DNA of 64,000 nt from NCBI RefSeq assembly GCF_001404515.1, contig NZ_CXWE01000003.1, positions 434,001-498,000 on the forward strand, read 5' to 3'. Positions 1 through 64,000 of the stretch are shown here, one piece after another; position 1 is the first letter of the stretch, and every line of letters begins with the position of its first letter. A program made the translations under genes and the position numbers. The stretch comes from Roseibium album (GTDB taxonomy: Bacteria; Pseudomonadota; Alphaproteobacteria; Rhizobiales; Stappiaceae). The notes under the pieces are model-generated. The model did not search any database. It saw only the letters and a list, made by a program, of their open reading frames with translations, and was not told where the DNA came from.

Positions 1-3000
1 CGATGATCTTCCGATCTCTCTTTCTGAGACCAAATTGCATTAAGCATCCGAGGAACAAAAAGAATATTGCTCTTTGCTAATCTGGGTTCTCCAACTGGAA
101 TCCCATCCTCATCAACACGATTTTCCGCCCAATCAATAAACTGCAGCAACCTCAATTGGCGACCGAAAGCAAGACGTAATTCCTTCAACGTCTTGGTTTC
201 TTTTACAACTCCATCCGCCAACCTCGCATTGATCAAAGCATCTACACAGCGCTCAACTTCTATTTTAGAAAAACCTACTCCTGCGACAAGAATTTTCCGA
301 CGAACGTCCGCAACTCTCTCAGATTTCACTAAACCTGAGGTCTCAAGGCCGCAAAGTGTCTCGTGATGCGTCACGATGTTTGATGAGTTGTAGCGGCTTA
401 AAAACCTGTCTTCGATCCAAACCAGCGGTTGTTCCTTACTGCCCGCGTAATGTAGGCATTCCCACAGAGAACCGAGTAGTGCATTTTGCTCCGGATAACT
501 CTGAATATCGCACTTGCTGCGATCTGGTTCTGGCGGCCATGGAATAGATTTCCATTGGTCTACTCTCAACCGCTTTGCCACAAAGGTGTGCAAATTCTCC
601 AATTCACTAAGAAGTTGGGATCTGCGCTCTGATTGACTGACAACATTTCGAAGTTCGGCCACTTGAGCAGAAGTGGTTGTCAATTCGCATACCTGCTGTA
701 CTTCTTCCAGAACGTCACAGCGCATTAGCGACCAAAGCAGTGGCCCTGAAGCGCAAAAGTATTCTTTAGTCGGCCCTTGGATCTCGCCGGGAAGCCGCTC
801 CGCATGAAGATCCTGAAAAAGAGCTTCTTGCTGTGCTTCGGAAAGTAAACCTTCAGAAATAAGTTGCGCCAACATGCGGTCCAAATCTACTGACCGGCTT
901 TCGTTTGAGTGGGGTTTTGGCACGAGAGTCGTATTTCCCGGTAGAAGCGGGATTTTTGAAAGAAAATTGCGTTCAAATTCCCAAAACCTACGGCAATCAT
1001 CTGAATCCAATACAGGTGAATATTTATTCTGGATTTCATTTAGGAAGCCGGGCACACTTCTCGGCAGTATTATCTGGAATGCTTTTTCAAGCTCGGGGAG
1101 AAGTCCAAATCTCATTGCAAAAAGCAACGCTGAAACATCAAGCACCAGCGGATTCTTTCCACTCTCACTCAGCTGAATTTTTCTGGCAGGAAGTCCCGCT
1201 GTCTTATGGAGTGGCGGAAGGAGGGTACCGGTATCCGATTCTGCCCAATGAGGCCCAGAAAACATGACCTCCGCGAACAGACCATAGTCGTTTTCAAATG
1301 CTTGGTGGGCAATCAAACCACCGGACAACCATTTTTCATGAGATTGTTTTGCATGGTCTAGAATGCGCTGCAGCTGCGCAATCACTTCTTCGGCTGAGTC
1401 AAACTGTGTGACATGATCCGAAGAGAAAAATTCTTGAGCTAACGCGCGATACTTATGCGATAAATCGACCCGGAAAGAACCAACCTTTCGCTCAAGTTCC
1501 ATCAAATGGGGCACCGCTAACAGGTCGACTTCATCCTGTGACAAATACCGTTCAGCCGCTATACGTGAGAACTCTGGATCTTTGTCGGAACTAATCTGTG
1601 CAGCGATGAGATAATCGCGCGGCTCTGCGTCGTCAGCATCCACCAACTGCCGAACGAAAGGCAAAGCCTCTTGAGTTTGTCCCAGCGCAACGAGTCTGTG
1701 AATTATGTTGCGCTGAATTTCAGCGTTCGGTGCCCGCCGATTTAGATCAACCAGCTGGCTTAAAGACCGGCCACCCTGACCGCTTTGATCAAGAGCCCGT
1801 GCCTTTAAATACTCCATATTTGGCGGGAGCTCACGGTCATATTGAATAGGAATTGAAGCATCAATGATCTCAATGCATCGATCTGGATCATTACACTCGA
1901 GCGCTGCTAAAGCCGCTAAATGGTGAAGCCTCGGAATTTGAAACTTGAGGAGTTGCTCCTGAGCTTCATTTAAGAATACCCAGGCATTACCGGACGCTAA
2001 AACTTCGGCATAAATCAACCATGCCTCAGCGTTATCTCCCTTTGGCCGAAATTCCGCTGCATAGGTTTTTGCGGCGTCTATGTCACCATTTGAAATTTGG
2101 GCTCTTAAATCATTTCCGCGACTGTTAAAAATCTCTAGCCATTGGGTTAGAAATTCTTGTTCTTCTGGAAATTTGCCTATGTGCTTCTCAATTATATGGG
2201 CGCTATTAGCCCTGCCCTTTTGATCATCCTCATTGAGAATTGCACGAACAACAAGGTGTGCCGATGTCCCTCGCCCGAGCCTAACTTCATCCTCGAGGTA
2301 CTTACGGAGTCGTCCAATTGGAAGATCGACATAAATCGCATCAGCCCAAGCAATATGTAGCGGGTCTGGCTTAGAACGCTGAACAAGTTCTTCGGTAAAC
2401 TTTATGGCATGATTCCGTTCACCGCGAACTCCAACCATTAATGCGAGCTTCCAAGTCTCACTGTCTTGTTTTTGGCCGCCAGAACATCGATGGATCAAAC
2501 GCTCCGCTACATCAATTGCACTACGGAGATGTTCCTGAGCTTCGTGAGTTTGAATAATCAGCGCCGGATTGAAGGGACTTGGAACCTGGCCGACGGTAGC
2601 ATCAAAAGAAGCTACCATGGCACTTCTCAAGCATGCGTGCATGTAGGCTAGCGCTGCGCTATAGCTCTTCGGAGAAAGACTCAAAGCCTCTTGCGCGCAA
2701 ACAAGAGCTGTTTCAGAATCGTTGCGTCGAGAAGCAACAAGTGAAAGCAGTCTGAGTGTTTCAGAACTTTCCGGCGCAGATTGAATAACATCCTCGGCAC
2801 TATCCAAGTCGCCAATCTCAATCAGCAGTGCTGCCTTGATATGGAGTTCCTCAGGTTCGCTGCTCTCATTCAAAATTTGCAGCGCATTATCTACCCCATC
2901 ACGATGGTATGAAATGAGTGCTGGAAGCACATTATTCGGAGGCTGCTCGTAGGATATTGATTTATTTAAAAAAGCCTGCGCCTTATCGTGATCTCGATCG

Positions 3001-3818
3001 TCTAGTACCAAGGAAGCCCTTAAACGCCATATTCGCGCTTTGATAGCCGCCGGAATGTCCTTCCAGTCAGTCGATTGATCATCGATAGTATCTAAGTAAT
3101 TTTGAAGAGGCTCGCTATCGCCGTATCGGCGGGCCTGGATGTGAATCTCCAAAAGGTCGGCAACACTCTTGGAAGCTTGTTTCTTGAGGCCCTCAATCTG
3201 CTCATCTGTGAGATTATTTCCAGACAAACCAATCTGAGAGCTGCCAGAACCAACCTCAAGGTATTGGACAAACCTATCTGGATAGATACGGGCAGACCAT
3301 GCTAGTTCAAAAAATTCTTGTACCAGCTCTGGATCTTTTTTTGCGATTTCGTGGAGGTCTTTATTCAGCCACGGAACAAACTCAATTCCCAATGACTTTA
3401 GAAGCTTATGCTGTTCGCGAATTGCGTCATTTATACTATCGCTGTTGCCATCCTTCGTTATTGCGAGAATGAACCGCTTTACCTTTTTCCCTTTCCAGTG
3501 ACCATCAAGATGTTTAGTAAAATCTTCAACCCAGTCGGCAATTGAAGCTCCCGTAACCGACGTGTCGTGATAGCATTTCGCGGATAGAACAGTCTCAGGG
3601 TATCCCGCAGTAGTGAAGCACTCTACATCAATGCCAAATTGTCCCAGCCCCCTTTTTCGCTTTAGCTCATAGCGATCGTATTGAGAGTATCTTACCCTGC
3701 ATAACCAACGACAACATTCTTCAAAAGGAGTTTCAGTTAGCTCATAGAACGGCAGTGTTTCATTCTTAAACTTTGCCGGCAGCGCAGACTGCTTTTTGGG
3801 TCGTACTTTTCTCGCCAT
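1..3818 (-). CDS. Nuclease-TPR-PIN-like giant protein, 3' end outside window
   Basis: One uninterrupted frame runs from an ATG at 3818 leftwards to base 1 without a stop, giving at least 1272 residues; the C terminus lies outside the window. Residues 30-150 resemble a PD-(D/E)XK restriction-type (Mrr-like) domain: an early helix with E33/E34, then G62-I-D64 and S79-A-K81, so the usual D/E/Q two residues before the lysine is a serine. Residues of about 200-870 are helical repeats of TPR type. Residues 890-960 look like the start of a PIN nuclease fold (V-L-D894-V-S-A, then N-E928-I), with a later W1134-I-E1136-D1137 motif. No membrane segment is seen. The gene is A+T-rich compared with the genes right of 5.6 kb and lies beside an integrase. 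A defence effector role is inference; the frame itself is certain. Confidence 0.85.
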   Translation of the reverse strand, partial: MARKVRPKKQSALPAKFKNETLPFYELTETPFEECCRWLCRVRYSQYDRYELKRKRGLGQFGIDVECFTTAGYPETVLSAKCYHDTSVTGASIADWVEDFTKHLDGHWKGKKVKRFILAITKDGNSDSINDAIREQHKLLKSLGIEFVPWLNKDLHEIAKKDPELVQEFFELAWSARIYPDRFVQYLEVGSGSSQIGLSGNNLTDEQIEGLKKQASKSVADLLEIHIQARRYGDSEPLQNYLDTIDDQSTDWKDIPAAIKARIWRLRASLVLDDRDHDKAQAFLNKSISYEQPPNNVLPALISYHRDGVDNALQILNESSEPEELHIKAALLIEIGDLDSAEDVIQSAPESSETLRLLSLVASRRNDSETALVCAQEALSLSPKSYSAALAYMHACLRSAMVASFDATVGQVPSPFNPALIIQTHEAQEHLRSAIDVAERLIHRCSGGQKQDSETWKLALMVGVRGERNHAIKFTEELVQRSKPDPLHIAWADAIYVDLPIGRLRKYLEDEVRLGRGTSAHLVVRAILNEDDQKGRANSAHIIEKHIGKFPEEQEFLTQWLEIFNSRGNDLRAQISNGDIDAAKTYAAEFRPKGDNAEAWLIYAEVLASGNAWVFLNEAQEQLLKFQIPRLHHLAALAALECNDPDRCIEIIDASIPIQYDRELPPNMEYLKARALDQSGQGGRSLSQLVDLNRRAPNAEIQRNIIHRLVALGQTQEALPFVRQLVDADDAEPRDYLIAAQISSDKDPEFSRIAAERYLSQDEVDLLAVPHLMELERKVGSFRVDLSHKYRALAQEFFSSDHVTQFDSAEEVIAQLQRILDHAKQSHEKWLSGGLIAHQAFENDYGLFAEVMFSGPHWAESDTGTLLPPLHKTAGLPARKIQLSESGKNPLVLDVSALLFAMRFGLLPELEKAFQIILPRSVPGFLNEIQNKYSPVLDSDDCRRFWEFERNFLSKIPLLPGNTTLVPKPHSNESRSVDLDRMLAQLISEGLLSEAQQEALFQDLHAERLPGEIQGPTKEYFCASGPLLWSLMRCDVLEEVQQVCELTTTSAQVAELRNVVSQSERRSQLLSELENLHTFVAKRLRVDQWKSIPWPPEPDRSKCDIQSYPEQNALLGSLWECLHYAGSKEQPLVWIEDRFLSRYNSSNIVTHHETLCGLETSGLVKSERVADVRRKILVAGVGFSKIEVERCVDALINARLADGVVKETKTLKELRLAFGRQLRLLQFIDWAENRVDEDGIPVGEPRLAKSNILFVPRMLNAIWSQKERSEDH

Positions 3819-4117
3819 CACACCCAATATGAACCAGTCTAGACACAGTAGACAAGCAACTTGTTCCCGTTTCGTTCAAATACTCCAAGAAATCCACATC
3901 GAAACCACTCGCAGGCCTAACAAACTAGGCCCAACTCAAACTTGTTAAGTCGTTTTGTTGGCCGAATTCATCAGAAATCAATCGCATCTTTTCAACTTAT
4001 CTTACCGGCAGCACTGCTGCCGCGATGAAGACCTGCCGGAACTGGTTGCGGGTAAGCGGACCTTTGTGTAGGCGCGAACCAAATTTGTGATTGCTAAGTA
4101 CGATTTTCACCGGTTAG
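3819..4117. other. Intergenic region between integrase and nuclease-TPR gene
   Basis: No sizeable gene. The promoter of the nuclease-TPR gene should lie here, but I cannot place one securely. Two short inverted repeats are visible, gcct-N8-aggc near 3918-3931 and ggcagc-N3-gctgcc near 4008-4022. On the minus strand, eight bases past the integrase stop, a GTG at 4110 opens a 37-codon frame ending at 3997 (begins MKIVLSNHKFGSRL). It could be a small gene or a relic of a larger one. Confidence 0.5.
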
Positions 4118-5338
4118 TCATTCTGTCTCCGCACCCATCATCTTCTCCAACGACAAACCGATCGCATCTGACGCACGTCTCGCCGGGTCGTCAGCTATAT
4201 GCGCGTAACGTTGCGTCGTCATCGATGAAGCATGCCCAAGCAGCTTGCCAACAATTGGCAGGCCAAATCCGGCCATCGCCCCGACACTGGCTTGGGTGTG
4301 CCGGAGATCATGCAATCTGACATCTTCGAGTTCGGCGCTCGTGCGAATGTGGGTCCAGGGTCGTTTAAGATCATGCCTCGGTTGATCGGGAATGTCGCCA
4401 GAGATGACATATCGATCAGTGCGCTCCATGGATTCAAGGATGGCGATCGCGGACCGGTTCAAGATCACTGTTTTCCGGCCGGTCTTGGAATCGGGAAGAA
4501 ACAATAGCCCGCGCCCGATATCCACTTTCTTCCATTGCAGATGAAGGATTTCCCGAAGTCGGCACCCAGTCATCAGCAACAGGCGAATGGCATTGGTGAC
4601 GTGCAAGGGATAGATGATCGATTGGTTGCCTTTCGCAACGTGTTTGCGCCTGTAGCCAGTGACTTTGATGGTCCAGGGCAACCCTTTGGTCTCTGCTAGG
4701 ACAAGGGTGCTGCCTAACCTCGCCAGCTCTTCGTCGCTGAGGTAGCGTTGGCGCCCTTGCTCCTTAAATCGCTTGACGGCCCGGGTTGGATTGAAGGCCT
4801 CCGGGACGCAGCCATTGTCAGCCCCCCAACTGAACACACTGCCAAGATAGGCAATGACCCTGTTGGCGTTAAACGGTTGCTCCACGAGACTGATGTGGAT
4901 CTTGTTTAAGTCCTTTGTGGTGATAGCCTCGGCTGGACGCTTTCCAAGTACCGGCAGCACGTGTTTGTTCAGAGCTGACTTGTAGTTCGTCAGGCTTGCT
5001 GCCTTCAGTTTTGGACCGTGTCCCTCAACAAAAAGCTCCACCAGTTTCGAAAGCGTCACGGCCTTGCGCTTGGCGTCCCGTTCCTCCGCAGGGTCTTCTC
5101 CGAGGGTCACATTAGCCAGCACCTTCTTGGCAGCGCTACGGGCTTCCTCGGCTGTCAATGTTCCAACATTGCCTAGCTTCACCTGCCGTCGGATGTTACC
5201 ATTTCGGTACCGACATACGAATGTCTTGCGACCGCTGGCGCCGACCCTGATACCGAACCCGCTGATCGCGTCGTCCCAGACGAAGTAACGCTCGTCTTTG
5301 GGTGCCAGGGCATCAACACTGCGTTTTGAAATCTTCAA
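4118..5338 (-). CDS. Tyrosine recombinase (island integrase)
   Basis: 406-residue phage/island-type integrase. The N terminus (residues 1-90) is the Arm/DUF4102-like domain seen in integrases that target tRNA genes. The core-binding domain spans about 95-185 and the catalytic domain follows. The catalytic set is complete: R260 (in TGCRLREIL), K285, H343-x-x-R346, H369 and nucleophile Y378 (QRYAHI). The frame opens at a TTG (5338) preceded by GAGG about nine bases upstream; no better ATG is present. It lies 185 bp from the tRNA-half repeat at 5524-5568 and reads away from it into the island, as expected for the enzyme that inserted the element. It appears intact, so excision may still be possible. 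Confidence 0.93.
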   Translation of the reverse strand: MKISKRSVDALAPKDERYFVWDDAISGFGIRVGASGRKTFVCRYRNGNIRRQVKLGNVGTLTAEEARSAAKKVLANVTLGEDPAEERDAKRKAVTLSKLVELFVEGHGPKLKAASLTNYKSALNKHVLPVLGKRPAEAITTKDLNKIHISLVEQPFNANRVIAYLGSVFSWGADNGCVPEAFNPTRAVKRFKEQGRQRYLSDEELARLGSTLVLAETKGLPWTIKVTGYRRKHVAKGNQSIIYPLHVTNAIRLLLMTGCRLREILHLQWKKVDIGRGLLFLPDSKTGRKTVILNRSAIAILESMERTDRYVISGDIPDQPRHDLKRPWTHIRTSAELEDVRLHDLRHTQASVGAMAGFGLPIVGKLLGHASSMTTQRYAHIADDPARRASDAIGLSLEKMMGAETE

Positions 5339-5523
5339 TTAGGGCCGCCTCAAAATGGTCTCTGCGCTCTGTCTGGCCTCCAAGTGGCGTCCATATGGCG
5401 TCCAAGTGCAAGCAAATTGGTGGAAGTGTCGTCCAAAACAGTCAGGGAAAAAGATCAACAAATACAATTAGATACGAAACATAATCCGGTTTCAAGAAAT
5501 TTGAGAAAACGCTATAAATCCAT

Positions 5524-5568
5524 TTCCTAATCTGAGGGTCACAGGTTCGAATCCTGTCGGGGTCACCA
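5524..5568 (+). repeat. Attachment-site scar: 3' half of a tRNA gene, probably tRNA-Arg(CCU)
   Basis: From CCT (5526-5528, anticodon position) the sequence follows tRNA geometry: anticodon-stem 3' strand TCTGA, a variable loop, T stem ACAGG/CCTGT closing TTCGAAT, acceptor strand CGGGGTC, discriminator A and CCA. Upstream of it there is no matching 5' half: TCAGA is absent and no D arm is seen. This is therefore not a functional tRNA but the 3' repeat left when an integrase recombined into a tRNA gene. The intact copy should lie at the other end of the island, left of the window. Identity as Arg(CCU) comes from the anticodon read-out. Confidence 0.8.
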
Positions 5569-5708
5569 GTTTCATAATATTTGCAGATACTTGAAAATCG
5601 CTCCTGCGCTGCATCATGTGCAGTGTCGGACACCGGACCGCGAACTTGTCCTGTGTCACGATTGGTTGACAACCCGGATTTCAAGTCTTGAGGGAGCTGC
5701 TTGGCGGT

Positions 5709-6950
5709 CTATTTGCCAAGCTCGATCAGCGCCTGCAGAAACAGGTTTGCACCCCTTTCGATGTCGACCCAGTCGCTGTGCTCACCCGGAGAATGGCTGA
5801 TTCCATTGCGGCTTGGCACGAAAATCAACCCGGAAGGACAGATGCTCTGCATGGTTTGCGCATCGTGACCGGCACCTGAAGGCATCCGCTTGGTCGCAAG
5901 TCCCATGTTTCCCGCCAGGGTTTCCAGCCGGTTCGCAAGGTCTGCATCAAGTTGTACCGGCGGCAGCCAGCTTCGCTCGGCAGACTTCAGGCTCAGCCCC
6001 GACTTGCGGGCCACATCGAGGGCTCGGTCGTGAACCATGTCACGTAACATCCCCATGACGCTTTCAGATGTGTCACGAAGGATGACGGAAAAGTGGGCCT
6101 TGCCAGGAATTGTATGCGGCTGATTTGGTTCCAGGACAACGTGCCCGATTGTGATGCGGGTCTGGTCGGTTCCGGCCTGCTTGATGATCTGCGGGATCTG
6201 GTGCGCCAGTTCCGCAAGGCCTGCAAAGGCATCGGAACGCATCGACATCGGTGTTGTTCCCGAATGATTGGCAATGCCGTTGAACGTGTATTCAAGGTAA
6301 CAGACGCCGGATACCTGGTCTGAAATTCCAACCGATACCTGGTCCTGCTCAAGGACAGGGCCCTGTTCGATGTGGAGTTCAAGAAACGCCCTGATCGTCC
6401 CAGCCGGTCTTGCCGCGGATAAGATGGCGCGAGGATCAAGGCCCTGCAACGTCATCGCATCTACCAGTCGGACGCCGTCTGCATCCCTGGCCCGGGCGAT
6501 CCAGTCAGCAGTGGCCAGGCCCGCGATCGCCTGTGATCCCAACATGCCGCCAAACCGCCCTTCTTCCTCCGAGGTCGCCAAAACTTCGATTGCAGTGGCC
6601 GGTTCGAAACCGGCGTCCTTCAGTGTCCGGACACATTCCAGGGCAACGCAGACACCGAGCGATCCGTCAAATGCACCACCGTTCGGCACAGTGTCCAGAT
6701 GCGACCCTGCCAGGATGCAAGGCCCGTCGTCGGGGCCGTAACGACCGAAGAGATTGCCCGCACCGTCGGACCAGACCCTCAGGCCGTCTTTCCGCATTTC
6801 ATCTCCGAACCATGCCCGGCAGGCCAGGTCCTCGTCTGAAAAACCCGGGCGGTTGAATCCGCCGGTTTCAACATCGAACCCGAACCGGTTCACACCATCG
6901 AGCAGGGTCTTGAGGCGGTCCGGACGAATGCTGGGCCCTTGGTGCGGCAT
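5709..6950 (-). CDS. M20-family Zn amidohydrolase (N-carbamoyl-amino acid / allantoate amidohydrolase type)
   Basis: 413 residues from the ATG at 6950, which has AGGGAG nine bases upstream; a longer frame to 7049 is rejected because its extra N terminus is A+T-rich and has no ribosome site. The M20 dimetal ligands are all visible: GSHLDTV, FDGSLG, EEEGRFGG, ELHIEQGP and ISHSPGEH. NHSGTTPM and the GAGHDAQ motif are typical of the hydantoinase/allantoate branch. Members cleave N-carbamoyl or ureido groups from amino acids or allantoate. The exact substrate cannot be read from sequence. It diverges from a peptide-type ABC importer and probably processes what that transporter brings in. Confidence 0.88.
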   Translation of the reverse strand: MPHQGPSIRPDRLKTLLDGVNRFGFDVETGGFNRPGFSDEDLACRAWFGDEMRKDGLRVWSDGAGNLFGRYGPDDGPCILAGSHLDTVPNGGAFDGSLGVCVALECVRTLKDAGFEPATAIEVLATSEEEGRFGGMLGSQAIAGLATADWIARARDADGVRLVDAMTLQGLDPRAILSAARPAGTIRAFLELHIEQGPVLEQDQVSVGISDQVSGVCYLEYTFNGIANHSGTTPMSMRSDAFAGLAELAHQIPQIIKQAGTDQTRITIGHVVLEPNQPHTIPGKAHFSVILRDTSESVMGMLRDMVHDRALDVARKSGLSLKSAERSWLPPVQLDADLANRLETLAGNMGLATKRMPSGAGHDAQTMQSICPSGLIFVPSRNGISHSPGEHSDWVDIERGANLFLQALIELGK

Positions 6951-7047
6951 TCGGATTTCTCCCTGATTTACAGCGCTTAAGCCTTGTTTTCCCCGGTATG
7001 TCAGTCCCCGGATGAAAATTAATATGAAATAATTATTGCGAATATGC

Positions 7048-7065
7048 AATTAATCATGATTAATT
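7048..7065. promoter_or_regulatory. Perfect 18-bp palindrome, candidate operator
   Basis: AATTAATCATGATTAATT is a perfect inverted repeat in the 143-bp divergent region between the amidohydrolase (start 6950) and the ABC binding-protein gene (start 7094). Its site and symmetry suit a dimeric repressor. The nearest candidate is the FadR-family protein encoded at the end of the same importer operon (12660-13451). That pairing is inference. Confidence 0.55.
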
Positions 7066-7093
7066 AGATGAAGACACAAAGAGGGGAATGGTC

Positions 7094-8653
7094 ATGAAAA
7101 AGATTTTAGCTGCGGCAGTTGCCTCGGCCTTTTTTGCATTTGCGCCTCAGACACAAGCGCAAACTCCACCCAATGTTCTGGTTGTCGGTCAGATCGCGGA
7201 ACCGAAATCGCTGGACCCCCAGGCCGTAACGGCGGTCAACGACTTCCGTATCCTCGTCAATCTCTATGACGGTCTGACGCGCTACAAGGACGGTACGCTG
7301 GAAGTCGAACCTTCACTTGCCGAAAGCTGGACGATCTCCGAAGACGGCAAGGCCTATACCTTCAAACTGCGCGATGGCATCACCTTCCACGACGGCACAC
7401 CGTTCAACGCCGAGGCAGTGAAGTTCAATTTCGACCGAATGCTGGATGAAGAACACCCATACCACGACACAGGCCCTTTCCCCTTGTCGTTTTTCTTCTC
7501 CGCGGTTGAAGACGTGATCGCGGAAGACGACACCACTGTAACCTTCAAGCTGAATGCGCCCTATGCGCCGTTCCTGTCCAATCTCGCCTACCCGACCGGC
7601 CTGATCGTTTCTCCGGAAGCGGTCAGGAAACACGGCAAGGATTTTGGTCGGAACCCATCGGGCACCGGCGCCTACAAGTTCGGTGAATGGGAAGCAAATG
7701 CGAAGGTCGTGGCGGTCAGGAACGAAGACTACTGGGACGGCGCCCCGGCCCTGGAAGCCCTGATCTACCGCCCGATCACGGATGCCAATACGCGGATCGC
7801 CGAAATGCTGTCCGGTGGACTGGATGTCATGGTTGAAGTTCCGCCCGACAGTTTGCAGCAATTCAAGTCGGACGCGGGTTTCAGTGTTCTTGAGCAGGCC
7901 GGTCCTCACGTCTGGTTCCTGATCCTGAATGCCAGGGAGGCTCCGTTCGATACCAGGGCAGCCCGGCAAGCCGCCAATTATGCAATCAACAAGACCGCGC
8001 TCGTTGACAACATTCTTCAAGGCACGGCAGACGTCGCCGCCGGCCCGACGCCTCCGGCCTTCGCCTGGGCGTATAACGAAAGCCTCGAGCCCTATCCATA
8101 TGATCCGGAAAAGGCGAAGGAACTGCTGAAAGAAGCAGGCTACAACGGCGAGGAAATCACCTTCTACGTCACCGAAGGCGGTTCCGGCATGCTGGATCCC
8201 GTTGCTATGGGCACGGCAATCCAGGCAGATCTTCAGGCCGTCGGCATGAACGTCAACATCGAAACCTATGAATGGAACACCTTTCTGGGCAAGGTGAATC
8301 CCGGCCTTGAGGGCAAGGCAGCCATGGCTGAAATGGCCTGGATGACCAATGACCCGGACACGCTGCCGTTTCTGGCTCTTCGCACGGAAGCATTTCCCGA
8401 CAAGGGCGGTTTCAACTCCGGATATTATTCCAATGCAAAGGTCGACGAACTTCTGGACAAGGCCCGTCAGGTGACCGATCAGAACGAACGCGCCGCTCTT
8501 TACAAGGAAATGCAGGAAATCGTCAGGGAAGACGCTCCCTGGGTTTTCGTTGCCAACTGGAAACAGAACGCTGTCACCAGGGCGTCCGTCGAAGACTTCA
8601 AGCTGCAACCGTCCTTTTTCCTGATGTTGCAGGACGTCAAGAAGCCGCAGTAA
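7094..8653 (+). CDS. ABC transporter substrate-binding protein, peptide/SBP family 5
   Basis: 519-residue periplasmic solute-binding protein. The start is set at ATG 7094 because GAGGGG (7081-7086) stands seven bases before it, whereas the ATG at 7088 is only one base away. A Sec signal peptide is clear (MKKILAAAVASAFFAFAPQT, cleavage near residue 24). The body has the SBP_bac_5 pattern: an LDPQAVTA opening, LYDGLTRY, LAESWTISEDGKAYTFKLRDG and later YNPEKAKELL-like DPEKAKELLKEAGY. The family binds di- and oligopeptides, nickel, glutathione or opines. It is the first gene of a five-gene operon opposite an amidohydrolase, so a small N-acyl or ureido compound or peptide is plausible. Confidence 0.93.
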   Translation: MKKILAAAVASAFFAFAPQTQAQTPPNVLVVGQIAEPKSLDPQAVTAVNDFRILVNLYDGLTRYKDGTLEVEPSLAESWTISEDGKAYTFKLRDGITFHDGTPFNAEAVKFNFDRMLDEEHPYHDTGPFPLSFFFSAVEDVIAEDDTTVTFKLNAPYAPFLSNLAYPTGLIVSPEAVRKHGKDFGRNPSGTGAYKFGEWEANAKVVAVRNEDYWDGAPALEALIYRPITDANTRIAEMLSGGLDVMVEVPPDSLQQFKSDAGFSVLEQAGPHVWFLILNAREAPFDTRAARQAANYAINKTALVDNILQGTADVAAGPTPPAFAWAYNESLEPYPYDPEKAKELLKEAGYNGEEITFYVTEGGSGMLDPVAMGTAIQADLQAVGMNVNIETYEWNTFLGKVNPGLEGKAAMAEMAWMTNDPDTLPFLALRTEAFPDKGGFNSGYYSNAKVDELLDKARQVTDQNERAALYKEMQEIVREDAPWVFVANWKQNAVTRASVEDFKLQPSFFLMLQDVKKPQ

Positions 8654-8659
8654 ACAGGA

Positions 8660-8697
8660 GATTGTCCCGGCGCGAACGAAAAGCCGCCGGGACAATC
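8660..8697 (+). promoter_or_regulatory. Intercistronic hairpin after the binding-protein gene
   Basis: GATTGTCCCGGCG (8660-8672) pairs perfectly with CGCCGGGACAATC (8685-8697) round a 12-base loop, seven bases after the binding-protein stop. No T-run follows, so it is probably an mRNA-end stabiliser or partial attenuator. Such an element would keep the binding protein more abundant than the membrane parts encoded next. Confidence 0.7.
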
Positions 8698-8736
8698 GTG
8701 TTCATCTCAGTTCCGGCATGCTAGGGAGCAAGAGCA

Positions 8737-9681
8737 TTGGGCGCCTACATCGCCAAGCGTCTTCTGGCCGCCATTCCGGTCCTTTTCGGATTGACGATCA
8801 TCGTTTTCCTGATCATGGCCATGATCCCGGGAGACCCGGCCACAGCCATTCTCGGGTCCTATGCCACTCCGGAAAATGTTGCCAAACTCAACCGGGACCT
8901 CGGGCTCGACAAAAGCCTGCCCGAGCAATACGTCATCTGGCTTGGAAATCTCTTCCAGGGAGATCTCGGCCGCTCCTACAGCCTGAACAGGCCTGTGCTC
9001 GATGAAGTCCTGGAACGGTTTTCCGCAACGCTGATCCTTGCCGGCACCGCACTGGTTCTGTGTTCTGTCTTCGGGCTTCTGGCCGGGATCGTGTCAGCGG
9101 TGCGCCAGTACGGATGGGCCGACAAGATCATCACGCTTCTTGTGCTCATGGGCATTTCGACGCCTTCCTTCTTTCTGGGGTTGCTGCTGATCCTGGTATT
9201 TGCCGTAAAGCTTCGTCTGTTTCCGGCATCGGGCATGTACGCCATCTACGGCGGTGGTGACCTTCCTGATCTCTTTCACCACCTGACCCTGCCCGCACTG
9301 ACGCTTTCCGTCGTTGCGACCGGTGTCGTCGCGCGCCTCACCCGGACGGCGATGCTGGAAGTCCTGAGGCAGGATTACATCCGCACCGCCCGTGCCAAGG
9401 GTCTCCCGGAACGCAAGGTCATCTGCAAACATGCATTCAAGTCGGCATTCGTCAGCGTCGTTCCGGTAATCGGGATTCAGGCAGGATTTGTCATCGGGGG
9501 GGCGGTCTATATCGAAACGGTCTTTCAGTGGCCAGGCATCGGTTCCATGCTGGTCAAGGCGATTGCCACGCGCGATCTGTTGCTTGTTCAAGGCGGAGTT
9601 CTTGTCGTCGCGGCAGCCTATGTTCTGTTCAATCTGCTTGCTGATGTCGTGCAGACGCTGATCGATCCGAGGTTGCGCTGA
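8737..9681 (+). CDS. ABC transporter permease, DppB/GsiC type
   Basis: 314-residue inner-membrane permease with six predicted helices (about residues 9-30, 100-125, 135-160, 175-195, 235-260 and 285-305). The EAA loop reads RQDYIRTARAKGLPERKVICKHAFKSA, as in DppB/OppB proteins. Translation starts at TTG 8737: AGGGAG lies eight bases upstream and no ATG fits. The next gene starts in its stop codon (TGATG, one-base overlap), indicating translational coupling. It forms the translocation channel with the permease half of the next protein. Confidence 0.92.
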   Translation: MGAYIAKRLLAAIPVLFGLTIIVFLIMAMIPGDPATAILGSYATPENVAKLNRDLGLDKSLPEQYVIWLGNLFQGDLGRSYSLNRPVLDEVLERFSATLILAGTALVLCSVFGLLAGIVSAVRQYGWADKIITLLVLMGISTPSFFLGLLLILVFAVKLRLFPASGMYAIYGGGDLPDLFHHLTLPALTLSVVATGVVARLTRTAMLEVLRQDYIRTARAKGLPERKVICKHAFKSAFVSVVPVIGIQAGFVIGGAVYIETVFQWPGIGSMLVKAIATRDLLLVQGGVLVVAAAYVLFNLLADVVQTLIDPRLR

Positions 9682-11618
9682 TGACGAACGCGGCAATCAG
9701 CGGGAAAGGCCGGCAGGCCGGCAAGTCAGCACGGCCGGGAACACTTTCCCTGCTTCTCAACAACACGCTGGCAACAGCCGGTCTCATCATCCTGATTGCC
9801 GTCTGTCTTCTGGCGCTGGCAGCACCCGTCCTGCCTTTGCTCAACCCGGACGTGACTGCCCCTGCAAACCGTTTGCTGCCCATTTTCAGCGCCGGCCATC
9901 TGCTTGGAACCGATCATTTGGGAAGAGACCTGCTCTCCCGGCTGATCTGGGGAACTCGCGTCTCACTTGCGGTGGGCGTTTCCGCCACGATCATCGCCGC
10001 GGTCTTCGGATCGGTTCTTGGACTGGTCGCGGGATATGCCGGCGGGCGCACCGACACCGTCATCATGCGCGGTATCGATATGGTGATGGCGTTTCCCTAT
10101 ATCCTGCTCGCGCTTGCCATCGTTGCCGTGCTGGGGCCCGGATTGCTCAATGCGCTCTACGCGATTGCCCTGGTGAACATCCCGTTTTTCGCCCGAAACA
10201 TACGGGGAATCACCCTTGGTCTGTCCCGCAGGGAATTCGTTGATGCCGCACGACTGTCGGGAAAATCTCCTGCCCAGATCCTGTTTGTGGAAATCCTGCC
10301 GAATGTGCTGCCTGTTATCGTCATAACCATGTCGACAACGGTCGGCTGGATGATCCTCGAAACGGCGGGACTGTCGTTTCTTGGCCTCGGAGCACAGCCA
10401 CCACAGGCCGATCTCGGCTCCATGCTTGGCGAGGGACGCAAGATCCTGTTCACCGCGCCGCATGTATCTATCGTCCCCGGGGTTATGATTTTTGTGCTCG
10501 TGATGGCGATCAACCTGCTCGGTGACGGCGTCCGGGACATCCTGGACCCGCGTTTGCGGGCGGGGTCGCTGACGAGACCGGTCGCACGGACTGCGGTTTT
10601 GCGCAATCCTGCAGATGTTCCTGCCCCGTCCGGTGACGAAAACATCCTGGACGTGCGCCGGCTGCGCACAGAATTTCAGATCGGTGGAACAGTCTACCAT
10701 GCCGTTGGCGGCGTCGACCTGGCTCTCCGCCAGGGCGAATGCCTTGGCATTGTCGGCGAATCCGGGTCCGGCAAATCCGTCACGGCAATGTCGATCATGG
10801 GCCTGGTTCCAACGCCGCCCGGTCGCATTGCGGGCGGAGCGGCCTATCTGGAGGGCGAGGATTTGTTTGCAGCGAGCGACCGGCGCATCCGTGACCTCCG
10901 CGGCGGCTCTGTCGCCTACGTGTTCCAGGACCCTCTCTCTACCCTTCACCCGCTCTTCACGGTTGGAAATCAGCTTGAAGAAGCCATCCGTACGCATCAG
11001 CCCCTTTCCAGGGCGCAAACCAGGCAAAAGGCAATCGAACTCCTGTCACTTGTCCGCATTCCAAATCCGAAGGAACGTCTGACAGCCTATCCACACGAGC
11101 TTTCAGGAGGCATGCGCCAGCGCATTTGTATCGCAATGGCACTGGCAAATGACGCCAGGGTGCTTATTGCCGATGAACCGACAACGGCACTTGATGTTAC
11201 CGTTCAGTCCCAGATCCTGACCCTGATGAACGGCCTGCGCCGCGAACGCAACGCTGCAATTCTCTTTATCACGCACGATTTCGGCGTCGTGTCCGCAATT
11301 TGCGACCGCATTGCTGTCATGTATGCCGGCCGGATTGTTGAAACCGGAAAGACAGACGACATCCTGGCCAACCCGCAACATCCCTACACTGCAAAACTCA
11401 TCGAGTGCGTACCGGTCCTGGGCGAACCTGAGCGACGCCTTGACGCGATTGAGGGGCGCCCGCCTGTTGTGAACGACCTGCCTGACGGATGCGCATTTGC
11501 CGACCGTTGCCCACATGCCCAAAGCCTCTGTCGCACAGGGGACATTGAGCTTGTTGCTGCCGGTGCAAACCGGAGTGTGCGCTGTCTTTTCCCGGTGAAC
11601 ACGGATCCTTCCACATGA
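9681..11618 (+). CDS. Fused ABC permease (DppC type) and ATPase (DppD type)
   Basis: 645 residues combining two proteins that are usually separate. Residues 1-300 are a DppC-like permease (HLLGTDHLGRDLLSRLIWGTRVSL, EAA loop REFVDAARLSGKSP). Residues of about 325-645 are a DppD-like ATPase: Walker A GESGSGKS near residue 359, signature LSGGMRQR near 474, Walker B VLIADEPTT near 494, and the C-terminal Cys-rich oligopeptide-transporter tail (CAFADRCPHA). The junction (ARTAVLRNPADVPAP) is a plain linker, and one continuous frame without internal stop argues against an assembly error. Such permease-ATPase fusions are known in this family. It overlaps the next ATPase gene by four bases (ATGA). Confidence 0.93.
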   Translation: MTNAAISGKGRQAGKSARPGTLSLLLNNTLATAGLIILIAVCLLALAAPVLPLLNPDVTAPANRLLPIFSAGHLLGTDHLGRDLLSRLIWGTRVSLAVGVSATIIAAVFGSVLGLVAGYAGGRTDTVIMRGIDMVMAFPYILLALAIVAVLGPGLLNALYAIALVNIPFFARNIRGITLGLSRREFVDAARLSGKSPAQILFVEILPNVLPVIVITMSTTVGWMILETAGLSFLGLGAQPPQADLGSMLGEGRKILFTAPHVSIVPGVMIFVLVMAINLLGDGVRDILDPRLRAGSLTRPVARTAVLRNPADVPAPSGDENILDVRRLRTEFQIGGTVYHAVGGVDLALRQGECLGIVGESGSGKSVTAMSIMGLVPTPPGRIAGGAAYLEGEDLFAASDRRIRDLRGGSVAYVFQDPLSTLHPLFTVGNQLEEAIRTHQPLSRAQTRQKAIELLSLVRIPNPKERLTAYPHELSGGMRQRICIAMALANDARVLIADEPTTALDVTVQSQILTLMNGLRRERNAAILFITHDFGVVSAICDRIAVMYAGRIVETGKTDDILANPQHPYTAKLIECVPVLGEPERRLDAIEGRPPVVNDLPDGCAFADRCPHAQSLCRTGDIELVAAGANRSVRCLFPVNTDPST

Positions 11619-12625
11619 ACGACGGGCGAAAAAAGACATCCGGTGAAGACACATTGCTGACCATTAGCGGCGTGGAAAGAATATTCGGCGGCGAACGCAG
11701 GCTTTTTGGCGGACGAGCTCCGGCTGTTCATGCGGTACAAAGCCTGAGCTTAAATGTCCGGAAAGGCGAAACGCTTGGCGTCGTTGGTGAATCCGGATGT
11801 GGCAAATCCACCCTGGCGCGCCTTGTGGTCGGTCTGGATGATCCAACGTCGGGAAAGATTGTTTTTGACGGTGAAAATCTGGCCGATCTTGCCCGAAAGG
11901 ACGGCAATGCCCTCGCGCGAAAGGTACAGTATGTCTTCCAGGACCCAGTCGCCTCGCTCAACCCGCGCAAGACCATCCGGACCATTCTGGAAGCGCCGCT
12001 CAAGCATCTGACAGACCTGGACAAGGATGGCCGTGAAAAACGGCTGACAGAACTGCTGCAGGCAGTGAACCTGGCGCCGGAATTCCTGGAACGATATCCA
12101 CACGAGTTTTCCGGTGGCCAGGCCCAGCGAATTGGCATTGCCCGCGCACTTGCGGCCGGACCGGAACTGATTGTGCTGGACGAGCCTGTTTCCGCGCTGG
12201 ATGTCTCCGTGCAGGCACAGGTGCTGAATCTCCTGGACGATTTGAAGAAGACCTTTGGATTGACCTACATCTTCATCAGTCACGACCTGTCGGTGGTTGA
12301 GAGTGTGTGTGATCGTGTCGCGGTCATGTATTTCGGCCGGATAGCTGAACTCGGACCGGCGCAAAGTTTATTTGAAGCACCCATGCACCCCTATACGGAT
12401 CTTCTCATGCGATCCGCGCCGGCTCCCGGGCGGCATGAATTGATGGCTGAAGACGCTTCCGCCGAACTTCCCGACCCCTACAATCCTCCCGCCGGATGTG
12501 CATTTGCCGCCAGATGCAACCGCAAGACCCGGACATGTCTGGATAATCTGCCTGCCTCTGATCAGGCACCAGGCCCCGATTCCGGCCACATCGCAGCTTG
12601 CTATCATCCACTAATAGAGGCATAG
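11615..12625 (+). CDS. ABC transporter ATPase, DppF/OppF type
   Basis: 336-residue second ATPase of the importer. Walker A GESGCGKST is near residue 58, the signature SGGQAQRIGIARAL near 165, and Walker B LIVLDEPVSALD near 186. The C-terminal oligopeptide-transporter domain carries CAFAARCNRKTRTC, a motif that in related proteins binds an iron-sulfur cluster. It pairs with the ATPase half of the preceding fusion to power uptake. The start ATG overlaps the upstream stop by four bases, so expression is coupled. Confidence 0.94.
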   Translation: MNDGRKKTSGEDTLLTISGVERIFGGERRLFGGRAPAVHAVQSLSLNVRKGETLGVVGESGCGKSTLARLVVGLDDPTSGKIVFDGENLADLARKDGNALARKVQYVFQDPVASLNPRKTIRTILEAPLKHLTDLDKDGREKRLTELLQAVNLAPEFLERYPHEFSGGQAQRIGIARALAAGPELIVLDEPVSALDVSVQAQVLNLLDDLKKTFGLTYIFISHDLSVVESVCDRVAVMYFGRIAELGPAQSLFEAPMHPYTDLLMRSAPAPGRHELMAEDASAELPDPYNPPAGCAFAARCNRKTRTCLDNLPASDQAPGPDSGHIAACYHPLIEA

Positions 12626-12659
12626 CCATTGGAATGTTGGCTTTGAAGTTAGCCTCGGC

Positions 12660-13451
12660 ATGAAGATTGAAGACACACCATTGGACCCGAAGACCCGCAA
12701 ACGTCTGCGTCGGCCGGATATCGTTGCGCAACAGATCCGCGAACGGATTATCGAGGCCGGGCTCCGTCCAGGTGACCGGATTCCCGCAGACTGGCTGTTA
12801 CCGGAATCCGTCAAGGTATCGCGTGGGACCTTGCGCGAAGCATTGAAAGTACTGGAATTCCAGGGATTGATATCGTCCCGCAGCGGCCCGGGTGGCGGCA
12901 TCTTCGTTTCCTCGGTGGAGCCGGGGGAAGCTATCGGACTGCTGGACAACCTTTTCCTGTTCGACCCGCCCTCCATCGCCGATATCTATACGCTTCGCAA
13001 ACAATTGGAACCCGAGCTTGCTGCATCGGTTGCAGGCAATCTGACCGCGGAAACTTTCCAGGCACTGCAGGGCTGTATCCGGCTTTACGAGGACGAACCC
13101 GAAACAGCGGAAGAAGAATACGCTCAGCGGCTCGCCGAGCTTGATTTTCATGAAGAACTCACCCGGCATTGCAACAATCCGATCCTCGCATTCACCTGTT
13201 CCTTCCTGCTCAGTCTCCTGCGTGACATGACCGTGTGCCGGTCGATCTACAAGGAACCCAACCCTGCCTTGCGGGAAACAGGCCTGCACTATCAGGTTCG
13301 TCTGCTGCGGGCGATCAAGGCGGAGGATCCGGAACTGTGCCGGACGATCATGCGGGGGCACATGCTGGAAGCAGAAAAGTACATGCTGGAGCGTGCCGCA
13401 ATGCGTCCGCCCGGGGAAAGCTCCCCAACCAGCTCCACCGACTCCCGATAA
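12660..13451 (+). CDS. FadR-family (GntR/FCD) transcription regulator
   Basis: 263 residues. The N-terminal winged helix (about 15-85) has the GntR pattern IVAQQIRERIIEAGLRPGDRIP and VSRGTLREALKVLEFQGLI, followed by a GPGGGIFV wing. The C-terminal FCD domain (about 100-250) has metal or ligand residues in EELTRHCNNP and the late MRGHMLEAEKYM. It starts 34 bp after the last transporter gene and reads the same way, so it is probably the last cistron and local regulator of the importer and the divergent amidohydrolase. The likely ligand is the transported compound or its product. Confidence 0.9.
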   Translation: MKIEDTPLDPKTRKRLRRPDIVAQQIRERIIEAGLRPGDRIPADWLLPESVKVSRGTLREALKVLEFQGLISSRSGPGGGIFVSSVEPGEAIGLLDNLFLFDPPSIADIYTLRKQLEPELAASVAGNLTAETFQALQGCIRLYEDEPETAEEEYAQRLAELDFHEELTRHCNNPILAFTCSFLLSLLRDMTVCRSIYKEPNPALRETGLHYQVRLLRAIKAEDPELCRTIMRGHMLEAEKYMLERAAMRPPGESSPTSSTDSR

Positions 13452-13532
13452 CAAGTCAAACAGAACGGTCACCGCGGTGCTGTCAGTGTCGACGCGGGGC
13501 GTCAAACCCGTTCTGTCGATTGCCATCCGGCC

Positions 13533-14480
13533 TCAGACCACGGGTGCCCGGATTTCCGTGCCGGCAAAGTTATGCGATTGATCGGTTCCCATTCCCAGAT
13601 GCATGAAGTCGATAAAGGCCTTGGTTGCCTCGTTGTAACTGCGGCCGTTGCGCCAGACGAGGCCAACATCCATCGTCGGAATTTCATCCGATACCTCGAT
13701 CACTTCAACGCGCCGTCCTTCCAGGCTCCAGGGCCGGTGCACCATGTCCGACAGGATGGAGACACCCATCCCGTTGGCCACCATGCTGCGCACGGCTTCC
13801 ACCGAGGATGTCCGGAAAATTGTATTCGGCCTGTAAGGCGTGCGGTTCCAATAGCGCTGCGCCGTGTTGCTGGCCTCGTCAACTGTCAGCATGATGTAGG
13901 GTTCCTCGGCCACGTCCTGCAGTGAGACCGAGGGTTTCTGAAGATATTTGTGATGAGCGTCGACCCAAAGCCGCCGACGGGACCGCCAGAGAGTGTCGTG
14001 TGCCAACTCCTCGTGATTGACGATGTTCGATGTCAGCATGACCGACAGGTCGAAGCCGTTCGTAACAAGGCCTTCCTCGATTGTCGGGCGGTCGGCCTCT
14101 GACAGATTGATTTTCACGTTGGGAAAAGCACGTGAGAACCGCGCGAGAAACGGAGGGAAGAAATAGCCGGAAATCGTATAGCTGAGCGCCAGGTTGATCG
14201 ACCCTTTCACATCATCGCGGATGCGGCGCGGGATCCTGACGGCCTCTTCGACCGATTCAATGATATGGCGGGCATGTTCCAGAAAGAGATTGCCTTCATA
14301 AGTCAGTGACACGCCGCCCGCATGACGTTCAAACAACCTTGCCCCGATAAGGTCCTCAAGGGACTTGATAGCAGTCGTGATCGCCGACTGGGAGACATTC
14401 AGGTCCATTGCTGCCCTGGAAATCTGACCTGCATTGGCGGCGGCGAGGAAATAGCGAATTTGTCGAAGAGACGGTTCCAT
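13533..14480 (-). CDS. LysR-family transcription regulator
   Basis: 315 residues with an N-terminal LysR helix-turn-helix (LRQIRYFLAAANAGQISRAA, SQSAITTAIKSLEDLIGARLF, GVSLTYEGN) and a periplasmic-binding-like effector domain from about residue 92. It is divergent from the TorT-like/biotin-carboxylase operon that starts at 14822, the usual layout for a LysR activator and its target. It converges with the FadR gene on the other side, with an inverted repeat (13460-13468 / 13508-13516) between them. Confidence 0.92.
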   Translation of the reverse strand: MEPSLRQIRYFLAAANAGQISRAAMDLNVSQSAITTAIKSLEDLIGARLFERHAGGVSLTYEGNLFLEHARHIIESVEEAVRIPRRIRDDVKGSINLALSYTISGYFFPPFLARFSRAFPNVKINLSEADRPTIEEGLVTNGFDLSVMLTSNIVNHEELAHDTLWRSRRRLWVDAHHKYLQKPSVSLQDVAEEPYIMLTVDEASNTAQRYWNRTPYRPNTIFRTSSVEAVRSMVANGMGVSILSDMVHRPWSLEGRRVEVIEVSDEIPTMDVGLVWRNGRSYNEATKAFIDFMHLGMGTDQSHNFAGTEIRAPVV

Positions 14481-14821
14481 CTGAATTTCCGATTCTGTTT
14501 ATCTATTTTTCTGAATTTCGATAAAAACCCATTTCACGCCCAGATTGCGCTTACCGCTCAAGTTCAATCGTATTGAGTGCATAAAGTCAGATCTTTCATT
14601 GCTTTAATAGTTGAAACAGGCGAACCGACACTCATCGGAATGTCAATCACTCGAGCTCATACCATCTGTTTTTTCGATATTATTATGTTTAAAATCATAT
14701 TTTACAATATTGCTTGCGCTCCTCAATATCAAGCCGTCCGCAGCAGAAGACCCGCGGCAGGGTCCGCCGGATCGATGAAATCAAACCCGTAAACGTTTGA
14801 ATCCAAGGGGAACGAGAACTC
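14481..14821. promoter_or_regulatory. Divergent control region, LysR gene / TorT-like operon
   Basis: 341 bp, A+T-rich, no credible gene. It must hold the promoter for the LysR gene (leftward) and for the nine-gene operon (rightward). AAGGGG about eleven bases before ATG 14822 may serve as the ribosome site. I could not single out one operator with confidence. Confidence 0.6.
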
Positions 14822-15895
14822 ATGAAAAGAACTCTGGTGGGCCTGTTGGCCTCGACGGCGATATCGTTCGCAGCCGTGACGGCCGCGTCGGCCGCAAACT
14901 GGTTCCCGGTTCCGGTTCAGGTCTGGGAACCGGCCTTCGACATGGACAGCCCAAGGCGGGACTTCACCTATGTGCCGCTCGACAAGGCCTCCAAACCCTG
15001 GGAAGTATGTGTCTCCTTTCCGCATATGAAAGACGCATACTGGCTGGGCGTGGATTATGGCGTGACGGAAGAAGCCAAACGGCTGGGCGTCAAGATGCAG
15101 GTCGTCGAGGCGGGTGGATATACCGAACTCAACAAGCAGATTTCCCAGATTGAGGATTGTGTCTCCGCCGGTGCCGATGCCGTGATCATCGGTGCGATTT
15201 CCGCAGACGGCCTCAACAACCTTATTCAGGAAATTCGCTCCAAGGACATCCCGGTCATTGACGTGATCAATGGAATTTCTTCCAAGGAAATCACCGCGAA
15301 ATCTCTTGTCTCTTTCGGTGAAATGGGCGCGAAAACAGGGGAATACCTTGCCAAGCTGCACCCGGCCGGCTCCGGCAAGGCAAAGGTTGCGTGGTTCCCT
15401 GGCCCCTCCGGAGCAGGATGGGTGGAAGCCGGCAATGCAGGTTTTGCAAAGGCCGTCGAAGGCAGCGACATCGAGCTCGTGGAAACCAAGTACGGTGACA
15501 CCGGCAAGGAAGTGCAGGCCAAGCTTGTTGAAGACACGCTCGAGGCACATCCCGATCTCGCCTACGTCGTCGGAACTGCTGTCACGGCCGAAGTCGCCGT
15601 GCCGATCCTGCGCTCGCGTGGCCTGACGGACCAGATCAAGGTCGCGTCCTACTACTTCACGCCCGGCGTCGCGCAAGGTTTGAAACGCGGCCAGATTCTC
15701 GCCGCACCGACCGACTCAACAGTCCTTCAGGGCCGCATCGCTGTCGATATTGCCGTGCGTGCGCTGGAAGGCGAACCCTATGAAAAGCATGTCGGCCCGG
15801 CCCTTTACGTGGTGCATCAGGGCAATCTGGGTGAGTTCGATGCGTCCTCCACCCTTGCGCCGGATGGCTTCAAACCGGTTTTCCGGGTCGATTGA
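14822..15895 (+). CDS. TorT-like periplasmic substrate-binding protein
   Basis: 357 residues with a Sec signal peptide (MKRTLVGLLASTAISFAAVT, cleavage near residue 24 at ASA-A). The mature part opens NWFPVPVQVWEPAFD and continues VCVSFPHMKDAYWLGVDYG, the pattern of TorT, the periplasmic trimethylamine-N-oxide sensor of the type I (RbsB-like) binding fold. No TorS/TorR-type kinase or regulator is near. Instead the next two genes are a ribose-type ATPase and permease, so here it should be the binding component of an importer. The ligand is unknown; the downstream carboxylase/oxoprolinase genes suggest a lactam, amide or ureido compound. Confidence 0.85.
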   Translation: MKRTLVGLLASTAISFAAVTAASAANWFPVPVQVWEPAFDMDSPRRDFTYVPLDKASKPWEVCVSFPHMKDAYWLGVDYGVTEEAKRLGVKMQVVEAGGYTELNKQISQIEDCVSAGADAVIIGAISADGLNNLIQEIRSKDIPVIDVINGISSKEITAKSLVSFGEMGAKTGEYLAKLHPAGSGKAKVAWFPGPSGAGWVEAGNAGFAKAVEGSDIELVETKYGDTGKEVQAKLVEDTLEAHPDLAYVVGTAVTAEVAVPILRSRGLTDQIKVASYYFTPGVAQGLKRGQILAAPTDSTVLQGRIAVDIAVRALEGEPYEKHVGPALYVVHQGNLGEFDASSTLAPDGFKPVFRVD

Positions 15896-15897
15896 CA

Positions 15898-17460
15898 ATG
15901 GTCTCTCAAGCCTCGGATGCAGTGGTCCAGGAGGTTGGGGAGGGTGCGCGCACCAGTGCGCACCCGCTCCTCAGGACCGAAAGCCTGACCAAGGACTATC
16001 CCGGTATCCGCGCCCTCAACGAAATGAATTTCGATCTGCGCAGTGGTGAGGTCCACATACTCTTCGGTGAAAACGGTGCCGGCAAGTCGACGTTGATCTC
16101 GATGCTGGCGGGTGCAAATCATCCCACCAGCGGCAAGATCCTGTTCGACGGCAAAGAGGTGCACCTCGGCAGCGTTCATGAAGCAAGGGAACTGGGCATC
16201 AGCGCGGTCTTTCAGGAATTCTCGCTCATACCGCAGATGACGGTTGCCGAGAACATGTTTCTGGGTGCCGAACCGACACAGGGCGGGTTTCTTCGGCCGC
16301 GGGAACAGAAGGCAAAAGCCGAGGAGATTCTAAAAAACCTCGACTTTCATTTGAAGCCTGGCCGCCGTGTCGATCACCTCACGCGTGCGGAACAGCAGAT
16401 GGTCGAGATTGCCAAGGCTTTCCGCACGGATCCGTCGGTTCTCATTCTCGACGAGCCGACCGCGTCGCTGACAAACCATGAGACCGAACAGTTATTCAAA
16501 CTGGTCGCCAAACTCAGGAAACGCGGTGTCGGCATCATCTACATTACCCACCGCATGGCGGAAATCCGCGAAATCGGAGACCGGATCACCATTTTGCGCG
16601 ATGGCAGGTTCATCGACACGGTCGATGCCGCCACGACCAGCGAAGATCGCCTTGTGGAACTGATGACCGGCCGCGTTGTCGGGCAGATATTTCCGAAAGT
16701 GAACTACAATCCGGGCGAAACGATACTGGAAGTCGATAACCTGCACACGCCTGGCTCCGGCGGGCTAAACGGCGCGTCAGCCTTTGTCCGCCGAGGTGAA
16801 ATCGTCGGATTTGCGGGGCTGGTTGGCTCCGGAAAATCAAAATTCGCCCAGGCCAGTTTCGGCTCTTACCCGATAGAAAGCGGCAGGATCCGTTTCAAGG
16901 GACAGGACGTCGGCAAGCCGAAAACCCGGGACATGCTCAAGCGCGGTTTCATGTATCTGCCATCGGACCGCCGGTCCGACGGGCTGATGATGATGCGGCC
17001 TGCGCGAGAGAACATCAGTCTCGCCTCGTTGACCAACGCACCGCTATCGGCAGGCTTGTTCCTGAACACCCGTGCTGAGAACCGTGTCGCATCCGAACTC
17101 GCCGACCGGCTGAACCTGTCTCCGCGCCGTATCGAGCGCCTCGCTGGACAGTTTTCCGGCGGCAACCAGCAGAAGTTGATGCTTGCACGCAGCCTTACCC
17201 GCGAGTTCGATCTGATTGTCTTCGATGAGCCGACCGTCGGCGTCGATGTCGGCACACGCGCGGCCATCTACCAGTTTATTGCCGAGCTCAGCGAGAACGG
17301 AGCGGCCATTTTGCTGATTTCATCCGACCTTCCCGAAATCCTTCACCTGACCAATCGGACTTACGTCTTCTATCGCGGCGAGATCCAGGCCGAACTCGCC
17401 GGTGACGACATCACGGAAGCCAATGTCCTGGCCCATTTCTTTGAACGAGAAGAGGTTTGA
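15898..17460 (+). CDS. Ribose-type ABC transporter ATPase (two tandem ABC domains)
   Basis: 520-residue duplicated ATPase of the RbsA/MglA class. The first domain (about 25-250) has Walker A GENGAGKST and Walker B LILDEPTASL; its signature is degenerate (LTRAEQQMVEIAKA). The second (about 270-515) has the altered Walker A GLVGSGKSK, as expected in this class, with FSGGNQQKLMLARSL and LIVFDEPTVGVD. ATG 15898 is preferred over the TTG at 15892, which overlaps the previous stop. It abuts the permease gene directly (stop 17460, start 17461). Confidence 0.93.
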   Translation: MVSQASDAVVQEVGEGARTSAHPLLRTESLTKDYPGIRALNEMNFDLRSGEVHILFGENGAGKSTLISMLAGANHPTSGKILFDGKEVHLGSVHEARELGISAVFQEFSLIPQMTVAENMFLGAEPTQGGFLRPREQKAKAEEILKNLDFHLKPGRRVDHLTRAEQQMVEIAKAFRTDPSVLILDEPTASLTNHETEQLFKLVAKLRKRGVGIIYITHRMAEIREIGDRITILRDGRFIDTVDAATTSEDRLVELMTGRVVGQIFPKVNYNPGETILEVDNLHTPGSGGLNGASAFVRRGEIVGFAGLVGSGKSKFAQASFGSYPIESGRIRFKGQDVGKPKTRDMLKRGFMYLPSDRRSDGLMMMRPARENISLASLTNAPLSAGLFLNTRAENRVASELADRLNLSPRRIERLAGQFSGGNQQKLMLARSLTREFDLIVFDEPTVGVDVGTRAAIYQFIAELSENGAAILLISSDLPEILHLTNRTYVFYRGEIQAELAGDDITEANVLAHFFEREEV

Positions 17461-18489
17461 ATGACCGTCTCATCCGAAAGCTCCGCAGCGGGTACAAGCA
17501 CACTGGCGGATCTGCCGAAGAAGGTGTTCGTCAGATTGGGGATCCTTCCGTTTCTGCTTGTGATTGCCGTTGTCGTGTTCACGATCCTGTCCGACAATTT
17601 CCTGACCGGTCGAAATCTGCTGAACGTCCTGAGGCAATCGGTCTTTCTGACCATCGTGTCGATGGGGCAGATGCTCGCTCTGCTGACCGGCGGTTTCGAT
17701 CTGTCTGTTGGAACCACACTTGCGTTGACCTCCGTCGTCGGTGCGATGGCGATGGCAGCCGCTTATGCCGCGATGCCTGACGCTGTCTGGCTGGCTATCT
17801 TTATCGGTTGCTTCGCCGGCATCGTCGCAGGAACCATGATCGGTTTGTGCAACGGTATTGGTGTCGCATTTTTCGGCGTCTCACCTTTCATGATGTCGCT
17901 CGGCATGACATCCGTCGGCTTCGGCATTGCCCTGTTTCTGACGGGCGGAACACCGGTCTACGGCATGCCGCAGGCTTTCGGGGATGTATTCGGTTTCGGA
18001 TCCTTCCTTGGAATCCACACTCCGATCTATGTCGCCGCCCTGCTTGCCGTCCTGCTGTTCGTCTATCTCTACCGCACCCCGTTCGGGCGATACATCTATG
18101 CCGTCGGCGGAAACGCCAAGGCGGCGGGACTTTCAGGCATCAACACCAGGGCAACACTGCTTTGGACATACATCATGTGCGCTGCCATGGCATCAGTCGC
18201 CGGCATGCTGCTGACGGCCCGGCTGGATACGGGAGAAGCCAATATCGGAGCGTCCATGCCGCTCGAATCGATTGCCGCCTGTGTGATCGCCGGCGTCAGT
18301 TTGCGCGGTGGTGTGGGTCGTCTGGAAAACGTCATTCTGGGAGCTCTCTTCATCGGACTGGTCCAGAACGGCATGAACCTTGCGCGCATTGAATCCTACC
18401 TGCAGACGGTGGTCCTCGGTGGATTGCTGATCCTTGCAGTCATCGCCGACCAGATCCGCTTGCGCTACGTCGCATCCCTCAAAGACTAA
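17461..18489 (+). CDS. Ribose-type ABC transporter permease
   Basis: 342-residue BPD_transp_2 permease with about eight to ten membrane helices from residue 28 on. It has the family motif GGFDLSVGTTLALTSVVGAMA and the later AVGGNAKAAGLSGINTR and GVSLRGGVGRLENVILGAL. It starts one base after the ATPase stop. With the TorT-like protein and the duplicated ATPase it completes an importer. Eleven bases separate it from pxpA, so transport and catabolism are co-transcribed. Confidence 0.93.
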   Translation: MTVSSESSAAGTSTLADLPKKVFVRLGILPFLLVIAVVVFTILSDNFLTGRNLLNVLRQSVFLTIVSMGQMLALLTGGFDLSVGTTLALTSVVGAMAMAAAYAAMPDAVWLAIFIGCFAGIVAGTMIGLCNGIGVAFFGVSPFMMSLGMTSVGFGIALFLTGGTPVYGMPQAFGDVFGFGSFLGIHTPIYVAALLAVLLFVYLYRTPFGRYIYAVGGNAKAAGLSGINTRATLLWTYIMCAAMASVAGMLLTARLDTGEANIGASMPLESIAACVIAGVSLRGGVGRLENVILGALFIGLVQNGMNLARIESYLQTVVLGGLLILAVIADQIRLRYVASLKD

Positions 18490-18499
18490 GAGCCAGAAC

Positions 18500-19231
18500 A
18501 TGCAGACAAATATAAATTGCGACATGGGAGAGAGCTTCGGCATCTACAAGATGGGCAACGATGAAGCCATCATGCCCTACATCACCGAAGCAAATATCGC
18601 CTGCGGATTCCACGGCTCGGACCCGAACCACATCCGCAGAACCGTCGAACTCTGCGCCCGTCACGGCGTCAAGGTCGGGGCACATTTTTCCTTGCCGGAC
18701 CTGCCTGGTTTCGGCCGGCGCGAGATGAAGATCGATCGCGAGGAGATGGCAAACATCATTCTCTACCAGATCGGCGCGCTGAAAGGTTTTCTGGACGCGG
18801 CGGGAATTCAGCTCTGCCACATGAAGCCGCACGGTGCGCTTTACGGAATGGCGGCCCGGGAAGAACACATCGCCCATGCAATCTGCGATGCCTGTCACGC
18901 CTACGCGGTCCCTGTCTTCGGCTTGAGCGGTACGCTTCACGAGGAGATATACACTGCACGAGGTCTGGAGTTTGTCGCCGAATTCTTTGCCGATCTTGAC
19001 TACGATCAAAACGGCAAGCTGCTGATCACACGGGAACATCCCGTGCTCGATCCCCAGTCGGTCGGCCAGAAGGCACTGCGCGCTGTCACCGAAGGCAAGG
19101 TCACGAGTGTTACCGGAGAGGATGTACCGGTTACCGCGAAAACAATCTGCATTCATTCCGACACACCCAACGTGGTGGATATCGCAAAGGCCGTCCGATC
19201 GGCGCTTGAAGACTACATCGAGGCCGCTTGA
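18500..19231 (+). CDS. pxpA: 5-oxoprolinase subunit A-like (LamB/YcsF family)
   Basis: 243 residues, LamB/YcsF family. The N-terminal NINCDMGESFGIYKMGNDEAIMPY and the HMKPHGALYG motif are the family hallmarks and carry the active-site Asp and His residues. In E. coli PxpA works with PxpB and PxpC to open 5-oxoproline to glutamate with ATP. Start ATG 18500 is chosen over an in-frame ATG at 18434 inside the permease gene. Here it is followed by a biotin carrier and a biotin carboxylase, so the energy input may come through carboxylation rather than direct phosphorylation (inference). Confidence 0.9.
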   Translation: MQTNINCDMGESFGIYKMGNDEAIMPYITEANIACGFHGSDPNHIRRTVELCARHGVKVGAHFSLPDLPGFGRREMKIDREEMANIILYQIGALKGFLDAAGIQLCHMKPHGALYGMAAREEHIAHAICDACHAYAVPVFGLSGTLHEEIYTARGLEFVAEFFADLDYDQNGKLLITREHPVLDPQSVGQKALRAVTEGKVTSVTGEDVPVTAKTICIHSDTPNVVDIAKAVRSALEDYIEAA

Positions 19232-19272
19232 TCAGTCGGCTGACCGAACAAGGCAAGAGGGGAATCTCAATC

Positions 19273-19515
19273 ATGGCAATCCACGAAGTCAGGGCAATGC
19301 TGCCGGGTGTGTTCTACCGCAAACCCGCACCTTCCGATCCCAACTACAAGGAAGAGGGCGACGCGGTTTCCAAGGGAGACGTCATTGGCCTGATCGAGGT
19401 GATGAAATCATTCCACGAAGTCATTTCCGATGCGGACGGCACCATCCGGGCGTTCAAGGTGGAAAATGAAGACGCCATCATGCCCGGTCAGGTTCTCGCG
19501 GAAATCGAAGGGTGA
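19273..19515 (+). CDS. Biotin carboxyl carrier protein (small, stand-alone)
   Basis: 80-residue biotinyl domain. The biotinylation site reads GLIEVMKSFHEV with Lys45 as the acceptor, in place of the usual EAMKM. ATG 19273 is preceded by AGGGGA about nine bases away; an upstream TTG at 19228 overlaps pxpA. It lacks the Ala/Pro-rich linker and thumb of acetyl-CoA carboxylase AccB, so it is more likely the carrier of a dedicated enzyme than of fatty-acid synthesis. It ends in GTGA overlapping a possible start of the biotin carboxylase gene. Confidence 0.9.
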   Translation: MAIHEVRAMLPGVFYRKPAPSDPNYKEEGDAVSKGDVIGLIEVMKSFHEVISDADGTIRAFKVENEDAIMPGQVLAEIEG

Positions 19516-19526
19516 TCGGAGCTTCC

Positions 19527-20897
19527 ATGTCCCTGTCCAAGATACTCATTGCAAATCGCGGTGAAATCGCAGTGCGGATCATTCGCGCAGCGAAGGAACT
19601 CGGGCTGAAAACAGTCCAGGTTTACAGCTCTGCCGATGAAACGTCGCTTGCGGTGCAAATGGCCGATGAGGCCGTCGAAATCGGCCCACCGGCAGCAAAA
19701 AAGTCCTACCTCGATATTGATGCGGTTTTGAAGGCCGCCAGGGAAACGGGTGCAGATGCCATTCACCCGGGCTACGGATTTCTGGCCGAAAACGCGGAAT
19801 TCGCAGATGCGGTCGCTGCGGCGGGTATAACATTTGTCGGCCCGTCCGGTGATGTCATCCGTCGCATGGGAGACAAGGCCTCCGCCCGCCAGGCAGCAAC
19901 GGAGGCCGGCGTCCCGACCGTCCCCGGCAGCCAGGGTGTGATAGACGATCTGAACGAGGCCTGCAGACTTGCGGAAAACATCGGCTTTCCCGTGATGATC
20001 AAGGCGACGGCCGGTGGCGGTGGCCGGGGTATCCGGATCGCGAACAGTGCCGGGGAATTCATGGCGCTGGCACCGCAGGCGTCTTCCGAAGCAGAGGCGG
20101 CATTCGGTGACGGCGGGCTTTACCTTGAAAAGGTGATCGAACGCGCAAGACACATCGAGGTCCAGATTCTCGGTGACGGAGAAAACTTCATTCATTGCTA
20201 CGAACGTGAGTGTTCCCTGCAGCGGCGACGCCAGAAGGTCTGGGAAGAAGCTCCGTCGGCCGCACTCTCGTCCGACGTCCGCGAGAGGCTGTGTGCATCC
20301 GCCGTCGCCCTCGCGGCGGCTGTCAGGTACAAGGGTGCCGGCACGATCGAATACCTCTACGACGATGCCAGCGGCGACTACTACTTCATCGAAATGAACA
20401 CCAGGATCCAGGTCGAACACCCGGTCACGGAGAGCATTACCGGCATCGACCTGCTGGCAGAAATGATCGCCGTGGCCGGAGGCCAGCCCCTGTCGGTCCG
20501 GCAGGAAGACGTCACCTATCGTGGCCATGCGATCGAAGTGCGCATCAATGCGGAGGATCCTGCCGCGAATTTCATGCCCTTCCCGGGAGTTGTCGGTGAT
20601 CTGCGCATCCCCGGCGGACCCGGGGTGCGCTTCGATCACATGCTTTATCAGGGCTATCAGATCCCGCCTTTCTATGACTCGTTGCTGGGCAAGCTGATCG
20701 TCAGCGCCGACTCTCGCGAGAAAGCCATCATCCGCCTGAAACGGGCAATCTGCGAGCTCGGACTGGACGGCCTCAAGACCACGGCGCCGCTCTTCAAGGC
20801 GCTCGCGGAGGCGCCGGATGTTCTGTCCGGCGACGTTCATACGAAATGGCTGGAGCCCTGGCTCGAGGCAAATTCAGACAAACTCTCAAGCCAGTAG
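19527..20897 (+). CDS. Biotin carboxylase subunit (AccC-like)
   Basis: 456 residues with the full biotin carboxylase layout: SKILIANRGEIAVRIIRAAK at the N terminus, HPGYGFLAENAEFA, ATP-grasp glycine loop KATAGGGGRGIRI, EKVIERARHIEVQILGDG, ECSLQRRRQKV, and the catalytic EMNTRIQVEHPVTE. It uses ATP and bicarbonate to carboxylate biotin on the carrier encoded just upstream. ATG 19527 is preferred; GTG 19512, which overlaps the previous stop, is the alternative. The genes on either side (BCCP, pxpB, pxpC) suggest a urea-carboxylase-type complex rather than acetyl-CoA carboxylase. Confidence 0.93.
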   Translation: MSLSKILIANRGEIAVRIIRAAKELGLKTVQVYSSADETSLAVQMADEAVEIGPPAAKKSYLDIDAVLKAARETGADAIHPGYGFLAENAEFADAVAAAGITFVGPSGDVIRRMGDKASARQAATEAGVPTVPGSQGVIDDLNEACRLAENIGFPVMIKATAGGGGRGIRIANSAGEFMALAPQASSEAEAAFGDGGLYLEKVIERARHIEVQILGDGENFIHCYERECSLQRRRQKVWEEAPSAALSSDVRERLCASAVALAAAVRYKGAGTIEYLYDDASGDYYFIEMNTRIQVEHPVTESITGIDLLAEMIAVAGGQPLSVRQEDVTYRGHAIEVRINAEDPAANFMPFPGVVGDLRIPGGPGVRFDHMLYQGYQIPPFYDSLLGKLIVSADSREKAIIRLKRAICELGLDGLKTTAPLFKALAEAPDVLSGDVHTKWLEPWLEANSDKLSSQ

Positions 20898-20907
20898 GGA
20901 GATCCAG

Positions 20908-21783
20908 ATGAGCTCGAGATACACATTCGGAGGCGACGAGCATATCTTCGTGGAAGTCAACGAGGAAATGTCCCTGGAGGCATTCTTCAAGGCTCTCTCG
21001 ATGACCAATGCCGTCAGGAACGCCGATATCAGGGGCGTGACCGAGATCTGCCCCGCCAATGCATCGTTTCAGATCAAGTTCGACCCGGATCTGATCCATC
21101 CGGATGACCTCATGTCCGAGTTGAAGCGAATGGAAGAAATCGCTGACAAGGAAGAAGCGGTTCTCAACACGCGCATCATCGAAATTCCGGTCTATTACCA
21201 GGACCCGTGGACACATGAGACGCTGATGAGGTTTCGCGAAAGGCATCAGGACCCGGAGGCGACGGATATCGAATATGCCGCGCGGATCAACGGGTACGAC
21301 ACTGTTGCGGATTTCATCCAGGCCCATTCCGCCTCGCCATGGTTTGTCTCCATGGTCGGCTTCGTCTCCGGCTTGCCGTTCCTCTATCAGATGGTCGATC
21401 GGAAGCGGCAGATCCAGGTGCCGAAATATTTGCGCCCAAGAACCGACACGCCCAGGCTGACGGTGGGGTACGGCGGCTGTTTTTCCTGCATTTACTCAGT
21501 CCGCGGCGCCGGCGGCTACCAGATGTTCGGCATCACGCCCATGCCGATTTACGACCCGGAACAAAAGGTCAATTACCTGAAGGACTTCCTCGTCTTCTTC
21601 AAACCCGGCGACATCGTGAAATGGAAACCGATCACCCGGGAAGAATACGAAAGGAACCTGAAGGAGGTCGAGGCGAACACGTTCAGTCCACGTATTCGCG
21701 AAGTCGTCTTTTCACTGGACGATTTCAACCGGGACATCGATGGCACCAACGCCAAGCTTCTGGAGGTTCTCAATGCCGGTTAA
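20908..21783 (+). CDS. pxpB: 5-oxoprolinase subunit B-like (AHS1/KipI family)
   Basis: 291 residues. The N-terminal part (1-95) is the KipI small domain (FGGDEHIFVEVNEEMSLEAF); the C-terminal part holds the AHS1/cyclophilin-like fold with IPVYYQDPWTHE, GFVSGLPFLYQM, PRTDTPRLTVGYGGCFSCIY and GAGGYQMFGITPMPIYDPEQ. AHS1 is homologous to half of the carboxyltransferase region of urea amidolyase. GGGAG lies seven bases before ATG 20908, ten bases after the biotin carboxylase stop. The gene overlaps pxpC by eleven bases. Confidence 0.9.
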   Translation: MSSRYTFGGDEHIFVEVNEEMSLEAFFKALSMTNAVRNADIRGVTEICPANASFQIKFDPDLIHPDDLMSELKRMEEIADKEEAVLNTRIIEIPVYYQDPWTHETLMRFRERHQDPEATDIEYAARINGYDTVADFIQAHSASPWFVSMVGFVSGLPFLYQMVDRKRQIQVPKYLRPRTDTPRLTVGYGGCFSCIYSVRGAGGYQMFGITPMPIYDPEQKVNYLKDFLVFFKPGDIVKWKPITREEYERNLKEVEANTFSPRIREVVFSLDDFNRDIDGTNAKLLEVLNAG

Positions 21784-22747
21784 TGTAAAATCTGCTGGAC
21801 TTGCAACAACGGTCCAGGACCTCGGCCGTCCGGGCTACTACCACCTCGGCATTCCGATCGGCGGTGCCATGGACAGGCTTGCCCTGCGGGCCGCAAACAT
21901 GCTCGTTGGCAATGACGAGGGAGCTGCATGCCTCGAGGCCGTGTTCATGGGTCCCGAGCTCGAGTTCACCGAGGACACGCTGATCGCCATTACCGGCGCC
22001 GAACTTCCACCGAAGATTGACGGCGAGGTTCGGGACACCTGGACGACGCTCAAGGTCAAAAAGGGACAGGTCCTGTCCTTTGACTATCTGCGCGCCGGAG
22101 CCAGGGCCTACATTGCTGTTGCCGGCGGCATAGACACGCCCGCCAATCTCGGCAGCCGGTCGACCTATGCAATCGGTGCGCTCGGCGGCGTGAACGGCAG
22201 GGCCATTCAACCGGGCGATGTACTGCCCGTCGGAAATGCCTCCGTGACAGTCTCGGAAGGAACGACAATTCCGGCAAACCTGCGGCGCGGCCCGGACAAA
22301 CCGGCGGAGCTGCGGGTCTTGCCCGGGCTCTATGCTCACCGCGTCAGCGAACGGTCGCTCGACCGGTTTTTCCAGGATACCTGGAAGGTCGCCTCCGAGG
22401 CCGATCGCATGGGTTACCGCTTCCAGGGCGGCGCTCCGATCGAATTTGTCGACAGGGAACCGCCCTTCGGTGCGGGATCCGATCCCTCCAACATCACCGA
22501 TGCCTGCTATCCCTACGGTTCCATACAGATACCAAGCGGCACCGAGCCGATCATCCTGCACCGCGACGCGGTTTCCGGTGGCGGGTACTTCATGGTTGGC
22601 ACCGTGATTTCAGCCGATATGGACCTGATCGGACAACTTCAACCCCATACGGAAACCCGGTTCGTGAAAGTGAACATGCACACGGCACTGTCAGCACGCC
22701 GCGAACGGGCCGCAGCGATTGAAAACATGCGTCAGGCCCTTGCCTGA
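21773..22747 (+). CDS. pxpC: 5-oxoprolinase subunit C-like (AHS2/KipA family)
   Basis: 324 residues, AHS2 family: VKSAGLATTVQDLGRPGYYH at the start, then GIPIGGAMDRLALRAANMLVGN, AYIAVAGGID, LGSRSTYAIGALGG, and DRMGYRFQGG late in the protein. With PxpB it forms the complex that in E. coli activates 5-oxoproline, and it matches the second half of the urea carboxylase carboxyltransferase. ATG 21773 lies inside the last codons of pxpB, so the two are probably made in equal amounts. Confidence 0.92.
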   Translation: MPVNVKSAGLATTVQDLGRPGYYHLGIPIGGAMDRLALRAANMLVGNDEGAACLEAVFMGPELEFTEDTLIAITGAELPPKIDGEVRDTWTTLKVKKGQVLSFDYLRAGARAYIAVAGGIDTPANLGSRSTYAIGALGGVNGRAIQPGDVLPVGNASVTVSEGTTIPANLRRGPDKPAELRVLPGLYAHRVSERSLDRFFQDTWKVASEADRMGYRFQGGAPIEFVDREPPFGAGSDPSNITDACYPYGSIQIPSGTEPIILHRDAVSGGGYFMVGTVISADMDLIGQLQPHTETRFVKVNMHTALSARRERAAAIENMRQALA

Positions 22748-22772
22748 GCAGAACCGAAACAAGGAATTCGCA

Positions 22773-23366
22773 ATGATCAGCACGCAGAAACATGCCACGC
22801 TTGCCGACATGCTCTGGCAAAGCAACCATCCAGGGCTGCGCACTCTGGCGCTTGCGGTCCTGGGAAGTATGGCGCTCTGGGTTTCGGCTAAGATCCAGGT
22901 GCCGTTTTATCCCGTTCCCATAACCATGCAGACCTTCGTCGTTCTGGCGATCGGCATGGGCTTCGGCGCGCGGCTCGGCGCTGCGACCGTCGGTCTTTAT
23001 CTCTTGCAGGGCCTTGCCGGATTGCCGGTCTTTGCCGGCACCCCGGAAAAGGGAATCGGGCTGGCCTACATGATTGGCCCGACCGGCGGTTATCTGCTCG
23101 GCTTCGTGCTGGCCGCAGCTGTCGTCGGCTATCTCGCCGAACGGGGTTTCGACCGCAATGTCTTCACGACCGCAATCGCCATGATCGTCGGCAACGTCGT
23201 GATCTACGTGCCTGGCCTGCTGTGGCTCGGTACGGTCGTCGGCTGGGACAAGCCGGTGCTGGATTGGGGCATGACCCCTTTCCTGTTCGGCGACGCCGCC
23301 AAGATGCTGCTGGCCGCTGCACTCTTGCCCATGATCTGGAAGATAATCGGTTCCCGGCAGTCCTGA
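22773..23366 (+). CDS. bioY: Biotin transporter BioY
   Basis: 197-residue membrane protein with about six helices. The BioY pattern is clear: AKIQVPFYPVPITMQTFVVLAIGMGFGARLGAATVGLYLLQGLAGLPVFAG and GPTGGYLLGFVLAAAVVGYLAERG. It is the substrate-specific component for biotin uptake, able to act alone or with energy-coupling ATPases. Its place as the last gene of an operon with a biotin carrier and a biotin carboxylase links biotin supply to that enzyme. AAGGAA precedes ATG 22773. A terminator follows. Confidence 0.94.
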   Translation: MISTQKHATLADMLWQSNHPGLRTLALAVLGSMALWVSAKIQVPFYPVPITMQTFVVLAIGMGFGARLGAATVGLYLLQGLAGLPVFAGTPEKGIGLAYMIGPTGGYLLGFVLAAAVVGYLAERGFDRNVFTTAIAMIVGNVVIYVPGLLWLGTVVGWDKPVLDWGMTPFLFGDAAKMLLAAALLPMIWKIIGSRQS

Positions 23367-23400
23367 CTGACCTTTCCTGCATTCCCGGAAAGTCCGGAGA

Positions 23401-23431
23401 AAGGGAGCGGATCACAAATCCGCTCCCTTTC
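23401..23431 (+). terminator. Terminator after bioY
   Basis: AAAGGGAGCGGAT (23401-23413) pairs with ATCCGCTCCCTTT (23419-23431) round a five-base loop, with pyrimidine-rich CTCGTCTT after it. It lies 35 bp past the bioY stop and closes the nine-gene operon before the convergent LysR gene. Confidence 0.75.
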
Positions 23432-23504
23432 TCGTCTTGAAGTCCGCAATCAGGTATCCGACCCGGACGCCCTGCAATCATCTGGCACACGCATGATCTC
23501 ACGT

Positions 23505-24458
23505 TCAAACACGCTCATACGTGCCAAGCATATGCTTCAACCAGGTTTGAAACCGTTGAATTCGTTCATCATTGGCAACTGCGGGCCGCATCAGGAGAAA
23601 GTAGCCGCCAACCTTGATATCGGTTTGGAAGAGCTCGACCAACCGGCCTTTTGCGATTTCCTCTGATGCCAGAAGATTGCTCGTAAGAGCAACGCCCTGA
23701 CCCGCGAGCGCCGCGTCAAATCCGAGGCTCGCGTCCCATAACCTTGATCCGCTCAGAGCATGATTGAAATCCACCCCGGCGTGCCGGAACCAGCTTGTCC
23801 ATTGTTCGTAGGAATCCTCGTGAATCAGCGGCAGGCGTGTCAGGTCTGTCAACGAACCCAGTTGACCGTTCTTCTTTAGCCAAATTGGACTTGCGACTGG
23901 AAACATGCGCGGCTGAATCAATGGAGTCGCGCCTTCGGGCAGTCGATTGGCATCTGAAAACCCGATCATCAGGTCGGCTTCTCCGCCGGCAAAGTCGGGG
24001 ATTTGGTCAATCGCACGCAGCAGAACATCACCGTGCAGGATTGCTTGACGGATCCGATCCAGCTTGGGTGTGAGGCAGCGGGTTGCCAGACCCGGAACGC
24101 ACCAGATGACCAGTTCGTCCGCACCCGCTTTCGAACGCAGCTGGGCCGACACACGGGCGATATCTTGAAAGGCGTCTGTCGCCGCCGCAAAAAGCGTGGA
24201 GCCCTCGGTGGTCAACGTAATTCCACGTGGCCCTGCAGAGACCAGCTTCCGGCCAAACCATGCCTCCAGGTTCTGAATATGCCGGCTGACAACTGTGTGG
24301 CTTATGCCGATATCTTCCGCCGCCTTGCGCATGCTGCCGGTGCGGCCGGCTGCTTCGAAGGCACGCAACATGTGAAGCGGCGGCAACCGGCCTGCAAGTG
24401 GCCGTGCCGGATCGAAATGCCGACCGCCGGCAATTCCTGAATGACTTGGTTTTGGCAT
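23505..24458 (-). CDS. LysR-family regulator (GcvA-like)
   Basis: 317 residues. The helix-turn-helix is LHMLRAFEAAGRTGSMRKAAEDIGISHTVVSRHIQNLEAWFGRKL followed by GITLTTEGS, the GcvA/AmpR branch of LysR proteins. An effector-binding domain follows from about residue 115. It is divergent from gabT-gabD with a near-symmetric site between them (24476-24494), so control of GABA or related amine use is likely. The N-terminal 25 residues before the helix-turn-helix are unusually long and the true start could be internal. Confidence 0.9.
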   Translation of the reverse strand: MPKPSHSGIAGGRHFDPARPLAGRLPPLHMLRAFEAAGRTGSMRKAAEDIGISHTVVSRHIQNLEAWFGRKLVSAGPRGITLTTEGSTLFAAATDAFQDIARVSAQLRSKAGADELVIWCVPGLATRCLTPKLDRIRQAILHGDVLLRAIDQIPDFAGGEADLMIGFSDANRLPEGATPLIQPRMFPVASPIWLKKNGQLGSLTDLTRLPLIHEDSYEQWTSWFRHAGVDFNHALSGSRLWDASLGFDAALAGQGVALTSNLLASEEIAKGRLVELFQTDIKVGGYFLLMRPAVANDERIQRFQTWLKHMLGTYERV

Positions 24459-24475
24459 CGAATGATCGCAGATAG

Positions 24476-24494
24476 TGGTACATCAGGTGCACCA
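24476..24494. promoter_or_regulatory. Candidate LysR operator upstream of gabT
   Basis: TGGTACATCAGGTGCACCA is a degenerate inverted repeat (TGGT-R-CA-Y-C N G-R-TG-Y-ACCA) centred on 24485, 18 bp upstream of the LysR start and about 84 bp upstream of gabT. It fits the T-N11-A-type site expected for LysR proteins. Confidence 0.5.
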
Positions 24495-24577
24495 CAGTAT
24501 CATAATCAAACTGCTACCTTAAGCCTCGGAATAACCGTTAGCGTTCACGCGACTTTGCCAGCTCAAAGGGTAAAAAC

Positions 24578-25867
24578 GTGAACAATGAAATCTTGCAACA
24601 CCGCAGACGCGCTGCTGTTCCGCGCGGGATCGCCACGGCCTATCCGACATTCGTCAGTCGGGCGGAAAACGCTGAAATCTGGGATGTGGAAGGGAATCGG
24701 CTCATTGACTTTGCCGGAGGCATTGCCGTTCTGAACACGGGTCACCGTCACCCGCGGATCATGGAAGCAGTCAGGCAGCAACTCGACAGTTACACCCATA
24801 CGGCATTCCAGATCTTGCCCTATGCGCCTTATGTCGAAGTCTGTGAACGCCTGGTACAGCTTGCTCCGATCAAAAACGCGAAGGCGGTCCTGTTTTCAAC
24901 CGGTGCGGAAGCCGTCGAAAATGCGGTCAAGATTGCACGAGCGGCCACGGGACGGCCCGGTGTCATCGCCTTTTCGGGAGGATTTCACGGCCGCACTGCC
25001 ATGACCACGGCCCTTACCGGCAAAGTCTCTCCCTACAAGACCGGGTTCGGAATCTCTCCGCCCGGGATCTATCACGTTCCATTCCCGGTTCCCCAACACG
25101 GGACCAGCACCGAAGACTCGCTGAAGGCTCTGGACACACTCTTTCGAACAGATATCGGACCTGACAACACCGCTGCGATCATCATTGAACCGGTTCAGGG
25201 GGAAGGCGGTTTCCATCCTGCGCCTGTTGATCTGCTCACCAAGCTGCGCGGGATCTGCAGCCGGGCCGGTATCGTCCTGATCGCCGACGAAATACAGACC
25301 GGTTTTGCGCGAACCGGCAAGATGTTCGGCGTCGAGCATAGCGGCATTTCACCCGACATCATGACGGTTGCCAAATCCATGGCAGGCGGCTTCCCGCTCT
25401 CCGGGGTTATCGGGCGTGCCGATATCATGGAGGCAGCTGAACCGGGCGGTCTGGGCGGGACCTATGCCGGAAACCCGGTCTCCTGCGCAGCGGCGCTGGC
25501 GGTCATAGATGTCATTGCAGAAGAAAAACTGGTCGAACGGGCCAATACCGTGGGTACGCGCATCAAGACCCGGCTTCAGGAGATTGCGAAACGCAACGAC
25601 AGCGTCCCTATCGCAGCACTCCGCGGCCCGGGAGCAATGGTCGCATTCGATATTGTCCGCAAGGAAGATGGGCAGGAACCCGATGCCGTCGCGGCAAAAC
25701 GCGTCACGCAGGCAGCACTCGATGCCGGTCTGGTACTTCTGTCCTGCGGTGTTTTCGGCAATACCATTCGCATCCTCAATCCGCTGACAATAACCGACGA
25801 CATTCTCGATGAAGGTCTCGACATTTTGGAAGGGGCGCTGAAAACAGCCCTCGAGACGGAGGATTGA
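24578..25867 (+). CDS. gabT: 4-aminobutyrate aminotransferase-type class III transaminase
   Basis: 429-residue PLP enzyme of the class III aminotransferase family. Landmarks: FAGGIAVLNTGHRHP, LFSTGAEAVENAVKIAR, FSGGFHGRT, IIEPVQGEGGF, LIADEIQTGFARTGKMF, and the PLP lysine K266 in MTVAKSMAGGFPLSG. It starts at GTG 24578, with AAAGGG seven bases upstream. It moves the amino group of GABA to 2-oxoglutarate, giving succinate semialdehyde for the next enzyme, four bases downstream. Related omega-amino acids are possible substrates. Confidence 0.92.
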   Translation: MNNEILQHRRRAAVPRGIATAYPTFVSRAENAEIWDVEGNRLIDFAGGIAVLNTGHRHPRIMEAVRQQLDSYTHTAFQILPYAPYVEVCERLVQLAPIKNAKAVLFSTGAEAVENAVKIARAATGRPGVIAFSGGFHGRTAMTTALTGKVSPYKTGFGISPPGIYHVPFPVPQHGTSTEDSLKALDTLFRTDIGPDNTAAIIIEPVQGEGGFHPAPVDLLTKLRGICSRAGIVLIADEIQTGFARTGKMFGVEHSGISPDIMTVAKSMAGGFPLSGVIGRADIMEAAEPGGLGGTYAGNPVSCAAALAVIDVIAEEKLVERANTVGTRIKTRLQEIAKRNDSVPIAALRGPGAMVAFDIVRKEDGQEPDAVAAKRVTQAALDAGLVLLSCGVFGNTIRILNPLTITDDILDEGLDILEGALKTALETED

Positions 25868-25871
25868 ACCC

Positions 25872-27317
25872 TTGTTGAACTTGAATGACTCAGGTCTTCT
25901 CAAACAACAGGCCTACATGAATGGTCAGTTTACCGGTCATCCCTGTCTACCCGTGATCAACCCGGCAAATGGCCAACGGATTGCTGCAGTACCGGATTTC
26001 GGTGCCAGAGAAACGGAAACAGCGGTTGAAGCCGCTGGGGCGGCTTTTCGGCCCTGGGCATCAAGAACGGCAAAGGATCGCGGCAGCGTGCTCAGGCACT
26101 GGTTCGAACTTATCATGGCCAATCGGGAAGACCTGGCAACCATCCTGACGGCGGAACAGGGCAAGCCCTATGCGGAAGCGCTCGGCGAGATCGACTATGC
26201 GGCATCCTATGTCGAGTATTATGCCGAGGAAGCCAAGCGTATTTCAGGTGAAATCCTGCCCGCACACCGGGCAGACGCCAGGATCACGGTCTTTCGCCAG
26301 CCAATCGGAGTTGTTGCCGCCATCACGCCCTGGAATTTCCCTGCGGCAATGATCACCCGCAAGATTGCACCCGCTCTTGCAGCGGGTTGCACCGTTGTCG
26401 TCAAACCGGCTCCCGAGACCCCGTTGACCGCCCTTGCGCTTGTCGAACTGGCACACCGGGCCGGCTTCCCCGTGGGCGGCATCAACGTTCTGACCGGCAA
26501 TGCGGTGGAAATCGGCAGGGTTTTGACAAGTCATCCGAAGGTCCGGCTTGTCGGCTTTACCGGGTCGACAGCTGTCGGCAAGCTCCTCATGGCACAGTCC
26601 GCCACCACCGTGAAGAAGGTCGCATTGGAACTTGGTGGCAACGCCCCGTTCATCGTCTTTGACGATGCCGATCTCGACGCCGCGGTCGAAGGTGCGATGG
26701 CATCGAAGTTTCGCAACATGGGCCAGACCTGCGTCTGCACCAACCGGATCTACGCCCAGGCCGGAATACACGACCGGTTTGTCGATCGCCTTGCCCGTGA
26801 AGTTGCCCGTTTGAGTGTCGGAGACGGTTTCGAGAAAGACGTCACACAGGGGCCACTCATCACCGAAAACGCCGTGTTGAAGGTGGAAGATCATATAGCC
26901 GATGCCCTTGCAAAGGGCGCAAGGGTCGTTGTTGGCGGCCAGCGGCACAGTCTCGGTCGGACCTTTTTCCAGCCCACTCTCATGACAGGTGCAACAGGTG
27001 ATATGACACTTGCCCGCGAAGAGACCTTCGGCCCGGTCGCAGCCGTCTTCAGGTTTGGTACGGAAGACGAAGTGATTGCCGCAGCCAACGAAACGGAAAC
27101 CGGCCTGGCAGCCTATGTCTATACACGCGATCTCGGCCGCGTTTTCCGGGTCATGGAACAGCTGGAATATGGCATGGTAGGTGTCAACACAGGTATCATC
27201 TCAACTGAGCTGGCGCCCTTTGGCGGCGTAAAGCAAAGCGGCAATTCGCGCGAAGGCTCCCGACATGGCATCGATGAATTCACCGAACTGAAATACGGTT
27301 GCATCGCGGGTTTGTGA
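25872..27317 (+). CDS. gabD: Succinate-semialdehyde dehydrogenase
   Basis: 481-residue NAD(P)-dependent aldehyde dehydrogenase. The catalytic pair is E253 (ALELGGNAPFIVFDDADLD) and C287 (NMGQTCVCTNRIY); the second cysteine at 289 is characteristic of the GabD group. PWNFPAAMITRKIAPALAAG and GFTGSTAVGKLL mark the cofactor site. Translation starts at TTG 25872, with GGAGGA eight bases upstream. It oxidises succinate semialdehyde from GabT to succinate for the TCA cycle. Confidence 0.93.
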   Translation: MLNLNDSGLLKQQAYMNGQFTGHPCLPVINPANGQRIAAVPDFGARETETAVEAAGAAFRPWASRTAKDRGSVLRHWFELIMANREDLATILTAEQGKPYAEALGEIDYAASYVEYYAEEAKRISGEILPAHRADARITVFRQPIGVVAAITPWNFPAAMITRKIAPALAAGCTVVVKPAPETPLTALALVELAHRAGFPVGGINVLTGNAVEIGRVLTSHPKVRLVGFTGSTAVGKLLMAQSATTVKKVALELGGNAPFIVFDDADLDAAVEGAMASKFRNMGQTCVCTNRIYAQAGIHDRFVDRLAREVARLSVGDGFEKDVTQGPLITENAVLKVEDHIADALAKGARVVVGGQRHSLGRTFFQPTLMTGATGDMTLAREETFGPVAAVFRFGTEDEVIAAANETETGLAAYVYTRDLGRVFRVMEQLEYGMVGVNTGIISTELAPFGGVKQSGNSREGSRHGIDEFTELKYGCIAGL

Positions 27318-27604
27318 TGCCGTGGCATTGATGCCCGGGATGTTACACCATCGCGCAAACCCCGTCAGACAACCCGCTTTGAAAAGAGGTGCCGCCAGTC
27401 GTTTGCTCCTGATTCGACGCAGTCAATCTGCAAGGGCGCGGGATAGCGCCGTGAAATCGCGTTCGCAACCCGGACTTGGTCTGGACAAATCTGCGAAACA
27501 GCGCCACGACATTTTGGTCAAGTATCTATAGTCTTGGACCGGAACTCGAAAACCGACCTTCCCGACAGGTTCAGACACGAAGATGCGGAGGAGCAACGCA
27601 GCAG

Positions 27605-28591
27605 ATGCACGTACTCATGACCGGCGCGGCCGGAATGGTGGGCCGGAAACTTGTGGCCAGGCTTGCCAGGGAGCCTGATCTCTTCGGTGCCGAGGTTACC
27701 CGACTGACACTCGTCGATATCGTCGCGCCTCAGGTGCCCCCGGCGTTTCAGTCAAAGGCATCCGCCTTGACGCTTGATCTGGCAATACGCGGCGAAGCAG
27801 AGAAACTGATAGCAGGTAGGCCGGACCTCATTCTTCACCTGGCAGCGGTCGTTTCTGGAGAAGCCGAAGTTGATTTCGACAAGGGATACGCAATCAATCT
27901 GGATGGAAGCCGCGAGATTTTCGAAGCAATTCGCCAGGAGGGAATTCAGAACCCCTACTTTCCGCGCGTTGTTTTTGCGTCGTCGATCGCCGTGTTCGGC
28001 CAGCCATTTCCGGAGAAAATCGGCGATGAATTCTTTACAACGCCCCTGACGAGCTACGGGACCCAAAAGGCAATTTGTGAGCTGCTGTTGTCCGACTATA
28101 CCCGAAAAGGCGTGTTCGACGGGATCGGCCTTCGCCTACCAACGATCTGCGTCCGGCCAGGAAAACCCAACAAGGCGGCTTCGGGATTTTTCTCGAACAT
28201 TCTGCGTGAACCGCTAGCCGGCAAGGAAGCGGTCCTGCCGGTCGGCGAGGAGGTTCGCCACTGGTTTGCAAGTCCGCGTGCAGCGGTTGGATTTTTCGCC
28301 CATGCGGCGCGCATTGATACCTCCCTGCTCGGATCCCGTCGTGCGCTCACGATGCCGGGTCTGTCGGCACTCGTCGGAGAACAGATCGAGGCCCTCAAGC
28401 GGGTCGCAGGCGAAAAGGCGGTCAATCTCATTCGCCATGAACCCGACCCGGAGATTGGCAGGATCGTAGCCGGATGGCCCCGGAACTTCGACGCCAGACG
28501 GGCAAGCGAACTTGGTTTCGAGGCAGAGACGAGTTTCGACGACATCATCAGAATTCACATTGAAGACGAACTTGAAGGTGCATCCGCATGA
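27605..28591 (+). CDS. denD: D-erythronate dehydrogenase-like NAD-dependent epimerase/dehydrogenase
   Basis: 328 residues. The extended-SDR Rossmann start ([16 protein letters not shown]) and active-site S-x-Y-x-x-x-K region (SSIAVFGQP ... [11 protein letters not shown]) are present, with the DenD-typical [21 protein letters not shown]. DenD oxidises D-erythronate at C2; the assignment to that substrate is by overall resemblance, and the partner kinase/isomerase genes (denK, denI and similar) are not nearby. The start ATG at 27605 follows a GGAGGA about twelve bases upstream. The 287 bp between gabD and this gene hold no clear gene. The gene overlaps the next by four bases. Confidence 0.72.
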
Positions 28592-29364
28592 CCGAAACCA
28601 CAAACAGCACGTCCGGCAAAATCGCACTTGTCACCGGCGGCGGAACCGGCGTCGGCAAGTCGGTTGCACGGGCTCTCAGTTCCGCCGGCTGGCATGTTGT
28701 CATCACCGGGCGCCGCGAAGCGGTTCTTGCCGCAACCGCTGAGGAACTTTCTACCGAGACCGGGAACAAGGTCTCCTGGCTGTCGTGTGATGTCGGGGAT
28801 GAGACATCCGTCAAAACCCTGTTTGCAAATTTGGCCGATGAGTTCGGACGGCTTGATCTGCTGGTGAACAATGCCGGGATAGGCAATTCACCGGTTCCCC
28901 TTGAAGACATCAGCTTTCAGGAATGGTCCAATGTTGTCGCAGCCAATCTCACGGGAGCGTTCCTGTGTACGCAGCAGGCGTTTCGTTTGATGAAGGCACA
29001 GGATCCGAAGGGGGGCCGGATCATCAACAACGGCTCGATTTCGGCAACCACTCCAAGGCCGAATTCGGCACCCTATACGGCAACCAAACATGCAATTACC
29101 GGCTTGACGAAATCGACGGCGCTTGACGGACGGGCCTTCGACATAGCCTGCGGCCAGATCGATATCGGCAATGCGGCAAGCGACATGACGGCCAGAATGA
29201 GCGGTGGCGTACCGCAGGCGAATGGCGAATTGGCGCCGGAGCCGACCATCAGCCCGGCCCACGTCGCGGACGCCGTCGTCTACATGGCCGGGTTGCCGCT
29301 CGACGCTAATATTCTGACCCTGACCGTCATGGCGACGAAAATGCCATTTGTCGGCCGGGGATAA
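28588..29364 (+). CDS. Short-chain dehydrogenase/reductase
   Basis: 258-residue classical SDR: glycine motif [13 protein letters not shown] near residue 15, NNAG near 93, catalytic Ser in [10 protein letters not shown] and Y-x-x-x-K in [11 protein letters not shown]. The loop after the active site ([14 protein letters not shown]) resembles SDRs acting on sugar acids and related polyols. It starts with ATGA overlapping the DenD-like gene, so the two are likely to act on the same pathway. The substrate is not known. Confidence 0.9.
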
Positions 29365-29461
29365 GCCAGCGACAGGCGGGGGGCAAGCCGTTGCGCCGAT
29401 GAATTTCCGGCATTTTCGGATTCAAGTTTCGGCGTGGCAGAAGGTTTGAAATTGCTCGCCG

Positions 29462-29752
29462 CTACGACCCGCCGCTGATTGCCGCTTCCGATCCGGCAGC
29501 GGTCACGACGTCCGGGTCGCCGGGCTCCAGAAAACGCTCCTGCGCATTCACGGCCGACCGCCCGTCGCGCGACAGGTTGGTGTTGTAGGCCTGCCTCGGG
29601 AACGGTTGCACCGTATGGATAGCCATGTTGGCGTCCATGGCGTTTCCGGCGCCCACCGTGACCGTATCCCGGCGGCTCATGTAGTCGGCACATCCGGACA
29701 GCAAAAGCACCAGGGCGAAGGCCGCCAGTCGATCAGTTCTTGGAGTACACAT
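29462..29752 (-). CDS. Small lipoprotein following the secretin gene
   Basis: 96 residues from ATG 29752 (GAGG six bases upstream); longer starts at 29758 and 29764 are possible. The N terminus is a lipoprotein signal with lipobox LLLSGC, so the mature protein begins CADYMSRRDTVTVGAGNAMD and is anchored in a membrane, probably the outer one. It overlaps the end of the secretin gene by 20 bases. Small lipoproteins often follow CpaC genes in alphaproteobacterial Tad loci. No catalytic motif is visible, and a role in secretin assembly is inference. Confidence 0.8.
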   Translation of the reverse strand: MCTPRTDRLAAFALVLLLSGCADYMSRRDTVTVGAGNAMDANMAIHTVQPFPRQAYNTNLSRDGRSAVNAQERFLEPGDPDVVTAAGSEAAISGGS

Positions 29753-31223
29753 AACCATCCTCAAGTTTCAGATCGACAATGTGGCCGTAGGGACCGATCA
29801 GGCCGTCGCCTTCCTTGTATTTCCGGAGCATGTCCTTGTTGACCTCGAGAATACCGAGGGCAAACATCTCGACATCGTTTGTAGGCCGCGTCTGGTCGAG
29901 TGGTGACGCAAGGGGTTCATTCGGGCGCGCCGGACGTACAAGGCGGGGTGTCACGACGATAACCAGGTCGGTTTCGCGTTTCTGGAAACTTGTAGAGCGA
30001 AACAGAACACCCAGGACCGGCACCTGCCCCAGCCACGGCAATTGGCTGATATCTCTGGTATCGACATTTTCCAGCAGGCCCGCGATGGAAAAGCTCTGCC
30101 CGTCCTTGAGTTCGATCACCGCTTCCGCCCTGCGCGAGGTGAAACCCGGGTTTCCGTTGACATTGATCGAGTTGTCGATGTCGCTGACCTCGGTCATCAC
30201 ACGAAGATTGACCCGGCTGTTGTCGAGAACCGTCGGCACAAATTCGAGACGGACACCGAACGGACGGTAGTCGGTTGAGGAGGCAACTCCGCCCGCATTT
30301 GAAACCGCTGTCTGGATTGGCACTTCGCCGCCAACATGGAAACGGGCCGTTTCACCGCTGATGGTCGTCAGGTTCGGTTGTGCCAGGCGGCGGACAAGAC
30401 CCTTTCCTTCCAGAGCGTCAATAATGGTGTCGATGCGAATACCGGCCGTTTCGAGAACCTTTGCGATCAACGTTCCGAACGGAAGCGCACCTTGCTGCGC
30501 GACACTTGCACCCGACCCGAGAACCGAAATCAGGCCGCCGGCCTGATTGGTTCCGACCTGAACCCGGGAACCGCTCGTGCTGACATTCCCATTGGTCGAC
30601 CGTCCCACCCAGTTGACACCAAGGTCCCGGCCGATCGAGCGGCTGGCTTCAAGTACACGCACTTCCAGAGCGACCTGCTGAGGGCTGCGTACGCTAACTG
30701 CGTTGATCACCGGGGCTTCTGAAAACTGCTGCGCGACTTCCAGAACCTTGGTCAGTTCGACCGCATTGCTCACCGATCCACTGAGCCTGATCTTGTTGCC
30801 GGCATTGGTAACCGACACTTGCGCTGTCGGTGCGACGGCACGAATTGCACGGACGACATCTTCGAAATTGAGCTGGATACGGACTTCGATCACGCCAAGC
30901 AAGGTCTTGGAGGCGTCGTAGATCGAGATATTGGTAAGCCCTGGAGCCTTGCCCTGAATGTAAAGAACCTGTTCGGAGAGAGGCACGATATCTGCGGTTT
31001 CGGGATTGCCGACGACAAGGTCCGAGAATTTCTTGTTCGTTCTGACGGTCCGGGTTGTCCCCGGTGGCATTGTAATCCTGGAAACGCTTCCACCGTTGAT
31101 CACCAGGGTCATTTCGTCGACTTGCGCGATGACCTGCCCGGCATATGTGACGCTTAAAACGAAAACCGAGATCAAAACTGTCAAAATGGACGATATCTTC
31201 ACGTCGTGTCTCGTCTGTGGCAT
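29733..31223 (-). CDS. cpaC: CpaC/RcpA-type pilus secretin
   Basis: 496 residues: signal peptide (residues 1-34), N-terminal pilus/BON-like region (SRITMPPGTTRTVRTNKKFSDLVVGNPETADIVP), and a type II/III secretin domain from about residue 230 to 440 with VRRLAQPNLTTISGETARFHVGGEVP and the conserved LPWLGQVPVLGVLFRSTSFQKRETDLVIVVTPRLVRP. CpaC forms the outer-membrane channel of Tad/Flp pili. No prepilin, prepilin peptidase, CpaB, CpaE, CpaF or TadB/C gene is in the window, so this copy stands apart from a full Tad locus. Confidence 0.9.
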   Translation of the reverse strand: MPQTRHDVKISSILTVLISVFVLSVTYAGQVIAQVDEMTLVINGGSVSRITMPPGTTRTVRTNKKFSDLVVGNPETADIVPLSEQVLYIQGKAPGLTNISIYDASKTLLGVIEVRIQLNFEDVVRAIRAVAPTAQVSVTNAGNKIRLSGSVSNAVELTKVLEVAQQFSEAPVINAVSVRSPQQVALEVRVLEASRSIGRDLGVNWVGRSTNGNVSTSGSRVQVGTNQAGGLISVLGSGASVAQQGALPFGTLIAKVLETAGIRIDTIIDALEGKGLVRRLAQPNLTTISGETARFHVGGEVPIQTAVSNAGGVASSTDYRPFGVRLEFVPTVLDNSRVNLRVMTEVSDIDNSINVNGNPGFTSRRAEAVIELKDGQSFSIAGLLENVDTRDISQLPWLGQVPVLGVLFRSTSFQKRETDLVIVVTPRLVRPARPNEPLASPLDQTRPTNDVEMFALGILEVNKDMLRKYKEGDGLIGPYGHIVDLKLEDGYVYSKN

Positions 31224-31636
31224 TTGTTAAATTCCAAGATCACGCTAGGTCAGTTTTATTCTCACCTATCGGGAGAAATACCTAAGAACACCAAAGACCT
31301 CGTGCCTTACCCATTCCAATATTACGATCCTGACGATTAACGGCTCGTGAAAAAAAACTTAAAACTAGTCGCTATTGAACTGGATTTACATTAACGCACG
31401 GAACCTTAGCCTTCTTCATTGCATAAGTTCGGGCATGGATGTCGGAATTCAACCTACATACACTTGAGAGTTGCACAAGATTGCTAAAGAAGAAGAACCG
31501 CCCGTGCGTCTCTGGCACGGACGCATCGCACAGCGAAAGGCAGTCAATCGAGGATAGCCGGATCGTCCGGGTTTCACTGTTGTTTCAGCAAAACAGGCTT
31601 CGCAGCTGGACGTCAGTCAAGCAGGTCGAACGGACC
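31224..31636. other. Intergenic region upstream of the secretin gene
   Basis: 413 bp, A+T-rich near 31340-31430. No convincing gene on either strand and no Flp pilin. CCGTGC-N7-GCACGG (31502-31520) forms a small hairpin that could end the transcript from the two upstream genes. The secretin promoter probably lies between 31224 and 31400. Confidence 0.5.
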
Positions 31637-32260
31637 TTAGCGCTTTTCATACCTGACCTTGCCGTCGGGCGTCACAATTCTGCGAAACAGGGCAGAGCCA
31701 TCCGATTGGCCACTCGACTGCGAGACCGAAACCTGAGGAATGTTGCTTGCAGTTTCGAAACGGCCGGAATTCTGTGCAGATAGCGCCGGCGAAAACATCA
31801 TGGTGGCGGTCGATGAATGGAAAAAATCGATGTCTTCGTCGACCACAGTCTTCAATTTGTCGATCGGAATGTCTGAGTCACCCCTTTCGATCCTCATTAG
31901 TCTGACACCGGACTGGATCTGACCGATGCGCTGATCGATCTTCGACAACCTGCTTTGGACACCGGCATTCATCAGATTGACGTTGCCTGATATTCTCTTT
32001 TCGAACTGCTGCAGGCCGGAAAGCTGCTGCCTGATCTGATTCAATTCCGAGGTTGCCGACCAGGAAAAGAACAGGCCAACGAACAATAGAATTGTGACGG
32101 CAACCGACACCGCATTGAGTGCCATCAGGATCCGGACATTGCGCTGCAAATAGGTTGTCAGCGGTGACTGCGCCGGCTTCGCGGCGGCAGATTTGCCTTC
32201 ACCGGGCGCAATGGTCCTGGCTTCGGTCGCTCTTTCGGAGACATTCACGTCGCTGGTCAT
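31637..32260 (-). CDS. Membrane-anchored protein of unknown function in the secretin group
   Basis: 207 residues. A cytoplasmic N-terminal stretch of about 45 residues precedes one hydrophobic helix (about 45-68, NAVSVAVTILLFVGLFFSW). Then comes a heptad-rich coiled coil (about 70-120, LNQIRQQLSGLQQFEKRIS and SKIDQRIGQIQSGVRLM), with a low-complexity periplasmic end. I do not recognise a named family. It starts eight bases after the TPR lipoprotein gene and probably shares its transcript. The coiled coil suggests a structural or tethering part of the same envelope machine. Confidence 0.75.
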   Translation of the reverse strand: MTSDVNVSERATEARTIAPGEGKSAAAKPAQSPLTTYLQRNVRILMALNAVSVAVTILLFVGLFFSWSATSELNQIRQQLSGLQQFEKRISGNVNLMNAGVQSRLSKIDQRIGQIQSGVRLMRIERGDSDIPIDKLKTVVDEDIDFFHSSTATMMFSPALSAQNSGRFETASNIPQVSVSQSSGQSDGSALFRRIVTPDGKVRYEKR

Positions 32261-32268
32261 CTGCCTGC

Positions 32269-32781
32269 CTATCCCCGATTGGCAAAAGATACGCTGTTAC
32301 GCAGGAGTTCCAGGTTGTTGGCGGTGGTCTGATTGTTCGGATCGATATCATAGGCCTTCAGGAAATACCGCCTTGCCGATATGAGGTTGCCCCGCAACAT
32401 GTAGGAATAACCGACATTGTTCAGGTATTCCGGGCGGTTGGGGATCATGCGCGCAAGGCGCTTGTAGCCGATATCCGCATTGTCGAACCGTCCGATCATG
32501 TCCGCGGAAGCGGAATAACCGAGCCAGGCGACCGGATCCTTAGGATAAACCTCGACCGCCCGCTTGTAGATCGCATATGCCTTGCCGAAGTTCTTTTCCT
32601 TGAACTGAACATTTGCCTGGGTAAGCAATTCGTCGTCCCGGTAATAGGCGACTTTGGAAAGATCTTCATTGGACGCGGCACTGTCGCCATAGGTCGACAG
32701 GTTTGCCAGATCACCAGACTGGCAACCGGCCAGCACAAATACCGAAACCGCAAAAGCAGAGAACTGTCTACGCAACCACAT
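32269..32781 (-). CDS. TPR lipoprotein (TadD-like)
   Basis: 170 residues. Lipoprotein signal with lipobox VLAGC at about residue 20, then two to three tetratricopeptide repeats (LLTQANVQFKEKNFGKAYAIYKRAVEVYPKDP, AWLGYSASADMIGRFDNADIGYKRL, PEYLNNVGYSYMLRGNLISARRYFLKAYDIDP). This is the layout of TadD, the pilotin-like TPR lipoprotein of Tad systems. It is the first gene of the minus-strand group that leads to the secretin, supporting a joint role in the outer membrane. Confidence 0.85.
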   Translation of the reverse strand: MWLRRQFSAFAVSVFVLAGCQSGDLANLSTYGDSAASNEDLSKVAYYRDDELLTQANVQFKEKNFGKAYAIYKRAVEVYPKDPVAWLGYSASADMIGRFDNADIGYKRLARMIPNRPEYLNNVGYSYMLRGNLISARRYFLKAYDIDPNNQTTANNLELLRNSVSFANRG

Positions 32782-33241
32782 TGTCTCTCACCCACACCGA
32801 TTATACTCTGACGGGAGCTTACTACTGCAGTATCGCTACTAGTCAGTATTCACAATAGCTTCCGCCGCTACTCTGTCGGTCTATGAGCAAATTAGAGAAA
32901 TTGGGAAAATTATTAGTTAAGAGCCCTGAATTACATTTCGTAAATAGCTGCGGATCTCGATTTGGGCCGCGAAGTGGAGCTTTGTTTGGACTTGCAACCT
33001 TCCAGTGCAGCGGCGCCAGGACAACCGCACCCGGCTAACCGAAAACCCGCTACAGATGTGTCGCCATCCGGCGCTCCGCAAAGATCACCTGCACGACACA
33101 TGGAAGAATGGGCTGTCTTGTCACCCCTTCAAGGCGCACCGTCATGGTCTGCCGGGAAGGGCCGCCGGGATGGCTGGTCCAGCGTTTGGACCGGAGCCAT
33201 ACCATCCCGCCGCCTCCCGGGAGGAAAGATAGTTTCTGGTA
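32782..33241. other. Intergenic region between TPR lipoprotein and small peptide gene
   Basis: 460 bp. It contains a clearly A+T-rich block (32815-32960) that should carry the promoter of the TPR lipoprotein gene. Short open frames on both strands (for example 32962-33306 plus) show no family resemblance and overlap the small peptide gene; I see no further gene. Confidence 0.5.
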
Positions 33242-33388
33242 TCAGGGTGTTGCCGGCGTCCGCAATGTCGTCACCGGCTCTCCCGAAAACGTCGTGTTTT
33301 CCGTGAGGACGTGGCTCGGGTTTGAGGTTTTCGCGGCAGCGACGCCGACAATCATCAGGGCAACGGCTGCCAGGCTCCAGAATTTCAT
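33242..33388 (-). CDS. 48-residue secreted or membrane peptide
   Basis: A short frame from ATG 33388 to a TGA at 33242. GAGGAG lies about nine bases before the start. The peptide opens MKFWSLAAVALMIVGVAAA, a textbook signal or membrane segment, followed by a short polar tail rich in Thr and Pro (ends TLRTPATP). No family is recognised. A good ribosome site plus a hydrophobic N terminus make translation plausible. It could be a small envelope peptide, lying upstream of and parallel to the secretin group. Confidence 0.5.
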   Translation of the reverse strand: MKFWSLAAVALMIVGVAAAKTSNPSHVLTENTTFSGEPVTTLRTPATP

Positions 33389-33731
33389 TCCATGCGCTCC
33401 TCAATGCTTGGGGACAACAATGAACACCCGCCTGTTCCACTCAATCAGTCAAACTACGACTTTCGTCTATATTAGACTTTAGACGTAGATCAGGCAATGC
33501 CAAGCCGCGAATTAACGGCCACGCCAACGGTGCTGCGCGGAAAGAGTCAGTGTTGCGGGAGTAATTACGTGCAATAAATCAATATGTTAATATGACAATC
33601 AGCTGATGGCAGTATGTCGCTTGTAAAAGAAAATTTTGCACCAAAGACACTATCAACAGCTCGACACACAGGTCTGCATCCGGAATTCGGGACGAATCCG
33701 GACGGTTTGGCGCAGGTAGTCGCGATGGATT
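33389..33731. other. Intergenic region with imperfect palindrome
   Basis: 343 bp without a gene. At about 33450-33487 an imperfect inverted repeat begins CTACG and ends CGTAG, with TCGTCTA and TAGACTTTAGA inside (12 of 16 arm positions pair). It may be an operator or hairpin for the small peptide gene that reads leftward from 33388. Confidence 0.4.
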
Positions 33732-34463
33732 TCAGTCTTTCTTGGGTCCGCGGCGTTGCGCTGCCAGTTCCCTGGTATACGCGCAAAGGGACTCCAGGCT
33801 GATCGACGCCCCCGCCCCGTCCTGCCTTTCCAGTGCAACTGCAAGCGCTTCGTGCAAGTCGGCAATCCGCTCCCGGTCGCGCAAGCGGTAGACCAGCATG
33901 TTCATCAACGGCTGCATGGCCTCGAAGGCCGCTGACAACTGGAAGGTCAGCAGCGGATTGCCGGTCGCCCGGGCTATGACCGAATGAAAGGTAACGTCGG
34001 AAGCGCAGAATTCCTCATCGCTGGTCAGCGGGTCCCGCTGGCGGTCGATCTCCCTGCGCATTGCTGACAGATCGTCTCCGGCACACTTTTCGGCAGCCAG
34101 CGGCAGAGCCGCCGCCTCCAGCGCAAACCGGGCTTCGATCGCGTCCTCCAGCGGAATATCATTCATGCCGATCAGGAGACGCGTCGTGGTCACGAGATTG
34201 TCCTGAGCCTCCGACCACGTCAGACGATTGACGAACGCCCCGCCGGACGAACCGCGCTCGCTTCGGATCAGGTTCTGTGCCGCAAGCCGCTTCAAGGCCT
34301 CGCGGACGGTGGACCGGGACACACCGAACCGATCGGCAAGTTCGGCTTCACTCGGCAAGCGCTCTTCACTGGATAGTCTTCCTTCCAGGATGGCGTCTCG
34401 AATGGCATTGGCAATCTGGACCGAAAGTCCTTCCTTCTGAATTGTATTGAATTCGATTGCCAA
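33732..34463 (-). CDS. GntR/FadR-family regulator of the DMSP cluster
   Basis: 243 residues. Winged helix at about 5-75 (LSVQIANAIRDAILEGRLSSEERLPSEAELADRFGVSRSTVREALKRL), wing GSSGGAFVN, then an FCD effector domain with the metal-site pattern ASDVTFHSVIARATGNP. It is divergent from the DUF2182-DUF1326-dmdA-dmdB-acuI operon, and a TGTCAGACA-type inverted repeat (34541-34569) lies between the two. Regulation by DMSP or a breakdown product, as with GntR-type regulators next to dmdA in roseobacters, is likely but inferred. Confidence 0.9.
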   Translation of the reverse strand: MAIEFNTIQKEGLSVQIANAIRDAILEGRLSSEERLPSEAELADRFGVSRSTVREALKRLAAQNLIRSERGSSGGAFVNRLTWSEAQDNLVTTTRLLIGMNDIPLEDAIEARFALEAAALPLAAEKCAGDDLSAMRREIDRQRDPLTSDEEFCASDVTFHSVIARATGNPLLTFQLSAAFEAMQPLMNMLVYRLRDRERIADLHEALAVALERQDGAGASISLESLCAYTRELAAQRRGPKKD

Positions 34464-34540
34464 GATGGTCCTCGCACGCCCGTGGATCGGTTTCCGTCAA
34501 ACTAGAGGGCGGTCACCAAAGGGTCAATTGTAAAAAATTA

Positions 34541-34569
34541 AATGTCAGACAATTAAATGTTTGACATTT
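34541..34569. promoter_or_regulatory. GntR/FadR-type operator upstream of the DMSP operon
   Basis: ATGTCAGACA (34542-34551) and TGTTTGACAT (34558-34567) form an inverted repeat with nine of ten bases matching and a six-base spacer; the left arm holds TGTCAGACA, itself close to a FadR-family half-site pair. The site lies 78 bp from the regulator start. It overlaps the ATG at 34557, which argues that translation of the next gene starts further on. Confidence 0.65.
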
Positions 34570-34616
34570 ATCAGATCGAAGCGCAGCTTTCGTCCAAAGA
34601 GCATTGGGAGGAACGG

Positions 34617-35405
34617 GTGAAGGCAATCGAGCGTCTTTTGCCCGGCCACGGTATTTGGTGGCTGACTTTTTTTGGCGGTGTCCTGGCGGCGTGGAGCATC
34701 CTCTTCGCGATGCAGCTACCTGTTGACGTACCGCCTGCAGCGAACGACTTCGGCGTTGCATACCTGATCTCTCTTTGCACACAGACAGCCGCCGATGCAG
34801 GCTTCCTGTCCGCCGTCCTGATGTGGGCCCTGATGTCACTCGCAATGATGGCACCAACCGCGTTCCCGGCGTTCAGGACTTATTCGGATCTGAGCCACAC
34901 GGAGGCAGCCAGCGGACCTTCGCTCGGGGTCCTTGTGCTGGGATACCTTGTCGTCTGGCTCGGCTTTTCGGTCCCGACAGCCTTTCTACAGGTACAGTTT
35001 GCCGGGCTTGGCCTCCTCGATCATGACGGCCGGTCTATGTCGGGCATGTTGAATGCCGCGCTGCTTGTTCTTGCCGGACTTTATCAGTTCAGCAGTCTCA
35101 AGAATGCCTGCCTGTCCGCCTGCCAGAACCCGATGACATTCTTTTTCAACCACTGGCAACCAGGGCTTCAAGGCGCCCTCAAACTTGGCTTGCGTCTTGG
35201 AGCCGTCTGTCTCGGCTGTTGCTGGGCCCTTATGCTGCTGGCCTTCGTCGCCGGCACCATGAACCTGGCTTTCATGGGAATTGCCATGGTTCTGATGACG
35301 CTCGAGAAACTGCCGCAGATCGGAAACCGGATCAGCGCTCCGCTCGGCGTTTTCCTTCTCATTTCAGGGACGGTCGTGTGCGTCCTGACGTTTACAGAAC
35401 TCTAG
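34617..35405 (+). CDS. DUF2182 membrane protein
   Basis: 262 residues from GTG 34617 (GGAGGA four bases upstream); an ATG at 34557 would add 20 residues but lies inside the operator. It has six to seven membrane helices, with the DUF2182 pattern MWALMSLAMMAPTAFPAF and GLYQFSSLKNACLSACQNP near residue 180, where two cysteines sit in a loop. DUF2182 proteins are described only as predicted metal-binding membrane proteins, and they commonly neighbour DUF1326 genes, as here. Its place between the regulator and dmdA suggests a link to DMSP or sulfur metabolism, which is unproven. Confidence 0.85.
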   Translation: MKAIERLLPGHGIWWLTFFGGVLAAWSILFAMQLPVDVPPAANDFGVAYLISLCTQTAADAGFLSAVLMWALMSLAMMAPTAFPAFRTYSDLSHTEAASGPSLGVLVLGYLVVWLGFSVPTAFLQVQFAGLGLLDHDGRSMSGMLNAALLVLAGLYQFSSLKNACLSACQNPMTFFFNHWQPGLQGALKLGLRLGAVCLGCCWALMLLAFVAGTMNLAFMGIAMVLMTLEKLPQIGNRISAPLGVFLLISGTVVCVLTFTEL

Positions 35406-35420
35406 TACGGGAGATATCAG

Positions 35421-36047
35421 ATGTCCGGATGGGCCATACGCGGTGAATTGATACTGAACTGCAACTGCACGGTCTTCTGTCCGTGTGTCGTTTCACTTGG
35501 AAAGCACGCGCCTACCGAGGGCTACTGCCAGGCTTGGGCAGGTGTGCGTATCGACGAAGGACACTATGAGGGCGAAGATCTCTCCGGCCTCAACGTCGGG
35601 CTGGTGCTGGAAATTCCCGGCCTCATGGCACGCGGCAACTGGAAAGCGGCGGCCTATATCGATGAACGTGCAACGGATGCCGCCTATGAAGGCCTGTTGA
35701 AGATCTTCTCGGGCCAGGCAAAGGGCACAACGGGTCTGTTCAAGGTGCTGGTCAGCGAATTTCTGGGAGCCGAGCGCGCTCCGGTATCCTACACCAATGA
35801 AGGCAAGAAACGGCGCCTGATTGTCGGAAAGGCGATCAAGGGAGAGATCGAGCCGGTCCGTGGCGGCAATCCCGACGAAGATATCATCGTGACCAATACC
35901 GAATACTGGATGGGACCCGACATCACGGTGGCGACGGCCACCCAGGGTCGCGTGCGGGCCTACGGTCGCGTCTGGGATTTCGATGGCCGCAGTGCCGAAA
36001 TCTGTCAGATCGACTGGTCCGGCCCCGCCGCCGAACAAGCTGCCTAA
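35421..36047 (+). CDS. DUF1326 cysteine-rich protein
   Basis: 208-residue soluble protein. A compact Cys cluster near the N terminus, C14-x-C16-x3-C20-x-C22, then H29 and C36, looks like a metal site. The rest is the beta-rich DUF1326 body (FSGQAKGTTGLFKVLVSEFLGAERAPV). No signal peptide. It starts 15 bp after the DUF2182 gene, and eleven bases separate it from dmdA. The biochemical role of the family is unknown; the cluster points to metal or thiol handling next to an enzyme path that releases methanethiol (inference). Confidence 0.88.
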   Translation: MSGWAIRGELILNCNCTVFCPCVVSLGKHAPTEGYCQAWAGVRIDEGHYEGEDLSGLNVGLVLEIPGLMARGNWKAAAYIDERATDAAYEGLLKIFSGQAKGTTGLFKVLVSEFLGAERAPVSYTNEGKKRRLIVGKAIKGEIEPVRGGNPDEDIIVTNTEYWMGPDITVATATQGRVRAYGRVWDFDGRSAEICQIDWSGPAAEQAA

Positions 36048-36058
36048 GGAGGACCGTC

Positions 36059-37180
36059 ATGCAGGTCCCGTCTCTCTCCATTTCCCGTCGCACGCGCTTC
36101 ACGCCGTTTTCGCGCCGCGTGCAGGCGGCAGGTGTCAAGGCATACACGATCTACAATCACATGCTGCTCCCGACGGTGTTCAACTCCGTCGAGGAGGATT
36201 ACCGCCACCTGAAGACAAAGGTTCAGGTCTGGGATGTCGCCTGCGAGCGGCAAGTCGAGCTCTGGGGTCCTGATGCTACGCGTCTCGCGCAGATGCTGAC
36301 GCCCCGGGATCTTTCCGCGATGACGGAAGGCCAGTGTTACTACACGCCCATGGTCGACGAGACGGGCGGCATGCTCAATGACCCGGTCACGACAAAACTT
36401 GCCGAGGACAAATTCTGGGTCTCGGTCGCAGACAGCGATCTGCTGTTCTGGATCAAGGGACTTGCGCATGCGCTGCGGCTCGAAGTCGATGTCGACGAAC
36501 CCGATGTCTCGCCGCTCGCGATCCAGGGTCCGAAGGCGGAAGAACTTGTTGCCCGTGTATTCGGCGACGACATCCGCTCGATACGGTTTTTCCGTTACAG
36601 ACATGTCAGTTACCAGGGACGCAAGCTTGTTCTCGCGCGGTCGGGCTATTCCAAACAGGATGGTTTTGAGCTCTACGTCGACGGATCAGATCTCGGCGAA
36701 CCGATCTGGGACGCACTTATGGCTGCGGGCGAGGATCTGGATGTTCGCGCCGGCTGCCCGAATCTGATCGAGCGGATTGAGGGACAGCTGCTGTCCTACG
36801 GCAACGACATGACCCGAAACAACACCCCGCACGAATGCGGCCTTGGCCGCTTTTGCCAGACCCAGGCGGCAATTGGCTGCATCGGGCGCGATGCGTTGCT
36901 TCGTGTGGCCGTTGAAGGTCCTGTCAGGCAGATCAGAAGCATTGCGATCGATGGCGATCCGGTGCCGCCTTGCGACGAACTGTGGCCGGTAATAGGTGGC
37001 GGCAAACAGGTTGGAACAGTCAGCTCCGCGGCCTGGTCACCGGACTTCCGCACCAATGTCGCCATCGGTATGGTGCGCATGACACATTGGGACGACGGAA
37101 CCAGGGTGCAGGTCGATACACCTCATGGCATGCGCTCGGCGACGGTTTGGGAAACACCCTTCACCGTTCAGGGAGGCTGA
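36059..37180 (+). CDS. dmdA: Dimethylsulfoniopropionate demethylase DmdA
   Basis: 373 residues of the GcvT (aminomethyltransferase) fold with DmdA-specific stretches: SISRRTRFTPFSRRVQAAGV, YTIYNHMLLPTVF, WDVACERQVEL, CYYTPMVDETGGMLNDPV, FWVSVADSDLLFW, ARSGYSKQDGFELYVDG, and GCPNLIERIEGQLLSYGND. These separate it from glycine cleavage T proteins. DmdA moves a methyl group from DMSP to tetrahydrofolate, leaving methylmercaptopropionate. AAGGAGGA precedes ATG 36059, an excellent ribosome site. dmdB follows two bases after the stop. Confidence 0.95.
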   Translation: MQVPSLSISRRTRFTPFSRRVQAAGVKAYTIYNHMLLPTVFNSVEEDYRHLKTKVQVWDVACERQVELWGPDATRLAQMLTPRDLSAMTEGQCYYTPMVDETGGMLNDPVTTKLAEDKFWVSVADSDLLFWIKGLAHALRLEVDVDEPDVSPLAIQGPKAEELVARVFGDDIRSIRFFRYRHVSYQGRKLVLARSGYSKQDGFELYVDGSDLGEPIWDALMAAGEDLDVRAGCPNLIERIEGQLLSYGNDMTRNNTPHECGLGRFCQTQAAIGCIGRDALLRVAVEGPVRQIRSIAIDGDPVPPCDELWPVIGGGKQVGTVSSAAWSPDFRTNVAIGMVRMTHWDDGTRVQVDTPHGMRSATVWETPFTVQGG

Positions 37181-37182
37181 CA

Positions 37183-38817
37183 ATGAGGGAACACTTCGAG
37201 GCTTTTTCCAGACAAGCCGCCAATCACGTTCCGCTGTCACCGCTTTCCTTCCTGGAACGGACAGCTTCTGTTTTCCCGGATCGCATAGCTGTCATCTACA
37301 ACGACCGGCAGCTGACCTGGAGTGACGTTCAAGAACGGGTACGGCGGCTTGCTTCGAGCCTCATGAGCCGGGGTGTCGGCCAGGGCCACACGGTTTCCGT
37401 CCTCGCCGCCAACACGCCGGAGCTGTTCGAATTACACTACGCGGTTCCGCTGGCAGGCGCCGTTCTCAACACGATCAACATCCGTCTGGAAGCTGAAACC
37501 GTTGCCTACATCCTTGATCACAGCGACGCCAGGCTGATCATTGCCGACACCGCCTTTTCCGGCGTCGTCAGCGAGGCCTTCACGATCAACGGCAAGAACA
37601 TTCCGGTTATCGATATCGACGACCCTGACGGTCCGGGAGGTCAGCGGATCGGCGAGGCAGACTATTCGGAGCTGATCGAAGAGGGCGATCCCGCCTTTGC
37701 CTGGCGCGGACCGGAAGACGAATGGCAGGCACTGGCGCTGAATTACACGTCCGGAACGTCGGGGCGCCCGAAGGGTGTCGTCTATCACCATCGCGGTGCC
37801 TATCTGATGGCGATGGGAACACCCATCGCCTGGGAACTGCCCCGTCATCCCGTCTATCTTTACACGGTGCCGATGTTTCACTGCAACGGATGGTGCCATG
37901 CCTGGACCATGACACTCATGGCCGGAACCATCGTCTGCATCCGACAGGTCACGGGAAAGGCCGTATTCGACCTGATCGACAAGCTCGGCATCACGCATCT
38001 GGGTGGCGCGCCGATTGTGCTGTCCATGCTGGTCAACACGCCGGAGGCTGACAGAAAGCCTCTTGGCGGACCCGTCCGGATCATGACGGCAGGGGCACCG
38101 CCGCCAGCGGCCGTCCTCGCGGCAACAAAAGCCCTCGGTTTCGAGGTCATGCAGGTTTACGGATTGACCGAAACATATGGTCACGTGGTCCAGTGCCTCT
38201 GGCGCGAAGAATGGGAAGGTCTGTCCGCGAACGAACAGGCCGAGCTGCAATCCTGGCAGGGTGTCGGATTTCCGATGACCGAAACCGTCGATGTGATCGA
38301 TCGCGAAACGGCTGACCCCGTCCCCTGGGACGGAGAGACCCAGGGCGAGATCGTCATTCGCAGCAACACGGTCATGAAGGGGTATTACAAGAACGCCGAT
38401 GCCACCGCGGATGCGTTTTCCGGTGGCGCTTTCAAATCCGGCGACGCGGCGGTGCGCCACCCGAACGGCTATGTCCAGATCAGGGACCGTCTGAAGGATG
38501 TCATCATTTCGGGAGGCGAGAACATTTCCTCCGTCGAAGTGGAAGGGGTCCTGCACCGTCATCCTGACGTTGCCCTGGCCGCGGTCGTCGCGCTGCCGGA
38601 CGAAAAATGGGGTGAAGTACCCTGCGCATTCATCGAACTCAAGGATGGTGCATCGACGACCGAAGAAAGCCTGATTGAATTCTGCCGCCAGCACATGGCC
38701 GGCTTCAAGAGACCGAAAAAGATCGTTTTCACGGAGTTGCCGAAGACGGCAACCGGAAAAATCCAGAAATTTGTCCTGCGCGACGACGCCAGGACTCTCT
38801 CGGAATACACCAGCTAA
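37183..38817 (+). CDS. dmdB: Methylmercaptopropionate-CoA ligase-type acyl-CoA synthetase
   Basis: 544-residue AMP-forming ligase: P-loop-like LNYTSGTSGRPKGVVYHHRG near residue 186, MFHCNGWCHAW, VYGLTETYG, and the C-terminal catalytic lysine in PKTATGKIQKFVLR. DmdB activates methylmercaptopropionate with CoA and ATP. The reading as DmdB rests on its place two bases after dmdA and on length; by sequence alone it is a medium-chain acyl-CoA synthetase. dmdC and dmdD, the next steps, are not in the window. Confidence 0.85.
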   Translation: MREHFEAFSRQAANHVPLSPLSFLERTASVFPDRIAVIYNDRQLTWSDVQERVRRLASSLMSRGVGQGHTVSVLAANTPELFELHYAVPLAGAVLNTINIRLEAETVAYILDHSDARLIIADTAFSGVVSEAFTINGKNIPVIDIDDPDGPGGQRIGEADYSELIEEGDPAFAWRGPEDEWQALALNYTSGTSGRPKGVVYHHRGAYLMAMGTPIAWELPRHPVYLYTVPMFHCNGWCHAWTMTLMAGTIVCIRQVTGKAVFDLIDKLGITHLGGAPIVLSMLVNTPEADRKPLGGPVRIMTAGAPPPAAVLAATKALGFEVMQVYGLTETYGHVVQCLWREEWEGLSANEQAELQSWQGVGFPMTETVDVIDRETADPVPWDGETQGEIVIRSNTVMKGYYKNADATADAFSGGAFKSGDAAVRHPNGYVQIRDRLKDVIISGGENISSVEVEGVLHRHPDVALAAVVALPDEKWGEVPCAFIELKDGASTTEESLIEFCRQHMAGFKRPKKIVFTELPKTATGKIQKFVLRDDARTLSEYTS

Positions 38818-38832
38818 CAGGGCAGTTTGATC

Positions 38833-39825
38833 ATGACTTTCAAAGCACTCCTCGTGGAAAAGAATGACGAAGGCAAGACCTCGGCGTCGGTTCAGGAACT
38901 CGATGAGTCCCGGTTGCCGGAAGGCGACGTGACGGTGGCGGTCGAGTATTCGACACTGAACTACAAGGACGGTCTTTGTGTCGGCCCTGGTGGCGGTCTT
39001 GTTCGAAATTATCCGCACGTTCCGGGCATCGATTTCGCCGGGACGGTGCTGGAGTCATCCGACGACTGGTACAAACCCGGCGACAAGGTCGTGCTCACCG
39101 GCTGGCGTGTCGGCGAGGCCTGGTGGGGCGGTTATTCCCAGAAGGCCCGCGTCAAGGGCGAGTGGCTCGTTCCGCTTCCCGAGGGTCTGTCGACGCGCAA
39201 TGCCATGGCGATCGGCACCGCGGGCTTCACCGCAATGCTGGCTGTAATGGCGCTGGAGAACCATGGACTGAAACCTGGAAACGGACCTGTCCTTGTGACC
39301 GGTGCGGCAGGCGGCGTCGGTTCGGTTGCAACCGCCATCCTCGCCAATCTCGGCCATGAAGTTGCAGCAGTCACCGGCCGCGAAAGCACGTGGGAGTATC
39401 TCAAGTCACTGGGAGCCAGCAGCATCGTGCCCCGCGACGACGTCAACGAAACCGTCAAGCGGCCGCTGGAGGCCGAAACCTGGGCCGGATGCATCGACGC
39501 TGTCGGCGGAGCCATGCTTGCACGCGTGCTCGGTCAGATGAAATACGGAACGTCAGTGGCCGCGGTCGGCCTTGCCGGCGGTGCCGCCCTTCCGGCCACC
39601 GTCATTCCGTTCTTGCTGCGCGGTATCAACCTGCTCGGCATCGACAGTGTCATGCGGCCCTATGAGGCGCGCCTTCCTGCCTGGGAGCGCCTGGCAAAGG
39701 ACCTGCCGATGGACAAGCTCGACGCCATGATCCAGCCTGCAAAGCTGGAAGATCTGCCAAAGCTTGGAGCCGATATCCTGAAAGGCCAGGTCAAGGGGCG
39801 TGTGGTCGTTGATTTGAACGCCTGA
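38833..39825 (+). CDS. acuI: Acrylyl-CoA reductase (NADPH), AcuI
   Basis: 330-residue medium-chain reductase without the structural zinc site, YhdH/AcuI type: STLNYKDGLCV, VPGIDFAGTV, VVLTGWRVGEAWWGGYSQKARV, and the cofactor motif VTGAAGGVGSVA. AcuI reduces acryloyl-CoA to propionyl-CoA, protecting cells when DMSP is cleaved, and is a common neighbour of dmdA. ATG 38833 is chosen over TTG 38827. A bidirectional hairpin follows. Confidence 0.93.
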   Translation: MTFKALLVEKNDEGKTSASVQELDESRLPEGDVTVAVEYSTLNYKDGLCVGPGGGLVRNYPHVPGIDFAGTVLESSDDWYKPGDKVVLTGWRVGEAWWGGYSQKARVKGEWLVPLPEGLSTRNAMAIGTAGFTAMLAVMALENHGLKPGNGPVLVTGAAGGVGSVATAILANLGHEVAAVTGRESTWEYLKSLGASSIVPRDDVNETVKRPLEAETWAGCIDAVGGAMLARVLGQMKYGTSVAAVGLAGGAALPATVIPFLLRGINLLGIDSVMRPYEARLPAWERLAKDLPMDKLDAMIQPAKLEDLPKLGADILKGQVKGRVVVDLNA

Positions 39826-39833
39826 TTTGATCA

Positions 39834-39857
39834 AGGCGGTCAGCTACCTGACCGCCT
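39834..39857. terminator. Bidirectional hairpin between acuI and the LysR gene
   Basis: AGGCGGTCAG (39834-39843) pairs with CTGACCGCCT (39848-39857) round CTAC. It separates two convergent genes and covers the stop codon of the LysR gene, so it can serve both strands. Confidence 0.65.
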
Positions 39858-40748
39858 CACTTCCGCCTTCAGAAAATCGATCATCACCCGAACTTTCTGC
39901 GGCAGGTAGGATCGGCTCGGATAGATCAACCAGGCCGCTGTCTCAAAGGAAGTCGCTGCGCAGGCATGATCCGGGAAGAGGTCGAGCAGGGTGCCTTTCT
40001 CCAGATCCCGCTGCACCAGCATGATGGGCAAGAGCGCGACACCCATGCCAAGCCGTGCCGCCGAGCGGATGGATAACGCATTCGAGATCACTGTCGCGCC
40101 GCCGACCGGTACGCTGAAGGACTCGGTGTCACCGCCCTTGCGAAACTGCCAATAGGTCCGGAAGCCCGGAATCGCGAAGCAGATGCAGTCGCGCTCCGAC
40201 AGATCATCCGGGTGCGAGAGCGGTCCCTTTTCCTCAATATATTCCGGCGAGGCAACCACGCGGTAGCTGGTTGTCATCAGCTTGGCAACGATCCAGTCTC
40301 CCTTGGGCAACGATCCAAAGCGCACCGCCAGGTCGACTCCCTCTGCCCGCAGGTCCAGATTGGCATCGGAAGCCAGCAGCTCAATGTCAATCTCCGGGTA
40401 TCTTTTTCTGAATTCGGGAAGAATCGGGATCAGGCATTCCTGAACGAAGGAGATGCTGGCGGTCATGCGCAAGATGCCGCGAGGCGAGATGGCTGTCGTG
40501 CGGGCCTCATCTCCTGCAGCCTCGAGTTCCTCGACCAGTGGTGCAATCCGATTCAGATAAAGCTCTCCCTCGCCGGTCGGCGCGAGACTTCGGGTGCTGC
40601 GTTGAAACAACCGAAATCCGACATCCTGCTCCAGCTGGGCTATGACCCGGGAGACGCTCGAGGCGTCCAGATCCAGAAGCCGTGCAACAGCGGCAAAACT
40701 GCCGACATCACGAACCAGCAGGGCGGTTTTGAGTGCTGATAGATCCAT
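39840..40748 (-). CDS. LysR-family regulator next to azoR
   Basis: 302 residues. Helix-turn-helix LKTALLVRDVGSFAAVARLLDLDASSVSRVIAQLEQDVGFRLFQRSTRSLAPTGEGE is that of the CrgA/LTTR-8 group, which often controls a divergent oxidoreductase. The effector domain follows from about residue 90. It is divergent from azoR with a palindromic site just outside its start codon (40751-40765), so it is likely to repress both itself and azoR until a quinone or electrophile is sensed (inference). Confidence 0.92.
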   Translation of the reverse strand: MDLSALKTALLVRDVGSFAAVARLLDLDASSVSRVIAQLEQDVGFRLFQRSTRSLAPTGEGELYLNRIAPLVEELEAAGDEARTTAISPRGILRMTASISFVQECLIPILPEFRKRYPEIDIELLASDANLDLRAEGVDLAVRFGSLPKGDWIVAKLMTTSYRVVASPEYIEEKGPLSHPDDLSERDCICFAIPGFRTYWQFRKGGDTESFSVPVGGATVISNALSIRSAARLGMGVALLPIMLVQRDLEKGTLLDLFPDHACAATSFETAAWLIYPSRSYLPQKVRVMIDFLKAEVRRSGS

Positions 40749-40750
40749 TC

Positions 40751-40765
40751 ATGCATAATACGCAT
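40751..40765. promoter_or_regulatory. Candidate LysR operator, LysR/azoR divergent region
   Basis: ATGCATAATACGCAT is an inverted repeat (six of seven arm positions) with the LysR T-N11-A spacing, two bases upstream of the regulator start codon and about 85 bp before azoR. Position suggests autorepression. Confidence 0.5.
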
Positions 40766-40847
40766 GGGTTTGATGCATTTCGATCTATTTTTATTAATCG
40801 CGCAAGAAACTAGATCCGGACTGCCATTCAACAAGGAAGCAAGTTTC

Positions 40848-41465
40848 ATGACGCAGTTACTTCGCATCAATTCAAGTTCGCGGCTGGAAGGGTCGCATTC
40901 GGCAGCGGTCGCCGATGCTTGTGAAGCCGAATTCCGGCAGAAGCACCCCGGATGCCGGGTCATCACGAGAAACGTCGCGGACGGGTCCATTCCGTTGATC
41001 GCCCAGAAGACGATCGAGGGTTTCTATGCACCCCAGGACGCACTGACCGACGACCTCAAAGCGGCGACGGTCTTGTCAGATGAACTCATCGCTGAAATTC
41101 AGGGATCCGATATGCTGCTACTGGCGGTTCCGATCTACAATTTCCCCATCCCCGCCGCTCTGAAGGCCTGGATTGATCAGATCTCTCGAATTGGCCACAC
41201 ATTTTCAATGGACGAGACCGGATTCAAAGGTCTGGTCAAGGCGCGGCGGGCCGTGATTGTCTGCGCCTACGGCGCCGAAGGCTATTTGCAAGAAGAACCG
41301 TTTGCCGCAGCCAATTTTCTCGAACCTTACCTTAAATTCCTGTTCGGATTCCTGGGCATCGAGAAGATCGAATTCGTCCATGTCCAAGGCACGGCAACAG
41401 CAGCCCCTCAGGCATTTACCGGCAAGCTGGAGGAGGCGCGCTCTGAAGCCAGGCGGGTTGCCTGA
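40848..41465 (+). CDS. azoR: FMN-dependent NADH-azoreductase
   Basis: 205-residue flavodoxin-like quinone/azo reductase. RINSSSRLEGSHSAAVADA is the FMN phosphate loop, and LLAVPIYNFPIPAALKAWIDQISRIGHTFS the conserved flavin and dimer region. It reduces quinones or azo dyes with NADH and protects against thiol and quinone stress. ATG 40848, preceded by AAGGAA, is preferred over the in-frame ATG at 40764, which lies next to the operator. Confidence 0.92.
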   Translation: MTQLLRINSSSRLEGSHSAAVADACEAEFRQKHPGCRVITRNVADGSIPLIAQKTIEGFYAPQDALTDDLKAATVLSDELIAEIQGSDMLLLAVPIYNFPIPAALKAWIDQISRIGHTFSMDETGFKGLVKARRAVIVCAYGAEGYLQEEPFAAANFLEPYLKFLFGFLGIEKIEFVHVQGTATAAPQAFTGKLEEARSEARRVA

Positions 41466-41708
41466 ATTTTGCAGTGCGGCTTGATGTCATTTCCAGCCGC
41501 ATGATGGCATCAGGAACCGGCTTGCCGGAGCACGTCCACTGAATGTGCTTCGGCTCCGGATTCTGGTTGCAATCCGCCAAAACCTCCCATATAAGCGCCC
41601 GGTCCAGAGTCGTCCGGCTCGTCGTGGACTGGATTGCTGCATCCAGGTGCAGATCCTCCCGACAGATCAAGGGCATGCCGTGTCGGCTCTGAATGCACCA
41701 ACAAAAAA

Positions 41709-41730
41709 GTATCCGCTTTTTGGCGGATGC
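41709..41730 (+). promoter_or_regulatory. Leader hairpin upstream of rpmI
   Basis: GTATCCGC (41709-41716) pairs with GCGGATGC (41723-41730) round TTTTTG, 19 bp before the rpmI start. Ribosomal protein L20 represses its own rpmI-rplT message in several bacteria through leader structures, so an autoregulatory site is plausible; no such structure is known to me for this group. Confidence 0.4.
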
Positions 41731-41749
41731 ACCAAGGAAAGGATGCAAA

Positions 41750-41947
41750 ATGCCCAAGCTGAAGACGAAATCCGGCGCCAAAAAGCGCTTTAAGGTGACC
41801 GCGACCGGCAAGGTGAAAACCGCGCAGGCCGGCAAGCGTCATGGCATGATCAAGCGCACGAACAAGTTCATCCGCAACGCCCGTGGGACAACCACGCTGA
41901 GCGACCAGGATGCAAAGATCGTGAAGCAGTTCCTGCCCTACGCATAA
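41750..41947 (+). CDS. rpmI: 50S ribosomal protein L35
   Basis: 65 residues with the invariant start [20 protein letters not shown] and the Lys/Arg-rich [16 protein letters not shown] middle, full family length. Longer in-frame starts upstream are rejected because L35 begins at this MPK. rplT follows after 26 bp. infC, often upstream of rpmI, is absent here. Confidence 0.97.
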
Positions 41948-41973
41948 CGCCAGCCCCGAAGGAGATCATCTAA

Positions 41974-42333
41974 ATGTCACGCGTCAAACGGGGCGTAACC
42001 GCCCACGCTCGCCACAAGAAAGTTCTGAAAGCCGCCAAAGGTTATTACGGACGCCGCAAGAATACCATTCGCGTTGCCAAGCAGGCAGTCGAGAAGGCAG
42101 GACAATACGCCTATCGCGACCGCAAGGCCAAGAAGCGCACATTCCGTTCGCTCTGGATCCAGCGCATCAACGCAGCAACCCGTGAACACGGCTTGACCTA
42201 TGGCCGCTTCATCGACGGCCTGAACAAGGCCGGTGTCGAAGTCGACCGCAAGGTCCTGTCGGACCTCGCCATCAATCAGCCGGACGCCTTCAAGGTTCTG
42301 GTCGAAAAGGCACAGGGCGCTCTGACCGCCTGA
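41974..42333 (+). CDS. rplT: 50S ribosomal protein L20
   Basis: 119 residues, full length, with [66 protein letters not shown] and [15 protein letters not shown]. It binds 23S rRNA early in assembly. GAAGGAG stands before ATG 41974. A strong terminator follows, so rpmI-rplT forms its own transcription unit; pheS/pheT, common next neighbours in alphaproteobacteria, do not follow. Confidence 0.97.
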
Positions 42334-42358
42334 GGTCGTTCCCTGGTTAGATTTTTTG

Positions 42359-42388
42359 AAAAGCGCAGCCCCCACGGCTGCGCTTTTT
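42359..42388 (+). terminator. Rho-independent terminator after rplT
   Basis: AAAAGCGCAGCC (42359-42370) pairs with GGCTGCGCTTTT (42376-42387) round a five-base loop, and the 3' arm runs into TTTTTGCTTTT. A classic terminator 26 bp after the rplT stop. Confidence 0.88.
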
Positions 42389-42390
42389 GC

Positions 42391-42756
42391 TTTTGGTTCC
42401 ACCGATCTCGATATTTCGCGGGCAACAACAGGTTGCCGTGCAGCAAGGCTTCGGCCACTACCTTGACATCGGTGCGGATGGCAGCCTCTTTCCCGCTCAC
42501 GCCGCAATCCAGCCCTGGAAGAACGAGTTTTTCAATTCTCCCGAGGTAACCCCAAAAGATCCCGCTGTTAAAAAGCCGGGCTGGAACATGTCTGCCTTGC
42601 GCAGCGGCACGCTCCAAGAACAGCCCTAGGCTGCATTTCCGTGTCCCCTCCATTTTTTATTGCAAATCCGTCTGTTGCGGGCCTACCCTTTGAAATCCAT
42701 CTGGTTCGGGCACGTAGACGGAACGTGCCTTGCTGTTACATTGGAGGGGTAGAGAC
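42391..42756. other. Intergenic region before the alanine symporter gene
   Basis: 366 bp. Frames on both strands (42387-42629 plus, 42276-42653 minus) show no family features, and the minus one would run through the rplT terminator. The symporter promoter should lie here; GGAGGGG at 42742-42748 is its ribosome site. Confidence 0.5.
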
Positions 42757-44193
42757 ATGGAATTCATTCAATCATTTTTCGGTTTGATTGAGGACCTGAC
42801 CTGGGGATGGGCGCTGATTCCGTTCCTGGTGATTATTGGTGTTTTCTTCACGGTCGTGACCGGTTTTGTTCAATTCCGGTTCTTCACACGCATGTTCCGC
42901 GTCCTTTCCTCCAAGAACCAGACTGGTGATCCGAATGCCATTTCAGCGCGCGAAGCGCTCCTGCTTTCCGTGGGGGGCCGGGTCGGTGGCGGCAACATCG
43001 CCGGTGTTGCTGTTGCCATCACGCTCGGCGGGCCAGGTGCTGTCTTCTGGATGTGGGCGGTCGCGCTCGTTGGCATGTGCACCAGCCTGATCGAGTGCTC
43101 ACTTGCCCAGCTTTACAAACGCTCGGAAGGCGACGGCACCTATCGCGGTGGACCCGCCCGCTCCATCATTCACGGGCTCGGCAAGGACTATCGCTGGCTT
43201 GCAGTTCTCTACGCGGTCTGCCTGATCGCATCGTTTGCGTTCGGCTTCAACGCCTTCCAGGGCAACACGGTTGCCGGCGCGGCTGAAGAAAGCCTGGGCA
43301 TCGGGCGCCTCTGGACCGGGATCGGCCTGACAGCTGTCACGGGACTGATCGTCTTCGGCGGCATTCACCGCATCGCGAAAGTGGCCGATGTCATTGTGCC
43401 GATCATGGCCATTGGCTATATCGCGATGGCACTGCTTGTCATCCTGCTGAACATCACGGAAGTTCCCGGCGCGATCTACACGATCGTTGCCAATGCCTTC
43501 GGCCTGGAAGAAGCGGTCGGTGGCGGCATGGGCGCCGCGCTGGCGCAAGGTTTGCGTCGCGGCCTGTTCTCCAATGAGGCCGGCCTCGGGTCGGCACCGA
43601 ACGTGGCGGCAACCGCGGACGTGCGCCACCCCATCAGTCAGGGTATCACGCAATCCTTCTCCGTTTTCATCGATACGATCATCATCTGCACCTGCACAGC
43701 GTTGATCATCCTTCTGGGAGACGTTTACACGCCCGGCGACGAGGGGGTCGACGGCATTGTCCTGACGCAGCAATCGCTGGTGTCCCATCTTGGTGGCTGG
43801 ACGAGCTACTTCCTGACGCTGGCAATCCTGCTGTTCGCATTCAGTTCGATCATCTACAACTATTATCTCGGCGAGAATGCGCTGACATCAATGACGGGAA
43901 ACACCGCAGCGATTCAGGTTTTGCGGGTTCTGGTCATGGGCGTGGTCTTTCTCGGCGCAACGGCGCCGGGCGCAACTGCAGTCTTCTTCTTCTCCGATCC
44001 GCTGATGGGAATTCTGGCTGTCGTCAACCTGTTGGCCCTCATGATGCTGTTCCCGACCGCCAAGAGAATTCTCGACGACTTCAAGGAGCAGGTCGGCGCC
44101 GGTGTTGCCCGTCCGATTCTCGATCCGGACAAGTTCGCCGATCTGGATATCGACCGGACGGCCTGGACTGGGAAGGATCCCGACGCGGATTGA
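42757..44193 (+). CDS. Sodium:alanine symporter (AGCS family)
   Basis: 478-residue membrane protein with about ten to eleven helices. Landmarks are GGRVGGGNIAGVAVAITLGGPGAVFWMWAVALVGM, SLIECSLAQLYK, GGGMGAALAQGLRRGLFSNEAGLGSAPNVAATADVRHP and FAFSSIIYNYYLGENAL. AGCS carriers take up alanine or glycine with sodium. ATG 42757 has GGAGGGG eight bases upstream. It stands alone between terminators. The sodium coupling fits a marine host. Confidence 0.93.
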   Translation: MEFIQSFFGLIEDLTWGWALIPFLVIIGVFFTVVTGFVQFRFFTRMFRVLSSKNQTGDPNAISAREALLLSVGGRVGGGNIAGVAVAITLGGPGAVFWMWAVALVGMCTSLIECSLAQLYKRSEGDGTYRGGPARSIIHGLGKDYRWLAVLYAVCLIASFAFGFNAFQGNTVAGAAEESLGIGRLWTGIGLTAVTGLIVFGGIHRIAKVADVIVPIMAIGYIAMALLVILLNITEVPGAIYTIVANAFGLEEAVGGGMGAALAQGLRRGLFSNEAGLGSAPNVAATADVRHPISQGITQSFSVFIDTIIICTCTALIILLGDVYTPGDEGVDGIVLTQQSLVSHLGGWTSYFLTLAILLFAFSSIIYNYYLGENALTSMTGNTAAIQVLRVLVMGVVFLGATAPGATAVFFFSDPLMGILAVVNLLALMMLFPTAKRILDDFKEQVGAGVARPILDPDKFADLDIDRTAWTGKDPDAD

Positions 44194-44210
44194 ACGTCAA
44201 CACGCTTGAA

Positions 44211-44233
44211 CGGCCGGTGCCAGTCACCGGCCG
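44211..44233 (+). terminator. Hairpin after the alanine symporter gene
   Basis: CGGCCGGTG (44211-44219) pairs with CACCGGCCG (44225-44233) round CCAGT, 18 bp past the stop. There is no T-run, so it may be a Rho-assisted terminator or 3' stabiliser. Confidence 0.6.
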
Positions 44234-44460
44234 CCATCACCGCCCGGACAACCGATCTTTGCTTTACGTGAATGCGTTCAGGAGCAAAGGGGGGAAACCG
44301 GATGTCGACCGGGTTTGGGGCCCCGACCCCCGGCCTTTTCACCGAACAACCTCTCAATAATTTCCGGAAAATGACGACGGCGGTCCCCGCTGATCACGGC
44401 AATCTGTGCGCTTCCACACCAATCCGTTAACTTTTGTGACCCCGTTTTGCCCGGTTTCTG

Positions 44461-44489
44461 CGGACAAATAGTTAACGCCTTCCTATATT
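44461..44489 (+). promoter_or_regulatory. Candidate promoter of the 110-residue unknown gene
   Basis: CGGACA (44461-44466) and TATATT (44484-44489) are 17 bases apart. Transcription would begin near 44496, after the in-frame ATG at 44493, which supports use of GTG 44562 as the start. Confidence 0.45.
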
Positions 44490-44561
44490 GGCATGGTGAT
44501 TGCGACGTTTCAGGCAAGACGGCACTTGGCGTGCCATTCTGAAACAACGAGGCGTAAAGAA

Positions 44562-44894
44562 GTGCGGGTCAACCCGGTTAGTGCAACAGGCCGTGCCATT
44601 GTGAGGCACAGGCGTCCCTCTTCGGGAGAAGCGCGTTCAGAGCGCCAGGCGGACTTTGCTGCCCAGTTGCCACCGCCTCCGGAACAGACATTCGAGCGAG
44701 AGCAGGAAACCCTGTTCACGCACTATCATCCCAATTCGGCATTTCTCGCCCATTTGATTGCGACAAGCGACGTTGATCTGCAGATACGCGGCCGGAGAAA
44801 AACCGTTCCTGAAATCTGTTCGGATGCCTACCGCGCAACAGCTTCGCTGCCGAGAAAGCGCTCTGCCGGACACCTGATCAAGACGGATCGCTAG
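44562..44894 (+). CDS. Unknown 110-residue basic protein
   Basis: No family recognised. The start is set at GTG 44562 with GAGG nine bases upstream, because the ATG at 44493 is so close to the likely transcription start. The protein is Arg-rich, with a Pro run (QLPPPPEQTFEREQE) and a C-terminal segment AHLIATSDVDLQIRGRRKTVPEICSDAYRAT that looks folded. A terminator at 44947-44975 and a promoter-like pair upstream frame it as an independent gene. Cytoplasmic, to judge from the absence of hydrophobic segments. Confidence 0.7.
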   Translation: MRVNPVSATGRAIVRHRRPSSGEARSERQADFAAQLPPPPEQTFEREQETLFTHYHPNSAFLAHLIATSDVDLQIRGRRKTVPEICSDAYRATASLPRKRSAGHLIKTDR

Positions 44895-44946
44895 GCCACG
44901 CTCTTCAGAGTTTTGCATTTTTCCAGATGTACCACTGGAATTCCTG

Positions 44947-44975
44947 GCCCGGAGCATTGCTTCGGGCTTTTTTTT
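44947..44975 (+). terminator. Rho-independent terminator after the 110-residue gene
   Basis: GCCCGGAGC (44947-44955) pairs, with one G-T wobble, with GCTTCGGGC (44959-44967) and is followed directly by eight T. It lies 52 bp after the stop. Confidence 0.88.
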
Positions 44976-45124
44976 CACGCCGTCGCACACTCTCGTGAAC
45001 CTGCACCAAATGTGACCTCTGCCACAGTTTTTCGGCGAAAGAGTTCCTATATCTAGCAAAGATCCGGAAAACACCGGACCTCCGACAAGACAGGCCACGG
45101 ACTGGCCCACCACGGAGTACCGAG

Positions 45125-45445
45125 ATGCAAGTGACACCCGTACCTGCCGTTCATGCCTTGCGCATCCGGCAAAAGCCGCTGGAAATCCCGGCAACCGAGA
45201 CAGACAAGAATACACAATCCACACGCTCGTTCGCCGACATGACGATGACCCCGGCACATGTCGCCTCTGCAGCCCTGCGTGACACCTATCACGGGGCGCA
45301 TGCAGAATATGCGACCCAGTTGCTGGTCAGTGGCGAAGAATACCCGGAAACTCAGCTGGAACGTCATCTCCACATGGAGCAATACGTGCCCGCAACAGCT
45401 CACGAAGACGACGAACGGAGCTACACACTGTCATTGTCGGCCTGA
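45125..45445 (+). CDS. Unknown 106-residue protein
   Basis: No family recognised. 106 residues with no signal peptide or membrane segment. The N-terminal third is Pro/Thr-rich; the middle ADMTMTPAHVASAALRDTYHGAHAEYATQLL looks helical; the tail is acidic (HEDDERSYTLSLSA). It converges on the multicopper oxidase gene with seven bases between stops. Frame length and codon use similar to its neighbours make it a probable gene. Confidence 0.65.
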   Translation: MQVTPVPAVHALRIRQKPLEIPATETDKNTQSTRSFADMTMTPAHVASAALRDTYHGAHAEYATQLLVSGEEYPETQLERHLHMEQYVPATAHEDDERSYTLSLSA

Positions 45446-45452
45446 CAGACAA

Positions 45453-46838
45453 TCAGTCGTCGATCCTCAGGAAACCGGCCAGGCCGGTTTTCTGGTGTTC
45501 GATCACATGGCAATGAAATGCCCAGTCCCCGGGGTTGTCCGCCACAAGAGCCACATCCATCGTTTCTTCCGACATGAGCAGGGCCGTGTCGGTCACCAGC
45601 GGTGGCAATTTGCGCTTGTTTGAGCGGAGCAACTGGAATGAAACGCCGTGAAGATGGATCGGGTGGTCATTCGGCGACTCGTTCCGCAGCCTCAACACAT
45701 AGGATTTTCCGAGCTTGAGCCGTGCGAGGGGGTCGAGAGGCCCGGGCACGTCTCCGGGCCACGCTGTCCGGTTGATCGACCAGAATGTATAACCGAGCGT
45801 CCCGCAGATGCTTGCTTGAGGCGCATCGCCTTCGGGCGACCAGCCAAAGACGAATTCTATCACTTCCGCGTTCGAAAGATCCGCTTTCGGAACCGGATTC
45901 GGAGCCAGGGGCGTCAATTCGCTGAGATCCCGCCTGGCGCTGGCGCCACGCGGGGCGAACCGCGCCAGAACATTCTGGTCGAATTTCCTTTTCAAAATGA
46001 GACTGACGTCGTCTTCCTCGCGATCCGGAACACGCAGGGCGATATCCGCCCGCTGACCCGGTGACAGGACAACGTCCCGGGCCGGCAACGGCATTGGCAA
46101 CGGATTTGAATCAATGGCGATGACCCGGGCATCCGCACCGGCAATTTCATAGGCACCGACCCTGGTCACATCGGTCACGGCAAGACGAAGCCGTACCAGG
46201 CTTCCCGCCTGAAGTTCAAAGACCGGATCCACGTGCCAGTTGACGGTTGAAACAGTTCCCAATGTGCCGCCCCTGGCGGCGTTGCGTGCCTTGAACAACT
46301 TGATGAACTGGCCGTCACCACCAAGCCTGAAATCGCGAATGTTGAGTGGCAGATCGTGATCGAAGCCCGGATCTTCCGCCTCTTCGACGATCATCACCCC
46401 GGTCATGCCCCGCGCCATCTGTTCCAGCGTGTTGCAGTGAGGGTGATACCAGAATGTCCCCGCATCGGGCGGCGTGAATTCGTAGCGGAACGACTGACCT
46501 GCTTCGATCGGATATTGTGTGAGATAGGGAACGCCATCCATGGCGTTGGCGATCCTGAGACCGTGCCAATGGACGACGGATGCTTCATCCAGATGGTTGG
46601 TCACGCCGATGGATGTTCTTTCCCCCTGCTTGAACCGGAGCACCGGCGGAGGGCCGTCCGGTGAAAAGCTCATCATGTCTTTTGTCAGGGTGCCTGGCAC
46701 AATGCCATGATCGAGATGTGACATTATCAGTGCATGGTCGGAAGCCTGTGCCTGACCAGCCGCAAAACCTCCGGCTGCAAATGCTGACATTACTCCCGCG
46801 GTGCCAAACAGGACTTCCCGCCGCGATAGACCGGGCAT
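45453..46838 (-). CDS. Multicopper oxidase with Tat signal
   Basis: 461 residues. The twin-arginine signal is SRREVLFGTAG with a hydrophobic stretch to about residue 30, so the folded copper enzyme is exported to the periplasm. All four copper motifs are visible: H90-W-H92-G, WYH132-P-H134, H392-P-I-H395-L-H397-G and H442-C443-H444 with H448. The axial position of the type 1 copper is Leu453, as in high-potential laccases. Members oxidise phenols, Cu(I) or other metals. It stands alone, with no copper-resistance partners near. Confidence 0.93.
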   Translation of the reverse strand: MPGLSRREVLFGTAGVMSAFAAGGFAAGQAQASDHALIMSHLDHGIVPGTLTKDMMSFSPDGPPPVLRFKQGERTSIGVTNHLDEASVVHWHGLRIANAMDGVPYLTQYPIEAGQSFRYEFTPPDAGTFWYHPHCNTLEQMARGMTGVMIVEEAEDPGFDHDLPLNIRDFRLGGDGQFIKLFKARNAARGGTLGTVSTVNWHVDPVFELQAGSLVRLRLAVTDVTRVGAYEIAGADARVIAIDSNPLPMPLPARDVVLSPGQRADIALRVPDREEDDVSLILKRKFDQNVLARFAPRGASARRDLSELTPLAPNPVPKADLSNAEVIEFVFGWSPEGDAPQASICGTLGYTFWSINRTAWPGDVPGPLDPLARLKLGKSYVLRLRNESPNDHPIHLHGVSFQLLRSNKRKLPPLVTDTALLMSEETMDVALVADNPGDWAFHCHVIEHQKTGLAGFLRIDD

Positions 46839-46936
46839 TTTCGTTCCTCATGAATTTCGGGCGCGTCCGGCGGCAACAGAACACCAGGTGATTGCATTAC
46901 ACAAGGTTGTTTGTGTCGCAGGGCTATGGCGGTCAA

Positions 46937-48532
46937 TCAGTACCCGCCCGCGTTCCCGTCCTTGCGCGGATCAGACCCGGCGGTGAGGAGGCCACGGGCA
47001 CGATCGATCATGATTGCCTGGCTGCCTCCGATCGGGTCGTTCGCGGCAACGACGGTATGCCCGAGCGCCTTCAGGCCCTCGATCGTCGACGGAGGGATCA
47101 GTCTTTCCGCCTGAAGATCATGGTTCGCCATGTCGAAGAACATGCGCGGGAAATCAATTGCCGCCTGAACGTCCATGCCGTAGTCGATGATGTTGGTCAG
47201 CAGGTGTGCGTGACCGGCTGCCTGGTATTGCCCTCCCATGACCCCGAATGACAGCCACGGCGATCCATCCTTGAGCACCATGGCCGGTATGATCGTGTGC
47301 AGCGGACGCTTTCCGCCATCGATGGAATTGGCATGTCCCGGCGCCGCCTTGAAGGATTTGCCGCGACAATGAAGCAGAACGCCGCTTTCAGGCGCGACGA
47401 TACCGCATCCGAAATCGCTGAACAGCGAATTGATAAGCGATACGGAAAGGCCATCCTTGTCGACCACGGTGAGATAGACCGTGTCGGTCTGCGGGCTCAA
47501 TGCGGCCTCGGGAACGGACGTCATGCGCGCATCAATGGAAACCTGCGCGGAAAGTTGATCAATATAGTCCGATCCGATCAACCGTGTGTGACACACGTCC
47601 ATATGACCTGGATCCGTGACGAATTTTTCTCGCACCGCGTAAGCGATCCGGGCCGCCTCCATCTCCAGATGGAATCGTTCCGGACCAAGCGGGTCAAGGC
47701 TTTCAAGGTCGAATTTTTCCAGGATACCCAACATGACCAATGCGATGACACCCTGGCCGTTCGGTGGCAACTCGGCGACCGTGTGGCCCCTGTAATCGCG
47801 CATGACCGGCGACACCGCCGTGGTATGGCAGGCGGCAAGATCGTCTTCGGTAAGCAGACCGCCGCGAGCCTGAACCGCGGAAACGATATCCCGCGCGACT
47901 GCACCGGTATAAAAGGCATCTGCACCGCCTTCTGAAATCTTGTCCAGCGTTTCACCCAGATGTGGATACTTCAGGATCGTGCCGGCTGAGGGGGCTTCGC
48001 CCCTGATCAGATAGCGTGCAGCGGAAATTTCGTCTGAGCGCAGCTTTTCAACATCTCCCGCCCAGTCCCGGGCAACACGGGGGGCAACCGGAAACCCTTC
48101 CCGTGCGTATTCAATGGCCCGCTTGAAGAGCTCCTTGAACGAACGTGTTCCATGGGCCTTGAGCAAGGTCTCCCATGCACGGACGGCGCCAGGCACGGTA
48201 ACGGAATGTGGTGACGTATCCGTTATTTCCGTTACTCCAAGCGCGGCAAGCCGATCCGGACTCGCGGCTTTCGGCGCAGCGCCCGAACCGTTGAATCCGG
48301 TCAGTCGCCCGTCTGATTCCGTCACGATTGCAAAACAATCACCACCGATGCCGGTCATGTGCGGTTCGACGACACATTGGACCGCGACCGCCGCAATTGC
48401 GGCGTCGACCGCATTGCCACCATCCTGCAAAATCTCAAGCGCCGCGCTGGTCGCAAGGGGATGGGACGTAGCAGCTGCTGCATTGCGCGCGAAGACCGGA
48501 GACCGGCCCGGTGCCTGAAAATCACGCTTCAC
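46937..48532 (-). CDS. ggt: Gamma-glutamyltransferase family protein
   Basis: 531 residues from GTG 48532, with GGAGGA five bases upstream; ATGs at 48562 and 48601 are alternatives. Landmarks: ATSHPLATSAALEILQDGGNAVDAAIAA, EPHMTGIGGDCFA, NGSGAAP, LPPNGQGV, and the autoprocessing region TVYLTVVDKDGLSVSLINSLFSDFGCGI with a catalytic Thr. No signal peptide is seen at the preferred start, so it is probably cytoplasmic or belongs to the acylase-like GGT branch. GGTs cleave gamma-glutamyl amides such as glutathione; the exact substrate is open. Confidence 0.88.
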   Translation of the reverse strand: MKRDFQAPGRSPVFARNAAAATSHPLATSAALEILQDGGNAVDAAIAAVAVQCVVEPHMTGIGGDCFAIVTESDGRLTGFNGSGAAPKAASPDRLAALGVTEITDTSPHSVTVPGAVRAWETLLKAHGTRSFKELFKRAIEYAREGFPVAPRVARDWAGDVEKLRSDEISAARYLIRGEAPSAGTILKYPHLGETLDKISEGGADAFYTGAVARDIVSAVQARGGLLTEDDLAACHTTAVSPVMRDYRGHTVAELPPNGQGVIALVMLGILEKFDLESLDPLGPERFHLEMEAARIAYAVREKFVTDPGHMDVCHTRLIGSDYIDQLSAQVSIDARMTSVPEAALSPQTDTVYLTVVDKDGLSVSLINSLFSDFGCGIVAPESGVLLHCRGKSFKAAPGHANSIDGGKRPLHTIIPAMVLKDGSPWLSFGVMGGQYQAAGHAHLLTNIIDYGMDVQAAIDFPRMFFDMANHDLQAERLIPPSTIEGLKALGHTVVAANDPIGGSQAIMIDRARGLLTAGSDPRKDGNAGGY

Positions 48533-48802
48533 TGAATTCCTCCCACCCGAATTTCTCTTCATTTGTTCCGTTTCGCCGCAGAAGTTTCTCGGCAAAGCCA
48601 TCTATTCGTCAGCACGCTGTTCTGGTAGCAAACCCTGATTGCGGCCAGCACCTTAAGGAGTGGCAGTCAAATTCGCAAACCCTCACCGGTTGCGCGGCAA
48701 TACGAACCATGCGGCTCGATGTCCGGGTCATGCGGTGGCAAACTCCCTGCTGGCACGTGTGTGACCCGTACTCGATATGAACCTCCGGAAGGATGACAAT
48801 CA

Positions 48803-49237
48803 ATGGCAAATGGCATTTCACTTTCAACGGCAGAGACCATCACTTCCGCCGCATTTGCAAAGGCGGCCGAGCTCGGTTTGAAACCGTTGACCGTCGTTGT
48901 CCTGGATGCCGGCGGCCATACAATCATCCTGAAAAGACAGGATGGATCATCGAACCTGCGTCCCGAAATAGCGACCGGCAAGGCAAATGGCGCACTCGCT
49001 GTCGGAACGGGCACCAGATGGCTGAATGCCAACGCGGAAACACGACCGCATTTCGTCAATGCACTGAACGGTGTTGCTGGCGGCAACATCATCCCGGTTC
49101 CAGGTGGTGTCCTGGTGAGGAACGAAGCCGGTGACACGCTTGGCGCTGTCGGCATCACCGGCGACACATCCGAAAATGACGAAACTTGCGCGGTGGCAGG
49201 CATCGAAACCGTTGGCCTGATCCCGGATTGCGGCTGA
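48803..49237 (+). CDS. GlcG/HbpS-like heme-binding family protein
   Basis: 144 residues of the GlcG/HbpS (Haem_degrading) fold: AAFAKAAELGLKPLTVVVLDAGGHTIILKRQDG at the start, then ATGKANGALAVG, GVAGGNIIPVPGGVLVRN and VGITGDTSENDETCAVAGIE. Members bind heme or cobalamin-like ligands or are small accessory proteins in diol or glycolate operons. No signal peptide. It stands alone between divergent and convergent genes, so the context gives no further hint. Confidence 0.88.
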   Translation: MANGISLSTAETITSAAFAKAAELGLKPLTVVVLDAGGHTIILKRQDGSSNLRPEIATGKANGALAVGTGTRWLNANAETRPHFVNALNGVAGGNIIPVPGGVLVRNEAGDTLGAVGITGDTSENDETCAVAGIETVGLIPDCG

Positions 49238-49251
49238 TCAGGCACGAACGG

Positions 49252-49761
49252 TCAGCAGGACTGCTTTAGTGATTTCCTGAATATCTGGAGCATGCCGGGG
49301 TCCACCTTCAAGGTATCATGAAGTTTCCAGCCCCGGCGTACGAGCAGGGATTGCGCCGATCCGGTCGTCGCGTGGATTTCGTCAAATCCGAGACGATCGG
49401 CTTCTCTTTCGGCTGCAGAAACAAGCATGCCGCCAATCCCGGACTGCCGCCGGGGTTGAGGAACGAGGAGTGCGGTCAGCCAGACGCCCGGATACCTGTC
49501 CGATCCGGGTGAGATATCCCGGAGTGACACGGTTCCGACCGGCCTTGACACATTGTCGACAGCAACGAGGCACCGGGGCAGGATGCGGCTGCTATCCAGG
49601 CATTGTTGCAGGTCGGATGCAGGATTGCCGGGACCGTCAGGACCGTACCAGTCCGGCCACTCGCTCTCAAACCACTGAACGATCTGACCGACAGCCTCCG
49701 GTACGGTTTCCAGCGCAACGATGCGAAGTCCGTCTACGGGCCTCGTCGCAAATGCACTCAC
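49252..49761 (-). CDS. GNAT-family acetyltransferase
   Basis: 169 residues. The acetyl-CoA-binding motif is VWLTALLVPQPRRQSGIGGMLVSAAEREADRLGF (Q/R-x-x-G-x-G/A type), followed by EIHATTGSAQSLLVRRGWKL. The substrate is unknown; the N-terminal WFESEWPDWYGPDGPGN resembles GNAT proteins acting on small amines. It follows phaR in the same direction with ten bases between, so the two may be co-transcribed without a functional link. Confidence 0.87.
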   Translation of the reverse strand: MSAFATRPVDGLRIVALETVPEAVGQIVQWFESEWPDWYGPDGPGNPASDLQQCLDSSRILPRCLVAVDNVSRPVGTVSLRDISPGSDRYPGVWLTALLVPQPRRQSGIGGMLVSAAEREADRLGFDEIHATTGSAQSLLVRRGWKLHDTLKVDPGMLQIFRKSLKQSC

Positions 49762-49771
49762 GCCGGCATGA

Positions 49772-50365
49772 TCAGGACTTGTCGGTCAGCTTGTTGATCT
49801 TCTTTTGCATCTCTTCAAGCTGCCTTTTCATTTGGTCCAGATCGCCGGAATCGGACTTCTCCTTTTTCGCCGTATCGGCCGCAGGTTCCGAACCCTCGGC
49901 AGTCCCGGCCTCGCCCGCCGGAAAGGGCATGAACATCTTCATTGCCCGTTCAAACATTTCCGTATTTCGCTTGACCTGGTCCTCGATGGCGTCGAATGCC
50001 GTTGCTCCGAATGCTTCGCTCATCTGCGAACGCAGTTTTTCCTGCTCTTTCGTCAATGACGTCATTGAATATTCCAGGAAGCTCGGAACAAGTCCCTGCA
50101 TGCTGTCGCCATAAAACCGGATCAGCTGTCGCAAGAAGGTGACCGGTAGAAGGTTTTGCCCCTTGCCTTCCTGTTCGAAAATGATCTGGGTCAGCACCGA
50201 GCGGGTGATGTCATCTCCCGATTTGGCGTCAAAGACCACAAAATCCTCTTCTCCCTTCACCATCACCGCCAGATCCTCAAGCGTGACATAGGTGCTGGTG
50301 CCCGTGTTGTAGAGCCGCCTGTTGGCGTATTTCTTGATGATTGTAGGCTCGTTCGTCTTGGCCAT
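49772..50365 (-). CDS. phaR: Polyhydroxyalkanoate synthesis repressor PhaR
   Basis: 197 residues. The N-terminal PHB/PHA accumulation DNA-binding domain (IIKKYANRRLYNTGTSTYVTLEDLAVMVKGEEDFVVFDAKSGDDITRSVLTQIIFEQE) and a PHB-binding region (LPVTFLRQLIRFYGDSMQGLVPSFLE) are followed by a Lys/Glu coiled tail. PhaR binds PHB granules and, when polymer is scarce, represses phasin and its own gene. It is divergent from phaA-phaB across 297 bp. Confidence 0.94.
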   Translation of the reverse strand: MAKTNEPTIIKKYANRRLYNTGTSTYVTLEDLAVMVKGEEDFVVFDAKSGDDITRSVLTQIIFEQEGKGQNLLPVTFLRQLIRFYGDSMQGLVPSFLEYSMTSLTKEQEKLRSQMSEAFGATAFDAIEDQVKRNTEMFERAMKMFMPFPAGEAGTAEGSEPAADTAKKEKSDSGDLDQMKRQLEEMQKKINKLTDKS

Positions 50366-50552
50366 CCGTCATATCCGCCTGTCAGCCTTCCGGCTAGTTT
50401 TCCGTTTGATGACAGGGCCTCCGCAGACCCGTCATCTCCTCCAATAGTGAGACTAAGCCAATCGTATCGGATCGTGCCACTCTTTTTATGTGCGCCGACG
50501 AAAGGATTATACCGCAAATGCGAAAAGAGGGTCCGGATAAGGGCTGATACGG

Positions 50553-50581
50553 TTGACACGATACCAACGGCAGTTTCTAGT
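50553..50581 (+). promoter_or_regulatory. Candidate sigma-70 promoter of phaA
   Basis: TTGACA (50553-50558) is a perfect -35 box; TCTAGT (50576-50581) follows after 17 bases as the -10. It would give a leader of about 75 bases before phaA. Confidence 0.6.
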
Positions 50582-50662
50582 CCTCTCATCGATAAGGATC
50601 AAAAGGTGCCCCGACGGCACCCACCTTCTGTGGCCACTTGGCCCCTAGTCCTGGAGAGTAGA

Positions 50663-51844
50663 ATGAGCGCTTCCACAGATATCGTCATTGTCAGCGCGAC
50701 CCGCACACCCGTAGGGTCCTTCAACGGTTCCTTCGCTAACGTTCCGGCGCATGATCTGGGCACCATTGTCATGAAAGCCGCGATGGAACAGGCCGGCGTG
50801 GACGGCGGTGACATAGACGAAGTCGTCTTTGGTCAGGTGCTGACCGCAGCGCAAGGCCAGAACCCCGCCCGGCAGGCCGCGATCAATGCCGGCATCGCCG
50901 ACAGTTCGAGCGCCTGGACATTGAACCAGGTATGCGGCTCGGGCCTGCGTACGGTCGCTATCGCAGCGCAGCAGATTCAGACCGGTGACGCCAACATCAT
51001 GATGGCCGGTGGCCAGGAAAGCATGTCGCTCTCTCCGCATGCCGCCTACATGCGCAGCGGTCACAAGATGGGCGACTTCAAGATGATCGACACCATGATC
51101 AAGGATGGCCTCTGGGACGCATTCAACGGCTATCACATGGGTCAGACGGCCGAGAACGTCGCCGAAAAGTGGCAGATCAGCCGTGATCAGCAGGACGAGT
51201 TCGCTGTCGCCTCCCAGAACAAGGCGGAAGCTGCCCAGAAGGCGGGCAGGTTCAAGGACGAAATCACACCGGTCACTGTCAAGGAACGCCGGTCGGAACG
51301 TGTTGTCGAGGACGACGAATACATCCGCCACGGCGCGACCCTCGAAAGCGTCGCCAAGCTGCGTCCTGCTTTCTCCAAGGAAGGCTCGGTGACGGCCGCA
51401 AACGCGTCGGGCATCAATGACGGCGCAGCCGCCATTCTCGTCATGAGCGCCGCCGAAGCGGAAAAGCGCGGTCTGACCCCGCTTGCCCGCATCGCGTCCT
51501 GGTCAACGGCAGGTGTTGATCCCGCGATCATGGGGTCCGGTCCGATCCCGGCGTCCCGCAAGGCGCTTGAGAAAGCCGGCTGGGCTGCCGCCGATCTCGA
51601 TCTCGTCGAGGCAAACGAAGCCTTCGCCGCGCAAGCCTGTGCCGTGAACAAGGACATGGGCTGGAACCCAGATATCGTCAATGTCAATGGTGGGGCAATC
51701 GCGATCGGACACCCGATTGGTGCATCCGGTGCCCGCGTCCTGACCACCCTGCTCCATGAAATGAAGCGCCGCGATGCCAAGAAAGGCCTCGCCACGCTTT
51801 GCATCGGTGGCGGCATGGGCGTCGCCATGTGCCTGGAGCGCTGA
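50663..51844 (+). CDS. phaA: Acetyl-CoA acetyltransferase (beta-ketothiolase)
   Basis: 393-residue biosynthetic thiolase. The catalytic set is C91 (LNQVCGSGLRT), H350 (AIGHPIGASG) and C380 (LCIGGGMG). It condenses two acetyl-CoA to acetoacetyl-CoA, the first PHB step. ATG 50663 is chosen: an open frame continues upstream to 50156 but overlaps phaR on the other strand, and GGAGAG stands before this ATG. phaB follows at 51982; the polymerase gene phaC is not in the window. Confidence 0.96.
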   Translation: MSASTDIVIVSATRTPVGSFNGSFANVPAHDLGTIVMKAAMEQAGVDGGDIDEVVFGQVLTAAQGQNPARQAAINAGIADSSSAWTLNQVCGSGLRTVAIAAQQIQTGDANIMMAGGQESMSLSPHAAYMRSGHKMGDFKMIDTMIKDGLWDAFNGYHMGQTAENVAEKWQISRDQQDEFAVASQNKAEAAQKAGRFKDEITPVTVKERRSERVVEDDEYIRHGATLESVAKLRPAFSKEGSVTAANASGINDGAAAILVMSAAEAEKRGLTPLARIASWSTAGVDPAIMGSGPIPASRKALEKAGWAAADLDLVEANEAFAAQACAVNKDMGWNPDIVNVNGGAIAIGHPIGASGARVLTTLLHEMKRRDAKKGLATLCIGGGMGVAMCLER

Positions 51845-51981
51845 TCGTCGGACATTGACAAGGATCATGGCCGGATCGGTCCGGCCATGATTGAAAATCG
51901 CGAATTCTGGAACAACAGAATTTCGAAGAGCCCTGGGGCGCAGACCCACAGGGCCCCAACTGGAAGTCAGGAGGAAGGGGA

Positions 51982-52710
51982 ATGAGCAAGGTCGCATTGG
52001 TCACTGGTGGAACGCGCGGCATCGGCGAAGCAATTTCGCGCGGTCTGAAAGACGCCGGCTACACCGTGGCAGCCACCTACGCCGGCAATACTGAAAAAGC
52101 GGAGGCCTTCAAGGCCGACACCGGCATTCATGTCTACAAATGGGATGTCTCCGACCCTGACGCCTGTGCAGCTGGAATAGCGCAGGTTGAAAGTGAACTT
52201 GGCCCTGTTGAAGTGCTGGTCAACAATGCCGGCATCACAAGGGACGGCATGTTCCACAAGATGAGCTTCGACCAGTGGCGCGCAGTCATGTCGACGAACC
52301 TCGATTCCATGTTCACCATGACCCATCCGGTCATCAATGGCATGCGTGGTCGCGGATCTGGTCGCGTCATCAACATCTCCTCCATCAACGGCCAGAAAGG
52401 TCAGATGGGCCAGACGAACTACTCGGCTGCCAAGGCGGGTGTGATTGGATTCACCAAGGCTCTGGCACAGGAAAATGCCTTCAAGGGCATAACCGTCAAT
52501 TGCGTCTGTCCGGGCTATATCAACACGGACATGGTCGCCGCCATGCCGGAAAAGGTCCTGGAGTCCATCATTTCCGGTATCCCGGTTGGCCGTCTCGGCC
52601 ATCCTGAGGAAATTGCACAGACCGTTGTCTACCTTGCCTCCGACGCGGCCGCGTTCATGACCGGTGCGGTGATGACAATCAACGGCGGTCAATACGTCGC
52701 GAACGGCTGA
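51982..52710 (+). CDS. phaB: Acetoacetyl-CoA reductase
   Basis: 242-residue SDR. Glycine motif VTGGTRGIGEAI, NNAGITRDGMFHKM, active-site SSINGQKGQMGQTNY147SAAK151, and the PhaB-typical KVLESIISGIPVGRLG. It reduces acetoacetyl-CoA to (R)-3-hydroxybutyryl-CoA with NADPH. AGGAGGAAGGGG before the ATG is a very strong ribosome site. A terminator follows. Confidence 0.96.
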   Translation: MSKVALVTGGTRGIGEAISRGLKDAGYTVAATYAGNTEKAEAFKADTGIHVYKWDVSDPDACAAGIAQVESELGPVEVLVNNAGITRDGMFHKMSFDQWRAVMSTNLDSMFTMTHPVINGMRGRGSGRVINISSINGQKGQMGQTNYSAAKAGVIGFTKALAQENAFKGITVNCVCPGYINTDMVAAMPEKVLESIISGIPVGRLGHPEEIAQTVVYLASDAAAFMTGAVMTINGGQYVANG

Positions 52711-52737
52711 CCAGGCCACGTGATATGTTCCAGGTTC

Positions 52738-52762
52738 AAGGGGCGCCCGCTGGGCGCCCCTT
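52738..52762 (+). terminator. Terminator after phaB
   Basis: AAGGGGCGCCC (52738-52748) pairs perfectly with GGGCGCCCCTT (52752-52762) round GCT, 28 bp after the phaB stop, followed by ATTTCG. Confidence 0.82.
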
Positions 52763-53043
52763 ATTTCGTCAAAGGCACTTGCGGGCTCAACAGCACCCCG
52801 CACCGGATATGGCAAACAGGCGATCCTGTCCCACATCGTCAATATGCTGCTGGTTCTGTGCGCCGTGCAGGAATTTCGAAGTCGATTTTGAACCATTGAA
52901 GCGCGAATGACCGCAGTGCAGGCGATAATGCACCCCGTCGACCGGGACATGAGTTTCGACTCCCGGACGGGCAACGAGCCTCATGGCTTCACATAAGCAA
53001 CACCGTGGTGCAGTGTTGGAAAAAGACCACGTGGAGGCCAGGT

Positions 53044-55086
53044 ATGAGCAAAACAAAATTGACGCGCCGTGCTGCGCTTTCACTGTTAAGCGGCGTGTCT
53101 GGCGCAGCCCTTGTAAACGTGGTGGGCTCCAACGCGGCGTCCTCGCTCCAGGACCTGGGCAGTCAGATTGAGACCCTGCCCGAAGTCACGGTTTACACTG
53201 CAAAGCGTGTCATCAACATGGAAGGCAACGAACCTGATATTGATTCCGTCGCCGTTGTAGGAGACCGCGTCCTTGCCGCAGGACCACTTGCGAAGATCAT
53301 TGAACGGCTCGGACAGCAGCCCTTCCGGGTCGACGAGACTTTTTCCGACAAAGTGATTATGGCTGGCCTGATAGACCAGCATGTCCATCCATTCCTTGCA
53401 GCATTGACACTGACCTCCGAGATCATCTCAATTGAGGACTGGAACCTGCCGACGGGTCTTTCCAAAGCCGCTGCCAATTCGGAAGAGTACCAATCGCGGC
53501 TTTCAGCTGCGGAAGCTGCCATGAACGATCCGGATGCCCTGCTTTTTTCATGGGGCTATCACCACTTCTTCCACGGAGAAGTGAGGCGAGCGCAGCTCGA
53601 CGCGATCAGCCGTGCGCGCCCGATCATCATCCTTCACCGTTCGGCACATGAACTCATTCTCAACACCGCCGCACTGGACCTGCTTGGCATTACGGAAGAA
53701 CTCGTCAACAGCTTCGAAGGCCTTGCTTCGGAGCAGTCGAATTTCGCCGAGGGACATTTTTACGAAGCAGGTGTGTTTGCCGTTCTTCCGAAAGTTGCGC
53801 CGGTACTTGCGACACCGCAGCGGCTGGGAACAGGACTGAAGTTGACCCGGGACTACATGCACCGTGCAGGTGTGACCGTGGCCGCTGAACCTGGTGGCGT
53901 CCTGTCTCGCCCACTGCAACAAGCGACAAATGCGGTGTTCTCCGGCGACGACAGTCCGCTTCGGACCTATTTTATTCCGGACGGCAAATCGCTTGCGGCC
54001 CTCCACCTCGAAGACGGAACGCTGATCGAGGAGACCGAAAAGCTGCTCGACTGGGGAGAAGGAAAGACCGCGTTTCTTCCAAAACAGGTCAAACTGTTTG
54101 CCGACGGGGCGATGTACAGCCTCGCGATGCAAGTGTCGCAGCCTTACCAGGAGGACGAATTCCACGGCGAGTGGATTATGCAGCCGGATGAATTCAACGC
54201 GACTTTCGACGCCTACTGGGAGGCGGGTTTCCAACTCCACGTCCATCAGACGGGCGATCTCGCAGTGGACATGATCCTGGATGCGGTCGAGCGCAACATG
54301 CGCCGGATGCCGCGACCCGATCACCGCACGACCTTTGTCCACTTTGGTTATGCCCGCGAAGATCAGGCCGCACGGATTGCCGAATTGGGCTGCATTGTAA
54401 GCGCAAATCCTTATTATGTGACGGCACTGTCCGATCGATATGGAGACATTGGACTGGGCCCGGAACGTGCCGACGACATTGTCCCCCTTGGCCCCATCAA
54501 AGCGCGTGGAATACCCATCTCGCTTCACTCCGATGTACCGATGGCGCCGGGAGAGCCCCTGTTTCTTGTCTGGGCAGCCGCGAACCGGACAACGGTTTCG
54601 GGCCGTGTTGCGGGACCTGAGCACCGACTTTCTGTTCAGGACGCTCTGCGCGCGGTAACAATCGACGCTGCCCAGTCCTTGCGACTGGAGACGGAACTCG
54701 GGTCGATTACACCGGGCAAATTTGCCAACTTCACGATCCTTGAGACGGATCCGTTCGAAGTGGAGGCAGACGCCATCAAGGACATCGGCATTTGGGGCAC
54801 GGTGCTCGAAGGCGAGATTTTCCCCGTCGGCAGTGTAGAGGAAATCGACAAGGCTTTGCTGGCTCCTGCGAAAGATGTGATCCGGAGGGAAAGCAAGTTG
54901 CCGGAAGCTCCTGCTCACACTGCCCTGGTCGCACAAAAGGGAATGCTGGCAGGATGCTCTTGTTGTGCCTCACCCGCATCATTCGCTTGTACGCCCTCAG
55001 TTGCAGGCCGGACATCGACGGTAGGCTGTTGCGGCACGAACGCATTGGGCTGGGCCGTTGTCGCGGAGTGGGCGACGAGGGCCTGA
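53044..55086 (+). CDS. Exported YtcJ-like amidohydrolase with Cys-rich tail
   Basis: 680 residues from ATG 53044 (GGAGG before it); an upstream ATG at 53005 is rejected. A Tat-like signal is present (KTKLTRRAALSLLSG). The body is the amidohydrolase_3/YtcJ type: VMAGLIDQHVHPF metal motif, LFADGAMYS, LHVHQTGDLAVD, TFVHFGYAREDQ, LHSDVPMAPGEP, and a C-terminal NFTILETDPFEV. Such enzymes cleave amide or formyl bonds. The last 40 or so residues are odd: a glycine/cysteine-rich run with GCSCC, ACT and GCCG. It may be a genuine extension or the result of a late frameshift. Confidence 0.87.
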   Translation: MSKTKLTRRAALSLLSGVSGAALVNVVGSNAASSLQDLGSQIETLPEVTVYTAKRVINMEGNEPDIDSVAVVGDRVLAAGPLAKIIERLGQQPFRVDETFSDKVIMAGLIDQHVHPFLAALTLTSEIISIEDWNLPTGLSKAAANSEEYQSRLSAAEAAMNDPDALLFSWGYHHFFHGEVRRAQLDAISRARPIIILHRSAHELILNTAALDLLGITEELVNSFEGLASEQSNFAEGHFYEAGVFAVLPKVAPVLATPQRLGTGLKLTRDYMHRAGVTVAAEPGGVLSRPLQQATNAVFSGDDSPLRTYFIPDGKSLAALHLEDGTLIEETEKLLDWGEGKTAFLPKQVKLFADGAMYSLAMQVSQPYQEDEFHGEWIMQPDEFNATFDAYWEAGFQLHVHQTGDLAVDMILDAVERNMRRMPRPDHRTTFVHFGYAREDQAARIAELGCIVSANPYYVTALSDRYGDIGLGPERADDIVPLGPIKARGIPISLHSDVPMAPGEPLFLVWAAANRTTVSGRVAGPEHRLSVQDALRAVTIDAAQSLRLETELGSITPGKFANFTILETDPFEVEADAIKDIGIWGTVLEGEIFPVGSVEEIDKALLAPAKDVIRRESKLPEAPAHTALVAQKGMLAGCSCCASPASFACTPSVAGRTSTVGCCGTNALGWAVVAEWATRA

Positions 55087-55131
55087 ATTGCCCGCTTGAC
55101 GATGTGTGGTCAGCATCCGCTTCGGGGCTTG

Positions 55132-55150
55132 GAGCGGACCTTTGTTACGC
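55132..55150 (+). repeat. Left inverted repeat flanking the SH3-MBL gene
   Basis: GAGCGGACCTTTGTTACGC; the reverse complement of 56861-56879 matches it at 17 of 19 positions. The pair brackets a single lower-G+C gene. Confidence 0.5.
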
Positions 55151-55200
55151 TCGTCTTAGCCGTCCGCTTTGGGCCGCTTTAGAAATAACCAGAAAGTTAT

Positions 55201-56691
55201 TCAAAAACGTGCATCGAATGACTTAGTTTGCCAGGTTCCGTTTCCTTCGTTCATAGTGGCGCACATGATTTTCTTCCCATCTGTTCGCACGTTTACAAGA
55301 CCGTATACCTGACCGGCTACGACATACGTTCGTCCAAGTTGGCGTTGTCTCTTTTGTTTGTTCAGGGCCCCAGGTTTAGTTTCGGAGAAGTGTACAACGC
55401 TGTCTTCGAAGAGTTTTCCGCTGACGGTCTTGGTAGATCCGCTGCTTTGCGCGACTCGAAGCTTGTTGGGCACTCCAAGGCTGACCGAGCGGGCGAGTTC
55501 AGTAGAATACACCAGCGGGGTCTGAATTTGATCGTCCTTGATCGTCAAATATCCAGTAACGCCGCTTGCGCCTACGATACTCGGTCTTGGGTGATCGTGG
55601 CCTTCGGCATCACCGGAAGAGATAATCGTTGCGCTCGGATTGACCCGTGAAAGAAATTCCAATGACACATCGTCGCTGCCGTGGTGACACGCCTTTGAGA
55701 CATCTGCCATGAAGACCTTTTCATTTCCGGCATAAGCTTTCAGCAGTGCATGCTGGCTTCGTTGGTTCAAATCACCAGTCAGGAGAATGCGAGCGGACAA
55801 ATAGTCCAGTCTCAAGGTAATACTGTGGCCGTTTGTATTTTGGGAGTTTCCGCCAGCTAAGCGTTCCAAGCCGGGGCCGGATGAAGTGTTCTGTTCGATG
55901 GGACCTAGAACGTGGAAATCCAGATCAGTCTCGTTCAACTCTTCCAGCCCTCCGGCCTTGTTGCTCAATCGCTCGAATAACGTGTTTCCACCGTCGGACC
56001 GGTTGGTCGAGATAAGCTTGGAAATGAATTTTTCCCACATTCCCTGAAGACGCGGATTGGCTGACGACTTCACCTGCTGAACTGCAGCCGTTCTTGTCGT
56101 CAAAAGATCAGTAAAATAAGACTTAGAACCGACTTTTGTTGTACTGCCCAAGTACCGATTTTTTGAAGGTGTGCTCCACCATGACAGCCCGGCGTGATAA
56201 AACCTATCCACTTCCACATCCTGGCAATCAAGCTCGCCCTCTTGCTGAACGTCCAGAAGATCATCCAACCCGCCATAGTGGTCCATGTCGTTATGGGATG
56301 AGATCATCGCATCCAGCTTGATCGTGTCTTCGCCATAGTCGTCGTAGAATTTCCAATCCACGAAATCAGCAGCGCTTTTGCCGGTGTTCTGGGAACGCCT
56401 CGGATAGCCCCCATCAACGAGTACGTGCTTTCGCTCCGGGGTGACAATCAGTATGCCGTCGCCCTGCCCAACATCAATAAAATAAATCTCTAAAAGGGCC
56501 TTACCTTTCAAGGCATCGTTATCGACCCAAAATGTCCGATTGCGCCCTCTGGCGCGCACCTTGGTTCTGGACGTAGCGCTTTGCAGTACTTCAACTCGGT
56601 CCCCCCAGAGCAAATGTGCTGCGGTCTTGTTCCCGGTTTTCGTGGTATATCCCTTGGCCTCGCTCCACCCAATGAACTTCCAAGTAGCCAT
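55201..56691 (-). CDS. Standalone SH3-like / ComEC-type metallo-beta-lactamase protein
   Basis: 496 residues. Residues 1-62 resemble a bacterial SH3 domain (ending [10 protein letters not shown]). The metallo-beta-lactamase domain (about 66-380) has [25 protein letters not shown], the metal motif S-S-H133-N-D135-M-D137-H138-Y-G-G, a LLTGDLN strand and [15 protein letters not shown], i.e. the ComEC-like arrangement. No membrane or OB-fold competence region is present, so it is not ComEC itself. A C-terminal SH3-like piece (about 430-496) may follow. Codon use is lower in G+C than its neighbours, and inverted repeats flank it. Possibly a nuclease or phosphodiesterase gained by transfer; function unknown. 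Confidence 0.85.
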
Positions 56692-56860
56692 GTCAAAATC
56701 CTCTTTGCGTGAATGTCTGAGGATGTGCGCAACCTACGGTACGAGTCAAACTTCAAGCAAAAATACACATTAAGGAGGTGTGAGCACGTTAGATTGAAAG
56801 CTTAGGGGACAACTAACAATCAGTGTCCGGTCTGACAGGCCGCACCGCAGCGGAGTTACG

Positions 56861-56879
56861 GCGGAACCAAGGTCCGCTC
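56861..56879 (-). repeat. Right inverted repeat flanking the SH3-MBL gene
   Basis: Read on the minus strand, GAGCGGACCTTGGTTCCGC; differs from 55132-55150 at two positions. The rest of 56692-56971 holds no gene. Confidence 0.5.
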
Positions 56880-56971
56880 AGGGCCGTCTGTGCCAGTAGT
56901 TGCTCCCGGTCGAAGGTCTTGAGTGGGCTCTAAGCGGTCGTTTCGGCCTTCCGGATAAATAGGTCCTGACC

Positions 56972-57559
56972 CTAGGCAAGTATCATTCTGACCCGGTCAT
57001 CCAGATCCTGCCGCATTGCCTCGGCGGTCCAGCCCGCTCTTCCGCGAAACATGTATCCCTGCCTGATGTCGTAAAGCAGCCGCGCCCGTTCCAGCGACGG
57101 AAATGTCTGTGGCAGAACCTTCTTCTCCTTTTCAAGATCAAAGCGGGCCGCCAGACGCCTGTCTGTATCGTCGATCGCCTTTTCGACCCTCTCCTTGACG
57201 CCGTCCACCTCACCAATGCTTGCCGAAACGCTTGATGCCAGGAAACAGCCCTTGGCACCACTCTCATGTGCGGTCGCATAGACGATGACTTCTTCCAGAA
57301 AACCCCTGACCGCCAGTCGAATGTCGGGTTCGCCTTCGAAGACGACAATCGGCGCGCAACCGTCGACGTCCCCATAAAGATCTATGGTTTTCAGAAACAG
57401 TTCGCGCTTGTCGCCGAAGGCCGCATACATGCTGGGACCACTGATGCCCATTGCCTTCGTCAGGTCTTTCAGCGACGCACCGTCGTACCCCTTGGCCCAA
57501 AACACATTCATCGCCGCCATCAGAGCTTGCCGGCCATCAAATGTTCGTGGGCGCCCCAT
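56972..57559 (-). CDS. TetR-family repressor
   Basis: 195 residues from ATG 57559 (TTG 57577 is the alternative and overlaps an operator copy). The helix-turn-helix is GRQALMAAMNVFWAKGYDGASLKDLTKAMGISGPSMYAAFGDKRELF. The C-terminal part carries a cysteine in ESGAKGCFLASS, seen in TetR proteins of the AcrR/ComR group that control redox or electrophile genes. It is divergent from the peroxiredoxin-like operon, with two copies of a TATCG-N-TCA-N-TATATAT element between them, and is likely to repress both directions. Confidence 0.92.
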   Translation of the reverse strand: MGRPRTFDGRQALMAAMNVFWAKGYDGASLKDLTKAMGISGPSMYAAFGDKRELFLKTIDLYGDVDGCAPIVVFEGEPDIRLAVRGFLEEVIVYATAHESGAKGCFLASSVSASIGEVDGVKERVEKAIDDTDRRLAARFDLEKEKKVLPQTFPSLERARLLYDIRQGYMFRGRAGWTAEAMRQDLDDRVRMILA

Positions 57560-57566
57560 TTTTTTT

Positions 57567-57635
57567 GTATCGTTCAATATATATCTCTTGACTCTGCTGG
57601 CTTGCGATATTTATGTATCGATCATTATATATATC
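57567..57635. promoter_or_regulatory. Two TetR-operator-like repeats in the divergent region
   Basis: TATCGTTCAATATATATC (57568-57585) and TATCGATCATTATATATATC (57616-57635) share TATCG-N-TCA-N-TATATAT. One copy lies against the tetR start, the other 13 bp before the peroxiredoxin start, so one protein could shut both promoters. Confidence 0.6.
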
Positions 57636-57647
57636 ACGGAGCCATGA

Positions 57648-58190
57648 ATGACAAACAACAAACCCCTTGTAGGCGAGACTTTCCCCAAAATTACCGTACC
57701 GCAACTGGGCGGTGGCAATCTGGAGCTTGGCAAGCCTGACACCGGTCACGACTGGCGGCTTGTAGTCGTCTACCGCGGTAAACATTGCCCGATATGCACC
57801 CGATACCTGAAGGAACTTGGCGAGATAGCGCCGGATCTGGCCAAGATCGGCATCGATGTCGTTGCCGTGTCCGCCGACCCCGAAGACCGCGCCAGAGAGC
57901 AGATTGCAGAGGCCGGCGTCAGCTTCCCTGTCGGGTTCAATCTCGACATTCCTCAGATGCGGAAACTCGGTCTTTATGTGTCCAATCCCCGATCCGTGCA
58001 GGAAACGGACCGTCCTTTTTCCGAACCCGGCCTCTTCGTCGTCAACGACGAGGGCAAGCTACAGGTAACCGATATTTCGAATGCACCCTTTGCCCGTCCG
58101 GCGCTTTCCTCAGTGCTGATGGGGCTGAATTTCATCAAGAATCCCGACAACAACTACCCGGTAAGAGGGACCCACAATGACCGAAGCTAA
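57648..58190 (+). CDS. Peroxiredoxin-like protein (AhpC/TSA family)
   Basis: 180-residue thioredoxin-fold protein with a C47-P-I-C50 motif (YRGKHCPICTRYLKELG) at the peroxidatic site, then VAVSADPEDRAREQIAEAGVSFPVGFNLD. It probably reduces peroxides or acts as a thiol oxidoreductase in the cytoplasm. Start ATG 57648; GGAG lies upstream. It overlaps the next gene by 14 bases and sits under a divergent TetR regulator, implying induction by a redox or electrophile signal. Confidence 0.88.
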   Translation: MTNNKPLVGETFPKITVPQLGGGNLELGKPDTGHDWRLVVVYRGKHCPICTRYLKELGEIAPDLAKIGIDVVAVSADPEDRAREQIAEAGVSFPVGFNLDIPQMRKLGLYVSNPRSVQETDRPFSEPGLFVVNDEGKLQVTDISNAPFARPALSSVLMGLNFIKNPDNNYPVRGTHNDRS

Positions 58191-58581
58191 AGACCCCGCA
58201 CATGAAGTCAGGGATGTAATCGAAACGCTGATTCAAAACGTCTCGAGAAACAATGACACCATTCTCGACGAGATTTATCACGACGACATGCAGGTGATCA
58301 TGCTCGACCCGGACGACGGGATCAGCGTCTCAGACAAGAATGCCATGAAGGACATCATCCGCTCCGCTCTTGAGGCCAACAATGGCACGATTGGAACCTG
58401 GGCAAAATTCCATCACATCACGGTGGACGGCGACAGTGCCCATGTCCTCGTCTCAAGACAGAACGAACTGACCGGCCCCGATTTGCAGATCACCCTGGGG
58501 ATAGACCTTAAACGGGAACGGGATCGCTGGCAGATCACGCGCGAGGTAATCGTGACAAGACCAAGGTCCGAGGCAGCCTGA
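58177..58581 (+). CDS. NTF2-fold (SnoaL/DUF4440-like) protein
   Basis: 134 residues. The alpha+beta cone pattern is visible: a helix (HEVRDVIETLIQNVSRNNDTILDEIYHDDMQVIM), central strands, and an ITLGIDLKRERDRWQITREVIV hairpin. It is cytoplasmic. The catalytic role, if any, is unknown. It overlaps the peroxiredoxin gene by 14 bases, which suggests coupled expression and joint function, perhaps as a small-molecule binder. Confidence 0.82.
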   Translation: MTEAKDPAHEVRDVIETLIQNVSRNNDTILDEIYHDDMQVIMLDPDDGISVSDKNAMKDIIRSALEANNGTIGTWAKFHHITVDGDSAHVLVSRQNELTGPDLQITLGIDLKRERDRWQITREVIVTRPRSEAA

Positions 58582-58650
58582 GAGACATCGGACGACAGGC
58601 AGGCGATAGCGGCCTTGCCAGACCGGCACACAAATTCGAAAGATCGCAAT

Positions 58651-59106
58651 ATGAATCTCAAGATGTCTATTGGGGGGATCGCGCTTGCAACTGCACTGGC
58701 GGCCAGCGTCGTCCCCACAGACGCAAAAGACAACTCTCCCTCCATCGAACTTCATGAGTTGAATGATAAATTCAACGAAGCTGTTTCCAATCACGACGCG
58801 GAGGGAATCCTGAAACTTTACGCGGACGATACCATCTGGATCGAACAGGGAAAGCCAGCGACGAGCGGATTGCAAAAACCCAGGGAACTCTTTGAATTCG
58901 TGACCGCCAACAAGGGTGAGGTGACCCATTCGGTCGACACGTTGTTCATCTCGAACGACGGAACGCTGGCGGTCATGATCGGATCGGTGGTCGCAAAAAT
59001 GGAAACCGTGGGAATGGATGCGACCGGAACATATCTCTACGTTCTGAAACCGACAGACGACGGATGGAAAGTGGTCACCGACATGTGGCACCAGCACGCG
59101 AAATAG
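58651..59106 (+). CDS. Exported NTF2-fold (DUF4440-like) protein
   Basis: 151 residues with a signal peptide (MNLKMSIGGIALATALAASV, cleavage near residue 25). The mature part is DUF4440-like: LHELNDKFNEAVSNHDAEGILKLYADDTIWIEQGKPATSG and DGWKVVTDMWHQHAK. It is the periplasmic counterpart of the preceding NTF2-fold protein and the third gene of the peroxiredoxin operon. The start is ATG 58651 rather than 58615, whose extra residues are polar and would spoil the signal. Confidence 0.82.
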   Translation: MNLKMSIGGIALATALAASVVPTDAKDNSPSIELHELNDKFNEAVSNHDAEGILKLYADDTIWIEQGKPATSGLQKPRELFEFVTANKGEVTHSVDTLFISNDGTLAVMIGSVVAKMETVGMDATGTYLYVLKPTDDGWKVVTDMWHQHAK

Positions 59107-59146
59107 GCGTTCCTCGGGACATGCCGAAATCTCGCAAGCGCCGGTG

Positions 59147-59890
59147 TCATTGGTTCGCCGGCGCTTCCTGTTGTTGGGATTTCGACTTCAGGAAATCCAG
59201 AAACGAGCGTGTGGTCGACACCGGTTCCTGCTCGGCAAGAGGCGTTACCCGGGTTACTGTCATGTCGAAAACGGCAATCATCTCAATCTGGCCGTCCAGC
59301 AGAGTGATCTCCTGCTTTGTCGGCCGGATGCTCAGCGTTCCCGTCAGTCGAACCGGCTCGTAAACCGAATCTGCCTGCCATTCCGTCGCCAGTGTGTATC
59401 GGATCATCTGGTTCGGGTCCGGTGCCGGCATATGACTGCACATACCGCGCTCAGGCACCAGGTATCCGCTTGTCGACATCTCGCTGTCCGCATCGAGAAC
59501 AGGTATGACATACCCCGGGATCGCGATTTCCTTGCCGTCGAGGTTGGAGTTTCCGGCCATTGCGGCTTTCGCACGTTTTCTACCGATCGTTTTTCTTTGC
59601 GACAACAGCCAGTCGACGTCGATACCCGAAACCGCCAGTTTCGCCTCTAGACGCTTGAGTCGGTCTTCGATCTGAATCCGGTCTTCCGTGGCCAAATCCG
59701 GTTTGGCGAGATTTTCGCGCAATCGGATTACGGTGCCGAGCGACCGAAGCTCCGAAACGCTCAAGCTTGTGAAGGGATCCTCGAATTCCGCCACTTTCCG
59801 GTCGATCAGGTCCTGCCAGTCCACTTGCGTGGCAGCCCAGACCGGCTGAAGCATTCCAATCAAAAATACCAGGCACAAACACAGGCGCAT
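59147..59890 (-). CDS. DUF3299 exported protein
   Basis: 247 residues from ATG 59890: signal peptide RLCLCLVFLIGMLQPVWA, then a helical region with a possible coiled coil (about 20-100), and the DUF3299 core IAIPGYVIPVLDADSEMSTSGYLVPERGMCSHMPAPDPNQMI. The family is of unknown function and lies in the periplasm or at the outer membrane face; its C-x-H-x-P-x-P motif could bind metal. A GTG at 59911 would add seven residues. It converges with the NTF2 operon. Confidence 0.85.
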   Translation of the reverse strand: MRLCLCLVFLIGMLQPVWAATQVDWQDLIDRKVAEFEDPFTSLSVSELRSLGTVIRLRENLAKPDLATEDRIQIEDRLKRLEAKLAVSGIDVDWLLSQRKTIGRKRAKAAMAGNSNLDGKEIAIPGYVIPVLDADSEMSTSGYLVPERGMCSHMPAPDPNQMIRYTLATEWQADSVYEPVRLTGTLSIRPTKQEITLLDGQIEMIAVFDMTVTRVTPLAEQEPVSTTRSFLDFLKSKSQQQEAPANQ

Positions 59891-60086
59891 TTCGAAAAAT
59901 CCGTTGGGCACTTGAAGTCGGATATCAGCGACATACCAGATTAACGCACCAGAGGCACTTCACATTGGCGCGTGGCAGGGACTTTGAAATGGCGGAAAAT
60001 TGCAGACCGAAAAGCAGTTGCACCTTGACCCGCCTACCTCCTTGACCCTATTTCCCGGGAACACCTCTTGAGGAGCCGAAGCCCGC

Positions 60087-60728
60087 ATGGAATTTGAACA
60101 CGCCCCGAACGATCCCACCCGCAAGGAATTATCGCCGCTTTTGAAACTGGCGCTCGAGCTGGGCCCACTCGGCGTGTTTTTCCTGTTCAACGCCAGGGGT
60201 GAACAGATCGCGGAAGCCTTTCCGGTACTGCAATCCATCGGGCAGCCGATTTTTCTGGCAACGGCAGCCTTCATGGTCGCCATCACGATATCGCTCACCG
60301 TCTCCTTGTGGCTGACCAGGCGCCTGCCGATCATGCCGCTGGTGTCAGGCGTGGTTGTGCTCGTATTCGGCGCACTGACGCTGTGGCTGCACGACGAACT
60401 CTTCATCAAGCTGAAGCCGACGATCGTGAACTGCCTGTTCGGCTCGATCCTGCTTGGCGGATTGTTGTTCGGCAAATCTCTGCTTGGTTACGTCTTTGAC
60501 AGCGCCTTCAAGCTGACAGATGAAGGCTGGCGCAAGCTGACACTCCGATGGGGCCTGTTCTTCTTCGTTCTGGCCGTGATCAACGAAATCGTCTGGCGCA
60601 GTTTCTCGACAGACTTCTGGGTCAACTTCAAGGTGTTCGGCGTCATGCCCATCACGCTGCTGTTCACGCTGACCCAGCTGCCCCTGATTCAGAAATATGC
60701 TGTTACGGACGAGTCCAAGGATGCCTGA
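60087..60728 (+). CDS. yciB: Inner-membrane septation protein YciB (IspZ)
   Basis: 213 residues with five predicted membrane helices and the YciB motifs [55 protein letters not shown] and [33 protein letters not shown]. YciB helps envelope integrity and cell division. A ribosome site (TGAGGAG) precedes. It converges with a small membrane protein gene, 18 bp between stops. Confidence 0.94.
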
Positions 60729-60746
60729 GGCAGCCCCAGACCTCCC

Positions 60747-61166
60747 TTAGTGCCCCTGGTGGCCGAAGGAAACGTCCCGCCGTGCTCCGGTGATGGAAAT
60801 CGAAAACCCGGCAATCACGTCGATCAGGGAAATCACCATCAGGATGAAGAACAGGGACGTTGCTGCCTGTTGCAGGACCAGGAACTCCACCAGGTAGGCG
60901 ACGAAGACCACAACCGAAAACATGTGGTCCAGCAGGGCGGTCGTTCCGATTCTCGTCGCCTTCAGGATTTCGATGAAGAGAAAGAACAGGCCGAGAGTGA
61001 TCAGAAGATCACTTGCAAGCAATTCGAAAGTCGTGCCGGAGACCATTGCAATGGATATGACCGGCTGCGCCCAGAAGAGCGGATTGTCGGCACCAGCGGT
61101 AAAAGCAAAACCATTGTAGATCAGCAGAGAAAAAAGCGTGAAAGGAATTGCAGAAAAAAGGCGCAT
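60747..61166 (-). CDS. Small four-helix membrane protein
   Basis: 139 residues from ATG 61166 (AAGGAGA upstream). Four hydrophobic segments are visible: residues 3-20, about 45-70, 85-105 and 110-130. Between them lie charged loops with RIGTTALLDHM. It ends ISITGARRDVSFGHQGH. I do not recognise the family with certainty; small membrane proteins of this shape are common and conserved near yciB or rpmF in related genomes only by impression. Function unknown. Confidence 0.8.
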   Translation of the reverse strand: MRLFSAIPFTLFSLLIYNGFAFTAGADNPLFWAQPVISIAMVSGTTFELLASDLLITLGLFFLFIEILKATRIGTTALLDHMFSVVVFVAYLVEFLVLQQAATSLFFILMVISLIDVIAGFSISITGARRDVSFGHQGH

Positions 61167-61323
61167 GGAGCGGCTCTCCTTGGACGGGGCCCTGTGCGGG
61201 CGAATTGCCGGACCTGACACCATCAGCTGAGCGATTTCAAGGCAAAAGAAAAAGGCCGGCCTGTCGAAACAGGGCCAGCCTCAATCCTGGTTTGCCATGT
61301 GGCGATCCACCCCGGGTACGAGC

Positions 61324-61509
61324 TTACGCGTCGTCCTTCGGGGAAAGGATCTGACGGCCCCGGTACATGCCGGTCTTCAGGTCGACGTGATGAGGGCGAC
61401 GCAGTTCACCCGAATCCTTGTCCTCGACGTAAGTCGGCTGCTTCAGGGCGTCCGTGGAACGGCGAAACCCGCGCTTCATGCGCGAAGTTTTTCTCTTAGG
61501 AACGGCCAT
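61324..61509 (-). CDS. rpmF: 50S ribosomal protein L32
   Basis: 61 residues: [24 protein letters not shown]-type start followed by the alphaproteobacterial C terminus [17 protein letters not shown]. The zinc-binding cysteines of some L32 proteins are absent, as usual in this class. GGAG lies eleven bases before ATG 61509. It reads in the same direction as mtgA, 182 bp upstream. Confidence 0.97.
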
Positions 61510-61691
61510 TTTGTTTTTTCTCCGTGGTCCATAACCGCGCGGCCCGGACCGGGTAAGCCCGGGGCGTGGCGTCACGCAACGTGTTGGAATGCGCGGCGTT
61601 ATACAGGCAACGCAAGTGTTTTGCCACCCCAAAGGCGAATTTTTCTTGAGCAGATTGGAACATGACGGAATCACCTTCAATAGCGTGAACG

Positions 61692-62435
61692 TCAATTCCC
61701 CGGAACGCAGCCGAAAATCGGTCCGGCAGACCGCACTCTGGCCAGGTTTGTCGCTGCAAGGCGCCGGTGCCCGGCCGAAGGCCTGGCCGGGTTTCGTCCA
61801 AGCGGATTCGGCAAGGCTGTCGCCAGCCTGGCTGCCTCGACGCGCGACAGGTCTTTCGCCGATTTGCCGAACCAGGCCTGTGCGGCGGCCTCTGCACCGA
61901 AGATGCCCTCTCCCCATTCGGCGATGTTCAGGTAAATCTCCAGGACCCGCTCCTTGGACAGGATTGCGTCCAGCATCAGGGCGAGTGGCAGTTCCAGTGC
62001 CTTTCGGATATAGGAGCGTTCGCCCCAGAGAAAGAGATTCTTCGCGGTTTGCATGGTGATCGTGCTAGCGCCACGCGGCCGCTCGCCCTCGCTGAGTGCT
62101 TCGACCTGGTCCTGCAATGCATCCCATTCGACACCGTCATTGCTGCAAAATCCGCTGTCTTCGGATGTAATCACCGATCTGGCCAGGTGTGGTGAAATCT
62201 CCTCCAGCGGCACCCACTGACGGTCCACCCAGAGAAACTGGACATACCGTGCAAGCATCAGCGTGCTGATGGGCGGCACGACGGAATAGACGATTGTGAG
62301 AACAGGCGGCAGCAGGATCAGGACCAGAAGCAGCTGCAGCACACGCCGGCGCAGCGTCCGCCACAACGAACGTTTTCCGCGGGTTCTTCCACCCTTGGCC
62401 GTTTCCCGTCCGGCAGCGGTCTTACTTCTGCCCAT
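61692..62435 (-). CDS. mtgA: Monofunctional peptidoglycan glycosyltransferase
   Basis: 247 residues: one N-terminal membrane helix (about 30-52, [20 protein letters not shown]), then the GT51 domain with the catalytic ITSEDSGF region, the [27 protein letters not shown] motif and [23 protein letters not shown]. It polymerises lipid II into glycan strands without a transpeptidase domain. It starts 14 bases inside the end of the upstream CFA-synthase-like gene, so both are on one transcript. Confidence 0.95.
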
Positions 62436-63642
62436 TCAACTTCCGTTCGTTGTCGACAATGAAGTCCCGGATGATCGGCACCGCGTCCCGTTCTTTCGAC
62501 AGCAGCAACTGGAAAACCATGTTCGAGCCATGCAGGAAACCCAGTTCAACGGCGCACAGGTAAAACTCCCACATCCGGCAGAAGGCCTCGTCATAGAGCT
62601 CGGCGGCAGCCTGCCGCTGCCCTTCGAACCGGAGACGCCAGTCGCGGATCGTATAGTAGTAGTGCAACCGCAGGATTTCCGTGTCGCAGACCCATAGTCC
62701 AAGACGCTCGGTCGAGGCAAAGACTTCCGATAACGCCGGCACATACCCGCCCGGAAAGATGTATTTGCGGATAAACGGACCTGTCGTTCCCGGAGGTGTC
62801 ATCCGCCCGATCGAATGGATGACCGCAAATCCCTGATCCGTCAGGCAGTCGCGCACCTTGCCGAAATAATCGTCGAGATGACCTATACCCACATGTTCCA
62901 TCATGCCGACGGAGATGACCCTGTCGAAGCGTCCCTCGAATTCCCGGTAGTCCTTCAGGACGAACGAAACCCTGTCTTCCACCCCTGCCGCACGCACACG
63001 TTCCTCTGCGATCTTGACCTGTTCGGGCGACACGTTGAGCGAGGTCACGCGCGCACCGGCCTGGGCCATGCGAATCGCCAGAGATCCCCAGCCACCGCCG
63101 ATCTCGAGGACTTCCATGTCTTCTTCAAGATCGAGCTTTGCAACAAGATGCGTCAGTTTGGCGTCCTGCGCGGCTTCCAGGCTCTCGTCCGGATCCGTGT
63201 AGTAGGCGCAGCTGTAGTTCAGCCCGTCGTCAAGAAACAGGCGATAAAGCTCGGTGGAAAGATCGTAGTGATGCCGTGCCTGCTTCTTCGCGCGTTCCAC
63301 GCTGTTCTTCTGATGATGGCGCCGAAGTGCCTTCCAGCCCTTGCGCAGAAGTCCCTGCACGGGGTGCGCACCCAGAGGAGCCCGGTTGATGGAAAACAGG
63401 AACATGAAATCAAAGCATGTCGACCCTTCCTCCATCGTCAGGGTGCCGTCCATGTAGGCTTCGCCTGCTGCGAGCTCGGGATTGAGAAAGAGGGACCTGT
63501 AGAGCTTTTTGTCGTGAAGCCGTATCGTGACCGTCGGACCATCCTCGCCGGATCCGAATTCGTGAACTCCTCCGTCGACATCGATGACGCGCATGCGGCC
63601 GCGCTTGATAAAGGAACGAAGAAGGCTCGACAGCAATTTCAT
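62422..63642 (-). CDS. Cyclopropane-fatty-acyl-phospholipid synthase family protein
   Basis: 406 residues. The N-terminal part (1-130) precedes a SAM-dependent methyltransferase domain: HHYDLSTELYRLFLDDGLNYSCAYY, LDLEEDMEVLEIGGGWGSLAIRMAQAGARV (SAM motif I), FDRVISVGMMEHVGIGHLDDYF, and IRDWRLRFEGQRQAA near the C terminus. Such enzymes methylate unsaturated membrane lipids to cyclopropanes. There is no signal. mtgA overlaps its end by 14 bases. Confidence 0.92.
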   Translation of the reverse strand: MKLLSSLLRSFIKRGRMRVIDVDGGVHEFGSGEDGPTVTIRLHDKKLYRSLFLNPELAAGEAYMDGTLTMEEGSTCFDFMFLFSINRAPLGAHPVQGLLRKGWKALRRHHQKNSVERAKKQARHHYDLSTELYRLFLDDGLNYSCAYYTDPDESLEAAQDAKLTHLVAKLDLEEDMEVLEIGGGWGSLAIRMAQAGARVTSLNVSPEQVKIAEERVRAAGVEDRVSFVLKDYREFEGRFDRVISVGMMEHVGIGHLDDYFGKVRDCLTDQGFAVIHSIGRMTPPGTTGPFIRKYIFPGGYVPALSEVFASTERLGLWVCDTEILRLHYYYTIRDWRLRFEGQRQAAAELYDEAFCRMWEFYLCAVELGFLHGSNMVFQLLLSKERDAVPIIRDFIVDNERKLNGQK

Positions 63643-63845
63643 GGGCAGGTCTCCGGGGCGGCGGCACCAACGATGGCCGCGCTTTGCTGTTCAATACAGC
63701 CAGTTGGTCAGTTTTTCAAAATCCGGTCTTGACGATACAGCGAATTGGTTTCAGGGAAACCGGAACTTGCGGTACGCGGACAAAATAGGATCTACAATTG
63801 AATCGTGCCCTGGACAATGACGGCAAAAACAGCCTGGAGTACATC

Positions 63846-64000
63846 GTGACGTTTGATTTGAAGCAGCACCTGACGAAACAGGCCAGCCGAATCGAAACAG
63901 TTCTGGACAAGCTCCTGAACGACGCGGTGCTTGACGAGGAGATGGCGCGCCCTCCTCGCCTGCTCGCGGCCATGCGTCACGGGGCCCTGAATGGCGGAAA
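63846..64000 (+). CDS. ispA: Farnesyl/geranyl diphosphate synthase, 5' part
   Basis: The first 51 codons, from GTG 63846 (GGAG six bases upstream), cut by the window edge. The stretch TFDLKQHLTKQASRIETVLD, then RPPRLLAAMRHGALNGGK, is the N terminus of IspA-type polyprenyl synthases, where GGK binds the diphosphate. The DDxxD sites lie outside. xseB, a common upstream neighbour, is absent. Confidence 0.85.
   Translation, partial: MTFDLKQHLTKQASRIETVLDKLLNDAVLDEEMARPPRLLAAMRHGALNGG

Follow-up and report, generated by a model that had tools for sequence, protein, structure and literature searches.

What does a locus do that encodes the two halves of a urea carboxylase-like carboxyltransferase (AHS1 and AHS2) together with a biotin carboxylase (BC), a biotin carrier (BCCP) and a protein resembling the 5-oxoprolinase subunit PxpA, and on which substrate would its products act? 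We addressed this question in a window of 64,000 nucleotides from Roseibium album (contig NZ_CXWE01000003.1, positions 434,001 to 498,000), the window being the whole stretch of DNA that was analysed. Our comparisons indicate that the module probably encodes some type of biotin-dependent enzyme that acts on an amide or lactam. A more specific reading, that it is a lactam carboxylase/hydrolase dependent on biotin, driven by ATP and served by an importer of its own, most likely with 2-pyrrolidinone as substrate, has about an even chance of being correct.

Gene content and extent of the operon

Nine genes constitute the operon of this marine bacterium: the importer genes, the five core genes for PxpA, BCCP, BC, AHS1 and AHS2, and the gene for BioY (Table 1). 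The six genes from PxpA to BioY (18500-23366) named in the preliminary description are all intact, tightly packed and on the same strand. Its placement of BioY at the 3′ end was confirmed, and the true start was found to lie upstream, with the TorT-like ABC importer (14822-18489). The gap between the permease and PxpA genes is 10 bases, and the AHS1 and AHS2 genes overlap by 11 bases, with gene starts set at an internal Met wherever a longer frame was listed. The substrate-binding protein, for which a solved relative exists (4yhs, 482 bits), falls below the cut-off of the TorT model TIGR02955 (303.6 bits; cut-off, 310). The divergent gene LysR_up probably encodes the regulator of the operon. 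The gabT and gabD genes lie beyond an opposite-strand LysR gene and thus, by position, are not part of the operon's transcript.

Table 1. Features of the R. album locus, in window coordinates
Feature	Coordinates	Strand	Details
LysR-type regulator LysR_up	13533..14480	-	Divergent; relative at at least 40% identity beside the module in 64/80 loci
TorT-like (CUT2 family) periplasmic substrate-binding protein	14822..15895	+	NF008185, 422.6 bits (cut-off 200)
ABC transporter ATPase, sugar/CUT2 type	15892..17460	+	PF00005, two domains
ABC transporter permease	17461..18489	+	PF02653
PxpA/LamB_YcsF-like ring-opening hydrolase (predicted)	18500..19231	+	PF03746, 304 bits
BCCP, 80 aa	19273..19515	+	NF005457, 115 bits (cut-off 87)
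BC	19527..20897	+	NF009471, 742 bits (cut-off 686)
AHS1, carboxyltransferase subdomains C/D	20908..21783	+	PF02682; K173, Y204
AHS2, carboxyltransferase subdomains A/B	21773..22747	+	PF02626; TIGR00724 over cut-off; R229-G236 loop, D244
BioY biotin importer	22773..23366	+	PF02632, 136 bits
LysR-type regulator between BioY and gabT	23505..24458	-	
gabT, GABA transaminase	24578..25867	+	TIGR00700, 577.9 bits (cut-off 506.65)
gabD, succinate-semialdehyde dehydrogenase	25872..27317	+	TIGR01780, 695.3 bits (cut-off 646.35)

The carboxyltransferase and its biotin partners

Neither carboxyltransferase half reached the model of its 5-oxoprolinase counterpart. AHS2 scored 216.3 bits against the PxpC model NF045499 (cut-off, 500), and AHS1, labelled PxpB in the preliminary description, scored 68.8 bits against the PxpB model TIGR00370 (cut-off, 145.55) versus 118.5 bits against the urea carboxylase model TIGR02712, making that label a misnomer. 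As separate chains, AHS2 and BC matched TIGR02712 with 244.9 and 521.8 bits, respectively; as with AHS1, these scores are below its cut-off (1303.85). In the alignment, K173 of AHS1 corresponds to K1605 of yeast urea amidolyase (residue number obtained by counting along the alignment), which is called the likely general base in the accessible part of PMC5770610. Among rows that are related by descent and hence not independent, with eight strains represented twice, as in all our alignments and counts, lysine occupies this position in 113/113 window-type sequences, in 5/5 urea carboxylases and in the intermediate sequence L151, whereas arginine occupies it in 39/39 distinct PxpB sequences (29 plus 10 added later; the repeats L009, L011 and L014 were left out). 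Position 204 splits likewise, with Y in the window type and urea carboxylase versus W in PxpB. Four sequences missed by the AHS1 profile (L052, L152, L155 and L156), and hence placed outside the main alignment, the BC count and the tree, have R/W at positions 173 and 204, and no BC was seen at their loci.

A tree of 64 AHS1 rows, which took in 26 of the 113 window-type rows, placed these 26 in one clade (100/96); the five urea carboxylases fell on the window-type side of a branch (100/99) that sets apart every one of the 29 PxpB sequences included. In AHS2, the loop at positions 229-236 and D244 are common to urea carboxylase (5/5), whereas in PxpC the loop is gapped in 27-28 of 29 rows and S replaces D244 in 29/29. 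The score of AHS1 below the PxpB cut-off, its K173 and its grouping with urea carboxylase support the earlier proposal of a putative biotin-dependent carboxylase/hydrolase unlike E. coli PxpABC, which also fits the loop and Asp of AHS2. A BC gene was found nearby at 4 of the 33 R-type loci checked (L051, L171, L176 and L184), the short R-type loci L007, L008, L010, L012, L013 and L015 being outside this check. A neighbouring BC alone is therefore no proof of biotin dependence, and this argument was dropped. Lombard and Moreira, in the accessible part of their paper (PMC3199775), left open whether stand-alone UCT-like genes work with biotin carboxylases or otherwise; the K/Y versus R/W split suggests that both hold, some working with BC and some otherwise. 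This signature could sort genes annotated as 'PxpB' or 'allophanate hydrolase subunit 1' into biotin-type and non-biotin-type.

The carrier contains its presumed biotin site, K45, within EVMKS, and the E-x-M-K motif is present in 102/102 BCCPs from related loci. The BC has its ATP-grasp motifs. The features expected of a UCT-type biotin-dependent carboxylase, namely BC and biotinyl carrier motifs and the general-base lysine (K173), were thus found in the module. Its BioY is one of two in the genome, in which a profile search identified no bioB over the cut-off. In relatives, genes for biotin supply are repeatedly found next to the module, with bioB annotated after AHS2 at one locus (L064) and bioB, bioD and bioA, all over cut-off, after gabT at another (L083). 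Both observations fit the earlier idea of an enzyme with a biotin importer of its own.

The PxpA-like protein scored above two subfamily models (NF003814, 281.8, cut-off 226; NF003816, 230, cut-off 213) and reached the cut-offs of none of three PxpA equivalog models. Its AlphaFold model (pLDDT 89) matches the LamB structures 2dfa, 1v6t, 2xu2 and 1xw8, and many conserved PxpA residues are kept. Positions 116/166/177 are G/L/T versus N/R/R in 5-oxoprolinase PxpA; this triad, a signature derived here from the alignment and not from the literature, occurs in 0/106 window-type rows and in 25/26 canonical PxpA rows, the remaining one being H/R/R. The window-type clades differ at positions 116/166, with G/L in 59 rows, M/R in 46 and F/L in 1.

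Recurrence of the module and its candidate substrate

BC and AHS2 adjoin AHS1 in all 80 loci of the sample of relatives, ruling out a chance cluster. PxpA and BCCP are also present in 74/80, the remaining six contigs breaking off just upstream, within BC; the five-gene core is therefore found in 74/74 uncut neighbourhoods. BioY accompanies the module in 22/80 loci and the TorT-like substrate-binding protein in 38/80. The sequence sample comprised 20 of 27 listed places and 40 more hand-picked among the further matches listed. The full BC, BCCP and PxpA set was found in 104/112 window-type loci; seven of the eight sequences without it stop within or next to BC, and one locus with a K-type AHS1 (L161) is a true exception, its 17 kb showing neither BC nor BCCP. 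An archaeal plasmid locus (L192) combines BC and BCCP with AHS1/AHS2 in a different gene order. Unbiased clustering of flank ORFs was dominated by antisense ORFs from GC-rich DNA.

The window's gabT encodes the genome's sole GABA transaminase above the model cut-off, and gabD the best of two succinate-semialdehyde dehydrogenases over cut-off. Among 87 family genomes, a GABA transaminase over cut-off is present in 15: 10 of the 15 genomes with the module and 5 of the 72 without it (Fisher p 1.7e-6, ignoring descent). Of the 11 gabT genes in the ten genomes that have both, seven are no more than 8 kb away from AHS1. Proximity of gabT to the module (10/80) tracks the TorT importer (9/38 loci with it versus 1/42 without; p 0.005) and takes several arrangements in both PxpA clades, such as 70 bases after the permease (L034) or about 11 bases after AHS2 (L083). 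At other loci it follows BioY, precedes the LysR gene or is found past the permease. No gabT was found beside the 29 PxpB or the 5 urea carboxylase loci.

In the proposed mechanism, the TorT-type ABC importer would bring in a neutral cyclic amide, and BC, using ATP and bicarbonate, would carboxylate biotin on the 80-aa carrier. AHS1-AHS2 would then move the carboxyl group onto the ring amide via K173, the PxpA-like protein would hydrolyse the activated ring, and the resulting carbamate would lose CO2 to yield an omega-amino acid. The product here would most likely be GABA, which GabT and GabD would convert to succinate, so that 2-pyrrolidinone would be the best substrate. 2-Pyrrolidinone (gamma-butyrolactam) itself is a tentative assignment, drawn from sequence comparison and gene neighbourhood. 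The substrates listed in the preliminary description (5-oxoproline, hydantoins, lactams, urea and allantoin) can be narrowed to a GABA-yielding lactam, the evidence arguing against 5-oxoproline and urea.

It is somewhat unlikely, although the most plausible of the alternatives, that the enzyme is biotin-dependent and has a different cyclic amide as its substrate (hydantoin, dihydropyrimidine, an allantoin-like compound, valerolactam or a hydroxylated lactam), the gabT/gabD link being regional or reflecting a different omega-amino acid. GABA is not the only omega-amino acid that GabT can use. The scarcity of gabT near the module and the difference between the PxpA clades (G/L versus M/R) favour such a substrate, as do other neighbours, namely hydantoinase A/B (L149 and L153), an allantoin permease (L148) and a molybdenum hydroxylase (L147); some module loci are adjoined by another ABC system with SDRs. 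Against it, gabT turns up repeatedly near the module in both clades, variously arranged, and follows the TorT importer. Since gabT is near 10/80 modules only and the other neighbours vary, one substrate for the whole family is not required.

The remaining alternatives concern the reaction itself. An ordinary ATP-dependent 5-oxoprolinase (PxpABC) with incidental or regulatory BC/BCCP could account for the PxpA subfamily matches, the match of AHS2 to the general model TIGR00724 and the BC near some R-type pxp loci; it is improbable given the missed PxpB and PxpC cut-offs, K/Y instead of R/W in AHS1 and the lost PxpA triad. Moreover, both types co-occur in five family genomes (G001, G008, G009, G049 and G063), and a fused hydantoinase/oxoprolinase-type protein of the R. 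album genome could serve 5-oxoproline. A split urea or guanidine carboxylase would explain the TIGR02712 matches of AHS1 and AHS2 and the shared active-site lysine, yet it is very improbable with a LamB-type protein in the core, and the urea route was rejected because no allophanate hydrolase of this genome rose above the cut-off of 511, the highest score being 258 bits. Least probable of all is service of BC and BCCP to acetyl-CoA carboxylase, as family models name them and as the narrow passing of TIGR00514 (accC) by BC might imply (627.0; cut-off, 626.5). With 52.7 bits, the carrier falls short of the AccB model (cut-off, 115.2), contig C11 of the same genome (L004) carries a separate accB-accC pair, both over cut-off, and BC/BCCP travel with AHS1/AHS2 in relatives, the archaeal plasmid included. 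NF009471 is reached by the module BC and not by the genome's own AccC (629.7; cut-off, 686), with which it shares 237/447 identical residues. This role of the carrier, set beforehand as a refutation of the biotin-dependent module, was thus rejected as unlikely.

Returning to a biotin-dependent lactam enzyme, the module may, equally tentatively, represent a widespread class of biotin-dependent lactamases, in which a dissociated urea-carboxylase-type machine would carboxylate 2-pyrrolidinone and a LamB-type hydrolase would open the ring to GABA. If true, this would extend biotin enzymes to a new substrate class. Should the substrate be right, the operon would also supply a missing enzyme for gamma-butyrolactam and add a new type of reaction to those of biotin enzymes. 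In the accessible part of PMC11033972, this compound is the nylon-4 monomer, and no mild enzymatic cleavage past about 4% conversion by OplAB is given. The accessible literature names no efficient enzyme for 2-pyrrolidinone opening, and no description of the module's function was found in titles and abstract starts among the matches listed, a coverage mostly outside subscription journals.

Comparison with known systems

The module resembles urea carboxylase (TIGR02712; yeast urea amidolyase 5i8i and 3va7) in its BC, BCCP and AHS2-AHS1 carboxyltransferase, as well as in the general-base Lys, Tyr 204, the AHS2 loop and Asp 244. It differs in its five separate subunits, its LamB-type core protein and the importer and gabT/gabD beside it, and its AHS1 matches the corresponding part of the model with only 118 bits. 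With the PxpABC 5-oxoprolinase (E. coli b0713, b0711 and b0712) it shares a LamB/YcsF protein, AHS1 and AHS2 in one operon, whereas BC/BCCP in the core, K/Y rather than R/W in AHS1, the extra AHS2 loop and the replaced triad set it apart. Judged by annotation, PA0492-PA0496 of Pseudomonas aeruginosa may be the same module. In the accessible part of the source, the annotations of these genes include an enzyme that requires biotin and a subunit of a carboxylase, and the function of PA0493 and PA0494 is called unknown.

As far as the accessible texts describe them, the OplAB/CapAB lactam hydrolases (hydantoinase type) likewise open lactams in an ATP-dependent manner, with bicarbonate required by caprolactamase and given a proposed role for OplAB, but they belong to other protein families and no biotin cofactor is reported for them; OplAB hardly acts on gamma-butyrolactam in the part of PMC11033972 available. 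The UCT homologues of Lombard and Moreira (2011; PMC3199775) are similar in the adjacent genes for two UCT halves, presented without functional data in the accessible part, where biotin-type and non-biotin-type genes are not separated; the word LamB is absent from its text.

Gene organization and distribution of the module

All six genes named in the preliminary description (PxpA, BCCP, BC, AHS1, AHS2, and BioY) were found intact on the same strand; that description was right in its named genes, but the operon extends further upstream, into importer genes that lead directly to PxpA. On the 3' side of BioY, the window carries a LysR gene on the opposite strand, followed by gabT and gabD, which exceeded the TIGR00700 and TIGR01780 profile cut-offs, respectively.

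Locations of features in the window and in related loci (L numbers)
Feature	Location	Strand	Spacing
TorT-like substrate-binding protein, ABC ATPase, and permease (window)	14822-18489	same as PxpA	10 bases from permease to PxpA
gabT and biotin gene run, Hoeflea poritis	L083:11837-18255		gabT ~11 bases 3' of AHS2
Molybdenum hydroxylase trio, Sulfitobacter plasmid	L147:15638-19267		immediately after TorT-type importer
Aminotransferase and amidase, Haladaptatus plasmid	L192:1670-4556		adjoining the module
Fused hydantoinase A/B-type protein, own genome	L205:934-4518 (C5)		
Intermediate fourth type	L151:1718-11760 (G335:C33)		PxpA ~6 kb upstream
K-type locus L161	G323:C6:76000-93000		

The AHS1 alignment was scanned against one genome per species (84,980 species), and the best 80 of at least 575 confirmed relatives were examined. 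Among these 80, BC and AHS2 accompanied AHS1 in every case and PxpA and BCCP in 74, the remaining six contigs stopping upstream; a LysR gene (64/80), a TorT-type substrate-binding protein (38/80), BioY (22/80), gabT (10/80), and gabD (8/80) were also present. The closest named relative in this set was a Roseibium strain (L067; AHS1 94% identical), which makes Roseibium the probable source of the window, although nearer relatives may be missing from the set. A haloarchaeal plasmid (L192) carries all five core genes in a different order. The genes adjoining that module encode a class III aminotransferase (34% to GabT) and an amidase. Within the window's own family, PF02682 occurred in 21 of 87 genomes, and just 15, own genome included, had the five-gene core of the window type, so the module is accessory.

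Predicted biotin dependence and biotin supply

Several sequence signatures supported the reading of the module as a biotin-dependent enzyme. AHS1 position 173 aligned with Lys1605 of yeast urea amidolyase, described as the likely general base, with a severely impaired alanine mutant (PMC5770610). Lysine occupied this position in all 113 window-type rows (eight strains present twice), in 5/5 urea carboxylases, in the intermediate L151, and in relatives from archaea (two) and an actinobacterium (one), whereas arginine was found in all 39 distinct PxpB rows read; position 204 (Y versus W) was divided along the same line. AHS2 has one loop and Asp 244 in common with urea carboxylase, both absent from PxpC, and the carrier retained its E-x-M-K site in 102 of the 102 loci where a carrier was found. 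In a maximum likelihood tree of AHS1 (64 rows), a 100/99 branch separated all 29 PxpB rows from urea carboxylase, L151, and the window-type rows with their relatives from archaea and actinobacteria, although the finer branching order is unsure because of long branches and unsettled bootstrap.

Some loci departed from this division. L161 is K-type with window-type PxpA-AHS1-AHS2, and neither BC nor BCCP was found within its 17 kb. Conversely, BC lay near 4 of 33 R-type loci checked (L051, L171, L184, and L176), three of them also with BCCP, and all four retained the canonical PxpA triad (positions 116/166/177). L151 has the order AHS1 (K/Y), AHS2, BCCP, BC and grouped with urea carboxylase in the AHS1 tree (98/68); a G/L/T-type PxpA lies upstream of this run, and downstream of it is a gene for a Peripla_BP_4 binding protein.

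The own genome probably imports biotin, since it has two BioY genes and no bioB above the cut-off (best 38 bits; cut-off 225). In Acidiphilium, an annotated bioB follows AHS2, adjoining the module. In Hoeflea poritis, gabT is followed by bioB, a bioF-like gene, bioD, bioA, and a KAS III gene, of which all but the bioF-like gene exceeded their cut-offs.

Candidate substrate

Of the 87 family genomes, only 15 had GABA transaminase genes above the NCBI cut-off (18 genes in all), 10 of 15 with the module versus 5 of 72 without (p 1.7e-6, shared descent ignored), and the cluster gabT is the sole such gene in the own genome. In seven cases (G000, G048, G063, G008, G009, G047, and G012), gabT lay within 8 kb of AHS1. 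Its position varied among loci: 70 bases 3' of the permease (L034), after BioY (L081), before the LysR gene (L035, L113, L117), or beyond the permease (L048, L125, L146). At the same thresholds, no gabT, TorT-type binding protein, or BioY was detected in the 10-20 kb stretches around 29 PxpB and 5 urea carboxylase loci. The Sulfitobacter plasmid trio is annotated as xanthine-dehydrogenase-type.

Window-type PxpA retained many LamB-family residues, yet the N/R/R triad appeared in 0 of 106 rows (mostly G/L/T, 59, and M/R/x, 46); canonical rows had N/R/R in 25 of 26 and H/R/R in the remaining one. The loss of conserved arginines would be compatible with a substrate that lacks the 5-oxoproline carboxylate, although M/R/x rows keep R166. 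2-Pyrrolidinone is 5-oxoproline minus this carboxylate, and its hydrolysis yields GABA, so this one substrate would account for PxpA, GabT, and GabD together. The initial proposal of a biotin-dependent lactam or amide carboxylase/hydrolase is supported and sharpened at the sequence level, with 2-pyrrolidinone as the predicted substrate. A candidate for a separate 5-oxoprolinase is encoded elsewhere in the own genome: a fused protein of hydantoinase A/B type (1195 aa), whose similarity to the 'N-methylhydantoinase' of solved structure 7hk5 (1288 aa) runs along its length.

Proposed mechanism and known systems

Biotin dependence is already in print as a label, as AHS2 is publicly annotated as a 'biotin-dependent carboxyltransferase family protein'. 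The function of P. aeruginosa PA0493 and PA0494 is called unknown in a passage of PMC6249292, and no work assigning a substrate to the module was found by title or abstract start among the papers listed from the open-access literature, with incomplete coverage. The K/R split in AHS1 bears on the open question raised by Lombard and Moreira (PMC3199775).

From the gene content and motifs shown here, we infer the catalytic steps: biotin on the carrier would be carboxylated with bicarbonate and ATP, the carboxyl group would be moved to the lactam by AHS1-AHS2, the activated ring would be opened by PxpA, and the carbamate would then decarboxylate. The unrelated caprolactamase requires bicarbonate, and one mechanism considered for it (mechanism C, PMC8453981) activates the lactam through a carboxyl group; a role of carboxyphosphate has been suggested for OplAB (PMC11033972). 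PxpBC, in contrast, is assumed to phosphorylate 5-oxoproline (PMC13274462), an activation chemistry other than the carboxylation proposed for the module.
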